Positions 1 through 38,673 of a stretch of DNA of 38,673 nucleotides are shown here, piece after piece (the stretch's first letter is position 1; each line of letters starts with the position of its first letter). A program made the position numbers and the translations under genes. The DNA is from Oscillospiraceae bacterium. GTDB lineage: Bacteria > Bacillota > Clostridia > Oscillospirales > Oscillospiraceae. Location of the stretch: positions 1 to 38,673 of the forward strand of contig JAFTUO010000006.1 of NCBI GenBank assembly GCA_017466215.1. The letters are read 5' to 3'. The notes below the pieces were generated by a model, which did no database searches, was not told where the DNA came from, and worked only from the letters and a program-made list of their open reading frames with translations.

Positions 1-266
1 TCGGAAGCCATAGCTGCGGAGTGGGTCATGCCGGAGCAGCCCAGAGTTTCTACCAGAGCTTCCTCAATGATGCCGTCCTTGACGTTCAGAGTCAGCTTGC
101 AGCAGCCCTGCTGAGGTGCACACCAGCCGATGCCGTGGGTAAAACCGCTGACATCCTTGATCTCCTTGACCTGCACCCACTTGCCCTCTTCGGGGATGGG
201 AGCGGGGCCGTGGTAGGCGCCCTTGGCAACGCTGCACATATGTTGTACTTCGCTACTGTAAATCAT
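1..266 (-). CDS. Iron-sulfur cluster assembly scaffold-like (NifU/IscU-type) protein, 3' part outside the window
   Basis: The first 88 codons of a minus-strand gene are visible and the reading frame runs off the window edge. The start ATG (266-264) is preceded by an AAAGGA ribosome site. The protein begins MIYSSEVQHM and carries two cysteine clusters: WCAPQQGCC near residues 49-57 and LGCSGMTHS near 77-85. I associate this pattern with the clostridial proteins usually annotated as Fe-S cluster assembly scaffold proteins (NifU N-terminal-like), which would hold nascent clusters on cysteines in the cytoplasm. That assignment is from memory of the family and not from a domain search. The gene has a clear own promoter and is divergent from the DUF1540 gene. 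Confidence 0.55.
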   Translation of the reverse strand, partial: MIYSSEVQHMCSVAKGAYHGPAPIPEEGKWVQVKEIKDVSGFTHGIGWCAPQQGCCKLTLNVKDGIIEEALVETLGCSGMTHSAAMAS

Positions 267-317
267 TGCAAAATTCCTTTCTTTGAAAGACGTTTCCGTC
301 TTCAGATTTTCGCATAT

Positions 318-346
318 ATTATACATATACATACGAAAAAAGTCAA
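318..346 (-). promoter_or_regulatory. Sigma-A-type promoter of the Fe-S scaffold-like gene
   Basis: Read on the minus strand there is a TTGACT -35 box (346-341) and a TATAAT -10 box (323-318) with a 17-bp spacer. The predicted start lies about 45 bases upstream of the ATG at 266. Confidence 0.75.
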
Positions 347-428
347 TCGCTGCAATAGAAAAACGGCGCATATTTTTGCACCCTCCGGTCATAATAATCC
401 CGAACTCAAATTTAAGGAGGGAACGAAT

Positions 429-593
429 ATGAACACCAACGCCAATAAGTGCATCGAATGCACCGTTAAGTCCTGCGCATACCACTGCGACACCGAGAAC
501 TTCTGCTCCCTGGACCGCATCCTGGTGGGCACTCACGAGGCAAACCCCACGATGGATCAGTGTACTGACTGCAAGTCTTTCCGTAAAAGATGA
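429..593 (+). CDS. DUF1540 family small cysteine-rich protein
   Basis: This 54-residue protein starts at ATG 429, with a strong AAGGAGG site at 414-420. It holds seven cysteines in the DUF1540 arrangement: CIECTVKSCAYHC near residues 8-20, C26 in FCSLDRI, then CTDC at 45-48. Such proteins are short cytoplasmic, probably metal-binding proteins common in Clostridia. The function is unknown. An in-frame extension upstream to position 21 is open, but it overlaps the divergent gene and has no ribosome site, so the short form was chosen. A hairpin terminator follows directly. Confidence 0.85.
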   Translation: MNTNANKCIECTVKSCAYHCDTENFCSLDRILVGTHEANPTMDQCTDCKSFRKR

Positions 594-600
594 TGCACCA

Positions 601-630
601 CGCGGCAGCGAATGCTGCCGCGATTTTTAT
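601..630 (+). terminator. Rho-independent terminator after the DUF1540 gene
   Basis: CGCGGCAGC (601-609) pairs with GCTGCCGCG (614-622) across a 4-base loop and is followed by a T-rich tract. Confidence 0.85.
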
Positions 631-631
631 C

Positions 632-660
632 TTGACGAAGAATGGAAAAACTTATATGAT
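632..660 (+). promoter_or_regulatory. Sigma-A-type promoter of the HtrA gene
   Basis: TTGACG (632-637), a 17-bp spacer and TATGAT (655-660), just after the preceding terminator. It leaves a leader of about 95 bases before the ATG at 761. Confidence 0.6.
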
Positions 661-760
661 ATGGGTAAAAAATGTTAAAAAAAGCTTTGTGGATCGTACA
701 CGGTTTATTCATATCCAACCGGTATGATGGTTACATACAAAGACCAAGGGAGGACACGTT

Positions 761-2077
761 ATGGACGAAATGGAAAATATCCAGGAGCAGCCGGAATTTG
801 AGCCGGTGGCGGAAACGGATGATTTCCAGCCGGAAATGCCCGTTTACGAAGAGTACCCGGAGGTGACCCAGCAGGAGATTCTGCCGGAAGAAAAACCAAA
901 AAAGAAAAAGAGGGGCGCAAAGTTCTTCTTTATGGCCCTTTCCTGCCTGCTTGCGCTGGCTATTGTGGTGGTCGGCAGTGGCGCTGCGGTGATTTTTCTT
1001 CATATGCATTGGGGCGATGAGATCAAGCGCAATGAGCAGATCATCCACCAGATGCAGCAGACCATTGACGAGCTGCGGGAGGAGATCAAGGATAATTCCT
1101 TCACCGGAAACGGCAATTCTGTTTCCGGCACGCCCAACGAAAATGCAGAGGGTCTGACCCCTGGCCAGGTCTATGCCCAGAGCGTGGACAGCATCGTAAC
1201 CGTTTCGGCGACGGTCCGGGGAACGATGGGCCAGCAGGGAACATCCACAGGCTCGGGCTTTGTGATCACGGAGGACGGCTATGTGGTTACGAATTATCAC
1301 GTGGTAGAGGGCGCTACTGCTGTTGCGGTAACATTGCACAGCGGTATGGAGCATACCGCTGAGGTGATCGGCTATGACGATGCTAATGATGTGGCAGTAC
1401 TGAAGATCGAGGCGCAGGGACTGCAGTTCCTGAAAGCCGGCAGCAGCGACGATCTGATCGTCGGCGATCAGGTGGTGGCCATTGGCAATCCCCTGGGCGA
1501 GCTGACCTCCACCATGACGGTGGGCTATGTCAGCGCCAAGGATCGGGTGATCAGTACCGACGGCTCGCTGATCAATATGATCCAGACCGATGCTGCCATC
1601 AATTCCGGTAATTCCGGCGGCCCGCTGCTGAATATGAAGGGCGAGGTCGTGGGCATCACCACAGCCAAGTATTCCGGCACAACCAGCTCCGGTGCCAGCA
1701 TTGAGGGCATCAGCTTTGCAGTCCCGATGGATGATGTTTGGAAGAAGATCACGGATCTGCGGGACTTTGGCTATATCACCGGCGCGGCATTGGGTGTGAT
1801 GGTGCGCGATGTGGATCAGCAGACTGCCGTTTATTACGGCCTGCCGATGGGCGCGTATGTCGCGGAAGTTAATGCCGGCGGTGCCGCTGAAAAAGCCGGT
1901 GTACAGGCAAGGGACATCATCGTCGCCATTGGAGAGAATCAGGTAACCAGCCTGAATGAACTGACCAGAGTGCTGGAGCAGTACAACGGCGGTGAGGCTA
2001 CCACCATTACCGTCTGGCGCGCTGGCCGTGAAGTAACGCTGAAAATCACGCTGGACACCAGAACACCGGATTTCTAA
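761..2077 (+). CDS. HtrA/DegP-family membrane-anchored serine protease with PDZ domain
   Basis: This is an envelope quality-control protease that degrades or holds misfolded secreted proteins. The 438 residues comprise an acidic cytoplasmic N-terminus (1-45), a basic stretch KKKKRG, one membrane helix (about 52-77), a short helical linker, a trypsin-like domain and a C-terminal PDZ domain (about 340-435). The catalytic triad is complete: H180 in TNYHVVEG, D210 in DDANDVAVL and S285 in GNSGGPL. The ATG at 761 has an AGGGAGG site 8 bases upstream. The gene stands alone between a promoter and a strong terminator, so it is probably monocistronic. The next gene encodes a Spo0A-like regulator. In spore formers Spo0A often follows the PDZ protease SpoIVB, but the intact N-terminal anchor, linker and triad fit HtrA better than SpoIVB. 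Confidence 0.93.
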   Translation: MDEMENIQEQPEFEPVAETDDFQPEMPVYEEYPEVTQQEILPEEKPKKKKRGAKFFFMALSCLLALAIVVVGSGAAVIFLHMHWGDEIKRNEQIIHQMQQTIDELREEIKDNSFTGNGNSVSGTPNENAEGLTPGQVYAQSVDSIVTVSATVRGTMGQQGTSTGSGFVITEDGYVVTNYHVVEGATAVAVTLHSGMEHTAEVIGYDDANDVAVLKIEAQGLQFLKAGSSDDLIVGDQVVAIGNPLGELTSTMTVGYVSAKDRVISTDGSLINMIQTDAAINSGNSGGPLLNMKGEVVGITTAKYSGTTSSGASIEGISFAVPMDDVWKKITDLRDFGYITGAALGVMVRDVDQQTAVYYGLPMGAYVAEVNAGGAAEKAGVQARDIIVAIGENQVTSLNELTRVLEQYNGGEATTITVWRAGREVTLKITLDTRTPDF

Positions 2078-2085
2078 ACATTTTT

Positions 2086-2115
2086 GAGCCTGCCCCGGGG
2101 CAGGCTCATTGTTTT
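2086..2115 (+). terminator. Rho-independent terminator after the HtrA gene
   Basis: GAGCCTGCC (2086-2094) pairs with GGCAGGCTC (2099-2107) around CCGG and is followed by ATTGTTTT. The T-tract runs into the first Spo0A box. Confidence 0.85.
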
Positions 2116-2131
2116 GTCGAGAATTGTCGAA
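2114..2131 (+). promoter_or_regulatory. Tandem Spo0A boxes upstream of the spo0A-like gene
   Basis: TTGTCGAG (2114-2121, 7 of 8 matches) and TTGTCGAA (2124-2131, exact match to the known 0A box) lie on the same strand exactly 10 bp apart, one helical turn. They sit 20 bp upstream of a -35 box. This is the geometry expected for cooperative binding of a phosphorylated Spo0A dimer acting as activator. Confidence 0.7.
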
Positions 2132-2151
2132 AAAACGAAGACACCATTTCG

Positions 2152-2180
2152 TTGCAAAAGCTTGTGGAATATGGTAGTAT
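2152..2180 (+). promoter_or_regulatory. Promoter of the spo0A-like gene
   Basis: TTGCAA (2152-2157), a 17-bp spacer and TAGTAT (2175-2180). The leader to ATG 2216 is about 30 bases. Confidence 0.6.
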
Positions 2181-2215
2181 GGAGAAAATCCAATACGGAA
2201 AAGTGGAGAGACGAA

Positions 2216-2941
2216 ATGGAGAAAAAGAGATTGCTGATCGTGGACAGCAACCCGGAGCTGTGCTTCGCCTTGCGTTCGGTGCTGCAGGATGAATTCTGCA
2301 TTCAGGTGGCACACGGCGGAAAAGAAGCGTTGGCGCTGCTGGACAGCTTTAAGCCGGAGGTGCTGGTGCTGGATGTGATTCTTTCGGGACTGGACGGCAT
2401 CCGCCTGCTGGAGTATGCCGCAGAGCGGGGCCATAAGCTCAAAACCCTGGTTACGACTGCAGTGGACAGCGACTATGTTTTCAACAAGCTGGCGCAGCTG
2501 GAGGTCAGCTACATTCTGCTGAAGCCCTGCAATCTGCGGATCACGGCGGAGCGGGTGCGGGAGATCGCAGATGAATGCAATGCTCTGCCGGCACAAAGCG
2601 GCGAACAGAAGCTGTCGGCGATTCTGATGGAGCTGGGCTGGAATCCCAAGCATAACGGCTACCACTATCTTTGCACGGCGGTTACGAATTTTGTCGGGAA
2701 CAACACCCAGTCTTTGACGAAGGAATTGTATGCTGCGGTGGGCGCAGTTTACGGTGTGAGCTGGCAGCAGGTAGAGCGCTCGATCCGCTCCGCTTTGGAA
2801 TCGGCGTGGAAAAGCCGGGATGAAAAGCTCTGGCAGCACTGGTTTCCCGGAGCAAGCGCGCTGAAAAGACCTACCAGCGGCGAAGTGATCTGCCGTCTGG
2901 CAGAGCTCTTGATTATGGATCCAACAAGAAAAATTGGGTAA
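2216..2941 (+). CDS. spo0A: Spo0A-family response regulator
   Basis: This 241-residue protein has a receiver domain (about 4-122) followed by a Spo0A-type DNA-binding domain (about 130-232). The C-terminal domain is recognisable by GYHYLCTAV, then TKELYAAV, and QQVERSIRSALESAW, which parallels the Spo0A recognition helix region. In the receiver the phospho-acceptor D53 (LVLDVILSG), T80/T81 and K103 (LLKP) are present. The usual acidic pair before Asn is D10-S11-N12 instead of DDN, so one metal-pocket acid is missing. The ATG at 2216 was chosen because it follows the promoter and a GGAGAG site; upstream in-frame codons lie before the promoter. The tandem Spo0A boxes argue for autoregulation. 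It could be the master sporulation regulator itself or a paralogue; it does not follow spoIVB as spo0A often does. Confidence 0.8.
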   Translation: MEKKRLLIVDSNPELCFALRSVLQDEFCIQVAHGGKEALALLDSFKPEVLVLDVILSGLDGIRLLEYAAERGHKLKTLVTTAVDSDYVFNKLAQLEVSYILLKPCNLRITAERVREIADECNALPAQSGEQKLSAILMELGWNPKHNGYHYLCTAVTNFVGNNTQSLTKELYAAVGAVYGVSWQQVERSIRSALESAWKSRDEKLWQHWFPGASALKRPTSGEVICRLAELLIMDPTRKIG

Positions 2942-3000
2942 TATTCTTGCATTTTGAGAATAAAATGTTCAGAAAGGGCAAGCAAAAGTGTGAAAGCCAC

Positions 3001-3029
3001 TTGCATTTTTCTGCACAATGTCATATAAT
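3001..3029 (+). promoter_or_regulatory. Promoter of the LCP-family gene
   Basis: TTGCAT (3001-3006), a 17-bp spacer and TATAAT (3024-3029), about 90 bases upstream of the ATG at 3122. Confidence 0.65.
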
Positions 3030-3121
3030 TGTGTGCGCAAAGCAAAAACCACCGGTTATTTCCGGCGTTGCGAGATGAAAAGACAAAGAACTTTGGTTCC
3101 TTGCAATTGGAGGAAATAGGA

Positions 3122-4165
3122 ATGAATGACAATAAAAAGACCGCGAAAAGTGTTCGTTGGCAAAAAATAGGACTTAGCATTTTGTGCGTATTTCTGGCAC
3201 TGGTCCTGCTTGTAATGATCTTTGCCACGGCATTTTTGGAATATGCGGAAAACCGTTACCTGGACAAGATCAATCGTGTCGATATCAACAACGAAGAAAC
3301 GAATCCCTCGATCCCGACAGATCCGACCGATCCCGACTTTACCGGACCGGTTAAAGATCCTACGGATGTGGAGCACAATACAGTACCGCCGGATCAGATC
3401 ACGGATTCCAACAGCGATGGCCTTATCAACATCCTGCTGGTTGGTCAGGATCGCCGTCCCGGCCAGGGCCGTCAGCGCTCTGACTCGATGATCCTTTGCT
3501 CCTTCAACGTGGAAAAAGGAACGATCTCCATGACCTCCTTCCTGCGCGATACCTATGTTTATATCCCCGGCTGGGGCTCTGAGAAGCTGAATGCGGCCTA
3601 TGCACACGGTGGTTTCAAACTGCTGTATGAAACTCTGGCGGTGAACTTCGGTGTCAGCGTGGATGCCGGCGTGGAAGTGGATTTCTCCGGCTTTAAGCAG
3701 ATCATCGACCTGCTGGGCGGTGTCGACATCAGCCTGACCCAGAAGGAAGTAGACCACCTGAACAAGTGGTATAAGTTTAATCTGAGCGTAGGTCCCAATC
3801 ATCTGAACGGTGAGCAGGCGCTGGCCTATTCCCGTATCCGCAAGATTGATATGGATGCTATGCGCGCCCAGCGCCAGAGAACGGTGCTGCTGGCGCTGAT
3901 CGACAAGTACAAGAGTAAGAGCATATCGGAGATGCTGGATATTCTGGATGACGTTCTGCCGATGGTAACAACGACGATGTCCAATCAGGAGATCATCAAT
4001 TACGCGGTGGACCTGTTCCCGATGCTCAGCAACACCGAGATCAAGACGCAGCAGATCCCGGCAGCCGGCACATATACGGAAATGACAGTCGGCAGCGTAA
4101 CCGCTACCAAGGTGGCGGATATGGAAGTAAACCGCCAGATCCTGAAAGATCTGCTGGGCAATTAA
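3122..4165 (+). CDS. LytR-CpsA-Psr (LCP) family cell-wall glycopolymer ligase
   Basis: LCP enzymes transfer undecaprenyl-linked glycopolymers such as teichoic acids or capsule to peptidoglycan outside the cell. The 347 residues hold a short cytoplasmic N-terminus, a membrane helix (about 17-42), a Pro/Thr/Asp-rich linker with IPTDPTDPD, and the LCP domain. Conserved family features are seen: LLVGQDRRPG, SDSMILCSFN, SFLRDTYVYIPG, the Arg/Asp motif ALAYSRIRKIDMD, and downstream QRQRTVLLAL. These basic residues bind the pyrophosphate of the lipid donor. ATG 3122 is preceded by GGAGG at 8 bases; the longer in-frame start at 3029 lies on the -10 box and is rejected. The gene is a single unit with its own promoter and terminator. 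Confidence 0.93.
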   Translation: MNDNKKTAKSVRWQKIGLSILCVFLALVLLVMIFATAFLEYAENRYLDKINRVDINNEETNPSIPTDPTDPDFTGPVKDPTDVEHNTVPPDQITDSNSDGLINILLVGQDRRPGQGRQRSDSMILCSFNVEKGTISMTSFLRDTYVYIPGWGSEKLNAAYAHGGFKLLYETLAVNFGVSVDAGVEVDFSGFKQIIDLLGGVDISLTQKEVDHLNKWYKFNLSVGPNHLNGEQALAYSRIRKIDMDAMRAQRQRTVLLALIDKYKSKSISEMLDILDDVLPMVTTTMSNQEIINYAVDLFPMLSNTEIKTQQIPAAGTYTEMTVGSVTATKVADMEVNRQILKDLLGN

Positions 4166-4182
4166 GACAATTGAAGACTATA

Positions 4183-4218
4183 AAGAAGTCGGTATTCTGT
4201 ACCGACTTCTTTTGTTTT
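4183..4218 (+). terminator. Rho-independent terminator after the LCP gene
   Basis: AAGAAGTCGGTA (4183-4194) pairs perfectly with TACCGACTTCTT (4200-4211), followed by TTGTTTT. Confidence 0.88.
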
Positions 4219-4297
4219 GCAAAGCGGGAATTTACAACGATTTTTCTAAGAAAAAAGGAAAAAATATTCAAAAGACAGCAGTATCAACAAATTTTCC

Positions 4298-4321
4298 GTA
4301 AATTTTACTGGTAAATTTTAC
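4298..4321 (+). promoter_or_regulatory. Tandem palindromic operator candidate GTAAATTTTAC x2
   Basis: Two exact copies of GTAAATTTTAC (4298-4308 and 4311-4321) are separated by TG. Each copy is itself a dyad (GTAAA/TTTAC), and the junction forms another, TTTAC-TG-GTAAA. The pair ends 10 bp before the -35 box of the BlaI-like gene. The TAC...GTA symmetry recalls the TACAnnTGTA operators of BlaI/MecI/CopY repressors, so autoregulation is likely. This is inference from position and symmetry. Confidence 0.55.
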
Positions 4322-4331
4322 AATTCAAGAA

Positions 4332-4360
4332 TTGACAAAAAAAGACAAAATTCGTATACT
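4332..4360 (+). promoter_or_regulatory. Promoter of the BlaI-like regulator gene
   Basis: A consensus TTGACA (4332-4337), a 17-bp spacer and TATACT (4355-4360). Confidence 0.8.
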
Positions 4361-4382
4361 AGTCTGCGTTGTAAGGGGTGAG

Positions 4383-4763
4383 ATGCACGTGGAACTGACA
4401 AAAAGTGAAATGGAAATTATGGACGTTCTCTGGTGCGACGGCGGTGCGCTGTCCAGAGCGGATTTTTTGGCGCGCTCTGAGCAGAAAAGCTGGAAAGACA
4501 GCTCTGTGCATATTCTTCTGAACGGACTTTTGAGCAAGGGTATGATCTGCGAGGCCGGCTTCGTGCGGCACAACAAGACCTACGGCAGAACATTTTTGCC
4601 CACTATGACCCGGGAGGAGTACTTTGCCGCCACCATCTTCAGCCATCGCTACAAGCCGGATATGCTGGGCCTTATGAAGGCGCTGCTGGACCGGCCGGAG
4701 GTTACGGCCGAGACCCTGCAGGCGCTGGAAGCACAGATCAAAGCGAAAAAAGAAACACGGTAA
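4383..4763 (+). CDS. BlaI/MecI/CopY-family winged-helix repressor
   Basis: This 126-residue cytoplasmic DNA-binding protein has the BlaI/MecI pattern: LTKSEMEIMDVLW near the N-terminus (first helix), a winged-helix domain with WKDSSVHILLNGLLSKG (recognition helix region, about 40-57), and a C-terminal dimerisation helix with LDRPEVTAETLQALEAQIK. ATG 4383 follows an AAGGGG site; GTG 4389 is a possible alternative two codons later. No blaR/mecR sensor-protease gene lies next to it, so the signal that would inactivate it is not evident. It is flanked by envelope genes (LCP ligase before, foldase after), each separately promoted. The tandem dyads in front of its promoter are the probable operator. 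Confidence 0.85.
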   Translation: MHVELTKSEMEIMDVLWCDGGALSRADFLARSEQKSWKDSSVHILLNGLLSKGMICEAGFVRHNKTYGRTFLPTMTREEYFAATIFSHRYKPDMLGLMKALLDRPEVTAETLQALEAQIKAKKETR

Positions 4764-4770
4764 CATATTG

Positions 4771-4810
4771 CGCAGCTTTTTGCCGAACGGGCAGGAAGCT
4801 GCGTTTTTAT
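4771..4810 (+). terminator. Rho-independent terminator after the BlaI-like gene
   Basis: CGCAGCTT (4771-4778) pairs with AAGCTGCG (4796-4803), with an inner TGCC/GGCA stem, followed by TTTTTAT. Confidence 0.8.
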
Positions 4811-4841
4811 TTGCAAAGATGTAAACAATTTGGGTTTTGTA

Positions 4842-4870
4842 TTGCATTTTTTTGCCCAAGATGGTACACT
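4842..4870 (+). promoter_or_regulatory. Promoter of the foldase gene
   Basis: TTGCAT (4842-4847), a 17-bp spacer and TACACT (4865-4870). Confidence 0.55.
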
Positions 4871-4910
4871 TTGATATATCAAAAGCCCGAAATGGGAGGA
4901 AGAGGTTACT

Positions 4911-6218
4911 ATGCAGTGCAAATATTGTGGCGCTGAGCTGGAAGAGGGCAACAACGTCTGCCCGAATTGCGGAGAAATCAACGAGGAAAAGGATTTCAGC
5001 AAAAAGCTGAAGGTGATGAAGATCCTGACATTCTGCCTTGCCGGCCTGATTTTGGTGGGCGCGCTGCTGACAGGCATCAACTATGGTATGACCGGTCGGC
5101 TTCTGCCCGGTAAAAATGATGTATTTTACAAAGCATCTTACAGCGTGTCTGTTGAAAAGCTGAACACCACCGCCGGCAACAAGGCGTTCCAGAAAAACCG
5201 GGACACCGTGATTGCTTCGCTGGGGGAATACACGCTTACCAACCGGATGCTGCAGGTATACTACTGGGATCTGGTAACCAGCAGCGAGTATGCCGATATG
5301 GACAGCAAGACACCGCTGGATCAGCAGTATCAAGACCCCGACAGCCAAAAGACCTGGCAGCAGTTTTACATTGAAAAGGTCATAGAGTCCTGGGAGCAGG
5401 ATGCCCTGGTGCTGCAGATGGCCAAGGAAAAAGGCTTTGAAATGCCGGAAGTGTATGCCTCCCAGTTTGAAACGCTTAAGGAGGATATGACCGAGGCGGC
5501 GACCTCCAATGGCTACACCTCGCTGGAGGCATTTGTGGAAAGTATGCTGGGCCGCGGCACGACCTTTGAAACCTATTATGATTATCTGTGGAATTACTTC
5601 CTGGGCCGCTCCTACTGGGCGGAATATGTCAAAACCGTGGAAGTGGATATGACGGACATTGAAGAATATTACGAGGCGCATCAGTCTGAACTGGTGCTGA
5701 ACGAGTATTTCCAGGTGACCAAGGACAGCGGCAATCTGGTGGATGTGCGCCACATTCTGATCAAGCCGGAAGCGGATATCAAGGATGAAGACGGCAAGGC
5801 CACAGGCTCTTCCGAGGATGCGTGGAATGCCTGCCACGATAAGGCTCAGGCAATTCTGGACGAGTGGCTTACCGGCGAAAAGACGGAGGATTCCTTTGCC
5901 AAGCTGGCTACGGAGAAAACAGAAGATGGCGGCTCCAAAACCACCGGCGGTCTGTACAGCGATGTGTGGCCCGGTATGATGGTGGAAGCGTTCAACGACT
6001 GGTGCTTTGACGAAAGCCGCGAGTCCGGTGATTACGGTATGGTAAAGACCCCCTACGGCTACCACATTATGTACTTCGTGGACGCCGAGGAGGGCTGGAT
6101 CCGTATGTGCACATCCGGCGCAAAGTCTGATAAGGCTCTGGAAATTCTGGACGAGCTGGCGGCGAACACCGACGTGGATGTCAACTATAAGAAGATCGCT
6201 ATTGCTGAGCTTGACTAA
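4911..6218 (+). CDS. Membrane-anchored parvulin-type peptidyl-prolyl isomerase (PrsA-like) with N-terminal zinc ribbon
   Basis: This 435-residue protein probably helps fold proteins after secretion. It begins with a zinc ribbon, CKYC (C3, C6) and CPNC (C17, C20), then a membrane helix (about 36-58), a long helical SurA/PrsA-like region, and a parvulin domain from about residue 275. Parvulin features are VDVRHILI, then SFAKLATEKTEDGGS with the TGGLYSDVWPGMM segment, and GMVKTPYGYHIMYFV. There is no lipobox. The protein is anchored by a helix, which leaves the zinc ribbon in the cytoplasm and the isomerase outside, unlike the lipoprotein PrsA of Bacillus. The ATG follows GGAGG. The gene has its own promoter and terminator. 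Confidence 0.87.
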   Translation: MQCKYCGAELEEGNNVCPNCGEINEEKDFSKKLKVMKILTFCLAGLILVGALLTGINYGMTGRLLPGKNDVFYKASYSVSVEKLNTTAGNKAFQKNRDTVIASLGEYTLTNRMLQVYYWDLVTSSEYADMDSKTPLDQQYQDPDSQKTWQQFYIEKVIESWEQDALVLQMAKEKGFEMPEVYASQFETLKEDMTEAATSNGYTSLEAFVESMLGRGTTFETYYDYLWNYFLGRSYWAEYVKTVEVDMTDIEEYYEAHQSELVLNEYFQVTKDSGNLVDVRHILIKPEADIKDEDGKATGSSEDAWNACHDKAQAILDEWLTGEKTEDSFAKLATEKTEDGGSKTTGGLYSDVWPGMMVEAFNDWCFDESRESGDYGMVKTPYGYHIMYFVDAEEGWIRMCTSGAKSDKALEILDELAANTDVDVNYKKIAIAELD

Positions 6219-6226
6219 TTGCAACC

Positions 6227-6260
6227 GATCCCCGAAACTCTGGTTTCGGGGATCTTTTTT
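6227..6260 (+). terminator. Rho-independent terminator after the foldase gene
   Basis: GATCCCCGAAAC (6227-6238) pairs with GTTTCGGGGATC (6243-6254), followed by six T. Confidence 0.92.
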
Positions 6261-6272
6261 CGGGAATAAACC

Positions 6273-6301
6273 TTTACTTTCTACCGGCCGCGTGGTAAAA
6301 T
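6273..6301 (+). promoter_or_regulatory. Promoter of the amidase gene
   Basis: TTTACT (6273-6278), a 17-bp spacer and TAAAAT (6296-6301), 46 bases before the ATG. Confidence 0.55.
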
Positions 6302-6347
6302 GGGGCACATAGAAACGAAAACAATCCCCCCGATTTGAGGTGCAGAT

Positions 6348-8348
6348 ATGACTTATCCAACCAGACAACGAAGAAGACGGCGCAACCAGACCCAGAGCCT
6401 GATGCGGCTCATCGGCATTCTTTTGGCGGTGCTGATCGGTGTGGTGATCATTGCGCTGGTGGTGAATAAACAGCCGGCAGATCCCGGCGATTCCGGCACG
6501 ACCCAGACCGATCCCACAACGCCGCAGGCCGTGGAGCTGACTATGTCTGCACCCACCCAAACGCAGTTTACCACTATGGAGCAGACCCTTGTTCTGCAGG
6601 GCGCGTCTGACCCTGCCCAGCCGGTAACGGTGGCGGGTGTTGAGGTGGCGAGAAACAGCGACGGCACATTCATCCATACGGTGCAGCTGCAGCCCGGCGT
6701 CAATGAGATCACTGTATCCCACAAGGATAAGAGCATTGTTTACACCGTAGAGTATCGCTATGCCGTGCAGACCTATTCGCCGGCGGAGCAGACCGGCTTC
6801 AACTCCGGTGCATCCATTCAGGTGGAGCTTGTGGTGCGCGAGGGCAGCATGCTGAAGGTTACCCTGGGCGACAAAGAGGTGGAGATGGCGCAGGCCGGCA
6901 ATCAGCTGGGCGAAGGCGTGGCGGAGGGCTTTGTCCGCTACACCGGCACATACGAGCTTCCGGGCGACAATACCCAGGACCTGAATCTGGGCAAGTTTAC
7001 CTATGCTGTTACCTGTAACGGCGTTACAGAAACCTATTATTCTGAGGATGTCATCTGCAAAAAGGCAGCGGACATTCTGGCATCTGATCCCGGCGTTACC
7101 CCGGATTACGGCGACTATGTTGACGTGGGCTCGGGCTATATCGTGGAGATCATCACCGGCACGGCGGAGACCTTTAACGGCGCTACCACCGACGATTATT
7201 CAGACCCCAGAAACAACTACCTGCCCGAGGGCACGGTGGACTACTGCGCGAAAGAATTGGTCACCCAGGGCAAAAACTCTTACCGGCTGCTGCGCTGCGG
7301 CAGACGGGTATACATCGAAAAACCCAATTATCCGCCTCCCGGCCAGACGACCCAGGTGGTGGATGTCTATCGCGGCACACTGCCCGATCACAACGAGATC
7401 GGTTTTGCTTCCTTGAAAGTGGTGGAAAATCACACCGTTCTGACCCTGGATACAATGTGGAAAGCACCGTTCTACTTTGATTTTGGTCCTCAGGAGTTCA
7501 GCAATCCCGCTGATCGGGATTTCCGGGTCACAAAGGTTACTGCTGAGTATGTAGAGATCACATTCTGCTATGCCACGGTGTTTGAGGGTACGGTTGCGAT
7601 CCCTGCCGATAACCCGCTGTTCAGCTCTGCCCAGCTGACTCAGAACGAGTCTGATTGCACGCTGCGGCTGAATCTGAAGAAAACCGGTGGCTTCTATGGC
7701 TGGGATGCATACTACAACGAGAATGGCCAGCTTTGCTTTACATTCCTCAATCCCGCAAAGGCTACGGCTGCAAATAACGCCTACGGCGCTGACCTGACCG
7801 GCACGGTCATTATGCTGGATGTGGGCCACGGCGGCTATGACGGCGGCAGCGAAGCTAAGTTGGCGGATGGCACCAAGATCGACGAGGCGGAGCTGAATCT
7901 GAAGCTGGCGATGGCGCTGAAGAAAGAGCTGGAGACCACCGGCGCAACGGTGATTCTGAATCGCTATGATGATGCTTCCATCAGCGTTGATGAGCGGCTG
8001 ATGTATCTGAAGGAGATCGCACCGGATCTGTGCGTTGCCGTCCACCAGAATTCCATCAGCGGCTATCCGGATCACGGCGGCGCTCAGGTGCAGTATTTTA
8101 CGCCGTACTCTCAGCCGGCGGCTCAGAGCATCTATGAGCAGATCAATAAATCCGGCGTTTACACCAAGACTCTGCTTGACTGGCATCTTTACTATGTTGC
8201 CCGGCAGTCTGTCTGCCCGGTGGTGCTGACAGAAAACGGCTTTATGACGAATGCCAAGGATCTTGCCAATATGGTGGACGATTCTGCGGTGCAGCGCAAA
8301 GCCGAATCCATCGCCCGCGGCGTAGCCAACTATTTCCTGAGCATCTGA
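6348..8348 (+). CDS. N-acetylmuramoyl-L-alanine amidase (Amidase_3) with Ig-like N-terminal region
   Basis: This is a peptidoglycan hydrolase that cleaves the bond between N-acetylmuramic acid and L-alanine. Its 666 residues comprise a very basic N-terminus (RQRRRRR), one membrane helix (about 20-42), a Thr/Pro linker, a long beta-rich region with bacterial Ig-like character (about 60-450), and a C-terminal zinc amidase domain (about 483-664). The zinc ligands and catalytic residues of the family are visible: H in LDVGHGGYDGG, E in IDEAELNLKLA, H in CVAVHQNSIS and the catalytic E in VVLTENGFMT. The single N-terminal helix and absence of a signal cleavage site suggest an anchored enzyme facing outward. 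A role in cell separation or spore morphogenesis is possible but not shown. Confidence 0.9.
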   Translation: MTYPTRQRRRRRNQTQSLMRLIGILLAVLIGVVIIALVVNKQPADPGDSGTTQTDPTTPQAVELTMSAPTQTQFTTMEQTLVLQGASDPAQPVTVAGVEVARNSDGTFIHTVQLQPGVNEITVSHKDKSIVYTVEYRYAVQTYSPAEQTGFNSGASIQVELVVREGSMLKVTLGDKEVEMAQAGNQLGEGVAEGFVRYTGTYELPGDNTQDLNLGKFTYAVTCNGVTETYYSEDVICKKAADILASDPGVTPDYGDYVDVGSGYIVEIITGTAETFNGATTDDYSDPRNNYLPEGTVDYCAKELVTQGKNSYRLLRCGRRVYIEKPNYPPPGQTTQVVDVYRGTLPDHNEIGFASLKVVENHTVLTLDTMWKAPFYFDFGPQEFSNPADRDFRVTKVTAEYVEITFCYATVFEGTVAIPADNPLFSSAQLTQNESDCTLRLNLKKTGGFYGWDAYYNENGQLCFTFLNPAKATAANNAYGADLTGTVIMLDVGHGGYDGGSEAKLADGTKIDEAELNLKLAMALKKELETTGATVILNRYDDASISVDERLMYLKEIAPDLCVAVHQNSISGYPDHGGAQVQYFTPYSQPAAQSIYEQINKSGVYTKTLLDWHLYYVARQSVCPVVLTENGFMTNAKDLANMVDDSAVQRKAESIARGVANYFLSI

Positions 8349-8356
8349 TTGCAATT

Positions 8357-8389
8357 AAAATCCCGAAATGCATTGCATTTCGGGATTTT
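8357..8389. terminator. Bidirectional terminator between the amidase and dus genes
   Basis: AAAATCCCGAAATG (8357-8370) pairs with CATTTCGGGATTTT (8376-8389). Its A/T arms serve both strands, and the dus stop codon begins two bases after it. Confidence 0.88.
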
Positions 8390-8390
8390 C

Positions 8391-9329
8391 TTATAAGTTG
8401 ATCGGCGCATCGCTCCACTTTTTTGTGTGGAATATTTCGGTGGCAATGGCGCGGAACTCGTTCAGGTCCGTGGTTTTTCGCAGCCGCTTCCACAGCTTTT
8501 CGCTGTCTTCAAAGTGGGTGATGAGGAAATGCCAGTTTTCTTTTAAGCGGAACATCGCATTTCTGCCGCCGCCGAAGACGACGGTGTAAGTTTCCAGCAA
8601 TTCATTATGAAAATGCTCCAGCGTCTGCACATCCGTACTGCCCTGCAGCATACCGGGGTTGCCAACAAGTCCTCTGCCGATCATAACAGCATCTACTTGT
8701 GGGTATTTCTGCGCAATGCGGTGGGCATCTGCCAAAGTCGCAATATCGCCGTTAAAACAAAGGGGATTTTTGCTGTTTTGCACGGCGAAAGCAAAGCTTT
8801 CTTCGAAAATACCGCCGTCGTAGAACTGCTTGCGCACTCTGGGATGGACGGTCAGCTCCTGGATGGGATAGCGGTTGAAAACCTCCAAAATCGCCGGAAA
8901 TTCGCCCGGATCTTCCAGCCCCAGCCGGGTCTTGACAGAAATGGATAGGGGGGATTTGGAGAATATCTCGTCTAAGAAGGCATCCAAAGCGTTCACATCC
9001 CGCAGCATTCCGCTGCCCTTGCCCTTGGACACCACTGTGCCGGAGGGGCAGCCCACATTGAGATTGACCTCCCTATAGCCCCGATCGGCGCAAACCTGCG
9101 CTGCCCAGAGAAAATCGTCGGCGACCTTAGTCAGCACCTGGGGCACAGCGCAGAATTCTTCGCTTTCTGCCATCGGCAGCTCCCGATCCTCTTTGTGGGT
9201 CAAAGCGCGATGGATAGTGGGGGAGAGAAAGGGCATATAGTAGCGGTCTACGCCGCCAAAATAGCGGTGATGCACCCGGCGGAAAATGCTGTCGGTGATG
9301 CCCTCCATAGGAGCAAAATAGTAGCGCAT
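8391..9329 (-). CDS. dus: tRNA-dihydrouridine synthase
   Basis: This flavoprotein reduces specific uridines in tRNA to dihydrouridine. The 312 residues form a TIM barrel with the FMN-binding start YFAPMEGITD, the signature NLNVGCPSG holding the catalytic Cys94, ISVKTRLG, LTVHPRVR, FNGDI and the phosphate-binding VMIGRGLVGNP, then a helical C-terminal domain. ATG 9329 has an AGGAG site. It stands alone on the minus strand between a bidirectional terminator and a repeat region. I cannot tell from the sequence which Dus subfamily (A, B or C) it belongs to, so only the general name is given. Confidence 0.93.
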   Translation of the reverse strand: MRYYFAPMEGITDSIFRRVHHRYFGGVDRYYMPFLSPTIHRALTHKEDRELPMAESEEFCAVPQVLTKVADDFLWAAQVCADRGYREVNLNVGCPSGTVVSKGKGSGMLRDVNALDAFLDEIFSKSPLSISVKTRLGLEDPGEFPAILEVFNRYPIQELTVHPRVRKQFYDGGIFEESFAFAVQNSKNPLCFNGDIATLADAHRIAQKYPQVDAVMIGRGLVGNPGMLQGSTDVQTLEHFHNELLETYTVVFGGGRNAMFRLKENWHFLITHFEDSEKLWKRLRKTTDLNEFRAIATEIFHTKKWSDAPINL

Positions 9330-9390
9330 ATGTATCTCCTAAACTGCCACAGCGCAGCTAAATACTGGAATACCATCCACTATAGCGGCA

Positions 9391-9554
9391 AGCCTCCCTT
9401 GTGCAACGGCCCAGGCCGGCCTCTCTTGGCCGTTGGCCAATTCACCTCCAGGGAGGTGGCAAAAATCTTTGATTTTTGACGGAGGGATTGTTTTCATTGA
9501 GCAATCCCCCAGTCGCGCCTGAAAAGCGCGACAGCCCCCTTTACACAAGGGGGC
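9391..9554. repeat. Pair of modular palindromic repeats in inverted orientation (MITE/REP-like)
   Basis: Two related modules face each other. Right module, 9502-9554, plus strand: CAATCCCCCAGTC, a GCGC-loop-GCGC hairpin, then CAGCCCCCTTTACACAAGG and GGGCC. Left module, 9391-9490, reads on the minus strand as CAATCCCTCCGTC, an AAAATC-loop-GATTTT hairpin, then GCCACCTCCC, and ends in CACAAGGGAGGCT. The left copy carries an extra GC-rich palindrome (CAACGGCC ... GGCCGTTG, 9404-9435). The outer ends are imperfect inverted repeats (CCTCCCTTGTG / CACAAGGGGG). I see no protein-coding capacity. I recall repeats of this style as abundant in Oscillospiraceae genomes, but copy number cannot be checked here. 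Confidence 0.65.
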
Positions 9555-9561
9555 CTATCAT

Positions 9562-9581
9562 ACCACCGGCTATGCCGGTGG
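9562..9581. other. Hairpin just downstream of the RNase J gene
   Basis: ACCACCGGC pairs with GCCGGTGGT around TAT/A. No T-tract follows it in the direction of the RNase J gene, so it is a stable 3' hairpin but not a standard intrinsic terminator. Together with the adjacent repeat pair it may still protect or end the transcript. Confidence 0.4.
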
Positions 9582-9592
9582 TATTGCTTTAT

Positions 9593-11248
9593 TTAGATCT
9601 CCACGATCACAGGCAGGATCATCGGATTGCGTTTGGTGTGCTTGTACAGGAAGCCGGACAAATCGTTCTTAATGGCAGATTTGTAGGTGGCCCAGTCCCG
9701 GCTGCGGCGGCGGTTGCACCGCTCGATGGCTTCCAGCGCCACCTCCCGCAGATCTTCCATCAGCGCTTCCGATTCTTTCACATACACGAAGCCCCGGGTG
9801 ATGATATCCGGGCCGGTGATGATACTGCCATCCTGGCTGTTCAGGTTGACGCACACCACGATCATACCGTCCTGAGCCAGATGCTTGCGATCGCGCAGGA
9901 CAACGCTGCCCACATCGCCGATGCCTGTGCCGTCAACGAATACCTTGCCGGCGGGCGCTGTGCCGGTAAGCTTGCAGGTCTTGCCGGTGAGCTCGAATAC
10001 ACTGCCGATCTCACCGATGAGGATGTTTCTGGGATTCATACCCATCGTCTTTGCCAGACGGGCGTGCAGCTGCAGATGCCGCTGCTCACCGTGGACGGGG
10101 ATGAAGAATTTGGGCTTGGTCAGGGCGTGGATGATCTTCAGCTCTTCCTTACAGGCGTGGCCGGAAACGTGCAGACCTTCGCTCTTTTCGTAAACAACAT
10201 CTGCGCCCTTGCGGTACAGCTCGTTGATGATCTTGGAGACCGCTTTTTCGTTGCCGGGGATGGCAGAGGCAGAGATGATGATCCGGTCGCCGGCCACGAT
10301 ATCCACCTGCTTGTGGGTGGAAAATGCCATCCGGTACAGCGCAGACATATTTTCGCCCTGAGAGCCGGTGGAAACGATGACCACCTTGCTGGCGGGCAGG
10401 CTCTTGGTGGCAGCAAGGTCCACCAGCGTGCCGGGCTTGACCTTCAGATAACCCAGCTCCTGGGCCACCTTCAGCATATTTTCCATACTTCTGCCGGTAA
10501 CGGCCACCTTGCGCCCATACTTCTGGGCGGTGGCCAGCACCGCCTGAATGCGGTGCATATTGGAGGCAAAGGTGGTTACGATGATCCGCTGGTCGCAGTT
10601 TTTGAACTGGCGATCCAGGCTCTCTGCCACGATATTCTCGCTGGGGGTGTAGCCGTCCCGATCCACATTGGTGGAATCGCACAGCAGCGCCAGCACGCCC
10701 TGATTGCCCAATTCACCCAAGCGGGCCAGATCGGTCATACCGCCCTGGGCGGTGGGGTCGATCTTAAAGTCGCCGGTCATAATGACGGTGCCTACGGGGG
10801 TGTGGATGGCAAAGGCCACCGCGTCCGCGATGGAGTGATTGACGTGGATGAATTCCACGGTAAAGCAGCCGGCTTTTACAACGTCGCCGGGCTTGTGGGT
10901 AATGAGCTTGACGGTATCGGCCAGCTGTCGCTCTTCCAGCTTCAGCTTAATAAGACCGTTGGTCATAGCTGTGCCGTGGATGGGGCAGTTGACCTGCAGC
11001 ATACAGTAGGGGATAGAGCCGATGTGGTCCTCGTGGCCGTGGGTAATAAACATACCCCGCAGCTTCTTCTGATTGGCCACCAGATAGGAAAAATCGGGGA
11101 TCACCAGATCCACGCCGTACATATCTTCCTCCGGGAAACCAACGCCGCAGTCCACGACGATCATATCCTTACCGTATTCCAGAACGGTGATGTTCTTGCC
11201 GATCTCATCCAAACCGCCAAGGGGGATGATCTTCAGTTTTTCAGACAA
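9593..11248 (-). CDS. rnj: Ribonuclease J
   Basis: This metallo-beta-lactamase/beta-CASP ribonuclease has endo- and 5'-3' exonuclease activity in RNA decay and rRNA maturation. The metal site is clear: FITHGHEDHIGSIP (about 68-81), D in MTGDFKIDP, and H in PVHGEQRH; the beta-CASP part includes TGSQGENMSAL and SGHACKEELK. A long C-terminal domain follows, giving 551 residues, the usual size. The start chosen is TTG at 11248-11246 because AAGGAG lies 8 bases upstream of it. The ATG six codons earlier (11266) has no ribosome site, and the AAGGAG falls inside the frame it would open. It is transcribed alone, divergently from gdpP. The J1/J2 identity cannot be decided. Confidence 0.94.
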   Translation of the reverse strand: MSEKLKIIPLGGLDEIGKNITVLEYGKDMIVVDCGVGFPEEDMYGVDLVIPDFSYLVANQKKLRGMFITHGHEDHIGSIPYCMLQVNCPIHGTAMTNGLIKLKLEERQLADTVKLITHKPGDVVKAGCFTVEFIHVNHSIADAVAFAIHTPVGTVIMTGDFKIDPTAQGGMTDLARLGELGNQGVLALLCDSTNVDRDGYTPSENIVAESLDRQFKNCDQRIIVTTFASNMHRIQAVLATAQKYGRKVAVTGRSMENMLKVAQELGYLKVKPGTLVDLAATKSLPASKVVIVSTGSQGENMSALYRMAFSTHKQVDIVAGDRIIISASAIPGNEKAVSKIINELYRKGADVVYEKSEGLHVSGHACKEELKIIHALTKPKFFIPVHGEQRHLQLHARLAKTMGMNPRNILIGEIGSVFELTGKTCKLTGTAPAGKVFVDGTGIGDVGSVVLRDRKHLAQDGMIVVCVNLNSQDGSIITGPDIITRGFVYVKESEALMEDLREVALEAIERCNRRRSRDWATYKSAIKNDLSGFLYKHTKRNPMILPVIVEI

Positions 11249-11494
11249 ATTGTATACTCCTTCCATATTAAAACATCAAAAGTAAGCAGCCACTTGCCTC
11301 CAAGCCGGCCCTGCATCGCCATTTCGGAGGAAAACGTCTGCGTGATTATGAAATAATGGGTTTGCCCGGATCTCTCTGTCCGGCGCTTGTACCGATAGTA
11401 TAACACATTTTCGGGGGAAAGTATACCATTATTTTTCTGTCGATTTCCGCCTGGAGAAATAATCCAATTTTTGCGGGAAATCTGATAAAATTTG
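11249..11494. other. Divergent intergenic region, RNase J leader and gdpP upstream region
   Basis: Between the RNase J start and the gdpP promoter there is no convincing gene. On the minus strand two TATACT hexamers occur (11402-11397 and 11425-11420) that could act as -10 boxes for RNase J, but I see no good -35 partner. That would give RNase J a leader of about 140 bases, in keeping with known post-transcriptional control of RNase genes. Confidence 0.35.
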
Positions 11495-11523
11495 TTGCGT
11501 ATCGTGTTGAGATTTGATATAAT
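11495..11523 (+). promoter_or_regulatory. Promoter of the gdpP-ftsH operon
   Basis: TTGCGT (11495-11500), a 17-bp spacer and consensus TATAAT (11518-11523). Confidence 0.65.
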
Positions 11524-11578
11524 ATCCGTTATAGTAAGCGTACTATGGGGTTTGATACCCATTTGGGAGGGGAGAAAC

Positions 11579-13555
11579 TTGAACAAGAAGCTGGGAAAGA
11601 CATTTTGGCCCGGACTTTGGGTATACTTTGCGGCAATGGCGCTCTTTATAGTGGGTGCGGTTTTGTTCCGCAATTATACGCTGGCCATTGCAGAAACTGC
11701 GGTTGCCGTGGCAGTGGGTGCGTTCTATGTTTTCTGCCGTGTCCGCCGCCGCAAGGTGCTGCACAATTTTGTGAAGAATGCCTTTAACCTGCCGGAAAAT
11801 CCCGGCGGCGCAGAAACGCCGTTCCCGATGGTGCTGGTACGTCTGGGGGATGAGAGCATCCTCTGGGCCAACGAGCAGTTTTGCAAGATCACCGGCTACC
11901 AGGACCAGTATCTGGAGCAGCGGCTGAGTACGCTCGTCCCCAAGCTGACGCTGGACTGGCTGGTTTCCGGAAAAAGCGAATACTCCTATGACGTAACCCT
12001 GGGCGGTCGCCGCTACAGAGTTTACGGCAGCATAGTGCGTGCAGATGATCCTGACAGCACGGTGATGGGTATGCTGTATTTCAGCGACCTGACGGAGCTG
12101 TACCAGGTCCGGGATGAGTATGTCCGTTCCCGTCCGGTGGTGTCCATCATTTTGATCGACAACTACGAGGAATTGACCAAAAACCTGACAGAAGGCGGAA
12201 TCTCCAGCCTGAATGCCCGGATCAATGACGTTATTTCCAAGTGGACCGAGGATTTCCACGGCCTGCTTCGCAAATTGGAGCGAAACCGCTTCCTGTTCGT
12301 GTTTGAAAAGCGGGACTTGAAGCGGGCGATGGAGGAGAAATTCTCCCTGCTGGAAGATATCCACGAGGTGGAAAATCCCTCTGGCCTGGCGGCCTCCATT
12401 TCCATCGGTATCGGTGTAGATGGCGTCAATTTTGAGGAAAGCTATGAGTTTGCCGCGCTGTCCATCGAAATGTCTCTCAGCCGCGGCGGCGATCAGGCGG
12501 TCATCAAGGATCGCTACAATTTCAGCTTCTACGGCGGCCGCGCAATGGAAGCGGACCGCAGAAGCAAGGTCAAGGCCCGCGTTACCTCCAATTCGATGAT
12601 GGAGCTGATCGGCCAGAGCAGCCAGGTGTTCATTATGGGCCACAGCAACGCCGATCTGGATGCTGTGGGTGCGGCAATGGGCATCAGCTGTATGTGCCGC
12701 AAAAAGGGCAAAAAAGCATATATCGTTCTGGACGCGGAGAACAATGCCGCCCAGAATCTGATCGAAGAGATCCGCAGCGTTCCGGAATACGCCCAGACCT
12801 TTGTCTCCGGGCAGGATGCGCTGCTGCTGTGCGATAACCACAGTATTCTGATCGTAGTCGATACCAACCGTCCCGACCAGGTGGAGAGCAGACCCCTTCT
12901 GGAGGCCATTTCCAAGGTCTGTGTGGTGGATCACCACCGCAGAGCGGCGGATTATATCAACCCTGTGGTACTGAATCTCCACGAGCCCTATGCATCCTCT
13001 GCATCGGAGCTGGTAACGGAGCTTTTGCAGTACGCGGTGGAAAAGAAGGATGTCCTGCCCATTGAGAGCAAGAGCCTGCTGGCCGGCATCTTCCTGGACA
13101 CCAAGAGCTTTAACGTCCGCACCGGTGAGCGTACCTTTGAGGCGGCTGCGGTGCTGAAGCAATGGGGCGCTGATACCGTGGAGGTCAAGAAGCTGCTGCA
13201 AAGCGACTTCCAGAACACTATGGCCAAGTACCAGATCATCAAATCTGCCCGGCTGTACCGGCAGGAGCTGGCGGTGGCGGCGCTGAACACCACCACCTCC
13301 CGTGCGCTGGCAGCCCAGGCGGCGGATGAATTGCTGAATATCACCGGTATCACCGCATCCTTTGTGCTGTACCCGGATGAGGAGCACGTGTATATCTCTG
13401 CCCGCTCCATCGGCGATGCCAATGTCCAGATGATCCTGGAGCCTTTGGGCGGCGGCGGCAACACGGCCACCGCAGGCGCGCAGCTCAGGAACACCACGGT
13501 GAAAGAGGCGCTGGACGCGCTGATCGCGTCTATTGACAAATTTTACGAAACCTAA
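11579..13555 (+). CDS. gdpP: Cyclic-di-AMP phosphodiesterase GdpP (PAS-GGDEF-DHH-DHHA1)
   Basis: GdpP hydrolyses the second messenger c-di-AMP and so influences potassium and osmolyte balance and cell-wall stress. The 658 residues hold two membrane helices (about 10-30 and 34-53), a PAS-like sensor region (about 85-180), a degenerate GGDEF domain lacking the GGDEF motif, and the DHH/DHHA1 phosphodiesterase. Metal motifs are GHSNADLDAVGA (about 353), VVDTNRPD and VVDHHRR (about 447); the DHHA1 end has EPLGGGGNTATAGA. The start is TTG 11579, preceded by GGGAGGGGAG; the in-frame ATG at 11492 lies upstream of the promoter -10 box and is rejected. It is first in the gdpP-rplI-dnaB-tilS-hpt-ftsH operon, a common firmicute order for its first three genes. 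Confidence 0.95.
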   Translation: MNKKLGKTFWPGLWVYFAAMALFIVGAVLFRNYTLAIAETAVAVAVGAFYVFCRVRRRKVLHNFVKNAFNLPENPGGAETPFPMVLVRLGDESILWANEQFCKITGYQDQYLEQRLSTLVPKLTLDWLVSGKSEYSYDVTLGGRRYRVYGSIVRADDPDSTVMGMLYFSDLTELYQVRDEYVRSRPVVSIILIDNYEELTKNLTEGGISSLNARINDVISKWTEDFHGLLRKLERNRFLFVFEKRDLKRAMEEKFSLLEDIHEVENPSGLAASISIGIGVDGVNFEESYEFAALSIEMSLSRGGDQAVIKDRYNFSFYGGRAMEADRRSKVKARVTSNSMMELIGQSSQVFIMGHSNADLDAVGAAMGISCMCRKKGKKAYIVLDAENNAAQNLIEEIRSVPEYAQTFVSGQDALLLCDNHSILIVVDTNRPDQVESRPLLEAISKVCVVDHHRRAADYINPVVLNLHEPYASSASELVTELLQYAVEKKDVLPIESKSLLAGIFLDTKSFNVRTGERTFEAAAVLKQWGADTVEVKKLLQSDFQNTMAKYQIIKSARLYRQELAVAALNTTTSRALAAQAADELLNITGITASFVLYPDEEHVYISARSIGDANVQMILEPLGGGGNTATAGAQLRNTTVKEALDALIASIDKFYET

Positions 13556-13571
13556 TTGAGGAGAATTTGCT

Positions 13572-14018
13572 ATGAAAGTGATTTTATTGCAGGATGTAAA
13601 AGGACAGGGCAAAAAGGGTCAGCTGATCGAAGCTTCTGACGGCTATGCCCGCAATTTCCTGCTGCCCAGAAAGCTGGCTGTGGAAGCCACCGCAGACGCA
13701 GTGAACACCAAGAAGATGAACGATAAGGCCACCCAGGAGCGCATCGCCCGGGAAAAGGCTGAGGCTCTGGAAACCTCCAAGAAGCTGCGGGAAATGACCC
13801 TTGTGGTGAAGGCTAAGGGCGGCGGAGCAGGCCGTCTGTTTGGCTCTGTTACCAGCCAGGAGATTGTTGATGCGCTGGAAAAGAGCGCCAAGATCAAGCT
13901 GGATAAGCGCAAGATCGTTATTGCGGACACCATCAAGTCCGTTGGTACCTACACCGTTACCTGCAAGCTGGGCTACGAGATCAATGCCCCCTTGACGGTG
14001 AAGATCGAGGAGATCTGA
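13572..14018 (+). CDS. rplI: 50S ribosomal protein L9
   Basis: The 148 residues match L9 in length and layout: an N-terminal domain with [17 protein letters not shown] and the [13 protein letters not shown] signature, a long connecting helix (about 45-75), and the C-terminal domain with [12 protein letters not shown]. It sits on the large ribosomal subunit near the L1 stalk. The ATG has a GAGGAG site. It is placed 16 bases after gdpP and 33 bases before dnaB, and is co-transcribed with them. Confidence 0.98.
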
Positions 14019-14051
14019 AAATAAGTATCTTTTAGAGAGAGGAGAAAGAAC

Positions 14052-15392
14052 ATGGACGAAGAATTGTTGGGCAAGCAGCTGCCGCAGTCCCTTGAGGCGG
14101 AGCAGGCGGTGCTGGGCTCTATTCTCATCGACAGCCGGTGCATCGCGGATGTGATCGGTATCCTGCGGCCGGCGGATTTCTATCTGGAGCAGAATCGCCA
14201 GATCTACGAGGCCGTTTATACGATGTTCAATTTCTCCCAGACCATTGACCCCGTTACGGTGCTGGACAAAATGCGAGAGATGGGCGTATACCACGACAAC
14301 TCCAGAGACTACATTATGCAGCTGATGGAGATCACTCCCACAGCGGCCAATGTGGTGCGCTATGCAGGCATCGTCCGGGATAAGGCAATGCTGCGCGGTC
14401 TTGCCAAGGCTGCCACGGAGATCAGCGAAACCGTGTATTCCCAGGTGGGAACGCCGGCAGAAATGCTGGAAGCGGCAGAGCAGAAGATCTACGCCCTGCG
14501 CAAGGGTGAGCGTGGCGATTCTTTAGAGCATATCGGCACGGTACTGCATAAGTATTTCGACCGTCTGACCGAGCTGAGCCAGTCTGATTCTATGATTCCC
14601 GGCCTTTCCACCGGCTTTATAGATCTGGACAGCCGCATCAACGGCCTGAACAAGTCCGACCTCCTGATTCTGGCTGCCCGTCCCGGTATGGGTAAGACCG
14701 CATTTGCGCTGAATGTGGCTGCCAATGTGGCAAAGAAGTACAATAAGACCGTTGCGGTGTTTAACCTGGAAATGTCCCGGGAGCAGATCGCAATGCGCCT
14801 GCTGTCCAGCGAGAGCTTTATCGAGCTGCAAAAGCTGGCTACCGGCAAGCTCACGGAGGAGGAGTGGAATAAGCTCTGTATGTCCTCGGCAGCTTTGAGC
14901 CAGACGGATATCCGCGTGGATGACAATCCCACGGTAACGGTGGCAGATATGAAAGCCAAGTGCCGCCGGCTGGACAATCTGGGCCTGATCATTATCGACT
15001 ACCTGCAGCTGATGTCCAGCCCCAACGCTGGCAAGGGCGGCTTCGATAACCGTGTGCAGGTGGTCAGTGAGATGTCCCGTGGCTTGAAGGTTATGGCCAA
15101 GGAGCTGAATGTTCCTGTGGTCTGCCTGAGCCAGCTGTCCCGTGCGGTGGAGGGCCGTTCTGACAAGCGCCCCGTGCTGTCGGATCTTCGTGAATCCGGC
15201 TCTATCGAGCAGGATGCCGACGCAGTTTTGGCGCTGTACCGGGATGATTACTATAATGAAGATTCGGAAGAAAAGGGCATCGTGGAATGCATCGTTCTGA
15301 AAAACCGCCACGGCGAGACCGGAACGATCAAGCTCCAGTGGCTGGGCCAGTACCAGCTCTTCTCCGACAAGGAGTGGAAGCATGCTCAATGA
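14052..15392 (+). CDS. dnaB: Replicative DNA helicase DnaB
   Basis: This is the hexameric 5'-3' helicase of the replication fork. The 446 residues include the N-terminal primase-interaction domain (about 10-110, with LPQSLEAEQAVLGSIL), a linker, and the RecA-like domain with Walker A AARPGMGKTAFAL (about 205-217), VFNLEMSREQIAMRLL, Walker B LIIIDYLQLM and the C-terminal CLSQLSRAVEGR. No intein is present. GAGAGGAG precedes the ATG. Its 3' end overlaps the tilS start by 11 bases, implying translational coupling. Confidence 0.98.
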   Translation: MDEELLGKQLPQSLEAEQAVLGSILIDSRCIADVIGILRPADFYLEQNRQIYEAVYTMFNFSQTIDPVTVLDKMREMGVYHDNSRDYIMQLMEITPTAANVVRYAGIVRDKAMLRGLAKAATEISETVYSQVGTPAEMLEAAEQKIYALRKGERGDSLEHIGTVLHKYFDRLTELSQSDSMIPGLSTGFIDLDSRINGLNKSDLLILAARPGMGKTAFALNVAANVAKKYNKTVAVFNLEMSREQIAMRLLSSESFIELQKLATGKLTEEEWNKLCMSSAALSQTDIRVDDNPTVTVADMKAKCRRLDNLGLIIIDYLQLMSSPNAGKGGFDNRVQVVSEMSRGLKVMAKELNVPVVCLSQLSRAVEGRSDKRPVLSDLRESGSIEQDADAVLALYRDDYYNEDSEEKGIVECIVLKNRHGETGTIKLQWLGQYQLFSDKEWKHAQ

Positions 15393-16641
15393 GCTGAAAG
15401 AGCAGCTTGGGAAGCTGACCCGACCCGGTGATCGTGTTGTGTGCGCGGTCTCCGGCGGAGCGGACTCTATGGCGTTGCTGTGGGGGCTGTATCTGCTGCG
15501 GGAGGATCTGGGGTTTACACTTTCTGCTGCCCATTTCAATCACCGTTTGCGGGGTGTAGAGTCAGATTCTGATGAACATTTTGTTCGGGAATTCTGTGAT
15601 CGTTTCGATATTCAGCTGTATGTTGGCAGCGCCGATGTAAAGCCGGGCAAAAAGGGCCTGGAGGCCGCCGCCAGAGAGGCAAGATACGCCTTTTTGAACA
15701 CGCTGGGCGGCAAGATCGCCACTGCCCACACCGCCGATGACAACGCCGAAACCGTGCTGATGCACTTGGTACGGGGTACGGGATTGAAGGGCCTGGGCGG
15801 GATCGCGCCAGTGAACGGAGCGCTGATCCGGCCGATGCTGAACATCACCCGCCGGCAGGTGGAGGCGTTTTTGGACGAATACCACATTCCTCACATTGAG
15901 GACAGCTCCAACGCCGGCGATGCGTTTCTGCGAAACCGCATTCGCCATCGCATAATGCCCCTTTTGCAGGCGGAAAATCCCCGGCTGGCTGAAAATGTGT
16001 CGGCAATGGCGCAGCGGCTTAGAAAAGATGAGCAGGCGCTGGCGGAAATGGCGGATTATGAACAGCTGCCCGCTGTGGCTCAGCTCAAGCAGCTTGCACC
16101 GGCTGTCCGCAGCCGGATGCTGGAGCGGTTTTTGAAAGAAAACGGCGTTCGTGAGCCGGAAGCGCAGCATATTGCGCTGGCGGAAAGCCTGGTCTTTTCC
16201 TCCAAACCCTCTGCCTGGGCAGAATTTCCCGGCGGTGTAACCGTGTGCCGGAATTATGACCGGCTGGAGGTGCTGAGTAAGGAAGCACCTCTTGGCACAT
16301 ACACCCTGCCGGAAAACGGCGTGCTGGAGATCCCGGGCTGGCGCATTTCGGTGTCGCCTGCGCAGGAGATTATCAATACGCAGGATGTTTTCACCGTCCA
16401 GCCTAAGGGCAAGACCGTTGTTCGCTGCCGATGCAGCGGCGATGCCATCAAGCTGCCGGCTGGCACGAAAACCGTCAAAAAACTGTTCATTGATCGTAAA
16501 ATCCCGGCCCATCAGCGGTTACAGATCCCTGTGATCTCGGACGATGCCGGTTTATTGGGCGTGTACGGCGTCGGTGCTGACCAAACCCGGACCGCAAGTA
16601 CACTTCCCGCAATCCAGATCCGTTTGCAGAAAAGCAGATAG
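15382..16641 (+). CDS. tilS: tRNA(Ile)-lysidine synthetase
   Basis: TilS converts C34 of the tRNA-Ile CAU anticodon to lysidine using ATP and lysine. The 419-residue protein has the N-type ATP pyrophosphatase P-loop VSGGADSM (about 23-30), the HFNHRLRG segment, TAHTADDNAETVLMHLVRGTG and RNRIRHRIMPLL, then the TilS substrate-binding and C-terminal domains (end about 345-415). The start overlaps dnaB by 11 bases, with AAGGAG inside the dnaB end. The tilS-hpt-ftsH order that follows is conserved in firmicutes. Confidence 0.96.
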   Translation: MLNELKEQLGKLTRPGDRVVCAVSGGADSMALLWGLYLLREDLGFTLSAAHFNHRLRGVESDSDEHFVREFCDRFDIQLYVGSADVKPGKKGLEAAAREARYAFLNTLGGKIATAHTADDNAETVLMHLVRGTGLKGLGGIAPVNGALIRPMLNITRRQVEAFLDEYHIPHIEDSSNAGDAFLRNRIRHRIMPLLQAENPRLAENVSAMAQRLRKDEQALAEMADYEQLPAVAQLKQLAPAVRSRMLERFLKENGVREPEAQHIALAESLVFSSKPSAWAEFPGGVTVCRNYDRLEVLSKEAPLGTYTLPENGVLEIPGWRISVSPAQEIINTQDVFTVQPKGKTVVRCRCSGDAIKLPAGTKTVKKLFIDRKIPAHQRLQIPVISDDAGLLGVYGVGADQTRTASTLPAIQIRLQKSR

Positions 16642-16664
16642 AGAAACAGAGGAGGACTTTTACA

Positions 16665-17207
16665 ATGGAAAGGGATATCGCGCAGATCTTATTAACAGAG
16701 GAACAGATCCAGACCCGAATTCGGGAATTGGGAGAGGTTTTGACCGCGGAATACGCGGATAAGAACCCCATCGTCGTTGGCGTTTTGAAAGGCGTCGTGA
16801 TTTTTTACGCCGATATGATCCGCCAGATCAAAGTGCCGTGTCAAATGGACTTTATGCGGGTATCCTCTTATAAAGGCACAGAATCCACCGGCAAGATGGT
16901 GTTCGGCGGCAAAATGTCGGAAAACATCGAAGGCCGCCACGTGCTGATCCTGGAGGATATTTTCGACACCGGCAATTCCCTGAATTTCCTGTACAATCAT
17001 CTGATCGAGAAAAAACCGGCATCTTTGAAGATCTGCACCCTGCTGGATAAGCCCTCCCGCCGTAACCCCGAAGTTACCCTGAAGCCGAATTGGGTCGGTT
17101 TCGAGATCCCCAATGCCTTTGTGGTAGGCTATGGTCTGGATTTCAATGAACAATATCGCAATCTGCCGTATATCGGCATCCTGAAGCCGGAAGTTTACGC
17201 AGAATAA
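16665..17207 (+). CDS. hpt: Hypoxanthine phosphoribosyltransferase
   Basis: This purine-salvage enzyme makes IMP or GMP from hypoxanthine or guanine and PRPP. The 180 residues show the type I PRTase pattern: VGVLKGVVIFYADM, the flexible loop segment RVSSYKG, the PRPP-binding motif ILEDIFDTGNSL (about 95-106) and LDKPSRR, ending with FVVGYGLDFNEQYRNLPYIG. The ATG has an AGGAGG site. It lies 23 bases after tilS and 15 bases before ftsH. Confidence 0.97.
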   Translation: MERDIAQILLTEEQIQTRIRELGEVLTAEYADKNPIVVGVLKGVVIFYADMIRQIKVPCQMDFMRVSSYKGTESTGKMVFGGKMSENIEGRHVLILEDIFDTGNSLNFLYNHLIEKKPASLKICTLLDKPSRRNPEVTLKPNWVGFEIPNAFVVGYGLDFNEQYRNLPYIGILKPEVYAE

Positions 17208-17222
17208 GGAGAGTACCCCATT

Positions 17223-19085
17223 TTGAAAAAACGCAATCTATTCTCGGTTGTTTTGTATGTTGCCGTCCTTGCGCTGATCCTTTCGCTGATTTTCAGCATC
17301 TTCGGCTTCAGAAAAGATAACCTCACCTATTCCCAGATCCTGGATCTGTTCGAAAACGAGCAGGTAAAAAGCTTTGTTGTCAAGAACCAGACCATCACGC
17401 TGGAGCTCCACGAAAGCTATAACGGGAAAGAAAAGCTGACCTGCCGGCTGGCAGACCCGGAAAGCTTCCGCCAGGAAATGTACAGCACATTGCAGGAGCA
17501 GACCCAAAACGGTGTTCTGCAAAGCTACGACTTTGTACCGGACAAAGGCTTTTCTCCCTACGATCTGATCCTCCCGCTGCTGATCGTGGGCGTCGTAATA
17601 CTGATCCTGTGGGCGATCCTGATGAGCCGCGCCAACAGCGCCAACCATATGGCCAATTTTGGCAGAGCCCGGACGCTTTTGGGTATGCCCGACGGTAAGA
17701 AGGTTACCTTTGACGATGTGGCAGGCGTTGACGAGGAAAAAGCAGAGCTGCAGGAGATCGTGGATTTCCTCCGAGATCCGGAAAAATTCTCCGCCATCGG
17801 CGCGAGAATTCCCCACGGCCTGCTGCTGGTCGGCCCTCCCGGCACCGGCAAGACCTTGCTTGCCAGAGCGGTGGCAGGGGAGGCTGGCGTGCAATTTCTG
17901 TCCATTTCCGGCTCTGATTTTGTGGAGCTGTATGTGGGCGTCGGCGCAAGCCGCGTCCGCGATCTGTTCGACCAGGCCAAGAAAATCGCCCCCGCCATCA
18001 TTTTCATCGACGAGATTGATGCTGTGGGCCGTAAGCGCGGCTCCGGTCTCGGCGGTGGCCACGATGAAAAGGAGCAGACGCTGAACCAGCTGCAGGTGGA
18101 GATGGATGGCTTCAGCCAGAATTCCGGTGTCATTGTCCTGGCAGCCACCAACCGGCCGGATATTTTGGATCCTGCGCTGCTGCGGCCCGGTCGTTTCGAC
18201 CGCCGTATCCACATCGGCGCACCGGATGCCAAGGGCAGAGAGGAAATTCTGAAAGTTCACGCCAAGAATAAGAAGCTGGACGCCGGCGTGGACTTAAACG
18301 TCGTCGCCCGCTCCACCGTGGGCTTCACCGGCGCGGACTTGAGTAATCTTTTGAATGAAGCGGCCATTATGGCGGCCCGGGATGATCGCCCGGTGCTGAA
18401 TATGGACGATTTGAATAACGCCATGATGAAGATCATGGCAGGCCCTGAGAAGCGCAGCCGCGTTCGCAATCGCCGGGATCTGAAGGTTACGGCGCTTCAC
18501 GAAGCCGGCCACGCCGTGGCGATGTACAATCTTCCTACGCAGGATCCCGTGCTGCAGATCACCGTCATTCCCCGTGGCAACAGCCTTGGCGCGACCTGGC
18601 ACGTGCCTAAGGACGATTCCTACAACCTGACCCGCAACCAGATGTACGAGGAAATCGTAAGTCTGCTGGGAGGCCGTGTGGCGGAGGCGCTGTTCATTGG
18701 GGACATCTCCGTTGGCGCATCCAACGATATCGACCGGGCCACAAAGCTGGCACGGGATATGGTAGCCCGCTACGGTATGTGCGAGGAATTGGGTACGGTG
18801 TCGTATCTTGACGATGGCGAAGTGTTTATCGGCAGAGATTACCAGACCACGAAGGGCTACTCCGAGAAATTTGCCGGCACAATTGATGAGCAGGTAAAGC
18901 TTTTGATGGATAAGGCCTATGCCCACTGCGCCGAGATCCTGAAAAAGGACGAGGCTAAGGTACAAAAGATCGTTGATTTCCTGCTGGAGAATGAGTCTAT
19001 GTCCGGCAAGCAGTTTGTCGCTTGTATGGAAGACCGGGAAATCGGCGAAGCCGAGCCGGTCAGTATGTTCCAGACAGAAGAATAA
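17223..19085 (+). CDS. ftsH: ATP-dependent zinc metalloprotease FtsH
   Basis: This membrane AAA+ protease degrades misfolded membrane proteins and some regulators. The 620 residues contain two membrane helices (about 8-27 and 112-131) around a small external domain, the AAA domain with Walker A GPPGTGKT (204-211), Walker [12 protein letters not shown] and the SRH segment [19 protein letters not shown], and the peptidase domain with the zinc motif HEAGH (426-430). The start is TTG 17223 with an AAGGAG site; no ATG is available nearby. It is the last gene of the gdpP operon and is followed by a strong terminator. Confidence 0.98.
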
Positions 19086-19086
19086 G

Positions 19087-19118
19087 AAAAATGCGCACTC
19101 ATATGAGTGCGCATTTTT
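19087..19118. terminator. Bidirectional terminator between ftsH and the hemolysin III-type gene
   Basis: A perfect 32-bp palindrome with A5 and T5 ends (AAAAATGCGCACTCAT and its complement). It serves both convergent genes; the neighbouring stop codon overlaps its last base. Confidence 0.9.
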
Positions 19119-19789
19119 TATAGCACATAAAAAAGAATACAGATCAGCTGCAGCGCGCTGCCAAGCACCACGAAAATGTGGAAGATGCTGTGAAACCAAC
19201 GCTTTTTTGAGCCGATGCCGTAGAGGATCGCGCCGACGGTATAGGCGATGCCGCCGGCAAGCAAAAATCCGAAGCCGGTCTCGCCCAGAACAGCCCGGGC
19301 CTGCTGCATAAAGGGAAGGATCGCCCAGCCCATACAGATGTAGCAGATCATAGAAAATACGTTGTATTTCTTCAGGTCGATGGCGGTCAGCGTTACAGCC
19401 AGGGCGGTCAGCACCCACTGAAACGCAGTCAGCCCCCAGCCCAGCAGCGGATACACAGGTCGGATGGCCACCAGCGCGATGGGTGTGTACGTACCGGCGA
19501 TGAGGAAATAGATGGTGCAGTGATCCAAAACCTGCAGCACCTTTTTGCCAAGCCCGGGCCGCAAACCGTGGTAGATGCTGGACATACTGTACAGCGCTAC
19601 CATAGAAATGCCGTAGATCAGCGAGCAGAGCAAACCGCAAAGATTTTGACGCGCGATCGAGATCCAGCAGCACCCGATCAGCGCGATCACGGCCACACCG
19701 CCACCGACGATGTGGGTAACCATATTCATACATTCTTCGCCGCTGGTGTAGTCCGGCAGCAGTCGGTCAGAAAGTTTGGTGCGTTTCAT
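19118..19789 (-). CDS. Hemolysin III / PAQR-family seven-helix membrane protein
   Basis: The 223 residues form about seven membrane helices. Family signatures are the early EECMNMVTHIVG, SSIYHGL, LDHCTIYFLIAGTYTP, and the final HSIFHIFVVLGS; the conserved Ser/His/Asp/His residues resemble the metal site of PAQR/CREST hydrolases. Bacterial members (YqfA/hlyIII) have no settled function, and the haemolysin name is historical. The ATG at 19789 has an AAGGAAGG site. It is a single minus-strand gene divergent from lysA. Confidence 0.88.
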   Translation of the reverse strand: MKRTKLSDRLLPDYTSGEECMNMVTHIVGGGVAVIALIGCCWISIARQNLCGLLCSLIYGISMVALYSMSSIYHGLRPGLGKKVLQVLDHCTIYFLIAGTYTPIALVAIRPVYPLLGWGLTAFQWVLTALAVTLTAIDLKKYNVFSMICYICMGWAILPFMQQARAVLGETGFGFLLAGGIAYTVGAILYGIGSKKRWFHSIFHIFVVLGSALQLICILFYVL

Positions 19790-19922
19790 AAAGGACCTTC
19801 CTTGTCAGAAATTTATATCTTAATTATAGCACCGTTTGCCGGAGTTTCACCCTACGGAGGCGTTTTTACGCTCCACAAAGGGAAGAATGGCAATTCTACC
19901 ACCGGTAGAAAGTAGAAAAAGG

Positions 19923-19951
19923 TTGACTTTTGGCCTACTTTCCGTTAGAAT
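19923..19951 (+). promoter_or_regulatory. Promoter of the lysine riboswitch-lysA unit
   Basis: TTGACT (19923-19928), a 17-bp spacer and TAGAAT (19946-19951). The aptamer begins about 9 bases after the -10 box, so the promoter drives the riboswitch directly. Confidence 0.75.
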
Positions 19952-19959
19952 GCATATAA

Positions 19960-20106
19960 CCATGGCTGAGGTCGCGGTGTTCATCAGTACTGCTTTGGTT
20001 TGGCAATTGCCGGAGCAGGAAAGGGGAGACCGCCGAAGGGTGCATTGATGCCAAGCAATGCACGCTGGGCCTGCGCAGAATATGCGCAGGACTGCCGTCC
20101 GTATGG
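19960..20106 (+). ncRNA. Lysine riboswitch (L box) aptamer
   Basis: The leader of lysA carries the conserved L-box elements in order: GAGGTCGCG, AGTA, GGGGAGACCGCCGAAGG, the hairpin GTGCATTG/CAATGCAC, GCTGGGC, the hairpin CTGCGCA/TGCGCAG and GGACTGC. The P1 stem closes between CCATG (19960-19964) and the UAUGG at 20102-20106. Binding of lysine by this RNA would switch off lysA. Its presence before a decarboxylase gene confirms that the gene makes lysine. Confidence 0.9.
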
Positions 20107-20119
20107 ATGGAGCGCAGAT

Positions 20120-20173
20120 CAGGGGAATGCAGATGCTATGCCCTGTGTCGCTCAGACACGGGGATTTTTATTT
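20120..20173 (+). terminator. Riboswitch expression platform: terminator with alternative antiterminator
   Basis: The terminator stem CCCTGTGTC (20141-20149) pairs with GACACGGGG (20155-20163, one G-U), followed by ATTTTTATTT. The 5' arm of that stem can instead pair with CAGGG (20120-20124), using CCCTG (20141-20145), to form an antiterminator. This layout fits lysine-induced premature termination. Confidence 0.82.
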
Positions 20174-20192
20174 ATCAAAAGGGATGATCACT

Positions 20193-21461
20193 ATGAAAAA
20201 GACACCGTTCTTAACATTGGAAACTGCCCGCGCCATCGCCAGCGAGATTCCTACGCCGTTTCACGTATATGACGAGGCCGGCATCCGTGCCAACGCCCGG
20301 GCGTTGAAGCAGGCGTTTTCCTGGAATCCTGGTTTCCGGGAGTATTTTGCGGTTAAGGCCACCCCCAATCCCCATATCATCAAGCTCCTCCACGAGGAAG
20401 GCTGCGGCTGCGACTGTGCCACCTATACGGAGCTGCTGCTGGCTGAGGGTGTGGGCATTACCGGCCACGACGTGATGTTCTCTTCCAATGTTACTCCGGA
20501 AAAGGATATGCTGAAGGCGCTGGAGATGGGCGCTTACATCAATCTGGACGATGCCACCTATGTGGAATTCTTAGAGCGGCTGACAGATGGTAAAGTGCCC
20601 GAGACGGTGTGCCTGCGGTATAATCCCGGCGGCTCTTTCAGCCTGAGCAACACCATTATGGATATGCCCAGCGATGCCAAGTACGGAATGACCGAGGATC
20701 AGATGGCCGGCGCGATTTCCCGGCTGATGCAGTTGGGCACCAAGCACTTCGGCGTCCACGCATTCCTGGCCTCCAACACCACCACCAACGAGTATTATCC
20801 CGAGCTGGCAGCCAAGCTGTTCCGGCTGGTCGTGCGGCTGCACAACGCCACCGGCGCGCACTTCTCCTTTGTCAATCTGTCCGGCGGCATCGGTGTGGAT
20901 TATCGCCCCGAGCAGCCCAAGTGCGACATTGCCGTCATCGGCGAGGGCGTACATATGCGCTATGACCAGATCCTTGTGCCCGCCGGTATGGGCGACGTGG
21001 CCATCTTTACAGAGCTGGGCCGGTTTATGCTGGCACCTTACGGACACCTGATCTCCACCGTACTGCACAAGAAACACATCTATCGGGAATATGTGGGCCT
21101 GGATGCCTGCGCTTCCGATCTGATGCGGCCTGCGATGTACGGTGCGTATCACCATATCACCGTGCTGGGCAAGGAAAATGAGATCCTGGACCACGTGTAC
21201 GATGTTACCGGCGGCCTGTGCGAAAACAACGATAAGTTCGCCATCGAGCGCAGTCTGCCCCGGATCAAGGTGGGCGATATCCTGGCCATTCACGATACCG
21301 GCGCCCACGGCCACGCTATGGGCTACAACTACAACGGCAAGCTCCGCTCTGCCGAAGTCCTGCTGAAGGAGGACGGCAGCTTCCAGCTGATCCGCCGCGC
21401 AGAAACACCCAAGGATTACTTCGCCACATTGGAAGGCTTCGGTTTCGATTTTAATTGCTGA
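20193..21461 (+). CDS. lysA: Diaminopimelate decarboxylase
   Basis: LysA converts meso-diaminopimelate to L-lysine, the last step of lysine synthesis, with PLP. The 422 residues have an alanine-racemase-type barrel with the PLP lysine K55 in YFAVKATPNP, the EEGCGCDCATYTEL segment, GVHAFLAS, NLSGGIGVDY, and the C-terminal beta domain with the active-site GLCENNDKFA motif and AIHDTGAHGHAMGYNYNG. ATG 20193 was chosen because it follows the riboswitch terminator with an AAGGG site; the frame stays open further upstream only through the riboswitch. Regulation is by the lysine riboswitch in front. Confidence 0.95.
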   Translation: MKKTPFLTLETARAIASEIPTPFHVYDEAGIRANARALKQAFSWNPGFREYFAVKATPNPHIIKLLHEEGCGCDCATYTELLLAEGVGITGHDVMFSSNVTPEKDMLKALEMGAYINLDDATYVEFLERLTDGKVPETVCLRYNPGGSFSLSNTIMDMPSDAKYGMTEDQMAGAISRLMQLGTKHFGVHAFLASNTTTNEYYPELAAKLFRLVVRLHNATGAHFSFVNLSGGIGVDYRPEQPKCDIAVIGEGVHMRYDQILVPAGMGDVAIFTELGRFMLAPYGHLISTVLHKKHIYREYVGLDACASDLMRPAMYGAYHHITVLGKENEILDHVYDVTGGLCENNDKFAIERSLPRIKVGDILAIHDTGAHGHAMGYNYNGKLRSAEVLLKEDGSFQLIRRAETPKDYFATLEGFGFDFNC

Positions 21462-21550
21462 TTTAGGCAATCTGCACAAAAAACGCCCCGAAAATTCAGC
21501 GCTTAAATTCTGTTATTTACAAAATATTCTCTCCTATCCGGCTTCAAATA

Positions 21551-21559
21551 TGCTATAAT
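21551..21559 (+). promoter_or_regulatory. Extended -10 promoter of the CBS-domain gene
   Basis: TGCTATAAT (21551-21559) is an extended -10 element. The -35 region at 21531-21536 is poor. The start would be near 21566, so an in-frame ATG at 21568 is almost at the transcript end and is not the likely start. Confidence 0.5.
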
Positions 21560-21597
21560 GTTTCTGGATGGAAACCCATCCGGAAAAGGAGCCCCTT

Positions 21598-22011
21598 ATG
21601 AATAATATTTTGTTTTTTCTGACACCGAAGGCAATGTGCGCCTTCTTACAAGATGACTATACGATACGCCAAGCGTTGGAGAAAATGGAGTCGGCCGGCT
21701 ATACGGCGCTGCCGATCCTCAACAAGCGGGGAGAGTACCGCGGCACATTGACAGAAGGCGACCTTCTGTGGGCCATCAAGAATATGTGCTATATGGATAT
21801 GCGCCAGGCAGAAGCCCACCGCATTATGGAGATCAGCCGCCGCAGAGATCATCTGCCGGTCCGGGTTACTACCTCGATGCAGGACCTGGTGGAACGCGCC
21901 ACCAATCAGAATTTTGTCCCCGTTGTGGACGATAAGGACACCTTTATCGGCCTGGTTACCCGGGGCAGCATCATCAAGTATTGCCGCCAGCGACTCTTTG
22001 CTGAAGATTGA
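21598..22011 (+). CDS. CBS-domain pair protein (possible DarB/CbpB-like)
   Basis: The 137 residues consist almost wholly of two CBS motifs, with QALEKMESAGYTALPILN in the first and the second ending NFVPVVDDKDTFIGLVTRGS. CBS pairs bind adenine nucleotides. The length and the two-motif layout resemble YkuL/DarB and CbpB, the c-di-AMP-binding CBS proteins that modulate (p)ppGpp synthesis. That is an inference by eye, and a generic nucleotide sensor is equally possible. ATG 21598 has an AAAGGAG site; the in-frame ATG ten codons upstream lies at the probable transcript start with no ribosome site. It is a single-gene unit followed by a strong terminator. Confidence 0.75.
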   Translation: MNNILFFLTPKAMCAFLQDDYTIRQALEKMESAGYTALPILNKRGEYRGTLTEGDLLWAIKNMCYMDMRQAEAHRIMEISRRRDHLPVRVTTSMQDLVERATNQNFVPVVDDKDTFIGLVTRGSIIKYCRQRLFAED

Positions 22012-22024
22012 AAAAGCTGCATTT

Positions 22025-22066
22025 ACCGCACTCCGATCTACACATCGGGGTGCGGTTACTTTTTTC
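22025..22066 (+). terminator. Rho-independent terminator after the CBS-domain gene
   Basis: ACCGCACTCCGAT (22025-22037) pairs with ATCGGGGTGCGGT (22044-22056), followed by TACTTTTTT. Confidence 0.88.
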
Positions 22067-22086
22067 GGTTTTCCTGTAGCTTACTC

Positions 22087-22115
22087 TTGATTTATTCACT
22101 ATTTAAGGGTATAAT
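22087..22115 (+). promoter_or_regulatory. Promoter of the transglutaminase/dlt-like operon
   Basis: TTGATT (22087-22092), a 17-bp spacer and TATAAT (22110-22115). It is the only strong promoter seen before the gene series that ends at 30604. Confidence 0.7.
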
Positions 22116-22217
22116 TTATGCTACATAGGTATGTGCATTTTTGGCACACAAGTGAGCTTGGATGAAAGGACCGGCCCGACGCCCGCAGACGGGTCTGAGG
22201 CGACCGGATAATGCGAT
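22116..22217 (+). other. GC-rich structured leader of the dlt-like operon
   Basis: About 95 bases separate the start from ATG 22218. They contain nested complementary blocks: GACGCCCG ... CGGGTC, then CGCC ... GGCG. No riboswitch class I know fits. There is no good ribosome site at the usual distance from the ATG; GAGG lies 17 bases away. Confidence 0.35.
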
Positions 22218-23495
22218 ATGAACTACTATTCTGACAATCAAAGAAGTAAAAAGCAGCGCAGAAAACAGCGCACAGGTCTTAAGGTACTGATCGGCATTTT
22301 GTCCGCGGTGCTGCTGATCCTGGTGCTGGTGCTGCTGTTTGGCGAAAAGAAAATATCTCTCCACCCGGAACTGATGATGGAGGCCGGCGGCGCATTTCCT
22401 GCACCTGAGAGCTTCCTGGCAGAGAAGACCGATAAGCAGATCGCTTACGGCAACACCTCTGCAGTCAAGCCCAATGTGCCCGGCGTTTACGATGTTATGT
22501 TAACCTGCGACGGCCAGGAATATGCTGCCAAGATCCGGGTTGTGGACACGGTTGCGCCGATGGCCACGCTGCAGGATATCAACGCACTGGGCAACATCCC
22601 CGAGGCTGAGGACTTTGTTGTCTCTGTCAGTGATGCCACGGAGGTTACCGCATCCTATCTGACCGAGCCGGATAAAAATAAGGACGGCGATCAGACCGTT
22701 ACCATCGTGCTGACCGACGCGGCTGGAAACACCACTCAGCTGCAGGCAAAGCTGACGCTGGTCATCGACCGGGAAGCCCCGGTGATCGCCGGCGTGGCGG
22801 ATAAGACCGTCTATCTTGGCGAATCTGTGTCTTATTTAAGCGGCGTTACCGTAACCGACGATATGGATCCGGAGCCTGCGCTGGATGTGGACAGAAGTGC
22901 GGTTGATCTTACGAAAGTCGGTGAATACACCGTAACCTATACCGCAACGGATGCTTCCGGCAACACGGCGGTGGTCTCCTGCACGCTGAAGGTGCTGGAG
23001 AAGAAGGACTACTATGTCCCTTACGAGACCATCTACCAGGAGGTGGATGCGATCCTCGCTGACATTATCCGCGACGATATGTCCTTGCAGAACAAGGTCT
23101 GGGCGGTGTATGTCTGGATCCGCACCAACTGCACCTATGTCAACCACTCCGACAAGGAGGACTGGATGCAGGCCGCCCACGTGATGATGACCGAGGGCAA
23201 GGGCGACTGCTTCAACTATTACGCCCTGTGCAAGCTGATGCTGGACCGGCTGGGTATTCAGAATATGGATGTGCGCAAGGTCAAGAATTATGAAGGCGAC
23301 AGCGACCATTACTGGAGTCTGGTCAGCCTGGACGGCGGCAACACCTGGTATCACGTGGACACCACCCCCAGAACAAATCCCGCCTCCTTCTGCCTGGTGA
23401 CGGATCAGTTTATGGATGAATATTCTGCTGCCAACGGCAACTGCTTCAACCGGGATAAGTCGCTGTACCCGGCCACACCGGAGGACGAGCTATGA
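22218..23495 (+). CDS. Membrane-anchored protein with Ig-like (DUF5011-type) repeats and a transglutaminase-like domain
   Basis: The 425 residues begin with a basic cytoplasmic stretch (SKKQRRKQR), a membrane helix (about 21-42), two or three Ig-like beta repeats (about 50-265; VTVTDDMDPEP and YTATDASGNTAVV are typical) and a C-terminal transglutaminase-fold domain. The cysteine-protease-like triad is visible: C331 in GKGDCFNYY, H364 in SDHYWSLV and D381 in WYHVDTTP. Such proteins act outside the cell as peptidases or in cross-linking or binding; the substrate is unknown. The gene opens the operon and its stop overlaps the racemase start by 4 bases (ATGA), so the two are translated together. 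Confidence 0.85.
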   Translation: MNYYSDNQRSKKQRRKQRTGLKVLIGILSAVLLILVLVLLFGEKKISLHPELMMEAGGAFPAPESFLAEKTDKQIAYGNTSAVKPNVPGVYDVMLTCDGQEYAAKIRVVDTVAPMATLQDINALGNIPEAEDFVVSVSDATEVTASYLTEPDKNKDGDQTVTIVLTDAAGNTTQLQAKLTLVIDREAPVIAGVADKTVYLGESVSYLSGVTVTDDMDPEPALDVDRSAVDLTKVGEYTVTYTATDASGNTAVVSCTLKVLEKKDYYVPYETIYQEVDAILADIIRDDMSLQNKVWAVYVWIRTNCTYVNHSDKEDWMQAAHVMMTEGKGDCFNYYALCKLMLDRLGIQNMDVRKVKNYEGDSDHYWSLVSLDGGNTWYHVDTTPRTNPASFCLVTDQFMDEYSAANGNCFNRDKSLYPATPEDEL

Positions 23496-24226
23496 GAAAG
23501 CCGGAGGAAAAAATGCTGGGTGTCATCGGTGGTCTTGGCCCGATGGCGACGGCCTATTTTATGGAGCTGGTCACGGATATGACCGACGCCGCCATTGATC
23601 AGGAGCATCTGCAGATGCTGGTCTACAGCGCGCCGTCCATCCCGGACCGCACCCGTTATATCTTAGACAATACCAAGGAAAATCCTTTGCCGGAAATGCT
23701 GCGCATCGGCAATGTACTGGCCCAGCAGGGGGCAGAGCGAATTGCCATTCCCTGCGTAACGGCCCACTATTTCTTTAAAGAATTGGAGTCCGGCATTCCC
23801 GTGCCGGTGATCAACGGCGTGGGAGAAACTGCGCTGCATCTGAAAAACCACGGCATCACCAAAGCCGGCATTATGGCCACCGACGGCACGATTTCTTCCA
23901 AGGTGTTCCACCGGGAGCTGGAAAAGCAGGGCATCGCGGCAGTTACGCCCACGGCAGCCCGGCAGGCAGATGTGATGCACCTGATCTTCGATGAAATCAA
24001 GGCAGGCAAGCCGGTAGATATGGCAAAATTCGACGCGGTTGCGGAGGAATTGCGCCGCTCTGGCGCCCAGGCCATCATCTTGGGCTGCACGGAGCTTTCC
24101 CTCATCAAGCGCGCCCACGCCATTGGCCCGGGATTTCTGGATGCGATGGAGATCCTTGCCCAGCAGGCGATCTTGCAGTGCGCAAAGCCGCTGAAAGAAC
24201 AGTATCGCAGTCTGATCTCAAAATAA
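23492..24226 (+). CDS. Aspartate/glutamate-family amino acid racemase
   Basis: This 244-residue PLP-independent racemase interconverts L- and D-amino acids with two cysteines. Both are present: C88 in IAIPCVTAHYF and C199 in IILGCTELSL. The N-terminal VIGGLGPMATAYF and NTKENPLPEM also fit. The first motif usually reads PCNTAH; here Asn is Val89, which may affect substrate or rate. The gene overlaps the transglutaminase gene by 4 bases and precedes the adenylation gene by 15 bases. This suggests that it supplies a D-amino acid for the surface modification encoded downstream. D-Asp and D-Glu are candidates; the sequence does not decide. Confidence 0.87.
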   Translation: MRKPEEKMLGVIGGLGPMATAYFMELVTDMTDAAIDQEHLQMLVYSAPSIPDRTRYILDNTKENPLPEMLRIGNVLAQQGAERIAIPCVTAHYFFKELESGIPVPVINGVGETALHLKNHGITKAGIMATDGTISSKVFHRELEKQGIAAVTPTAARQADVMHLIFDEIKAGKPVDMAKFDAVAEELRRSGAQAIILGCTELSLIKRAHAIGPGFLDAMEILAQQAILQCAKPLKEQYRSLISK

Positions 24227-24241
24227 AAGAGGTATTTGCTT

Positions 24242-25759
24242 ATGCAAACCAACATTTTGGAATATCTGGAGCAAACGGTCAAACGTGTGCCGGAAAAAGT
24301 GGCTTTCTTCAACGAAGAAACCGGCCTGACCTTCCGGCAGGTGTATGACCAGGCCCGCGCCATCGGTACATTCCTGCATCGGGAAGGGTTTTACAAGAAG
24401 CCGGTGGTGGTGTTTATGAAGAAGCACCCCAGAACTATCGCCGCCTTTTTCGGCGCGGTCTACGGCGGCAACTATTATGTTCCTCTGGACGAGGAGATGC
24501 CCCGTCACCGCATTGAGCTGATCTTCAAGACCTTAGAGCCCGGCGCAATGATCTGCGACGAGACCACGGAAGAAATGGCCCGGGAGATGGCTTTCGGCGG
24601 TAAGATCTATCGCTATGAGGATATCGCTTTCGGCGAAGCTGACGAGGAAGCTTTGGCGAAGGTTCGTGCCGAGCAGCTGGACATCGACCCCATCTATATC
24701 GTGTTCACCTCCGGCTCTACCGGCATTCCCAAGGGCGTTATGGCCTGCCATCGCTCGGTGCTGGATTATGTGGAGCAGCTGTGCGATGTGCTGAAATTTG
24801 ACGAAAATTCCGTATTCGGCAACCAGACGCCGCTGTATTTTGATGCCTGCCTGAAGGAGATCATCCCCACCATCAAATACGGCGCCAGCACCTGCCTGAT
24901 CCCCAAGCAGCTGTTTATGTTCCCCATTAAGCTGGTGGAATTCCTCAACGAGCATAAGATCAACACCCTTTGCTGGGTGGTGTCTGCGCTGACGATGATC
25001 TCGTCGTTCCGCACCTTTGAAAAGGTGAGACCCGAGTATCTTCACACCATCGCTTTTGCCAGCGAGGTGTTCCCCATCAAGCAGTTCAACCGCTGGAAAG
25101 AGGCGCTGCCGAGTGCCCGCTTTATCAACCTCTACGGCCCGACGGAGACCACCGGCATCTGCTGCTACTACGAGGTGGACCGGGAATTCGGTATGGATGA
25201 GAGCCTGCCCATCGGCAAGCCGTTCCGCAACACCCAGATCATCCTGCTGGACGATAACGATCAAGTGCCTGCTCCCGGCGAGCAGGGTGAGATCTGCATC
25301 CGCGGTACGCGGCTGACCCTGGGCTACTACTGCAACCCCGAAAAGACGGCAGAGGCCTTTGTGCAAAATCCGCTAAACAAGCTGTACCCTGAGCTGATCT
25401 ACCGCACCGGCGATCTTGCCAAGTACAACGACCGGGGTGAGCTGGTATTCCTGTCCCGGAAGGATTTCCAGATCAAGCATATGGGTCACCGCATCGAGCT
25501 GGGTGAGATCGAGGTCATCGTGAATATGCACCCGGATGTGGCATCGGCCTGCTGCGTGTTTGATGGCGTAAAGAAGAAGATCATCCTTTACTATGCAGGC
25601 ACGCTTCCTGCCGGCGATATGGCGGCCTATATCAAGGAGAAGCTGCCCCGGTATATGGTGCCCAATGTGATCCGTCAGCTGGAGGCAATGCCCCTGACAC
25701 CCAACGGAAAAATTGACCGCAACCTGCTGAAGCAGTGGTACGAGGAAAATAAACATTAA
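24242..25759 (+). CDS. Amino acid adenylation enzyme, DltA-like
   Basis: The 505-residue AMP-binding enzyme would activate an amino acid and load it on the carrier protein encoded next. Core motifs are A3 TSGSTGIPKG (156-165), the amino-group-binding Asp201 in YFDAC, A5 YGPTETTG (298-305), A7 YRTGDLAKY, A8 FQIKHMGHRIELGEIE and the A10 lysine K490 in NGKIDR. Asp201 argues for an alpha-amino acid. In DltA a Cys in the MCL motif marks D-alanine; aligned by eye, this position is Ile253 in SALTMISS. The substrate may therefore differ from D-Ala. ATG 24242 follows AGAGG. With carrier, MBOAT and SGNH genes behind it, this is a dlt-like operon. Confidence 0.88.
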   Translation: MQTNILEYLEQTVKRVPEKVAFFNEETGLTFRQVYDQARAIGTFLHREGFYKKPVVVFMKKHPRTIAAFFGAVYGGNYYVPLDEEMPRHRIELIFKTLEPGAMICDETTEEMAREMAFGGKIYRYEDIAFGEADEEALAKVRAEQLDIDPIYIVFTSGSTGIPKGVMACHRSVLDYVEQLCDVLKFDENSVFGNQTPLYFDACLKEIIPTIKYGASTCLIPKQLFMFPIKLVEFLNEHKINTLCWVVSALTMISSFRTFEKVRPEYLHTIAFASEVFPIKQFNRWKEALPSARFINLYGPTETTGICCYYEVDREFGMDESLPIGKPFRNTQIILLDDNDQVPAPGEQGEICIRGTRLTLGYYCNPEKTAEAFVQNPLNKLYPELIYRTGDLAKYNDRGELVFLSRKDFQIKHMGHRIELGEIEVIVNMHPDVASACCVFDGVKKKIILYYAGTLPAGDMAAYIKEKLPRYMVPNVIRQLEAMPLTPNGKIDRNLLKQWYEENKH

Positions 25760-25772
25760 AGGAGAAACCCTT

Positions 25773-26000
25773 ATGGAAAAACTCTTGGAGATTCTGGATG
25801 AGCTGCATCCGGATGTGGACTTTGAAACCGAAGAGCATCTGATCGACAATAAGATCCTGGACTCTTTCGATATCGTTACCATCGTGGCGGAGATCGACGC
25901 CGAGTACGATGTGGCGATCCCTGCGGAAGAGCTGATCCCGGAGAACTTCAACTCTGCCAAGGCGCTGTACGCCCTGGTGGAAAAGCTGATGGACGAATAA
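25773..26000 (+). CDS. Acyl/peptidyl carrier protein, DltC-like
   Basis: The 75-residue acidic carrier has the phosphopantetheine site Ser31 in ILDSFDIV. The LDSF sequence is the DltC form of the motif, rather than the LDSL of fatty-acid carriers. Three to four helices are expected. It would carry the amino acid as a thioester on 4'-phosphopantetheine from the adenylation enzyme to the membrane MBOAT protein. It lies 13 bases after the adenylation gene and one base before the MBOAT gene, with an AAAGGAG site before its own ATG. Confidence 0.92.
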   Translation: MEKLLEILDELHPDVDFETEEHLIDNKILDSFDIVTIVAEIDAEYDVAIPAEELIPENFNSAKALYALVEKLMDE

Positions 26001-26001
26001 T

Positions 26002-27570
26002 ATGCAAATTACATCGTTTGGCTTTTTGCTGTTTGCGGCGGTGCTGCTGGTGGCATATTACCTGATCCCCAAAAAGGGTCAGTGGATACTGCTGCTGGCG
26101 GCCAGCTACTGCTTCTATCTGTGGGCAGGAATTGAATATTTGGGCTTCATCCTGCTGACCACGGTGAGCACCTACGCTGCTACAATGGCGATGGCTGCAA
26201 ACCAGGAAAAGCAGGCGAAATACCTGGCGGAGAATAAGCAGACCCTTTCCAGAGAAGAACGCAAGGCCTATAAGGCAAAGGGTAAGCGCGTTAACCGTGT
26301 GTACCTGATTGCCTGCCTTGTGCTGAATTTTGGCATTTTGGCGGTCTGCAAGGCGCTGCTGATCGAGCCTTTCAAGGCGGCGGCCAGTGCAGGTACATTC
26401 TCGTTTTTGAGCTTGGGCCTGCCTCTGGGCATTTCTTTCTATATGTTCCAGAGTATGGGCTATGCGGTGGATGTGTATCGACAGACCTGCGCAGCGGAAA
26501 AGAATCCTTTGAAGCTGGCGCTGTTTGTTTCGTTCTTTCCCCAGCTGATCCAGGGTCCTATCAGCAAGTTTGGCCAGCTGGCACCCCAGCTGTACAGCCC
26601 CAAGAAATTTGACGGTAAGCAGCTGTCCTTCGGCCTGCAGCGGATGCTGTGGGGCTACTTCAAGAAGCTGGTCATCGCTGACCGGATCGCAGCAGCGGTC
26701 ATCACCCTGCGCGGCCCGGAGCATACCGGCGTGTCTTTCTTCATTCTCACGGTGTTCTACGCTGTGCAGATCTACGGTGACTTTACCGGCGGCATCGACG
26801 TAACGGTGGGTCTGGCCCAGGCGCTGGGCATCAAGCTGCCGGAGAATTTCATCCGCCCCTATTTTTCCAAGAACATCGCCGAATATTGGCGGCGCTGGCA
26901 TATCAGCCTGGGCGAGTGGATGAAAGATTACATTTTCTACCCCATTTCCGTCAGCCAGCCGATGCTGAAGCTGAGCAAAGCCGCCAGAAAAAATCTGGGT
27001 GCATTCGGAAAACGCCTGCCGGTGTATGTGGCATCCATCGCTACTTGGTTTGTTACCGGTATCTGGCACGGTCTGACCCCCAATTTTGTGCTGTGGGGTA
27101 TGCTCAACTGCTTCTTTATCGTGCTGTCGGAGGAATGCTCCGGGTTGTATGAAAAATTCCACGGCCGCTTCCACCTGAAAGAAAAGAAGTGGTACGGTGG
27201 TTTTGAGATTGCGCGGATGTTCATTCTGATGAATCTGATCCGCATCGTGGATCTGTTCCCCAATGTGGGGGACTATTTCTCCCGCATCGGCAGCTTGTTT
27301 ACTAAGTTCAATTTCCACGTTCTGTGGGATGGCACGATGATGAAGCTGGGCCTCACGGCGCTGGATTACATCATTTTGGCAGGCGGCATCGTGCTGATGT
27401 TCACCATCAGCCTGATCCAGGAGAAAAAGGGCAGCATCCGCGAGCTTCTGTGGCAGAAAAATCCTGTGGTGCGCTATGCCCTCATCTTTGCGCTGCTGGT
27501 GATTGTGCTGCTGATGGGCAACTATGGCGTGGGCTATAACGCCAGCGCATTTATCTATAACGCATTCTAG
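26002..27570 (+). CDS. MBOAT-family membrane acyltransferase, DltB/AlgI-like
   Basis: The 522 residues form a polytopic membrane protein, with several helices from residue 3 on and a charged loop near residues 70-95. Family hallmarks are SFYMFQSMGYAVDVYRQ, SFFPQLIQGPI, the motif EYWRRWHISLGEW (H300) and the catalytic His356 in TGIWHGLTPN. MBOAT enzymes of this branch move acyl groups from inside to exopolymers outside (alginate O-acetylation or teichoic-acid D-alanylation). Next to a carrier protein, amino-acyl transfer is the natural reading. The start abuts the carrier stop, so translation is probably coupled. DltB and AlgI cannot be separated by eye, but the context favours a DltB role. 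Confidence 0.93.
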   Translation: MQITSFGFLLFAAVLLVAYYLIPKKGQWILLLAASYCFYLWAGIEYLGFILLTTVSTYAATMAMAANQEKQAKYLAENKQTLSREERKAYKAKGKRVNRVYLIACLVLNFGILAVCKALLIEPFKAAASAGTFSFLSLGLPLGISFYMFQSMGYAVDVYRQTCAAEKNPLKLALFVSFFPQLIQGPISKFGQLAPQLYSPKKFDGKQLSFGLQRMLWGYFKKLVIADRIAAAVITLRGPEHTGVSFFILTVFYAVQIYGDFTGGIDVTVGLAQALGIKLPENFIRPYFSKNIAEYWRRWHISLGEWMKDYIFYPISVSQPMLKLSKAARKNLGAFGKRLPVYVASIATWFVTGIWHGLTPNFVLWGMLNCFFIVLSEECSGLYEKFHGRFHLKEKKWYGGFEIARMFILMNLIRIVDLFPNVGDYFSRIGSLFTKFNFHVLWDGTMMKLGLTALDYIILAGGIVLMFTISLIQEKKGSIRELLWQKNPVVRYALIFALLVIVLLMGNYGVGYNASAFIYNAF

Positions 27571-27579
27571 GAGGCAGAC

Positions 27580-28641
27580 GTGAAAAAGAAATCTATTTTT
27601 ACACTGTGTGCCTGCCTGGCGGTGTGCCTGGCTCTTTTGTGGCTGCTGCAGGCGCTGCTGATGCCCAAATATATGGGAAGCGTGAAAGAAGGCGCGCTGA
27701 TCGGCGAATACTATGATAACGCCGGCAATAACGATGTGGTTTTCATCGGAGACTGCGAGGTGTACGAGAATTTCTCTCCCATTACAATGTGGGAAGAATA
27801 CGGCATCACATCCATTATCCGGGGCAGTCCCCAGCAGCTCATCTGGCAGTCGTACTACCTGATGGAAGAAACATTTCAGTACGAAACGCCCAAGGTGATG
27901 GTGTTCAATGTGCTGTCGATGAAGTACGACACCCCCCAGAGTACCGGCGACCAGACCCAGCGCGAGGCCTATAACCGGATGACGCTGGACGGTATGCGCT
28001 GGTCGGGATCCAAGTGGAACTCCATCCAGGCATCTATGACGGAAGAAGAGAAGCAGTGGCAGGGCCAGTGGAGCTATCTGTTTCCCCTGCTGCGCTACCA
28101 CGACCGTTGGTCCCAGCTGACCGGAGAGGATTTTCAGTATCTATTCAAAAAAGATCAGGTGTCTGACAACGGCTACCTGATGCAGACCGGCGTGAAGCCC
28201 TTTGAGGACGAGCACATTCAGCCCCCGCTGGTGGACTACACCTTCGGCGAGAACAGCTACTACTATCTGGATAAGATGGTCGAGCTGTGCAAGCAGCACG
28301 GCACGCAGCTGGTGCTGATCAAAGCGCCGTCGCTGTACCCCGTATGGTGGGATGAGTGGGATCAGCAGATGGTAGAGTATGCTGAAAAGCACGGTCTGCT
28401 GTACGTGAACCTGCTGGAAAAGCAGGAGGAAATTGGCATCGACTGGTCGCAAGATACCTACGATGCGGGCCTGCACCTGAATGTCTACGGCGCGGAAAAG
28501 CTGGCATCCTATTTCGGTAAGATCCTGGTTGAGGAATGCGGCGTTGCGGATCACCGCGGCGATGCAGAAATCAGCACAGTTTGGGCCGAAAAGGTCAAGA
28601 CCTATTACCAGCGCAAGGAAGCCTTGCAGGCCCAATCATAA
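27580..28641 (+). CDS. SGNH-type membrane-anchored protein, DltD-like partner of the MBOAT
   Basis: The 353 residues have an N-terminal membrane helix (about 6-28) and an extracellular SGNH-hydrolase-like domain. Block I reads VVFIGDCEVYENFSP: the GDS nucleophile Ser is replaced by Cys59. The C-terminal block is D295-AGL-H299 followed by LN, fitting the catalytic Asp/His. DltD, AlgX and DHHW proteins are the analogous partners of other MBOAT systems. GTG 27580 is the start, with an AGGAGG site. It lies 9 bases after the MBOAT gene. It may be a cysteine-nucleophile acyltransferase or hydrolase, or have lost activity. The family is not one I can name precisely. Confidence 0.8.
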   Translation: MKKKSIFTLCACLAVCLALLWLLQALLMPKYMGSVKEGALIGEYYDNAGNNDVVFIGDCEVYENFSPITMWEEYGITSIIRGSPQQLIWQSYYLMEETFQYETPKVMVFNVLSMKYDTPQSTGDQTQREAYNRMTLDGMRWSGSKWNSIQASMTEEEKQWQGQWSYLFPLLRYHDRWSQLTGEDFQYLFKKDQVSDNGYLMQTGVKPFEDEHIQPPLVDYTFGENSYYYLDKMVELCKQHGTQLVLIKAPSLYPVWWDEWDQQMVEYAEKHGLLYVNLLEKQEEIGIDWSQDTYDAGLHLNVYGAEKLASYFGKILVEECGVADHRGDAEISTVWAEKVKTYYQRKEALQAQS

Positions 28642-28659
28642 ACCCGGAGGAAAGAAAAA

Positions 28660-29181
28660 ATGAAAAGATTGATCGCTTTTTTTGGAATTTTGTGTATGGT
28701 AGTGGGCTTTGCCGCCTGTTCCACACCGCAGACCACGGATATCAAGGGCACGACCCCCAATGTGGGAAATCCCGGCGACCCCAACGCCTATTATTTTAAC
28801 TACAAGGGTACGGATATTCGCCTCAACGGTGATATGGAGGTCGTCCTGAATGCTCTGGGCGAGCCCAAGAATTACACCGAGGAGACCAGCTGTGCATTCG
28901 AGGGTCTGGACAAGACCTACACCTACGACAGCTTCGTGATTCAGACCTACCCCAAGGGCGAAAAGGACTACGTCTATGCGTTCTGGTTCCTGGACGATCT
29001 GGTCAAGACCCCGGAGGGCGTCAAGATCGGCGATACCCAGGCGGCGGTGGAAGCCGCCTATGGCGCAGAGGGCTATAACGGCCGCAATGCCTATATCCTC
29101 AAAAAGGATACCTATTCGATGACCATCATTCAGAATGACGGCGCTGTCAGCTCCATTCAGTACACCATTACCATCGGTTGA
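28660..29181 (+). CDS. Putative lipoprotein
   Basis: The 173 residues start with a lipoprotein signal (MKRLIAFFGILCMVVGFAAC, with the lipidated Cys at 20). The mature part has two similar halves with LNALGEPKNY and GVKIGDTQAAVEAAYG, reminiscent of BamE/SmpA-like or beta-lactamase-inhibitor-like small domains with the G-D-x(n)-V-x-x-x-Y-G pattern. The precise family is not recognised. It is the fifth gene of the dlt-like set, 18 bases after the SGNH gene with a GGAGG site, so it is probably a surface accessory to the modification system. It shares one base with the next gene (TGATG). Confidence 0.75.
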   Translation: MKRLIAFFGILCMVVGFAACSTPQTTDIKGTTPNVGNPGDPNAYYFNYKGTDIRLNGDMEVVLNALGEPKNYTEETSCAFEGLDKTYTYDSFVIQTYPKGEKDYVYAFWFLDDLVKTPEGVKIGDTQAAVEAAYGAEGYNGRNAYILKKDTYSMTIIQNDGAVSSIQYTITIG

Positions 29182-29636
29182 TGGATAGGGCAGAGCAAGC
29201 TGCGCAGCTGTTCCTGCGAGGCTACAATTGTGCCCAGGCTGTGGCTGTCGCATTTTCTGATCTGACGGGTTTAAGCCCGGAGCTTTCTGCGAAAATGGCG
29301 TCGTCCTTTGGCGGCGGTATGGGCAGACTCCGCGAGGTCTGCGGCGCGGTCAGCGGAATGCTGCTGGTTACGAGCCTTTTGTACGGCTATGACCGGCCGG
29401 AGGACGACCAGGGGAAGAAGGAACTGTACAAGCTGGTACAGAGCCTTGCGGAGCAATTTCGCCAGAAAAACGGCAGTATCATCTGCCGGGAGCTGCTGAA
29501 AAATCCGCCCAGCGACCCCAATCCCAGCCCCAGAACAGAGGAATACTACCGCCAGCGCCCTTGCGCCGCAATGGTGTATACGGCGGCGCAGATCCTGGAT
29601 GCATATATTGCAGAGCATCCGGTGGAGGGCGAATGA
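29181..29636 (+). CDS. C_GCAxxG_C_C family protein
   Basis: The 151 residues contain the four conserved cysteines of this family: C17 in YNCAQAV, C54 in REVCGAVSG after the SSFGGGMG segment, C102 in IICREL and C128 in RPCAAMV. It is a soluble cytoplasmic protein, probably redox- or metal-related; the function is unknown. The start overlaps the lipoprotein stop by one base. A TTG one codon earlier is in frame but less likely. Its own stop overlaps the next gene (ATGA), so it belongs to the same transcript. Confidence 0.85.
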   Translation: MDRAEQAAQLFLRGYNCAQAVAVAFSDLTGLSPELSAKMASSFGGGMGRLREVCGAVSGMLLVTSLLYGYDRPEDDQGKKELYKLVQSLAEQFRQKNGSIICRELLKNPPSDPNPSPRTEEYYRQRPCAAMVYTAAQILDAYIAEHPVEGE

Positions 29637-30604
29637 TGGATGTAGTAGCGCTTGGTGAGCTTCTGATCGACTTTACCTGCCTGCACGCAGATACGGATGG
29701 CTACCCCACGATGGCGGCCCATCCCGGCGGCGCGCCGGCCAATTTTCTGGCGGCGTTGGCAAAGCTGGGAGCAAAGACGGCTCTGCTGGGCAAGGTGGGC
29801 AAGGATGCCTTCGGGAATATGCTGATCGGCACGCTGAATAACGCCGGGATCGACACCCAGGGCATCGTGCAGGCGGATGACGTGTTTACCACGCTGGCAT
29901 TCGTAACGCTGGATGCGCGGGGAGAGAGAGAATTTTCCTTCGCCAGAAAGCCCGGCGCGGATAAGAGCCTGCGCTTTGATGAATTGCGGCTGGATCTGAT
30001 CGACGGGGCAAAGGTATTCCATTTTGGCACGCTGTCGCTGACAGATGAGCCTGCCCGCTCAGCCACCCGGCAGGCGGTGGCCTATGCCCGGGAAAAGGGC
30101 AAGCTGATCACCTTTGATCCTAACCTGCGAAAGCCGCTGTGGCCCACGCTGGAGGATGCGAAAGAGCAGATGCTGTGGGGCTTAAAGCAGGCGGACGTGG
30201 TGAAGATCAGCGATGAAGAGGTGGAATTTCTCTTCGGCCTGAGTCCTGCGGAGGGCGCGGATTATATTTTGGCGCACTTCGGCGTGAAGCTGGTGTTTGT
30301 TACCTGCGGCGCGCAAGGGTGCATCTGCAAAAACGCTGCGGCGGAGGGCTTTGTGCCCGCACCGGCGGGAATTTCTGTGGTGGATACCACCGGCGCAGGC
30401 GATATTTTCGGCGGCAGCGCGGTCTGGAAATTGCTGACCGTGGGCAAATTGCCGGAGGAGCTGAACGCGCAGCAGCTGCGCGAAATTGCCACTTTTGCCT
30501 GCACCGCGGCAAGCCTTTCCACCACGCGACCCGGCGGAATCTCCAGTGTACCGGAAAAAGCGTCGATTTTGGAAAAAATCAGAGAACAGAGTGCCGATTT
30601 ATAA
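29633..30604 (+). CDS. PfkB-family carbohydrate kinase (fructokinase-like)
   Basis: The 323-residue ribokinase-fold enzyme phosphorylates a sugar with ATP. Seen are the N-terminal ALGELLIDF, the sugar-binding GGAPANFLAALAKLG, LGKVGKDAFG, FDPNLRKPLW and the C-terminal DTTGAGDIFGGSAV with catalytic Asp257. The pattern fits fructokinases, but substrate is a guess. The ATG at 29633 has a GGAGGG site and overlaps the preceding stop by 4 bases; ATG 29636 is an alternative. A terminator overlaps its stop codon. It ends the long operon that begins at the transglutaminase gene, with no obvious link to amino-acid transfer. Confidence 0.9.
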   Translation: MMDVVALGELLIDFTCLHADTDGYPTMAAHPGGAPANFLAALAKLGAKTALLGKVGKDAFGNMLIGTLNNAGIDTQGIVQADDVFTTLAFVTLDARGEREFSFARKPGADKSLRFDELRLDLIDGAKVFHFGTLSLTDEPARSATRQAVAYAREKGKLITFDPNLRKPLWPTLEDAKEQMLWGLKQADVVKISDEEVEFLFGLSPAEGADYILAHFGVKLVFVTCGAQGCICKNAAAEGFVPAPAGISVVDTTGAGDIFGGSAVWKLLTVGKLPEELNAQQLREIATFACTAASLSTTRPGGISSVPEKASILEKIREQSADL

Positions 30605-30627
30605 GAAAATCGGCCTCTTTTCTTTTT
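30593..30627 (+). terminator. Rho-independent terminator at the end of the long operon
   Basis: GCCGATTT (30593-30600) pairs with AAATCGGC (30607-30614), followed by CTCTTTTCTTTTT. The stop codon of the kinase gene lies in the loop. Confidence 0.8.
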
Positions 30628-30648
30628 GTATCTTATGGAAAAAAGCTA

Positions 30649-30677
30649 TTGCAATATGGGAAAACTTATGGTATAAT
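30649..30677 (+). promoter_or_regulatory. Promoter of the tRNA genes
   Basis: TTGCAA (30649-30654), a 17-bp spacer and TATAAT (30672-30677), 34 bases before tRNA-Gln. Confidence 0.7.
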
Positions 30678-30711
30678 TCCAAAAGTGTCCGATGCGCGCT
30701 AGCGCCAACAT

Positions 30712-30786
30712 TGGGATGTCGCCAAGCGGTAAGGCACCAGACTTTGACTCTGGCATTCGTAGGTTCAAATCCTGCCATCCCAGCCA
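30712..30786 (+). tRNA. tRNA-Gln (anticodon TTG)
   Basis: TGGGATG pairs with CATCCCA for the acceptor stem. The anticodon stem CCAGA/TCTGG carries the loop CTTTGAC with anticodon TTG, and the T arm is AGGTTCAAATCCT. Discriminator G and CCA are encoded. Confidence 0.97.
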
Positions 30787-30806
30787 ACTCAACCTCTGAA
30801 AGCGGC

Positions 30807-30929
30807 ATATTGGCGGAGAATCGGTCTGTTGCTCCGGCTGTGCGCCTTGAAATGCTTGGAATACATCCAGTATGCCTGCGCTTTCAAGTCTTCACCCGTA
30901 ACAACATCCCGGATTCTCCATACAATATT
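30807..30929 (+). other. Long imperfect inverted repeat between the two tRNA genes
   Basis: The spacer folds back on itself. ATATTG and GGAGAATC (30807-30812 and 30815-30822) pair with CAATAT and GATTCTCC (30924-30929 and 30913-30920). Inside, CTTGAAA (30846-30852) pairs with TTTCAAG (30882-30888), and GGAATAC pairs with GTATGCC near the tip (30858-30876). I see no gene in it. It may be a processed spacer RNA or a mobile palindromic element. Confidence 0.55.
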
Positions 30930-30950
30930 CCACTTTCGAGGTTTCGTATG

Positions 30951-31025
30951 ATCCGCTAGCTCAGTTGGCAGAGCAACTGCCTTTTAAGCAGTGGGTCCGG
31001 AGTTCGAATCTCCGGCGGGTCACCA
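30951..31025 (+). tRNA. tRNA-Lys (anticodon TTT)
   Basis: The acceptor GATCCGC pairs with GCGGGTC (one T-G). The D arm GCTCAGTTGGCAGAGC and the anticodon stem ACTGC/GCAGT with loop CTTTTAA give anticodon TTT, and the T arm is CCGGAGTTCGAATCTCCGG. Discriminator A and CCA are encoded. Confidence 0.97.
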
Positions 31026-31060
31026 AAAAAGGAAGATACCATCTGGTATCTTCCTTTTTT
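31025..31060 (+). terminator. Rho-independent terminator after tRNA-Lys
   Basis: AAAAAAGGAAGATACC (31025-31040) pairs perfectly with GGTATCTTCCTTTTTT (31045-31060). It begins immediately at the tRNA CCA end. Confidence 0.92.
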
Positions 31061-31233
31061 GATTATTTTGTAAGGAGATTCGAAGATTATGAATGCAACG
31101 CGGATGAGCGTTGCCGGCGGCAGCTAGATGCCGCCGAACCTTTATCATCGCCCTTGGCGATGATGCAAACGAATCGACCGCGGGTCATCCCGAAGGGAAA
31201 GACCAAGCGAATCGACCGCGGGTCACTAAGAAC
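31061..31233. other. Gene-free region with small hairpins behind the tRNA-Lys terminator
   Basis: The region holds two short hairpins: CGGCGGCA/TGCCGCCG at 31115-31136 and CATCGCC/GGCGATG at 31146-31162. An AAGGAG-preceded ATG at 31089 opens only 12 codons before a stop, and the tRNA-like repeats listed separately lie at its right end. It looks like debris from insertion or deletion events and not an active gene. Confidence 0.45.
31170..31225 (+). repeat. Two 18-bp direct repeats resembling the 3' end of tRNA-Lys
   Basis: CGAATCGACCGCGGGTCA occurs exactly at 31170-31187 and 31208-31225, 38 bp apart. It matches the tRNA-Lys 3' end (31005-31022, CGAATCTCCGGCGGGTCA) at 15 of 18 positions. The second copy is followed by CTA, close to CCA. 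This is suggestive of attachment-site remnants or a tRNA-derived repeat just before an atypical gene. Confidence 0.5.
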
Positions 31234-31262
31234 TTTACTTTTTACCACCAATGTGATATAAT
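31234..31262 (+). promoter_or_regulatory. Promoter of the DUF4375 gene
   Basis: TTTACT (31234-31239), a 17-bp spacer and TATAAT (31257-31262). Confidence 0.65.
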
Positions 31263-31287
31263 TTCCTAAAAAATACAGGAGGAGAGT

Positions 31288-32058
31288 ATGCTGAAAGTGT
31301 CAACGTTCCGGGCAAGCTTATTGGTATCTGCACTTCGCTTTGCCGGTCTTATCGTGGTGTCTGTAATTCTTATTATTGTGGGCGCTATATGGTCTGATAT
31401 TTGCCTTTACATAGGCTTGGCAGCCCTTGCCACGAATCTCATTTTTGTGTTTGCAAGTGCAATTCGGCAGCATCGCCAGATAAATTACCGCGATAAAGAT
31501 AACCCTGAGTTTAATGAACTGATGGAAAAGCTAACCGCCGATCCTGAAGCGTTTTTATCTGAGATAGTTGGCGCAGAGGAAAACAACATGCTTTTGCACG
31601 GGGAAGATCTGCTTGTGCTTTCCGACGATGACTTATTTGAAACGATTTATATGCAAAATATGGACATTGCAGGCGAAGCCGAAGATGAAGATAAAGAAAT
31701 TGAGCAATTCACAGGTGCTCGTCGGACTGTGTATATTCTAGGGCTATATGATGCCGAAATTCAAAATGGTGGACTTTGTCAGTTTTTTGTAAATTCCTCC
31801 CGGGCGGTCGCACCTTATGTGCGTGAAGCGCTGCAAGAGGTAGACGCAAAGGAACATCTGCAGCTTTTCGAAGCGTTTATTACATCCAATGGCATTGATG
31901 TTTCCAATCTTGAATCGTTCAAAGTTTTTAGTATAAGGGGATTCAAAAAGCAAACCAAGCGTTATGATTTTGATGCCTTTGATGATCAATACTACGAACT
32001 TCCTGCATTGCAGGACAAAGTAGTGGAATTTATTAAGAGCCACATAAATGAGTTTTAA
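31288..32058 (+). CDS. DUF4375-domain membrane protein
   Basis: The 256 residues have two membrane helices (about 13-35 and 39-57), an acidic central part (EAEDEDKEIEQF) and a C-terminal DUF4375-type domain (about 140-250) with YILGLYDAEIQNGGLCQFF, VNSSRAVAPYVREAL and FDDQYYEL. DUF4375 (DMP19-like) is of unknown function and often found in accessory regions. The gene is visibly richer in A+T than its neighbours and uses codons such as TTT, GAT and AAA more freely. It also contains one of the few CATG sites. It lies behind tRNA-Lys and tRNA-like repeats, so recent acquisition is likely. AGGAGGAG precedes the ATG. Confidence 0.78.
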   Translation: MLKVSTFRASLLVSALRFAGLIVVSVILIIVGAIWSDICLYIGLAALATNLIFVFASAIRQHRQINYRDKDNPEFNELMEKLTADPEAFLSEIVGAEENNMLLHGEDLLVLSDDDLFETIYMQNMDIAGEAEDEDKEIEQFTGARRTVYILGLYDAEIQNGGLCQFFVNSSRAVAPYVREALQEVDAKEHLQLFEAFITSNGIDVSNLESFKVFSIRGFKKQTKRYDFDAFDDQYYELPALQDKVVEFIKSHINEF

Positions 32059-32064
32059 TAAAAA

Positions 32065-32101
32065 AACAGCGCAGTAGAAATTCTACTGCGCTGTTGTTCT
32101 T
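32065..32101. terminator. Bidirectional terminator between the DUF4375 and FtsW/RodA genes
   Basis: AACAGCGCAGTAGAA (32065-32079) pairs with TTCTACTGCGCTGTT (32081-32095), with A-rich left and T-rich right flanks serving the convergent genes. Confidence 0.88.
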
Positions 32102-32102
32102 T

Positions 32103-33269
32103 TTATAGCGGCGGCCTGATATACCGCTCGTGGCTTCGGGGGGAAGGTCGCGCGTGGACGCCGGATACCAGACCCAGCATTGCGTACGTAGTAACGATGG
32201 AGCTGCCGCCGTAGCTGAAGAACGGCAGCGTCAGGCCGATAACCGGGGTGACACCGAGACACATACCCACGTTATTGATGACCTGGAAGATCATAGCCGA
32301 TGCCGCACCGAAGCAGACCAGACGGCGCATATAGTCCTTGCTGTGGATGCCCACCCAAATGCAGCGGATGATGATCAGCAGCAGCAGAGCGATGACCAGC
32401 ATACAGCCGACAAAGCCCAGCTCCTCGCCAATGGAGGAGAAAATATAGTCCGTGTGCTGGGCAAACAGATTGCCGCCCTGGGTGCGGTTGCCGTTGAACA
32501 GACCCTGGCCGGCAAAGCCACCGCCGGTAAGGGATTTCAGGCTCTCGGTGGTGTGCCAGCCCTCGTCCAGACCCTCAGGGTCGATAACATCGGGAATAAA
32601 TACGTACAGGATGCGGTTTCGCTGCTTCTCAGAGAAGATGTTTGTCCAGATAAACGGAAACACCGCCGCCAAAGCACCGCCGGCCAGCAAAAACCAGAAC
32701 AGGCTGATACCGCCGGCAAAGGCCATGCCCACAAAAATGAACACAAAGATCAGCGAAACGCCCATATCAGAGGAAATGACCAGATTTGCTGCGGCGAACA
32801 GCAGCAAATAGAGACCCACGTGGGTAACCGACCAGACGTGAGACGCCCGGTTTTGGTGGGAGGCCATAACAGAGGCGGTGATGAGGATGTACAGAATCTT
32901 ACAAATTTCCGCAGGCTGGATGTTGATGTGCACGATGGGGATCTCGATCCAGCTCTTGTTACCGGTGTTGTTATCCGTACCGAAGGGGACAAGCAGAAGC
33001 AGCAGCACCATACTGATACCCACCAGAAGCCGCCGATGCTCCGAAAAAACGTCGGTGTCAATACTGGACATAATCGCAAACAGAATGACACCGATGATCG
33101 TAGCGCCGATCTGAATGACGATGTAACGGGTAGAGCCGCCGAATTTTGCGGCATTGGTAACGCTGGCGATGATGAGACTGCCAAAGGCGGATGTGGCAAG
33201 GCACAGCATCAGCAGAAGCATATCGCCCTTGCGGTGAAAGCTCTTCAGTTCCTGAATAAAATCGCGCAA
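32103..33269 (-). CDS. FtsW/RodA/SpoVE-family (SEDS) peptidoglycan polymerase
   Basis: SEDS proteins polymerise glycan strands from lipid II during elongation, division or sporulation. The protein has about ten membrane helices. SEDS signatures are seen: GNKSWIEIP, IQPAEICKILYIL, FAQHTDYIFSSIGEELGFVG and GVTPVIGLTLPFFSYGGSS. The start is TTG at 33269-33267, because AAGGAGG lies 8 bases upstream; the earlier in-frame TTG at 33293 has no ribosome site and would place that AAGGAGG inside the frame. This gives 388 residues. It stands alone with its own promoter, away from a division or mre cluster, so I cannot decide between RodA, FtsW and SpoVE. Confidence 0.92.
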   Translation of the reverse strand: MRDFIQELKSFHRKGDMLLLMLCLATSAFGSLIIASVTNAAKFGGSTRYIVIQIGATIIGVILFAIMSSIDTDVFSEHRRLLVGISMVLLLLLVPFGTDNNTGNKSWIEIPIVHINIQPAEICKILYILITASVMASHQNRASHVWSVTHVGLYLLLFAAANLVISSDMGVSLIFVFIFVGMAFAGGISLFWFLLAGGALAAVFPFIWTNIFSEKQRNRILYVFIPDVIDPEGLDEGWHTTESLKSLTGGGFAGQGLFNGNRTQGGNLFAQHTDYIFSSIGEELGFVGCMLVIALLLLIIIRCIWVGIHSKDYMRRLVCFGAASAMIFQVINNVGMCLGVTPVIGLTLPFFSYGGSSIVTTYAMLGLVSGVHARPSPRSHERYIRPPL

Positions 33270-33295
33270 GCTATCCGCCTCCTTTCTTATCAATC

Positions 33296-33324
33296 ATTCT
33301 ACCATTGATCGACGCAAATGTAAA
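33296..33324 (-). promoter_or_regulatory. Promoter of the FtsW/RodA gene
   Basis: On the minus strand TTTACA (33324-33319), a 17-bp spacer and TAGAAT (33301-33296). Confidence 0.65.
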
Positions 33325-33356
33325 GAAAAAATCCCCCGCGGGAAACCCGCGGGGGA
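33325..33356 (-). terminator. Rho-independent terminator after the M18 aminopeptidase gene
   Basis: On the minus strand TCCCCCGCGGG (33356-33346) pairs with CCCGCGGGGGA (33342-33332) around TTT, followed by six T (33330-33325). It runs directly into the -35 side of the next promoter. Confidence 0.92.
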
Positions 33357-33363
33357 GAAGTGT

Positions 33364-34749
33364 TTATGCCAAATAAATTGCCTTGCAGGCCAGCATGGTC
33401 TCGTAGCAGTCTAGCTTGGAGACCAGCTCGATGGGTGCGTGCATACTCAAAACGGGTACGCCGGCATCCACAGTAACGATATTGCGGTTTGCCATATATG
33501 CGGCAACTGTGCCGCCACCGCCCTGATCCACCTTGCCAAGCGTGGCGATCTGCCAGATGACGCCGGCGTTATCGAAGGTGGTGCGGATGTGGCCCATCGC
33601 CTCGGCGGAAGCGTCGGATGCGCCGCCCTTGCCGCGGGAGCCGGTGTACTTGCAGATGGAAACGCCGTAGTTCAGCGCGGAGTTGTTGCGGCGGTCGCAG
33701 GTCTCCGGGAAGTTGGGGTCAAAGGCGTTGGAAACGTCAGCAGACAGGCAGAAGGAGTTGGCGAAGCACTGGGTCAGCTTGACGCCCTGGGCATCGCACA
33801 GAGCCTCCATAAAGTACTCAAAAGCTTCGCTCTGCATACCGGAAATGCCAACAGAGCCGATCTCTTCCTTGTCCGCCAGGATGCAGACGCTGGTCTTGTC
33901 GGGCGTGCCGATGGTGAACAGAGCCTCCAGTTCGGCGTATGCACAGACGCGGTCGTCGTGGCCGTAAGCGCCGATCAGGCTGCGGTCTAAACCCACCTCG
34001 CGGCAGCGGCCGGCAGGAACGATGGTCAGCTCAGCGGAGAGGAAATCAGTCTCGATGAGGCCGTACTTTTCGTTGAGAAGCTTCATTACATTCAGCTTCA
34101 CCATATCGCTGCCTTCGCCCTCGATAGGCTCAGTGCCCAGGATCACATTCAGCTGCTCGCCGGCAATGCCCTTGGCAAGGGGCTTTTGCATCTGGTCAGC
34201 GGCCAGGTGGGGCAGCAGGTCAGAGACCATCAGGACGGGATCGTTATCATCCTCACCCACAGTAACGGTGATCACAGAGCCGTCCTTGCGGTAGACAACG
34301 CCGTGCAGCGCCAGGGGAATGGTGACCCACTGGTACTTCTTGATACCGCCGTAGTAATGGGTCTTGAAAAATGCGATCTCTGCATCTTCGTAAAGGGGAT
34401 TGGGCTTTAAGTCCATACGGGGAGAATCCACATGGGCGGCGCAAATATTTGCGCCATCGGCAAGGCTACGCTTGCCGATGACAGCAAGCATAATGGATTT
34501 GCCACGGTTATTCAGATAGATCTTGTCGCCGGGCTTGGCAGCCATACCGGGAGCGAAGGGCTTGAAGCCGTTCTTTTCGGCCTCAGCAACCGTCCAGGTG
34601 GTAGCTTCGCGCTCGGTCTTGCACGCGTCCATAAAAGCCATATAGCGCTTGCAGTATTCTTCCATTTCCGAGCGCTGCTCGGGGGTAATGCGGGCGTAGC
34701 CGTTCTTGGGCGCGGCCAGCAGGGATTCACGCAGTTCATCAACAGTCAT
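33364..34749 (-). CDS. M18-family aspartyl/leucyl aminopeptidase
   Basis: This cytoplasmic zinc aminopeptidase forms large tetrahedral complexes and trims N-terminal residues from peptides. The 461 residues are typical of M18. Metal and catalytic segments are ICAAHVDSPRMDLKP (His and Asp), SLIGAYGHDDRVCAYAEL, CILADKEEIGSVG (catalytic Glu and ligand Glu) and the C-terminal VLSMHAPIELVSKLDCYET (ligand His). Start ATG 34749. Its start is 21 bases downstream of the coaE stop on the same strand, so it may be transcribed with coaE. Confidence 0.93.
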   Translation of the reverse strand: MTVDELRESLLAAPKNGYARITPEQRSEMEEYCKRYMAFMDACKTEREATTWTVAEAEKNGFKPFAPGMAAKPGDKIYLNNRGKSIMLAVIGKRSLADGANICAAHVDSPRMDLKPNPLYEDAEIAFFKTHYYGGIKKYQWVTIPLALHGVVYRKDGSVITVTVGEDDNDPVLMVSDLLPHLAADQMQKPLAKGIAGEQLNVILGTEPIEGEGSDMVKLNVMKLLNEKYGLIETDFLSAELTIVPAGRCREVGLDRSLIGAYGHDDRVCAYAELEALFTIGTPDKTSVCILADKEEIGSVGISGMQSEAFEYFMEALCDAQGVKLTQCFANSFCLSADVSNAFDPNFPETCDRRNNSALNYGVSICKYTGSRGKGGASDASAEAMGHIRTTFDNAGVIWQIATLGKVDQGGGGTVAAYMANRNIVTVDAGVPVLSMHAPIELVSKLDCYETMLACKAIYLA

Positions 34750-34770
34750 AGTAATCGTTTCCTTTCTTAC

Positions 34771-35355
34771 TTATTCTGTTTCCATTATACCCAAACGCTG
34801 CAAAAATGCAATACATTTTGCCCGGAACGCATCTAATGTGCCGTCGTTGACCAGCGTATAGGTGCATTTTTCACGATACCAGTCGTCGGGGTGCTGCGCC
34901 CCAATGCGTTTTTGGGCGTAGTCATAGGAAATGCCCTCCCGGGCCATCAGACGCCGGATACGCATTTCTTCCGGCGCGGAAATTGACACGGTTGCATCGC
35001 AAAGATCATCCAAGCCGCTCTCAAAAAGAGCGATGGCGTCAATGGCGGCGTGGGCAGGCTTGGTGTCCAAAACGCGCAAAACCTCCCGTTTGACTGCGCC
35101 GTGGGTGATGCTGTTCAGCTCCAGCAGGGCGGCTTCGTCTGCAAATACCACTTCGCCCAGCTTTTTGCGGTCAAGCTGACCGTCGATCACAGTACCGGGA
35201 AAACGCGCTTCAATGGCCTGCAGCAGATCCTTGTCATCGCGCAAAAGCCGATGATAGATGGCATCGCAGTCCAGGATCACGCCGCCATTGGCCTCAATCA
35301 GCTTCAGCAGCGTGGTTTTACCGCTGCCGCTGCCACCGGTGATACCCAGGATCAT
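34771..35355 (-). CDS. coaE: Dephospho-CoA kinase
   Basis: CoaE performs the last step of coenzyme A synthesis, phosphorylation of dephospho-CoA at the ribose 3' hydroxyl. The 194 residues have the P-loop GGSGSGKTTL (about 6-15), LDCDAIYHRLL, and the lid region with RIRRLMAREGISYDYAQKRI. The start overlaps the stop of the Sua5 gene by 4 bases (ATGA), implying coupled translation. CoA is also the donor of the phosphopantetheine arm for the carrier protein elsewhere in this window, although no direct link is shown. Confidence 0.95.
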   Translation of the reverse strand: MILGITGGSGSGKTTLLKLIEANGGVILDCDAIYHRLLRDDKDLLQAIEARFPGTVIDGQLDRKKLGEVVFADEAALLELNSITHGAVKREVLRVLDTKPAHAAIDAIALFESGLDDLCDATVSISAPEEMRIRRLMAREGISYDYAQKRIGAQHPDDWYREKCTYTLVNDGTLDAFRAKCIAFLQRLGIMETE

Positions 35356-36386
35356 ACCTCCACCTCCGCGTCAATCACGTGGAAAGCCGCGGCTTTTTTC
35401 AGCCGGTTTTGCACGGCAAAGGCAACGCCGTCGCCCTCGGGGCAGCGGGCGTAGACCTGGTGGATGCTGGGGTCGTCCAGCTCCCGCAACGCAGCGAACA
35501 GACCTGCGCAGAGGGTATCCACATCTGCCTCCTGTCCGTAGGAGAGGGGAGCGCAGCCTTCGTACAGCGGCAGCTCTTCCTCAAAGCACAGCACCCGGTC
35601 GCCGGGCTCAAAATGCTTACGGATGTACTGCGCTGCCTTTTCCCGGCTGCCGGACACGATGACCACCGGCTCTGCCGGGGCATAGTGGCGGTATTTCATT
35701 CCAGGGGCTTTTACAACGGCATCGTGGTCGATGCTGGCGGTAACCGCCTTGTCGATCACAAGATCACCCAGTACGGCTTTTAGCTGCTGCGGGGTAATGC
35801 CGCCGGGCCGCAGCAGCCGGGGACGTTCATCGGTCAGATCCACAATGGTGGACTCCACACCAACGCGGCACGGACCGCCGTCCACAATGGCATCAATTCT
35901 GCCGTCGTGATCGTGGTGGACGTGCTGGGCGGTGGTAGTGGAGGGCTTGCCGGAAATATTGGCCGACGGCGCGGCAATGGGAACGCCGGAAAGAGCGATA
36001 ATATCCCGGGTGATGGCGCAGTCGGGGCAGCGCACAGCAACGGTGTCAAGGCCGGCAGTGGTGCGCTTGGGGACAGTGTCCCGGGCAGGCAGCACCATCG
36101 TCAGCGGACCGGGCCAGAAAGCTTCCGCCAGGGCATAGGCCGCCTGGGGGATACTGTGGCAGAATTTTTCGATGTCCTCCGTCCTGGAGACGTGCAGGAT
36201 CAACGGGTTGTCCTGGGGGCGACCCTTGGCTTCGAAAATTTTGGCCACGGCGCTTTCGTCCAATCCGTTGGCACCCAGACCGTAGACCGTTTCCGTGGGA
36301 ATGGCCACCAAACCGCCGTTTTTGATGATGTCAGCGGCGATTTTTGCGGTATTCAGTTCGTTTGCGGACAGCATAAGTGTTCTCAT
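35352..36386 (-). CDS. L-threonylcarbamoyladenylate synthase (Sua5/YwlC type)
   Basis: The enzyme makes threonylcarbamoyl-AMP from threonine, bicarbonate and ATP, the first step of t6A37 tRNA modification. The 344 residues comprise the YrdC/TsaC domain (about 8-200) with GLVAIPTETVYGLGANG, AKGRPQDNPLILHV, SANISGKPSTTT and RPGGI, plus the C-terminal Sua5 domain (about 230-335), making it the long Sua5 form. It is followed by coaE with a 4-base overlap. The ATG at 36386 begins MRTLMLSANELN. Confidence 0.94.
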   Translation of the reverse strand: MRTLMLSANELNTAKIAADIIKNGGLVAIPTETVYGLGANGLDESAVAKIFEAKGRPQDNPLILHVSRTEDIEKFCHSIPQAAYALAEAFWPGPLTMVLPARDTVPKRTTAGLDTVAVRCPDCAITRDIIALSGVPIAAPSANISGKPSTTTAQHVHHDHDGRIDAIVDGGPCRVGVESTIVDLTDERPRLLRPGGITPQQLKAVLGDLVIDKAVTASIDHDAVVKAPGMKYRHYAPAEPVVIVSGSREKAAQYIRKHFEPGDRVLCFEEELPLYEGCAPLSYGQEADVDTLCAGLFAALRELDDPSIHQVYARCPEGDGVAFAVQNRLKKAAAFHVIDAEVEV

Positions 36387-36403
36387 AAAAAGTCTCCTGA
36401 ATA

Positions 36404-37180
36404 CTAAAATCCCATAGCCTGCAGCTGCGCTATGATTTGCAGATAAAATTCGCCTACATCTGCAAGCTGCTTCTTTGTGCCATATACGCCTACCATTTTG
36501 TAATGATCCAGATCATCGCCCAGATTTCCCTGATAATTCCCCCATTGGCTGGAGGAAACGGATACCATACCGTCGGTGGAATCCTGCTCGCAATGGCGGG
36601 AGATGTTGTAAGGGATAAATACCAACGGATTTTTCCCGGTTATGGACGAAGAATAGCTCTGATAGTAGACAGAGGGCATATTGGGCGTGTCACGGTTAAA
36701 CTGCTCCATCGCTTCCGGCGTCAGATCCTTACCCAGCTGCAGAATATCCGGCTGGCGGTCACCGCAGATCCGGTAGAACAGATCGGTAAAAAATGCGATG
36801 CTCTTTGCCATAAAACGGGGCATTTTCAGCAGCTTTTCGCTCAGGCCTGAGCCGTAATGGGGCGTAGACAAAGTGGTAAGCGATGCGACGTGCTTTGCCA
36901 TATCCAGATGGGTGATCATATACCGGCAATCCACACCGCCTTTGGAATGGGCGATGAGATTGACCTTTTCGCAGTTTTCTTTTTGCAGGACAGAGAGAAT
37001 TTCTTCTTTCAGCTGAAGGGCATTGGTGGCGACAGCGCCCACACCGTCCTGATCTGATACATACACAGCAACACCCTGCGCCTTCAGAAAATCTGCAATG
37101 CCGCGAAAGGAACGCCAAAAGCGAAAATCCTTCACCATCATTCCGTGAACAAGAACGATGGGATATCGGGTCTTGATCAT
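36404..37180 (-). CDS. Alpha/beta-hydrolase, lipase-like
   Basis: The 258 residues resemble bacterial triacylglycerol lipases of family I: oxyanion-hole start YPIVLVHGMM (His12), the nucleophile elbow IAHSKGG (Ser79) and LTTLSTPHYGSG. The segment STDGMVSVSSSQWG would give the acid Asp, and DLDHYKMVG the catalytic His. No signal peptide is seen, so it is probably cytoplasmic. The elbow is A-H-S-K-G-G instead of the usual G-H-S-x-G-G. GAGGTG precedes the ATG. It lies between the tpiA terminator and the Sua5 gene, 17 bases before the latter. The substrate is unknown. Confidence 0.85.
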   Translation of the reverse strand: MIKTRYPIVLVHGMMVKDFRFWRSFRGIADFLKAQGVAVYVSDQDGVGAVATNALQLKEEILSVLQKENCEKVNLIAHSKGGVDCRYMITHLDMAKHVASLTTLSTPHYGSGLSEKLLKMPRFMAKSIAFFTDLFYRICGDRQPDILQLGKDLTPEAMEQFNRDTPNMPSVYYQSYSSSITGKNPLVFIPYNISRHCEQDSTDGMVSVSSSQWGNYQGNLGDDLDHYKMVGVYGTKKQLADVGEFYLQIIAQLQAMGF

Positions 37181-37208
37181 ACAATCACCTCAATTTCACG
37201 GATGATTT

Positions 37209-37238
37209 GGAAAAGGGCAGCTGCGCACGCAGCTGCCC
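37209..37238 (-). terminator. Rho-independent terminator after tpiA
   Basis: On the minus strand GGGCAGCTGC (37238-37229) pairs with GCAGCTGCCC (37224-37215), followed by TTTTCC. Confidence 0.85.
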
Positions 37239-37252
37239 CTCTGGTTTTGAAT

Positions 37253-38029
37253 TTAGACAGTGGGCTGATTTGCTGCTTCGATGATCTTCACGAACTTTTC
37301 GGGAACCAGGGAAGCGCCACCGATCAGACCGCCGTCAATGTCGGGCTGAGCCAACAGCTCAAAAGCGTTCTTCTCGTTCATAGAGCCGCCGTACAGGATG
37401 GAGATAGCACGGGCGTTCTTGGAGGAGTACAGCTTGCGAACGACGGTACGGATGTTCTCGCAGACTTCCTCAGCCTGCTCGGGGGTAGCGGTGCGGCCGG
37501 TGCCGATGGCCCAGATGGGCTCGTAGGCGATGATGACCTTGCGGATCTTGTCCTCGGAAACGCCCTGCAGGCCCAGCTTGATCTGCATTGCGATCCACTC
37601 GTCGGTGATGCCAGCCTCGCGCTGCTCCAGGGTCTCGCCGCAGCACATAATGGGGGTCAGGCCAGCTTCCAGAGCGGCCAGGACCTTGGCATTGACATCG
37701 GCATCGGTCTCGCCCATAGCGCGGCGCTCAGAGTGGCCGATGATAACGTACTTGCAGCCGGCGTCCACCAGCATATTGGTTGCGATCTCGCCGGTGTAAG
37801 CGCCAGAAGCGTTGGCGTTGCAATTCTCAGCGCCGATGCCTACGCGGGTCTCACGCATAGCGCGCACAGCAGCGGGGATGCAGACGGCAGGAACGCACAG
37901 TGCGATATCGCACCAGCGGCCCTTGGGCATAATGGCCTTCAGCTGTGTCATAAACTCCTTGGTCTCGGAGGGGGTCTTGTTCATCTTCCAGTTGCCGGCG
38001 ATGACGGTCTTGCGGTACTTTCTGTTCAT
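37253..38029 (-). CDS. tpiA: Triosephosphate isomerase
   Basis: The glycolytic enzyme interconverts dihydroxyacetone phosphate and glyceraldehyde 3-phosphate. The 258 residues form the TIM barrel with active-site Lys15 in GNWKMN, His99 in VIIGHSERR and Glu170 in [11 protein letters not shown]; phosphate-binding loops are YGGSM and IGGASL. The ATG has an AAGGAG site. It lies 126 bases downstream of pgk on the same strand and is probably part of a glycolytic operon, with a stable hairpin in the gap. Confidence 0.98.
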
Positions 38030-38108
38030 TTTTATTCTCCTTAATATGTTTGCATCGAAATGTCGATGTGTATTTACAAATTTACGGGTTTTGCGATAAA
38101 TGTTTTAC

Positions 38109-38141
38109 GTCAGTGGCGATCTTTCGAAGATCGCCACTGAC
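38109..38141. other. Strong intercistronic hairpin between pgk and tpiA
   Basis: GTCAGTGGCGATCTT (38109-38123) pairs perfectly over 15 bp with AAGATCGCCACTGAC (38127-38141) around TCG. On the minus strand no run of T follows, so it is more likely an RNA-stability, processing or attenuating element than a terminator. Confidence 0.6.
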
Positions 38142-38155
38142 CGCGATCAATTTAA

Positions 38156-38673
<518 letters not shown>

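Follow-up and report, generated by a model that had tools for sequence, protein, structure and literature searches.

The window analysed here, a 38,673 nucleotide stretch of DNA from an Oscillospiraceae bacterium, contains a seven-gene cluster which on balance, and with modest confidence, is read as a carrier-fed extracytoplasmic aminoacyl-transfer cassette. It would be a hybrid of the Dlt and PatA/PatB systems, and the amino acid would be made by its own racemase (RAC) and is most likely D-Asp.

RAC would make an acidic D-amino acid, with D-Asp the best candidate. The adenylation enzyme (ADE) would, as its family suggests, adenylate this amino acid and load it onto the phosphopantetheine of Ser31 in a small carrier (ACP). 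At the inner face the MBOAT protein would receive the aminoacyl thioester, and His356 would pass the group into an ester on the protein's own Tyr519; the tyrosine motif is observed, and the chemistry is predicted from that of PatA and DltX. The MBOAT tail would then swing to the SGNH protein, where a cysteine is observed at position 59; Cys59 would take the group as a thioester, not as the usual serine ester. The group would next be handed to some envelope acceptor, and a thioester would suit an amine or a hydroxyl. A transglutaminase-like protein (TG), with a Cys-His-Asp triad, and a lipoprotein (LP), with an invariant second cysteine, may act outside on the product or the acceptor.

Gene organisation and transcription signals

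The seven open reading frames lie in the order TG-RAC-ADE-ACP-MBOAT-SGNH-LP on the forward strand (22218-29181; Table 1). Successive distances from TG to LP are -4, 15, 13, 1, 9 and 18 bases, as the preliminary description had it: seven co-directional genes with overlaps or gaps below 20 bases. In family scans TG, RAC, ADE, ACP and MBOAT all exceed curated cut-offs. ADE is taken to start at the ATG at 24242, with an in-frame TTG at 24236 as a possible alternative.

The same description gave the unit one promoter. A candidate site does lie upstream of TG, directly preceded by a terminator-like hairpin (22025-22056), and a single promoter for the unit is plausible; however, promoter-like sites overall are at shuffle level in the consensus scan (9 observed, against 7.1 +/- 2.3 in shuffles), and two weaker ones fall within the unit on the forward strand. 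The transcription unit probably extends past 29181: LP is followed by a C_GCAxxG protein gene that shares bases with the LP stop codon and in turn overlaps with a PfkB kinase gene (29633-30604). Of 100 related cassettes, 1 has the C_GCAxxG gene alongside.

Table 1. Features of the cassette and its upstream region
Feature	Position	Strand	Basis or remark
Candidate sigma-70-like promoter, TTGATT-17-TATAAT	22087-22115	+	consensus scan, 10/12 match
TG, membrane-anchored, Ig-like and transglutaminase-like domains; Cys331, His364, Asp381	22218-23495	+	PF01841, 36.5 bits over 23
RAC, PLP-independent Asp/Glu-racemase family; Cys88, Cys199, Arg53, Lys170	23492-24226	+	PF01177, 141 bits
ADE, stand-alone amino-acid adenylation enzyme	24242-25759	+	TIGR01733, 324.6 bits over 317.4
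ACP, 75-aa carrier; phosphopantetheine Ser31 in LDSFD	25773-26000	+	PF00550, 20.9 over 20.8
MBOAT acyltransferase; conserved His356, His300	26002-27570	+	PF03062, 61.4 bits
MBOAT C-terminal acyl-shuttle motif FIYNAF, F517-F522, Tyr519	27550-27567	+	FxYxxF pattern
SGNH-like extracytoplasmic protein; Cys59 (codon 27754-27756), His299, Asn301	27580-28641	+	GTG start
LP, lipoprotein; lipobox FAAC, Cys20; second Cys78 in TSCAFEGL	28660-29181	+	lipobox, conservation

Distribution of the cassette

A neighbourhood search across Clostridia found that the set is not confined to one strain. There are 116 related loci (type a, defined by adenylation pocket code; window excluded), in which TG is present in 107, ACP in 106, MBOAT in 110, SGNH in 97, RAC in 76 and LP in 68; absences include genes cut by contig ends. 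L036, L038 and L040 were dropped as copies of L057, L061 and L064; near-copies remain in L080/L232, L102/L211 and L076/L078, with identical adenylation sequences within each pair. The full gene order is kept in 28 type-a loci, RAC is also retained in rearranged orders, and the racemase-linked set is spread over 8 GTDB family codes, a recurrence beyond chance. Sister cassettes have other supply enzymes, with PLP-decarboxylase-like or GNAT genes.

Relatives of ADE (E <= 1e-90) occur in 58/292 genomes of the class sample, a count which takes in the window's own genome and every type of cassette, including some with no recognised MBOAT; an identity of at least 58% is reached in 31 of those 58, its own again included. 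DltD is found in 8/196, so the usual surface aminoacylation system of gut and rumen Clostridia may be this cassette rather than Dlt. It could, speculatively, set wall charge, immune recognition and how the cells respond to host peptides. A literature search, which covered open-licence papers, found no title describing the cassette.

Relationship to Dlt and PatA/PatB systems

The Dlt-like logic proposed earlier is borne out by the presence of an adenylation enzyme, a carrier with a phosphopantetheine serine, an MBOAT and an SGNH partner. As in Dlt (DltA-DltC-DltB-DltX-DltD), the adenylation enzyme would load a small carrier, and MBOAT and SGNH together would export the aminoacyl group. Unlike Dlt, the cassette is without a DltX or DltD homologue, has Cys for Ser in the SGNH protein and a Lys239 pocket in ADE, and adds the racemase, the transglutaminase-like protein and the lipoprotein.

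A classical dlt operon is rejected on model scores, on the absence of DltD and on the pocket. ADE scores 264.6 on the DltA model TIGR01734 (cut-off 559.85), MBOAT 140.8 on the DltB model TIGR04091 (cut-off 375), and ACP 33.3 and 18.7 on DltC models with cut-offs of 68 and 52.35. DltD (PF04914) was found in 0/27 cassette genomes at E <= 1e-5, with positive B. subtilis and L. lactis controls, and the SGNH protein has no detectable homology to canonical DltD over the active site. A search within the cassette found no separate DltX; the largest gap is 18 bases, and the motif sits on MBOAT. Ordinary D-alanylation, in which ADE would load D-Ala from the usual alanine racemase with RAC as a passenger, is highly improbable: the overall parts list is Dlt-like and one of the better named matches is DltA, but the Dlt models fall far below their cut-offs, DltD is missing, the pocket is unlike that of 7/7 clostridial DltA proteins and RAC is repeatedly linked.

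As in the PatA/PatB system of peptidoglycan O-acetylation, an FxYxxF shuttle is fused to the C-terminus of the MBOAT and the SGNH protein is separate. This pattern ends 98/104 complete type-a MBOAT ORFs, the other 6 having FIYG, and is found in 0/7 clostridial DltB tails. Tyr519 is kept in 128/129 MBOATs, and His356 and His300 in 129/129 MBOATs scoring >400 bits. FxYxxF is the acyl-shuttle motif of MBOAT-SGNH systems, according to PMC12148441. That paper sets Dlt, with a carrier donor and a separate DltX, apart from fused-motif MBOATs, which have an acyl-CoA donor. The cassette crosses this published split. Because a carrier gene (a Dlt trait) stands beside a fused-motif MBOAT (on that account, an acyl-CoA-type trait), the cassette is, judged by its sequence, a hybrid of carrier donor and fused shuttle. 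It differs from PatA/PatB in its donor, a putative carrier-bound amino acid as opposed to acetyl-CoA, and in the Cys at the SGNH nucleophile position; the carrier gene in 106/116 loci would argue against a PatA-type, carrier-free acyl-CoA donor.

SGNH protein

The SGNH family match of the window protein is weak (20.0 bits, Pfam cut-off 32.9), and a GDSL Pfam match is found in 50/53 SGNH rows at E <= 0.05. These rows comprise the window and 52/67 complete rows from named loci, with L083 and some near-copies left out; Cys59, His299 and Asn301 are invariant in 53/53 and Cys237 is also invariant. A cysteine occupies the nucleophile position in 95/95 SGNH proteins scoring >300 bits and in 96/97 loci at any score. 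The single serine case, L083, is a distant SGNH-like protein with 24% identity. Searched as a profile against the PDB, the SGNH alignment gave one chance-like match (E 0.1).

By profile alignment, Cys59 falls on the serine of the SGNH protein of a sister cassette (E 2.3e-51), and the rest of the active site is retained between the Cys and Ser types (GLHLN / GDHLN). This exact correspondence speaks against a quite unlikely alternative, in which Cys59 is not a nucleophile (it would form a disulfide or bind metal) and the SGNH protein is a scaffold presenting the acyl-tyrosine to TG, whose cysteine performs the transfer. The invariant Cys237, Cys78 in LP, the intact TG triad and the distribution of TG (0/11 PLP and 0/9 GNAT-like sister cassettes) would suit such a scaffold. 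On the preferred reading, with Cys59 as acyl acceptor, this conserved natural Ser-to-Cys change in an SGNH transferase offers a test case for nucleophile choice setting the acceptor. The C-terminal shuttle, the Ser-to-Cys change and the sister cassettes all lie beyond the preliminary description.

Transglutaminase-like protein, lipoprotein and acceptor

The Cys331-His364-Asp381 triad of TG is identical in 107/107 aligned rows, window included. In LP, Cys78 is present in 36/36 and Cys20 in 35/36 aligned rows (the window and 35/42); LP has no confident Pfam or PDB match and no family over cut-off. The N-terminal hydrophobic stretch of TG and the lipobox of LP place both proteins at the membrane.

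A racemase-fed aminoacylation of an exopolymer had been proposed for these genes. The Dlt-like logic and the racemase linkage uphold part of this; the D-configuration and the exopolymer acceptor are tentative. When ORFs of at least 90 aa within ten genes of the cassette were clustered, no further neighbouring family, and thus no travelling polymer gene, recurred in more than 11/51 lineages, and the top family lay on either strand at varying distance. Glycerophosphate polymerase genes occur in just 13/28 cassette genomes, so a teichoic acid from this route does not qualify as a general acceptor. These two results would fit transfer to a small molecule, lipid or peptide instead of a wall polymer, as would cousins with two adenylation genes or no recognised MBOAT, which resemble natural-product loci. 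Such an acceptor is nevertheless very unlikely, given the membrane placement of TG and LP and given that the MBOAT-SGNH systems named in PMC12148441 act on envelope polymers.

An envelope acceptor remains the preferred reading. A broader proposal, offered tentatively, is that the cassette represents a separate class of envelope acylation, widespread in Clostridia, in which amino acids loaded on a carrier move from the MBOAT tyrosine tail to a cysteine-type SGNH. The thioester, with TG and LP, would then form amide rather than ester bonds and put D-aspartyl groups on the wall, and sister cassettes would deliver other cytoplasmically tailored amino acids likewise.

Adenylation enzyme and carrier

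The ADE pocket code is DAKCAALGIK, in which Lys205 corresponds to position 239. The FD and YGPTE motifs fix positions 235-239 and 322-331; positions 278, 299 and 301 follow GrsA numbering and are less sure. Lys239 is found in 99/101 rows before any code selection (the exceptions are Arg in L081 and the odd row L055); within the 116 loci it is not independent evidence, since type a is set by its code. It is also found in 11/11 PLP and 6/6 GNAT cassettes, and in 0/7 clostridial canonical DltA proteins. The pocket differs in this from that of clostridial DltA, and substrate specificity is predicted from sequence. Residue 301 was set aside as a DltA-type D-selector because the canonical DltA alignment is unsure around 299-301. 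The ACP motif DS[FLI]D is kept in 105/106.

Genomes that have no racemase tend to show different pocket residues; this link reflects 3-5 independent shifts at positions picked after seeing the data, with sign test median p = 0.25, 0.25 and 0.125. The comparison was made without short or odd adenylation ORFs and without L048, L077, L089 and L096, which were dropped because they are cut by contig ends, in genomes outside the search.

Racemase and amino acid supply

RAC has the two-cysteine motifs of aspartate racemases and CuyB and exceeds both NCBIfam cut-offs (TIGR00035, 217 over 93.1; CuyB NF052483, 198.4 over 190). Its best PDB match is the aspartate racemase 1jfl (E 1.8e-46); glutamate racemase models score far lower, at 24 bits. 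Cys88 is kept in 76/77 rows and Cys199 in 77/77, as are the aligned counterparts of PhAspR Arg48 and Lys164, both presumably functional residues. Comparison with characterised enzymes therefore places RAC nearest aspartate racemase, with one difference: the Asn after the first catalytic Cys (motif CNTAH) is replaced by Ile/Val/Met in 75/77, so the RAC substrate may differ.

The sulfonated Asp analogue cysteate is a remote candidate, with RAC as a cysteate racemase and D-cysteate on the surface. The CuyB equivalog cut-off (190 bits) is exceeded by each of the 11 RACs tested, 5/11 score higher there than on TIGR00035, and Lys239 could hold a sulfonate; but TIGR00035 scores higher in 6/11, further neighbouring families recur no more often than stated above, and glutamine-dependent asparagine synthetase, found inside 4/116 cassettes from 3 lineages (L082, L089, L110, L212), fits Asp and not cysteate. 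Weak asparagine synthetase matches in Saccharofermentans-type loci and L201 (24-30% identity, or 30 bits) were not counted because they resemble the glutaminase half of amidophosphoribosyltransferase. In L. lactis, according to PMC4155827, racD accompanies aslA, which encodes the D-Asp ligase, and D-Asp is amidated by AsnH. The cassette is similar in that an Asp racemase adjoins an activating enzyme and an asparagine-synthetase-type enzyme is present in some loci; it differs in using adenylation, carrier and MBOAT, whereas AslA is a cytoplasmic ATP-grasp ligase acting on peptidoglycan precursors.

The racemase gene lies immediately upstream of the adenylation gene in 71/76 linked loci. The case raised in the preliminary description, a racemase beside this set only in this strain, proved false, and a strain-specific passenger is ruled out by the 76/116 linkage. 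The other 40/116 loci have no linked racemase; for the 35 of these with a whole genome searched (E <= 1e-10), it is found elsewhere in 10 and not in 25, many of the latter being incomplete assemblies. One such case, G015, is within the window's own genus. D-configuration may thus not hold for all loci.

These 25 genomes would agree with the same machine acting on another acidic amino acid (Glu of either hand, or L-Asp), the racemase recycling or balancing pools. Lys239 and Ala236 also resemble the Glu code DAKDLGVVDK, and peptidoglycan makers have D-Glu from MurI. This substrate seems unlikely, as D-Glu would not call for a dedicated racemase and RAC is nearest the aspartate racemases. In favour of the preferred D-Asp reading, a D-Tyr-tRNA deacylase gene is found 3' of SGNH in 12 loci, all of one clade.

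Gene organisation

The seven genes of the cassette lie on one strand, as the preliminary description had it, with intergenic gaps of -4, 15, 13, 1, 9 and 18 bases. The transglutaminase-like protein, racemase, adenylation enzyme, carrier and MBOAT protein are backed by Pfam and NCBIfam matches; in the same scan, the SGNH protein has a weak family match and the lipoprotein has no family above cut-off. The transcription unit probably extends past the cassette through the C_GCAxxG and PfkB kinase genes, because start and stop codons overlap. This pair is not conserved with the cassette, and the C_GCAxxG gene adjoins one of 100 related cassettes. The genome itself is a 1.56-Mb draft of 93 contigs, 83% complete. 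The diaminopimelate-decarboxylase-like gene near the cassette scores 280 bits, slightly below the LysA cut-off of 297.9, and is followed by a CBS-domain gene.

Positions of features and loci of sister cassettes
Feature	Position or loci	Remark
Transglutaminase-like (TG)	22218-23495 (+)	
Asp/Glu racemase (RAC)	23492-24226 (+)	
Adenylation enzyme (ADE)	24242-25759 (+)	
Carrier (ACP)	25773-26000 (+)	
MBOAT	26002-27570 (+)	
SGNH	27580-28641 (+)	
Lipoprotein (LP)	28660-29181 (+)	
Genes for a redox-type C_GCAxxG protein and a PfkB sugar kinase	29178-30604	overlap cassette end and each other
Diaminopimelate-decarboxylase-like gene	20058-21461	just upstream of cassette
tRNA-Gln(ttg) and tRNA-Lys(ttt) genes	30712-31025	downstream of unit
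Fused PLP-decarboxylase-like/transglutaminase-like ORF	L078:4529-7873; L085:4586-7858	directly upstream of ADE
PLP sister cassettes	L050, L051, L052, L174, L177-L180, L182, L186, L190	MBOAT tail [IM]YA.F
GNAT sister cassettes	L049, L173, L175, L181, L185, L188	pocket code ending DK

Conservation among relatives

A scan of named genomes gave at least 80 loci and at least 583 confirmed relatives; genome searches added more loci. The criterion for loci of type a, which share the window's adenylation pocket type, was a code matching DA[KR]C; L055 was added as a single odd row. With three copies taken out and the window not counted, the sample comprises 116 loci. A gene was scored as linked if it was on the same strand and at most eight genes away. 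The search suggested earlier for the seven-gene neighbourhood finds the set recurring across these loci: TG is linked in 107, RAC in 76, ACP in 106, MBOAT in 110, SGNH in 97 and LP in 68. The linked racemases span eight GTDB family codes. The racemase gene is directly upstream of the adenylation gene at 71 loci, two genes upstream at three, and five genes downstream at two. It is retained in rearranged loci (RAC-TG-ADE; ADE-ACP-MBOAT-AsnB-TG-RAC-SGNH-LP; SGNH-MBOAT-ACP-RAC-ADE), which argues that its association with the cassette is functional and not mere inherited gene order.

Seven racemase-free loci of Saccharofermentans type (L109, L111, L114, L115, L121, L122 and L125) have three consecutive transglutaminase-like genes upstream of the adenylation gene. 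At L078 and L085, both lacking a racemase, a single ORF of about 1,100 aa carries PLP fold-III decarboxylase-like and transglutaminase-like domains. The lipoprotein matches no known family; its second cysteine (Cys78, in TSCAFEGL) is conserved without exception across the 36 relatives aligned.

Comparison with Dlt

The cassette is set apart from a classical Dlt system by scores against the DltA, DltB and DltC models far below cut-offs, by the lack of DltD and by a different pocket. DltD is found in none of 27 cassette genomes; the same search detects it in the B. subtilis and L. lactis controls. Among genomes sampled from the class, 8 of 196 have DltD and 58 of 292 have a relative of the adenylation enzyme at E <= 1e-90 (own genome counted, all cassette types pooled). 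Seven canonical clostridial dlt loci were fetched as controls; none has lysine at pocket position 239 and none has the shuttle motif at the DltB end.

Acyl transfer

The MBOAT protein ends in ...AFIYNAF. Of the 104 complete type-a MBOAT ORFs, 98 carry a C-terminal FxYxxF motif and the remaining six retain FIYG. Among 129 MBOATs scoring above 400 bits (type a, the PLP and GNAT-like sisters, and the window), Tyr519 is found in 128 and His356 in all. In PMC12148441, this motif bears the acyl-tyrosine in MBOAT systems. On that account, Dlt shares the carrier donor with the cassette but has the motif on a separate protein, DltX; PatA and others share the fused motif, but their donor is acyl-CoA and they use no carrier. 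The cassette is a hybrid, with a predicted carrier donor as in Dlt and the fused shuttle of the PatA type.

Block I of the type-a SGNH protein reads GDCE[VIL], where GDS is usual. Cysteine occupies the nucleophile position in all 95 type-a members scoring above 300 bits, and Cys59, His299 and Asn301 are invariant in 53 aligned rows. Profile-profile alignment with the Ser-type SGNH of the PLP cassettes (309 columns, E 2.3e-51) pairs Cys59 with the serine of GDSE, and GLHLN with GDHLN. The exception is type-a locus L083, which has a distant Ser-bearing protein (24% identity) in this place. Judged from sequence, Cys59 is the predicted active-site nucleophile in place of serine. The cassette would be a new form of MBOAT-SGNH envelope acylation, with a carrier donor, a fused shuttle and a cysteine nucleophile. 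The gene set, the motifs and their conservation are observed directly; from them we infer the substrate, the chemistry, the acceptor, and roles for the transglutaminase-like protein and the lipoprotein.

Sister cassettes

Two kinds of sister cassette carry a different gene between those for the adenylation enzyme and the carrier: a PLP decarboxylase-like gene at 11 loci, with a pocket code starting DVK, and a GNAT gene at six. TG is absent from both (0/11 PLP, 0/9 GNAT-like), LP is scored in 1/11 and 0/9, and the PLP kind has serine in all nine SGNH proteins found; TG, Cys-SGNH and LP therefore travel together. Comparison with type a also indicates that the supply enzyme tracks the pocket. In a quick adenylation tree, the PLP and type-a groups each form a supported clade of their own. 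At L049, a GNAT sister, the gene 3' of MBOAT encodes a polysaccharide deacetylase domain. Loci L191-L194 and L197 have a tandem pair of adenylation genes, then a carrier, then a distant MBOAT that lacks the shuttle motif.

Amino acid substrate

The ten-position pocket code of the window's adenylation enzyme is DAKCAALGIK; DAKCAGLGMK is commonest among relatives. Lys239 is found in 99 of 101 rows, counted before any selection by code, and together with Ala236 it presumably resembles a Glu-activating code. Compared with characterised racemases, as had been recommended, the racemase is nearest to Asp racemases (1jfl), with both catalytic cysteines present. These are conserved in 76/77 and 77/77 rows; Ile, Val or Met replaces Asn after the first in 75/77. 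Counterparts of Arg48 and Lys164 of PhAspR, presumed functional residues, occur in 77/77. All 11 racemases tested exceed the cysteate-racemase cut-off; the Asp-racemase model scores higher in six, the cysteate-racemase model in five.

A glutamine-dependent asparagine synthetase gene lies within four cassettes from three lineages. In L. lactis, according to PMC4155827, racD is grouped with aslA, which encodes the D-Asp ligase, and D-Asp is amidated by AsnH. A D-Tyr-tRNA deacylase gene follows SGNH at 12 loci, all of one clade (at L093 with an opposite-strand ORF between them), and is absent from this place at Pseudobutyrivibrio loci L092, L094, L095, L097 and L098. The delivered group is most probably an acidic D-amino acid made by the racemase. 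Together, the pocket, racemase similarity, asparagine synthetase and deacylase favour D-Asp, without proving it.

Forty type-a loci have no linked racemase. In 35 of their genomes searched at E <= 1e-10, an unlinked racemase is present in 10 and none in 25. With linked and unlinked both counted, residue 331 is Met or Ile in 83/85 racemase-positive rows versus 10/25 negative rows; residue 302 gives an identical table, and residue 237 is Cys or Tyr in 77/85 versus 4/25. The tree gives seven independent pairs, of which 3-5 shift one way and one or none the opposite way; 0.05 is out of reach of a sign test, and the positions were chosen post hoc from the same data. Covariation of the pocket with racemase presence is thus suggestive only.

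Acceptor

Apart from the seven, every gene family flanking the cassette is confined to at most 11 of 51 lineages. Glycerophosphate polymerases are found in 13 of 28 cassette genomes, the window's own among them; a teichoic acid may thus be the acceptor in this organism, though not in general.
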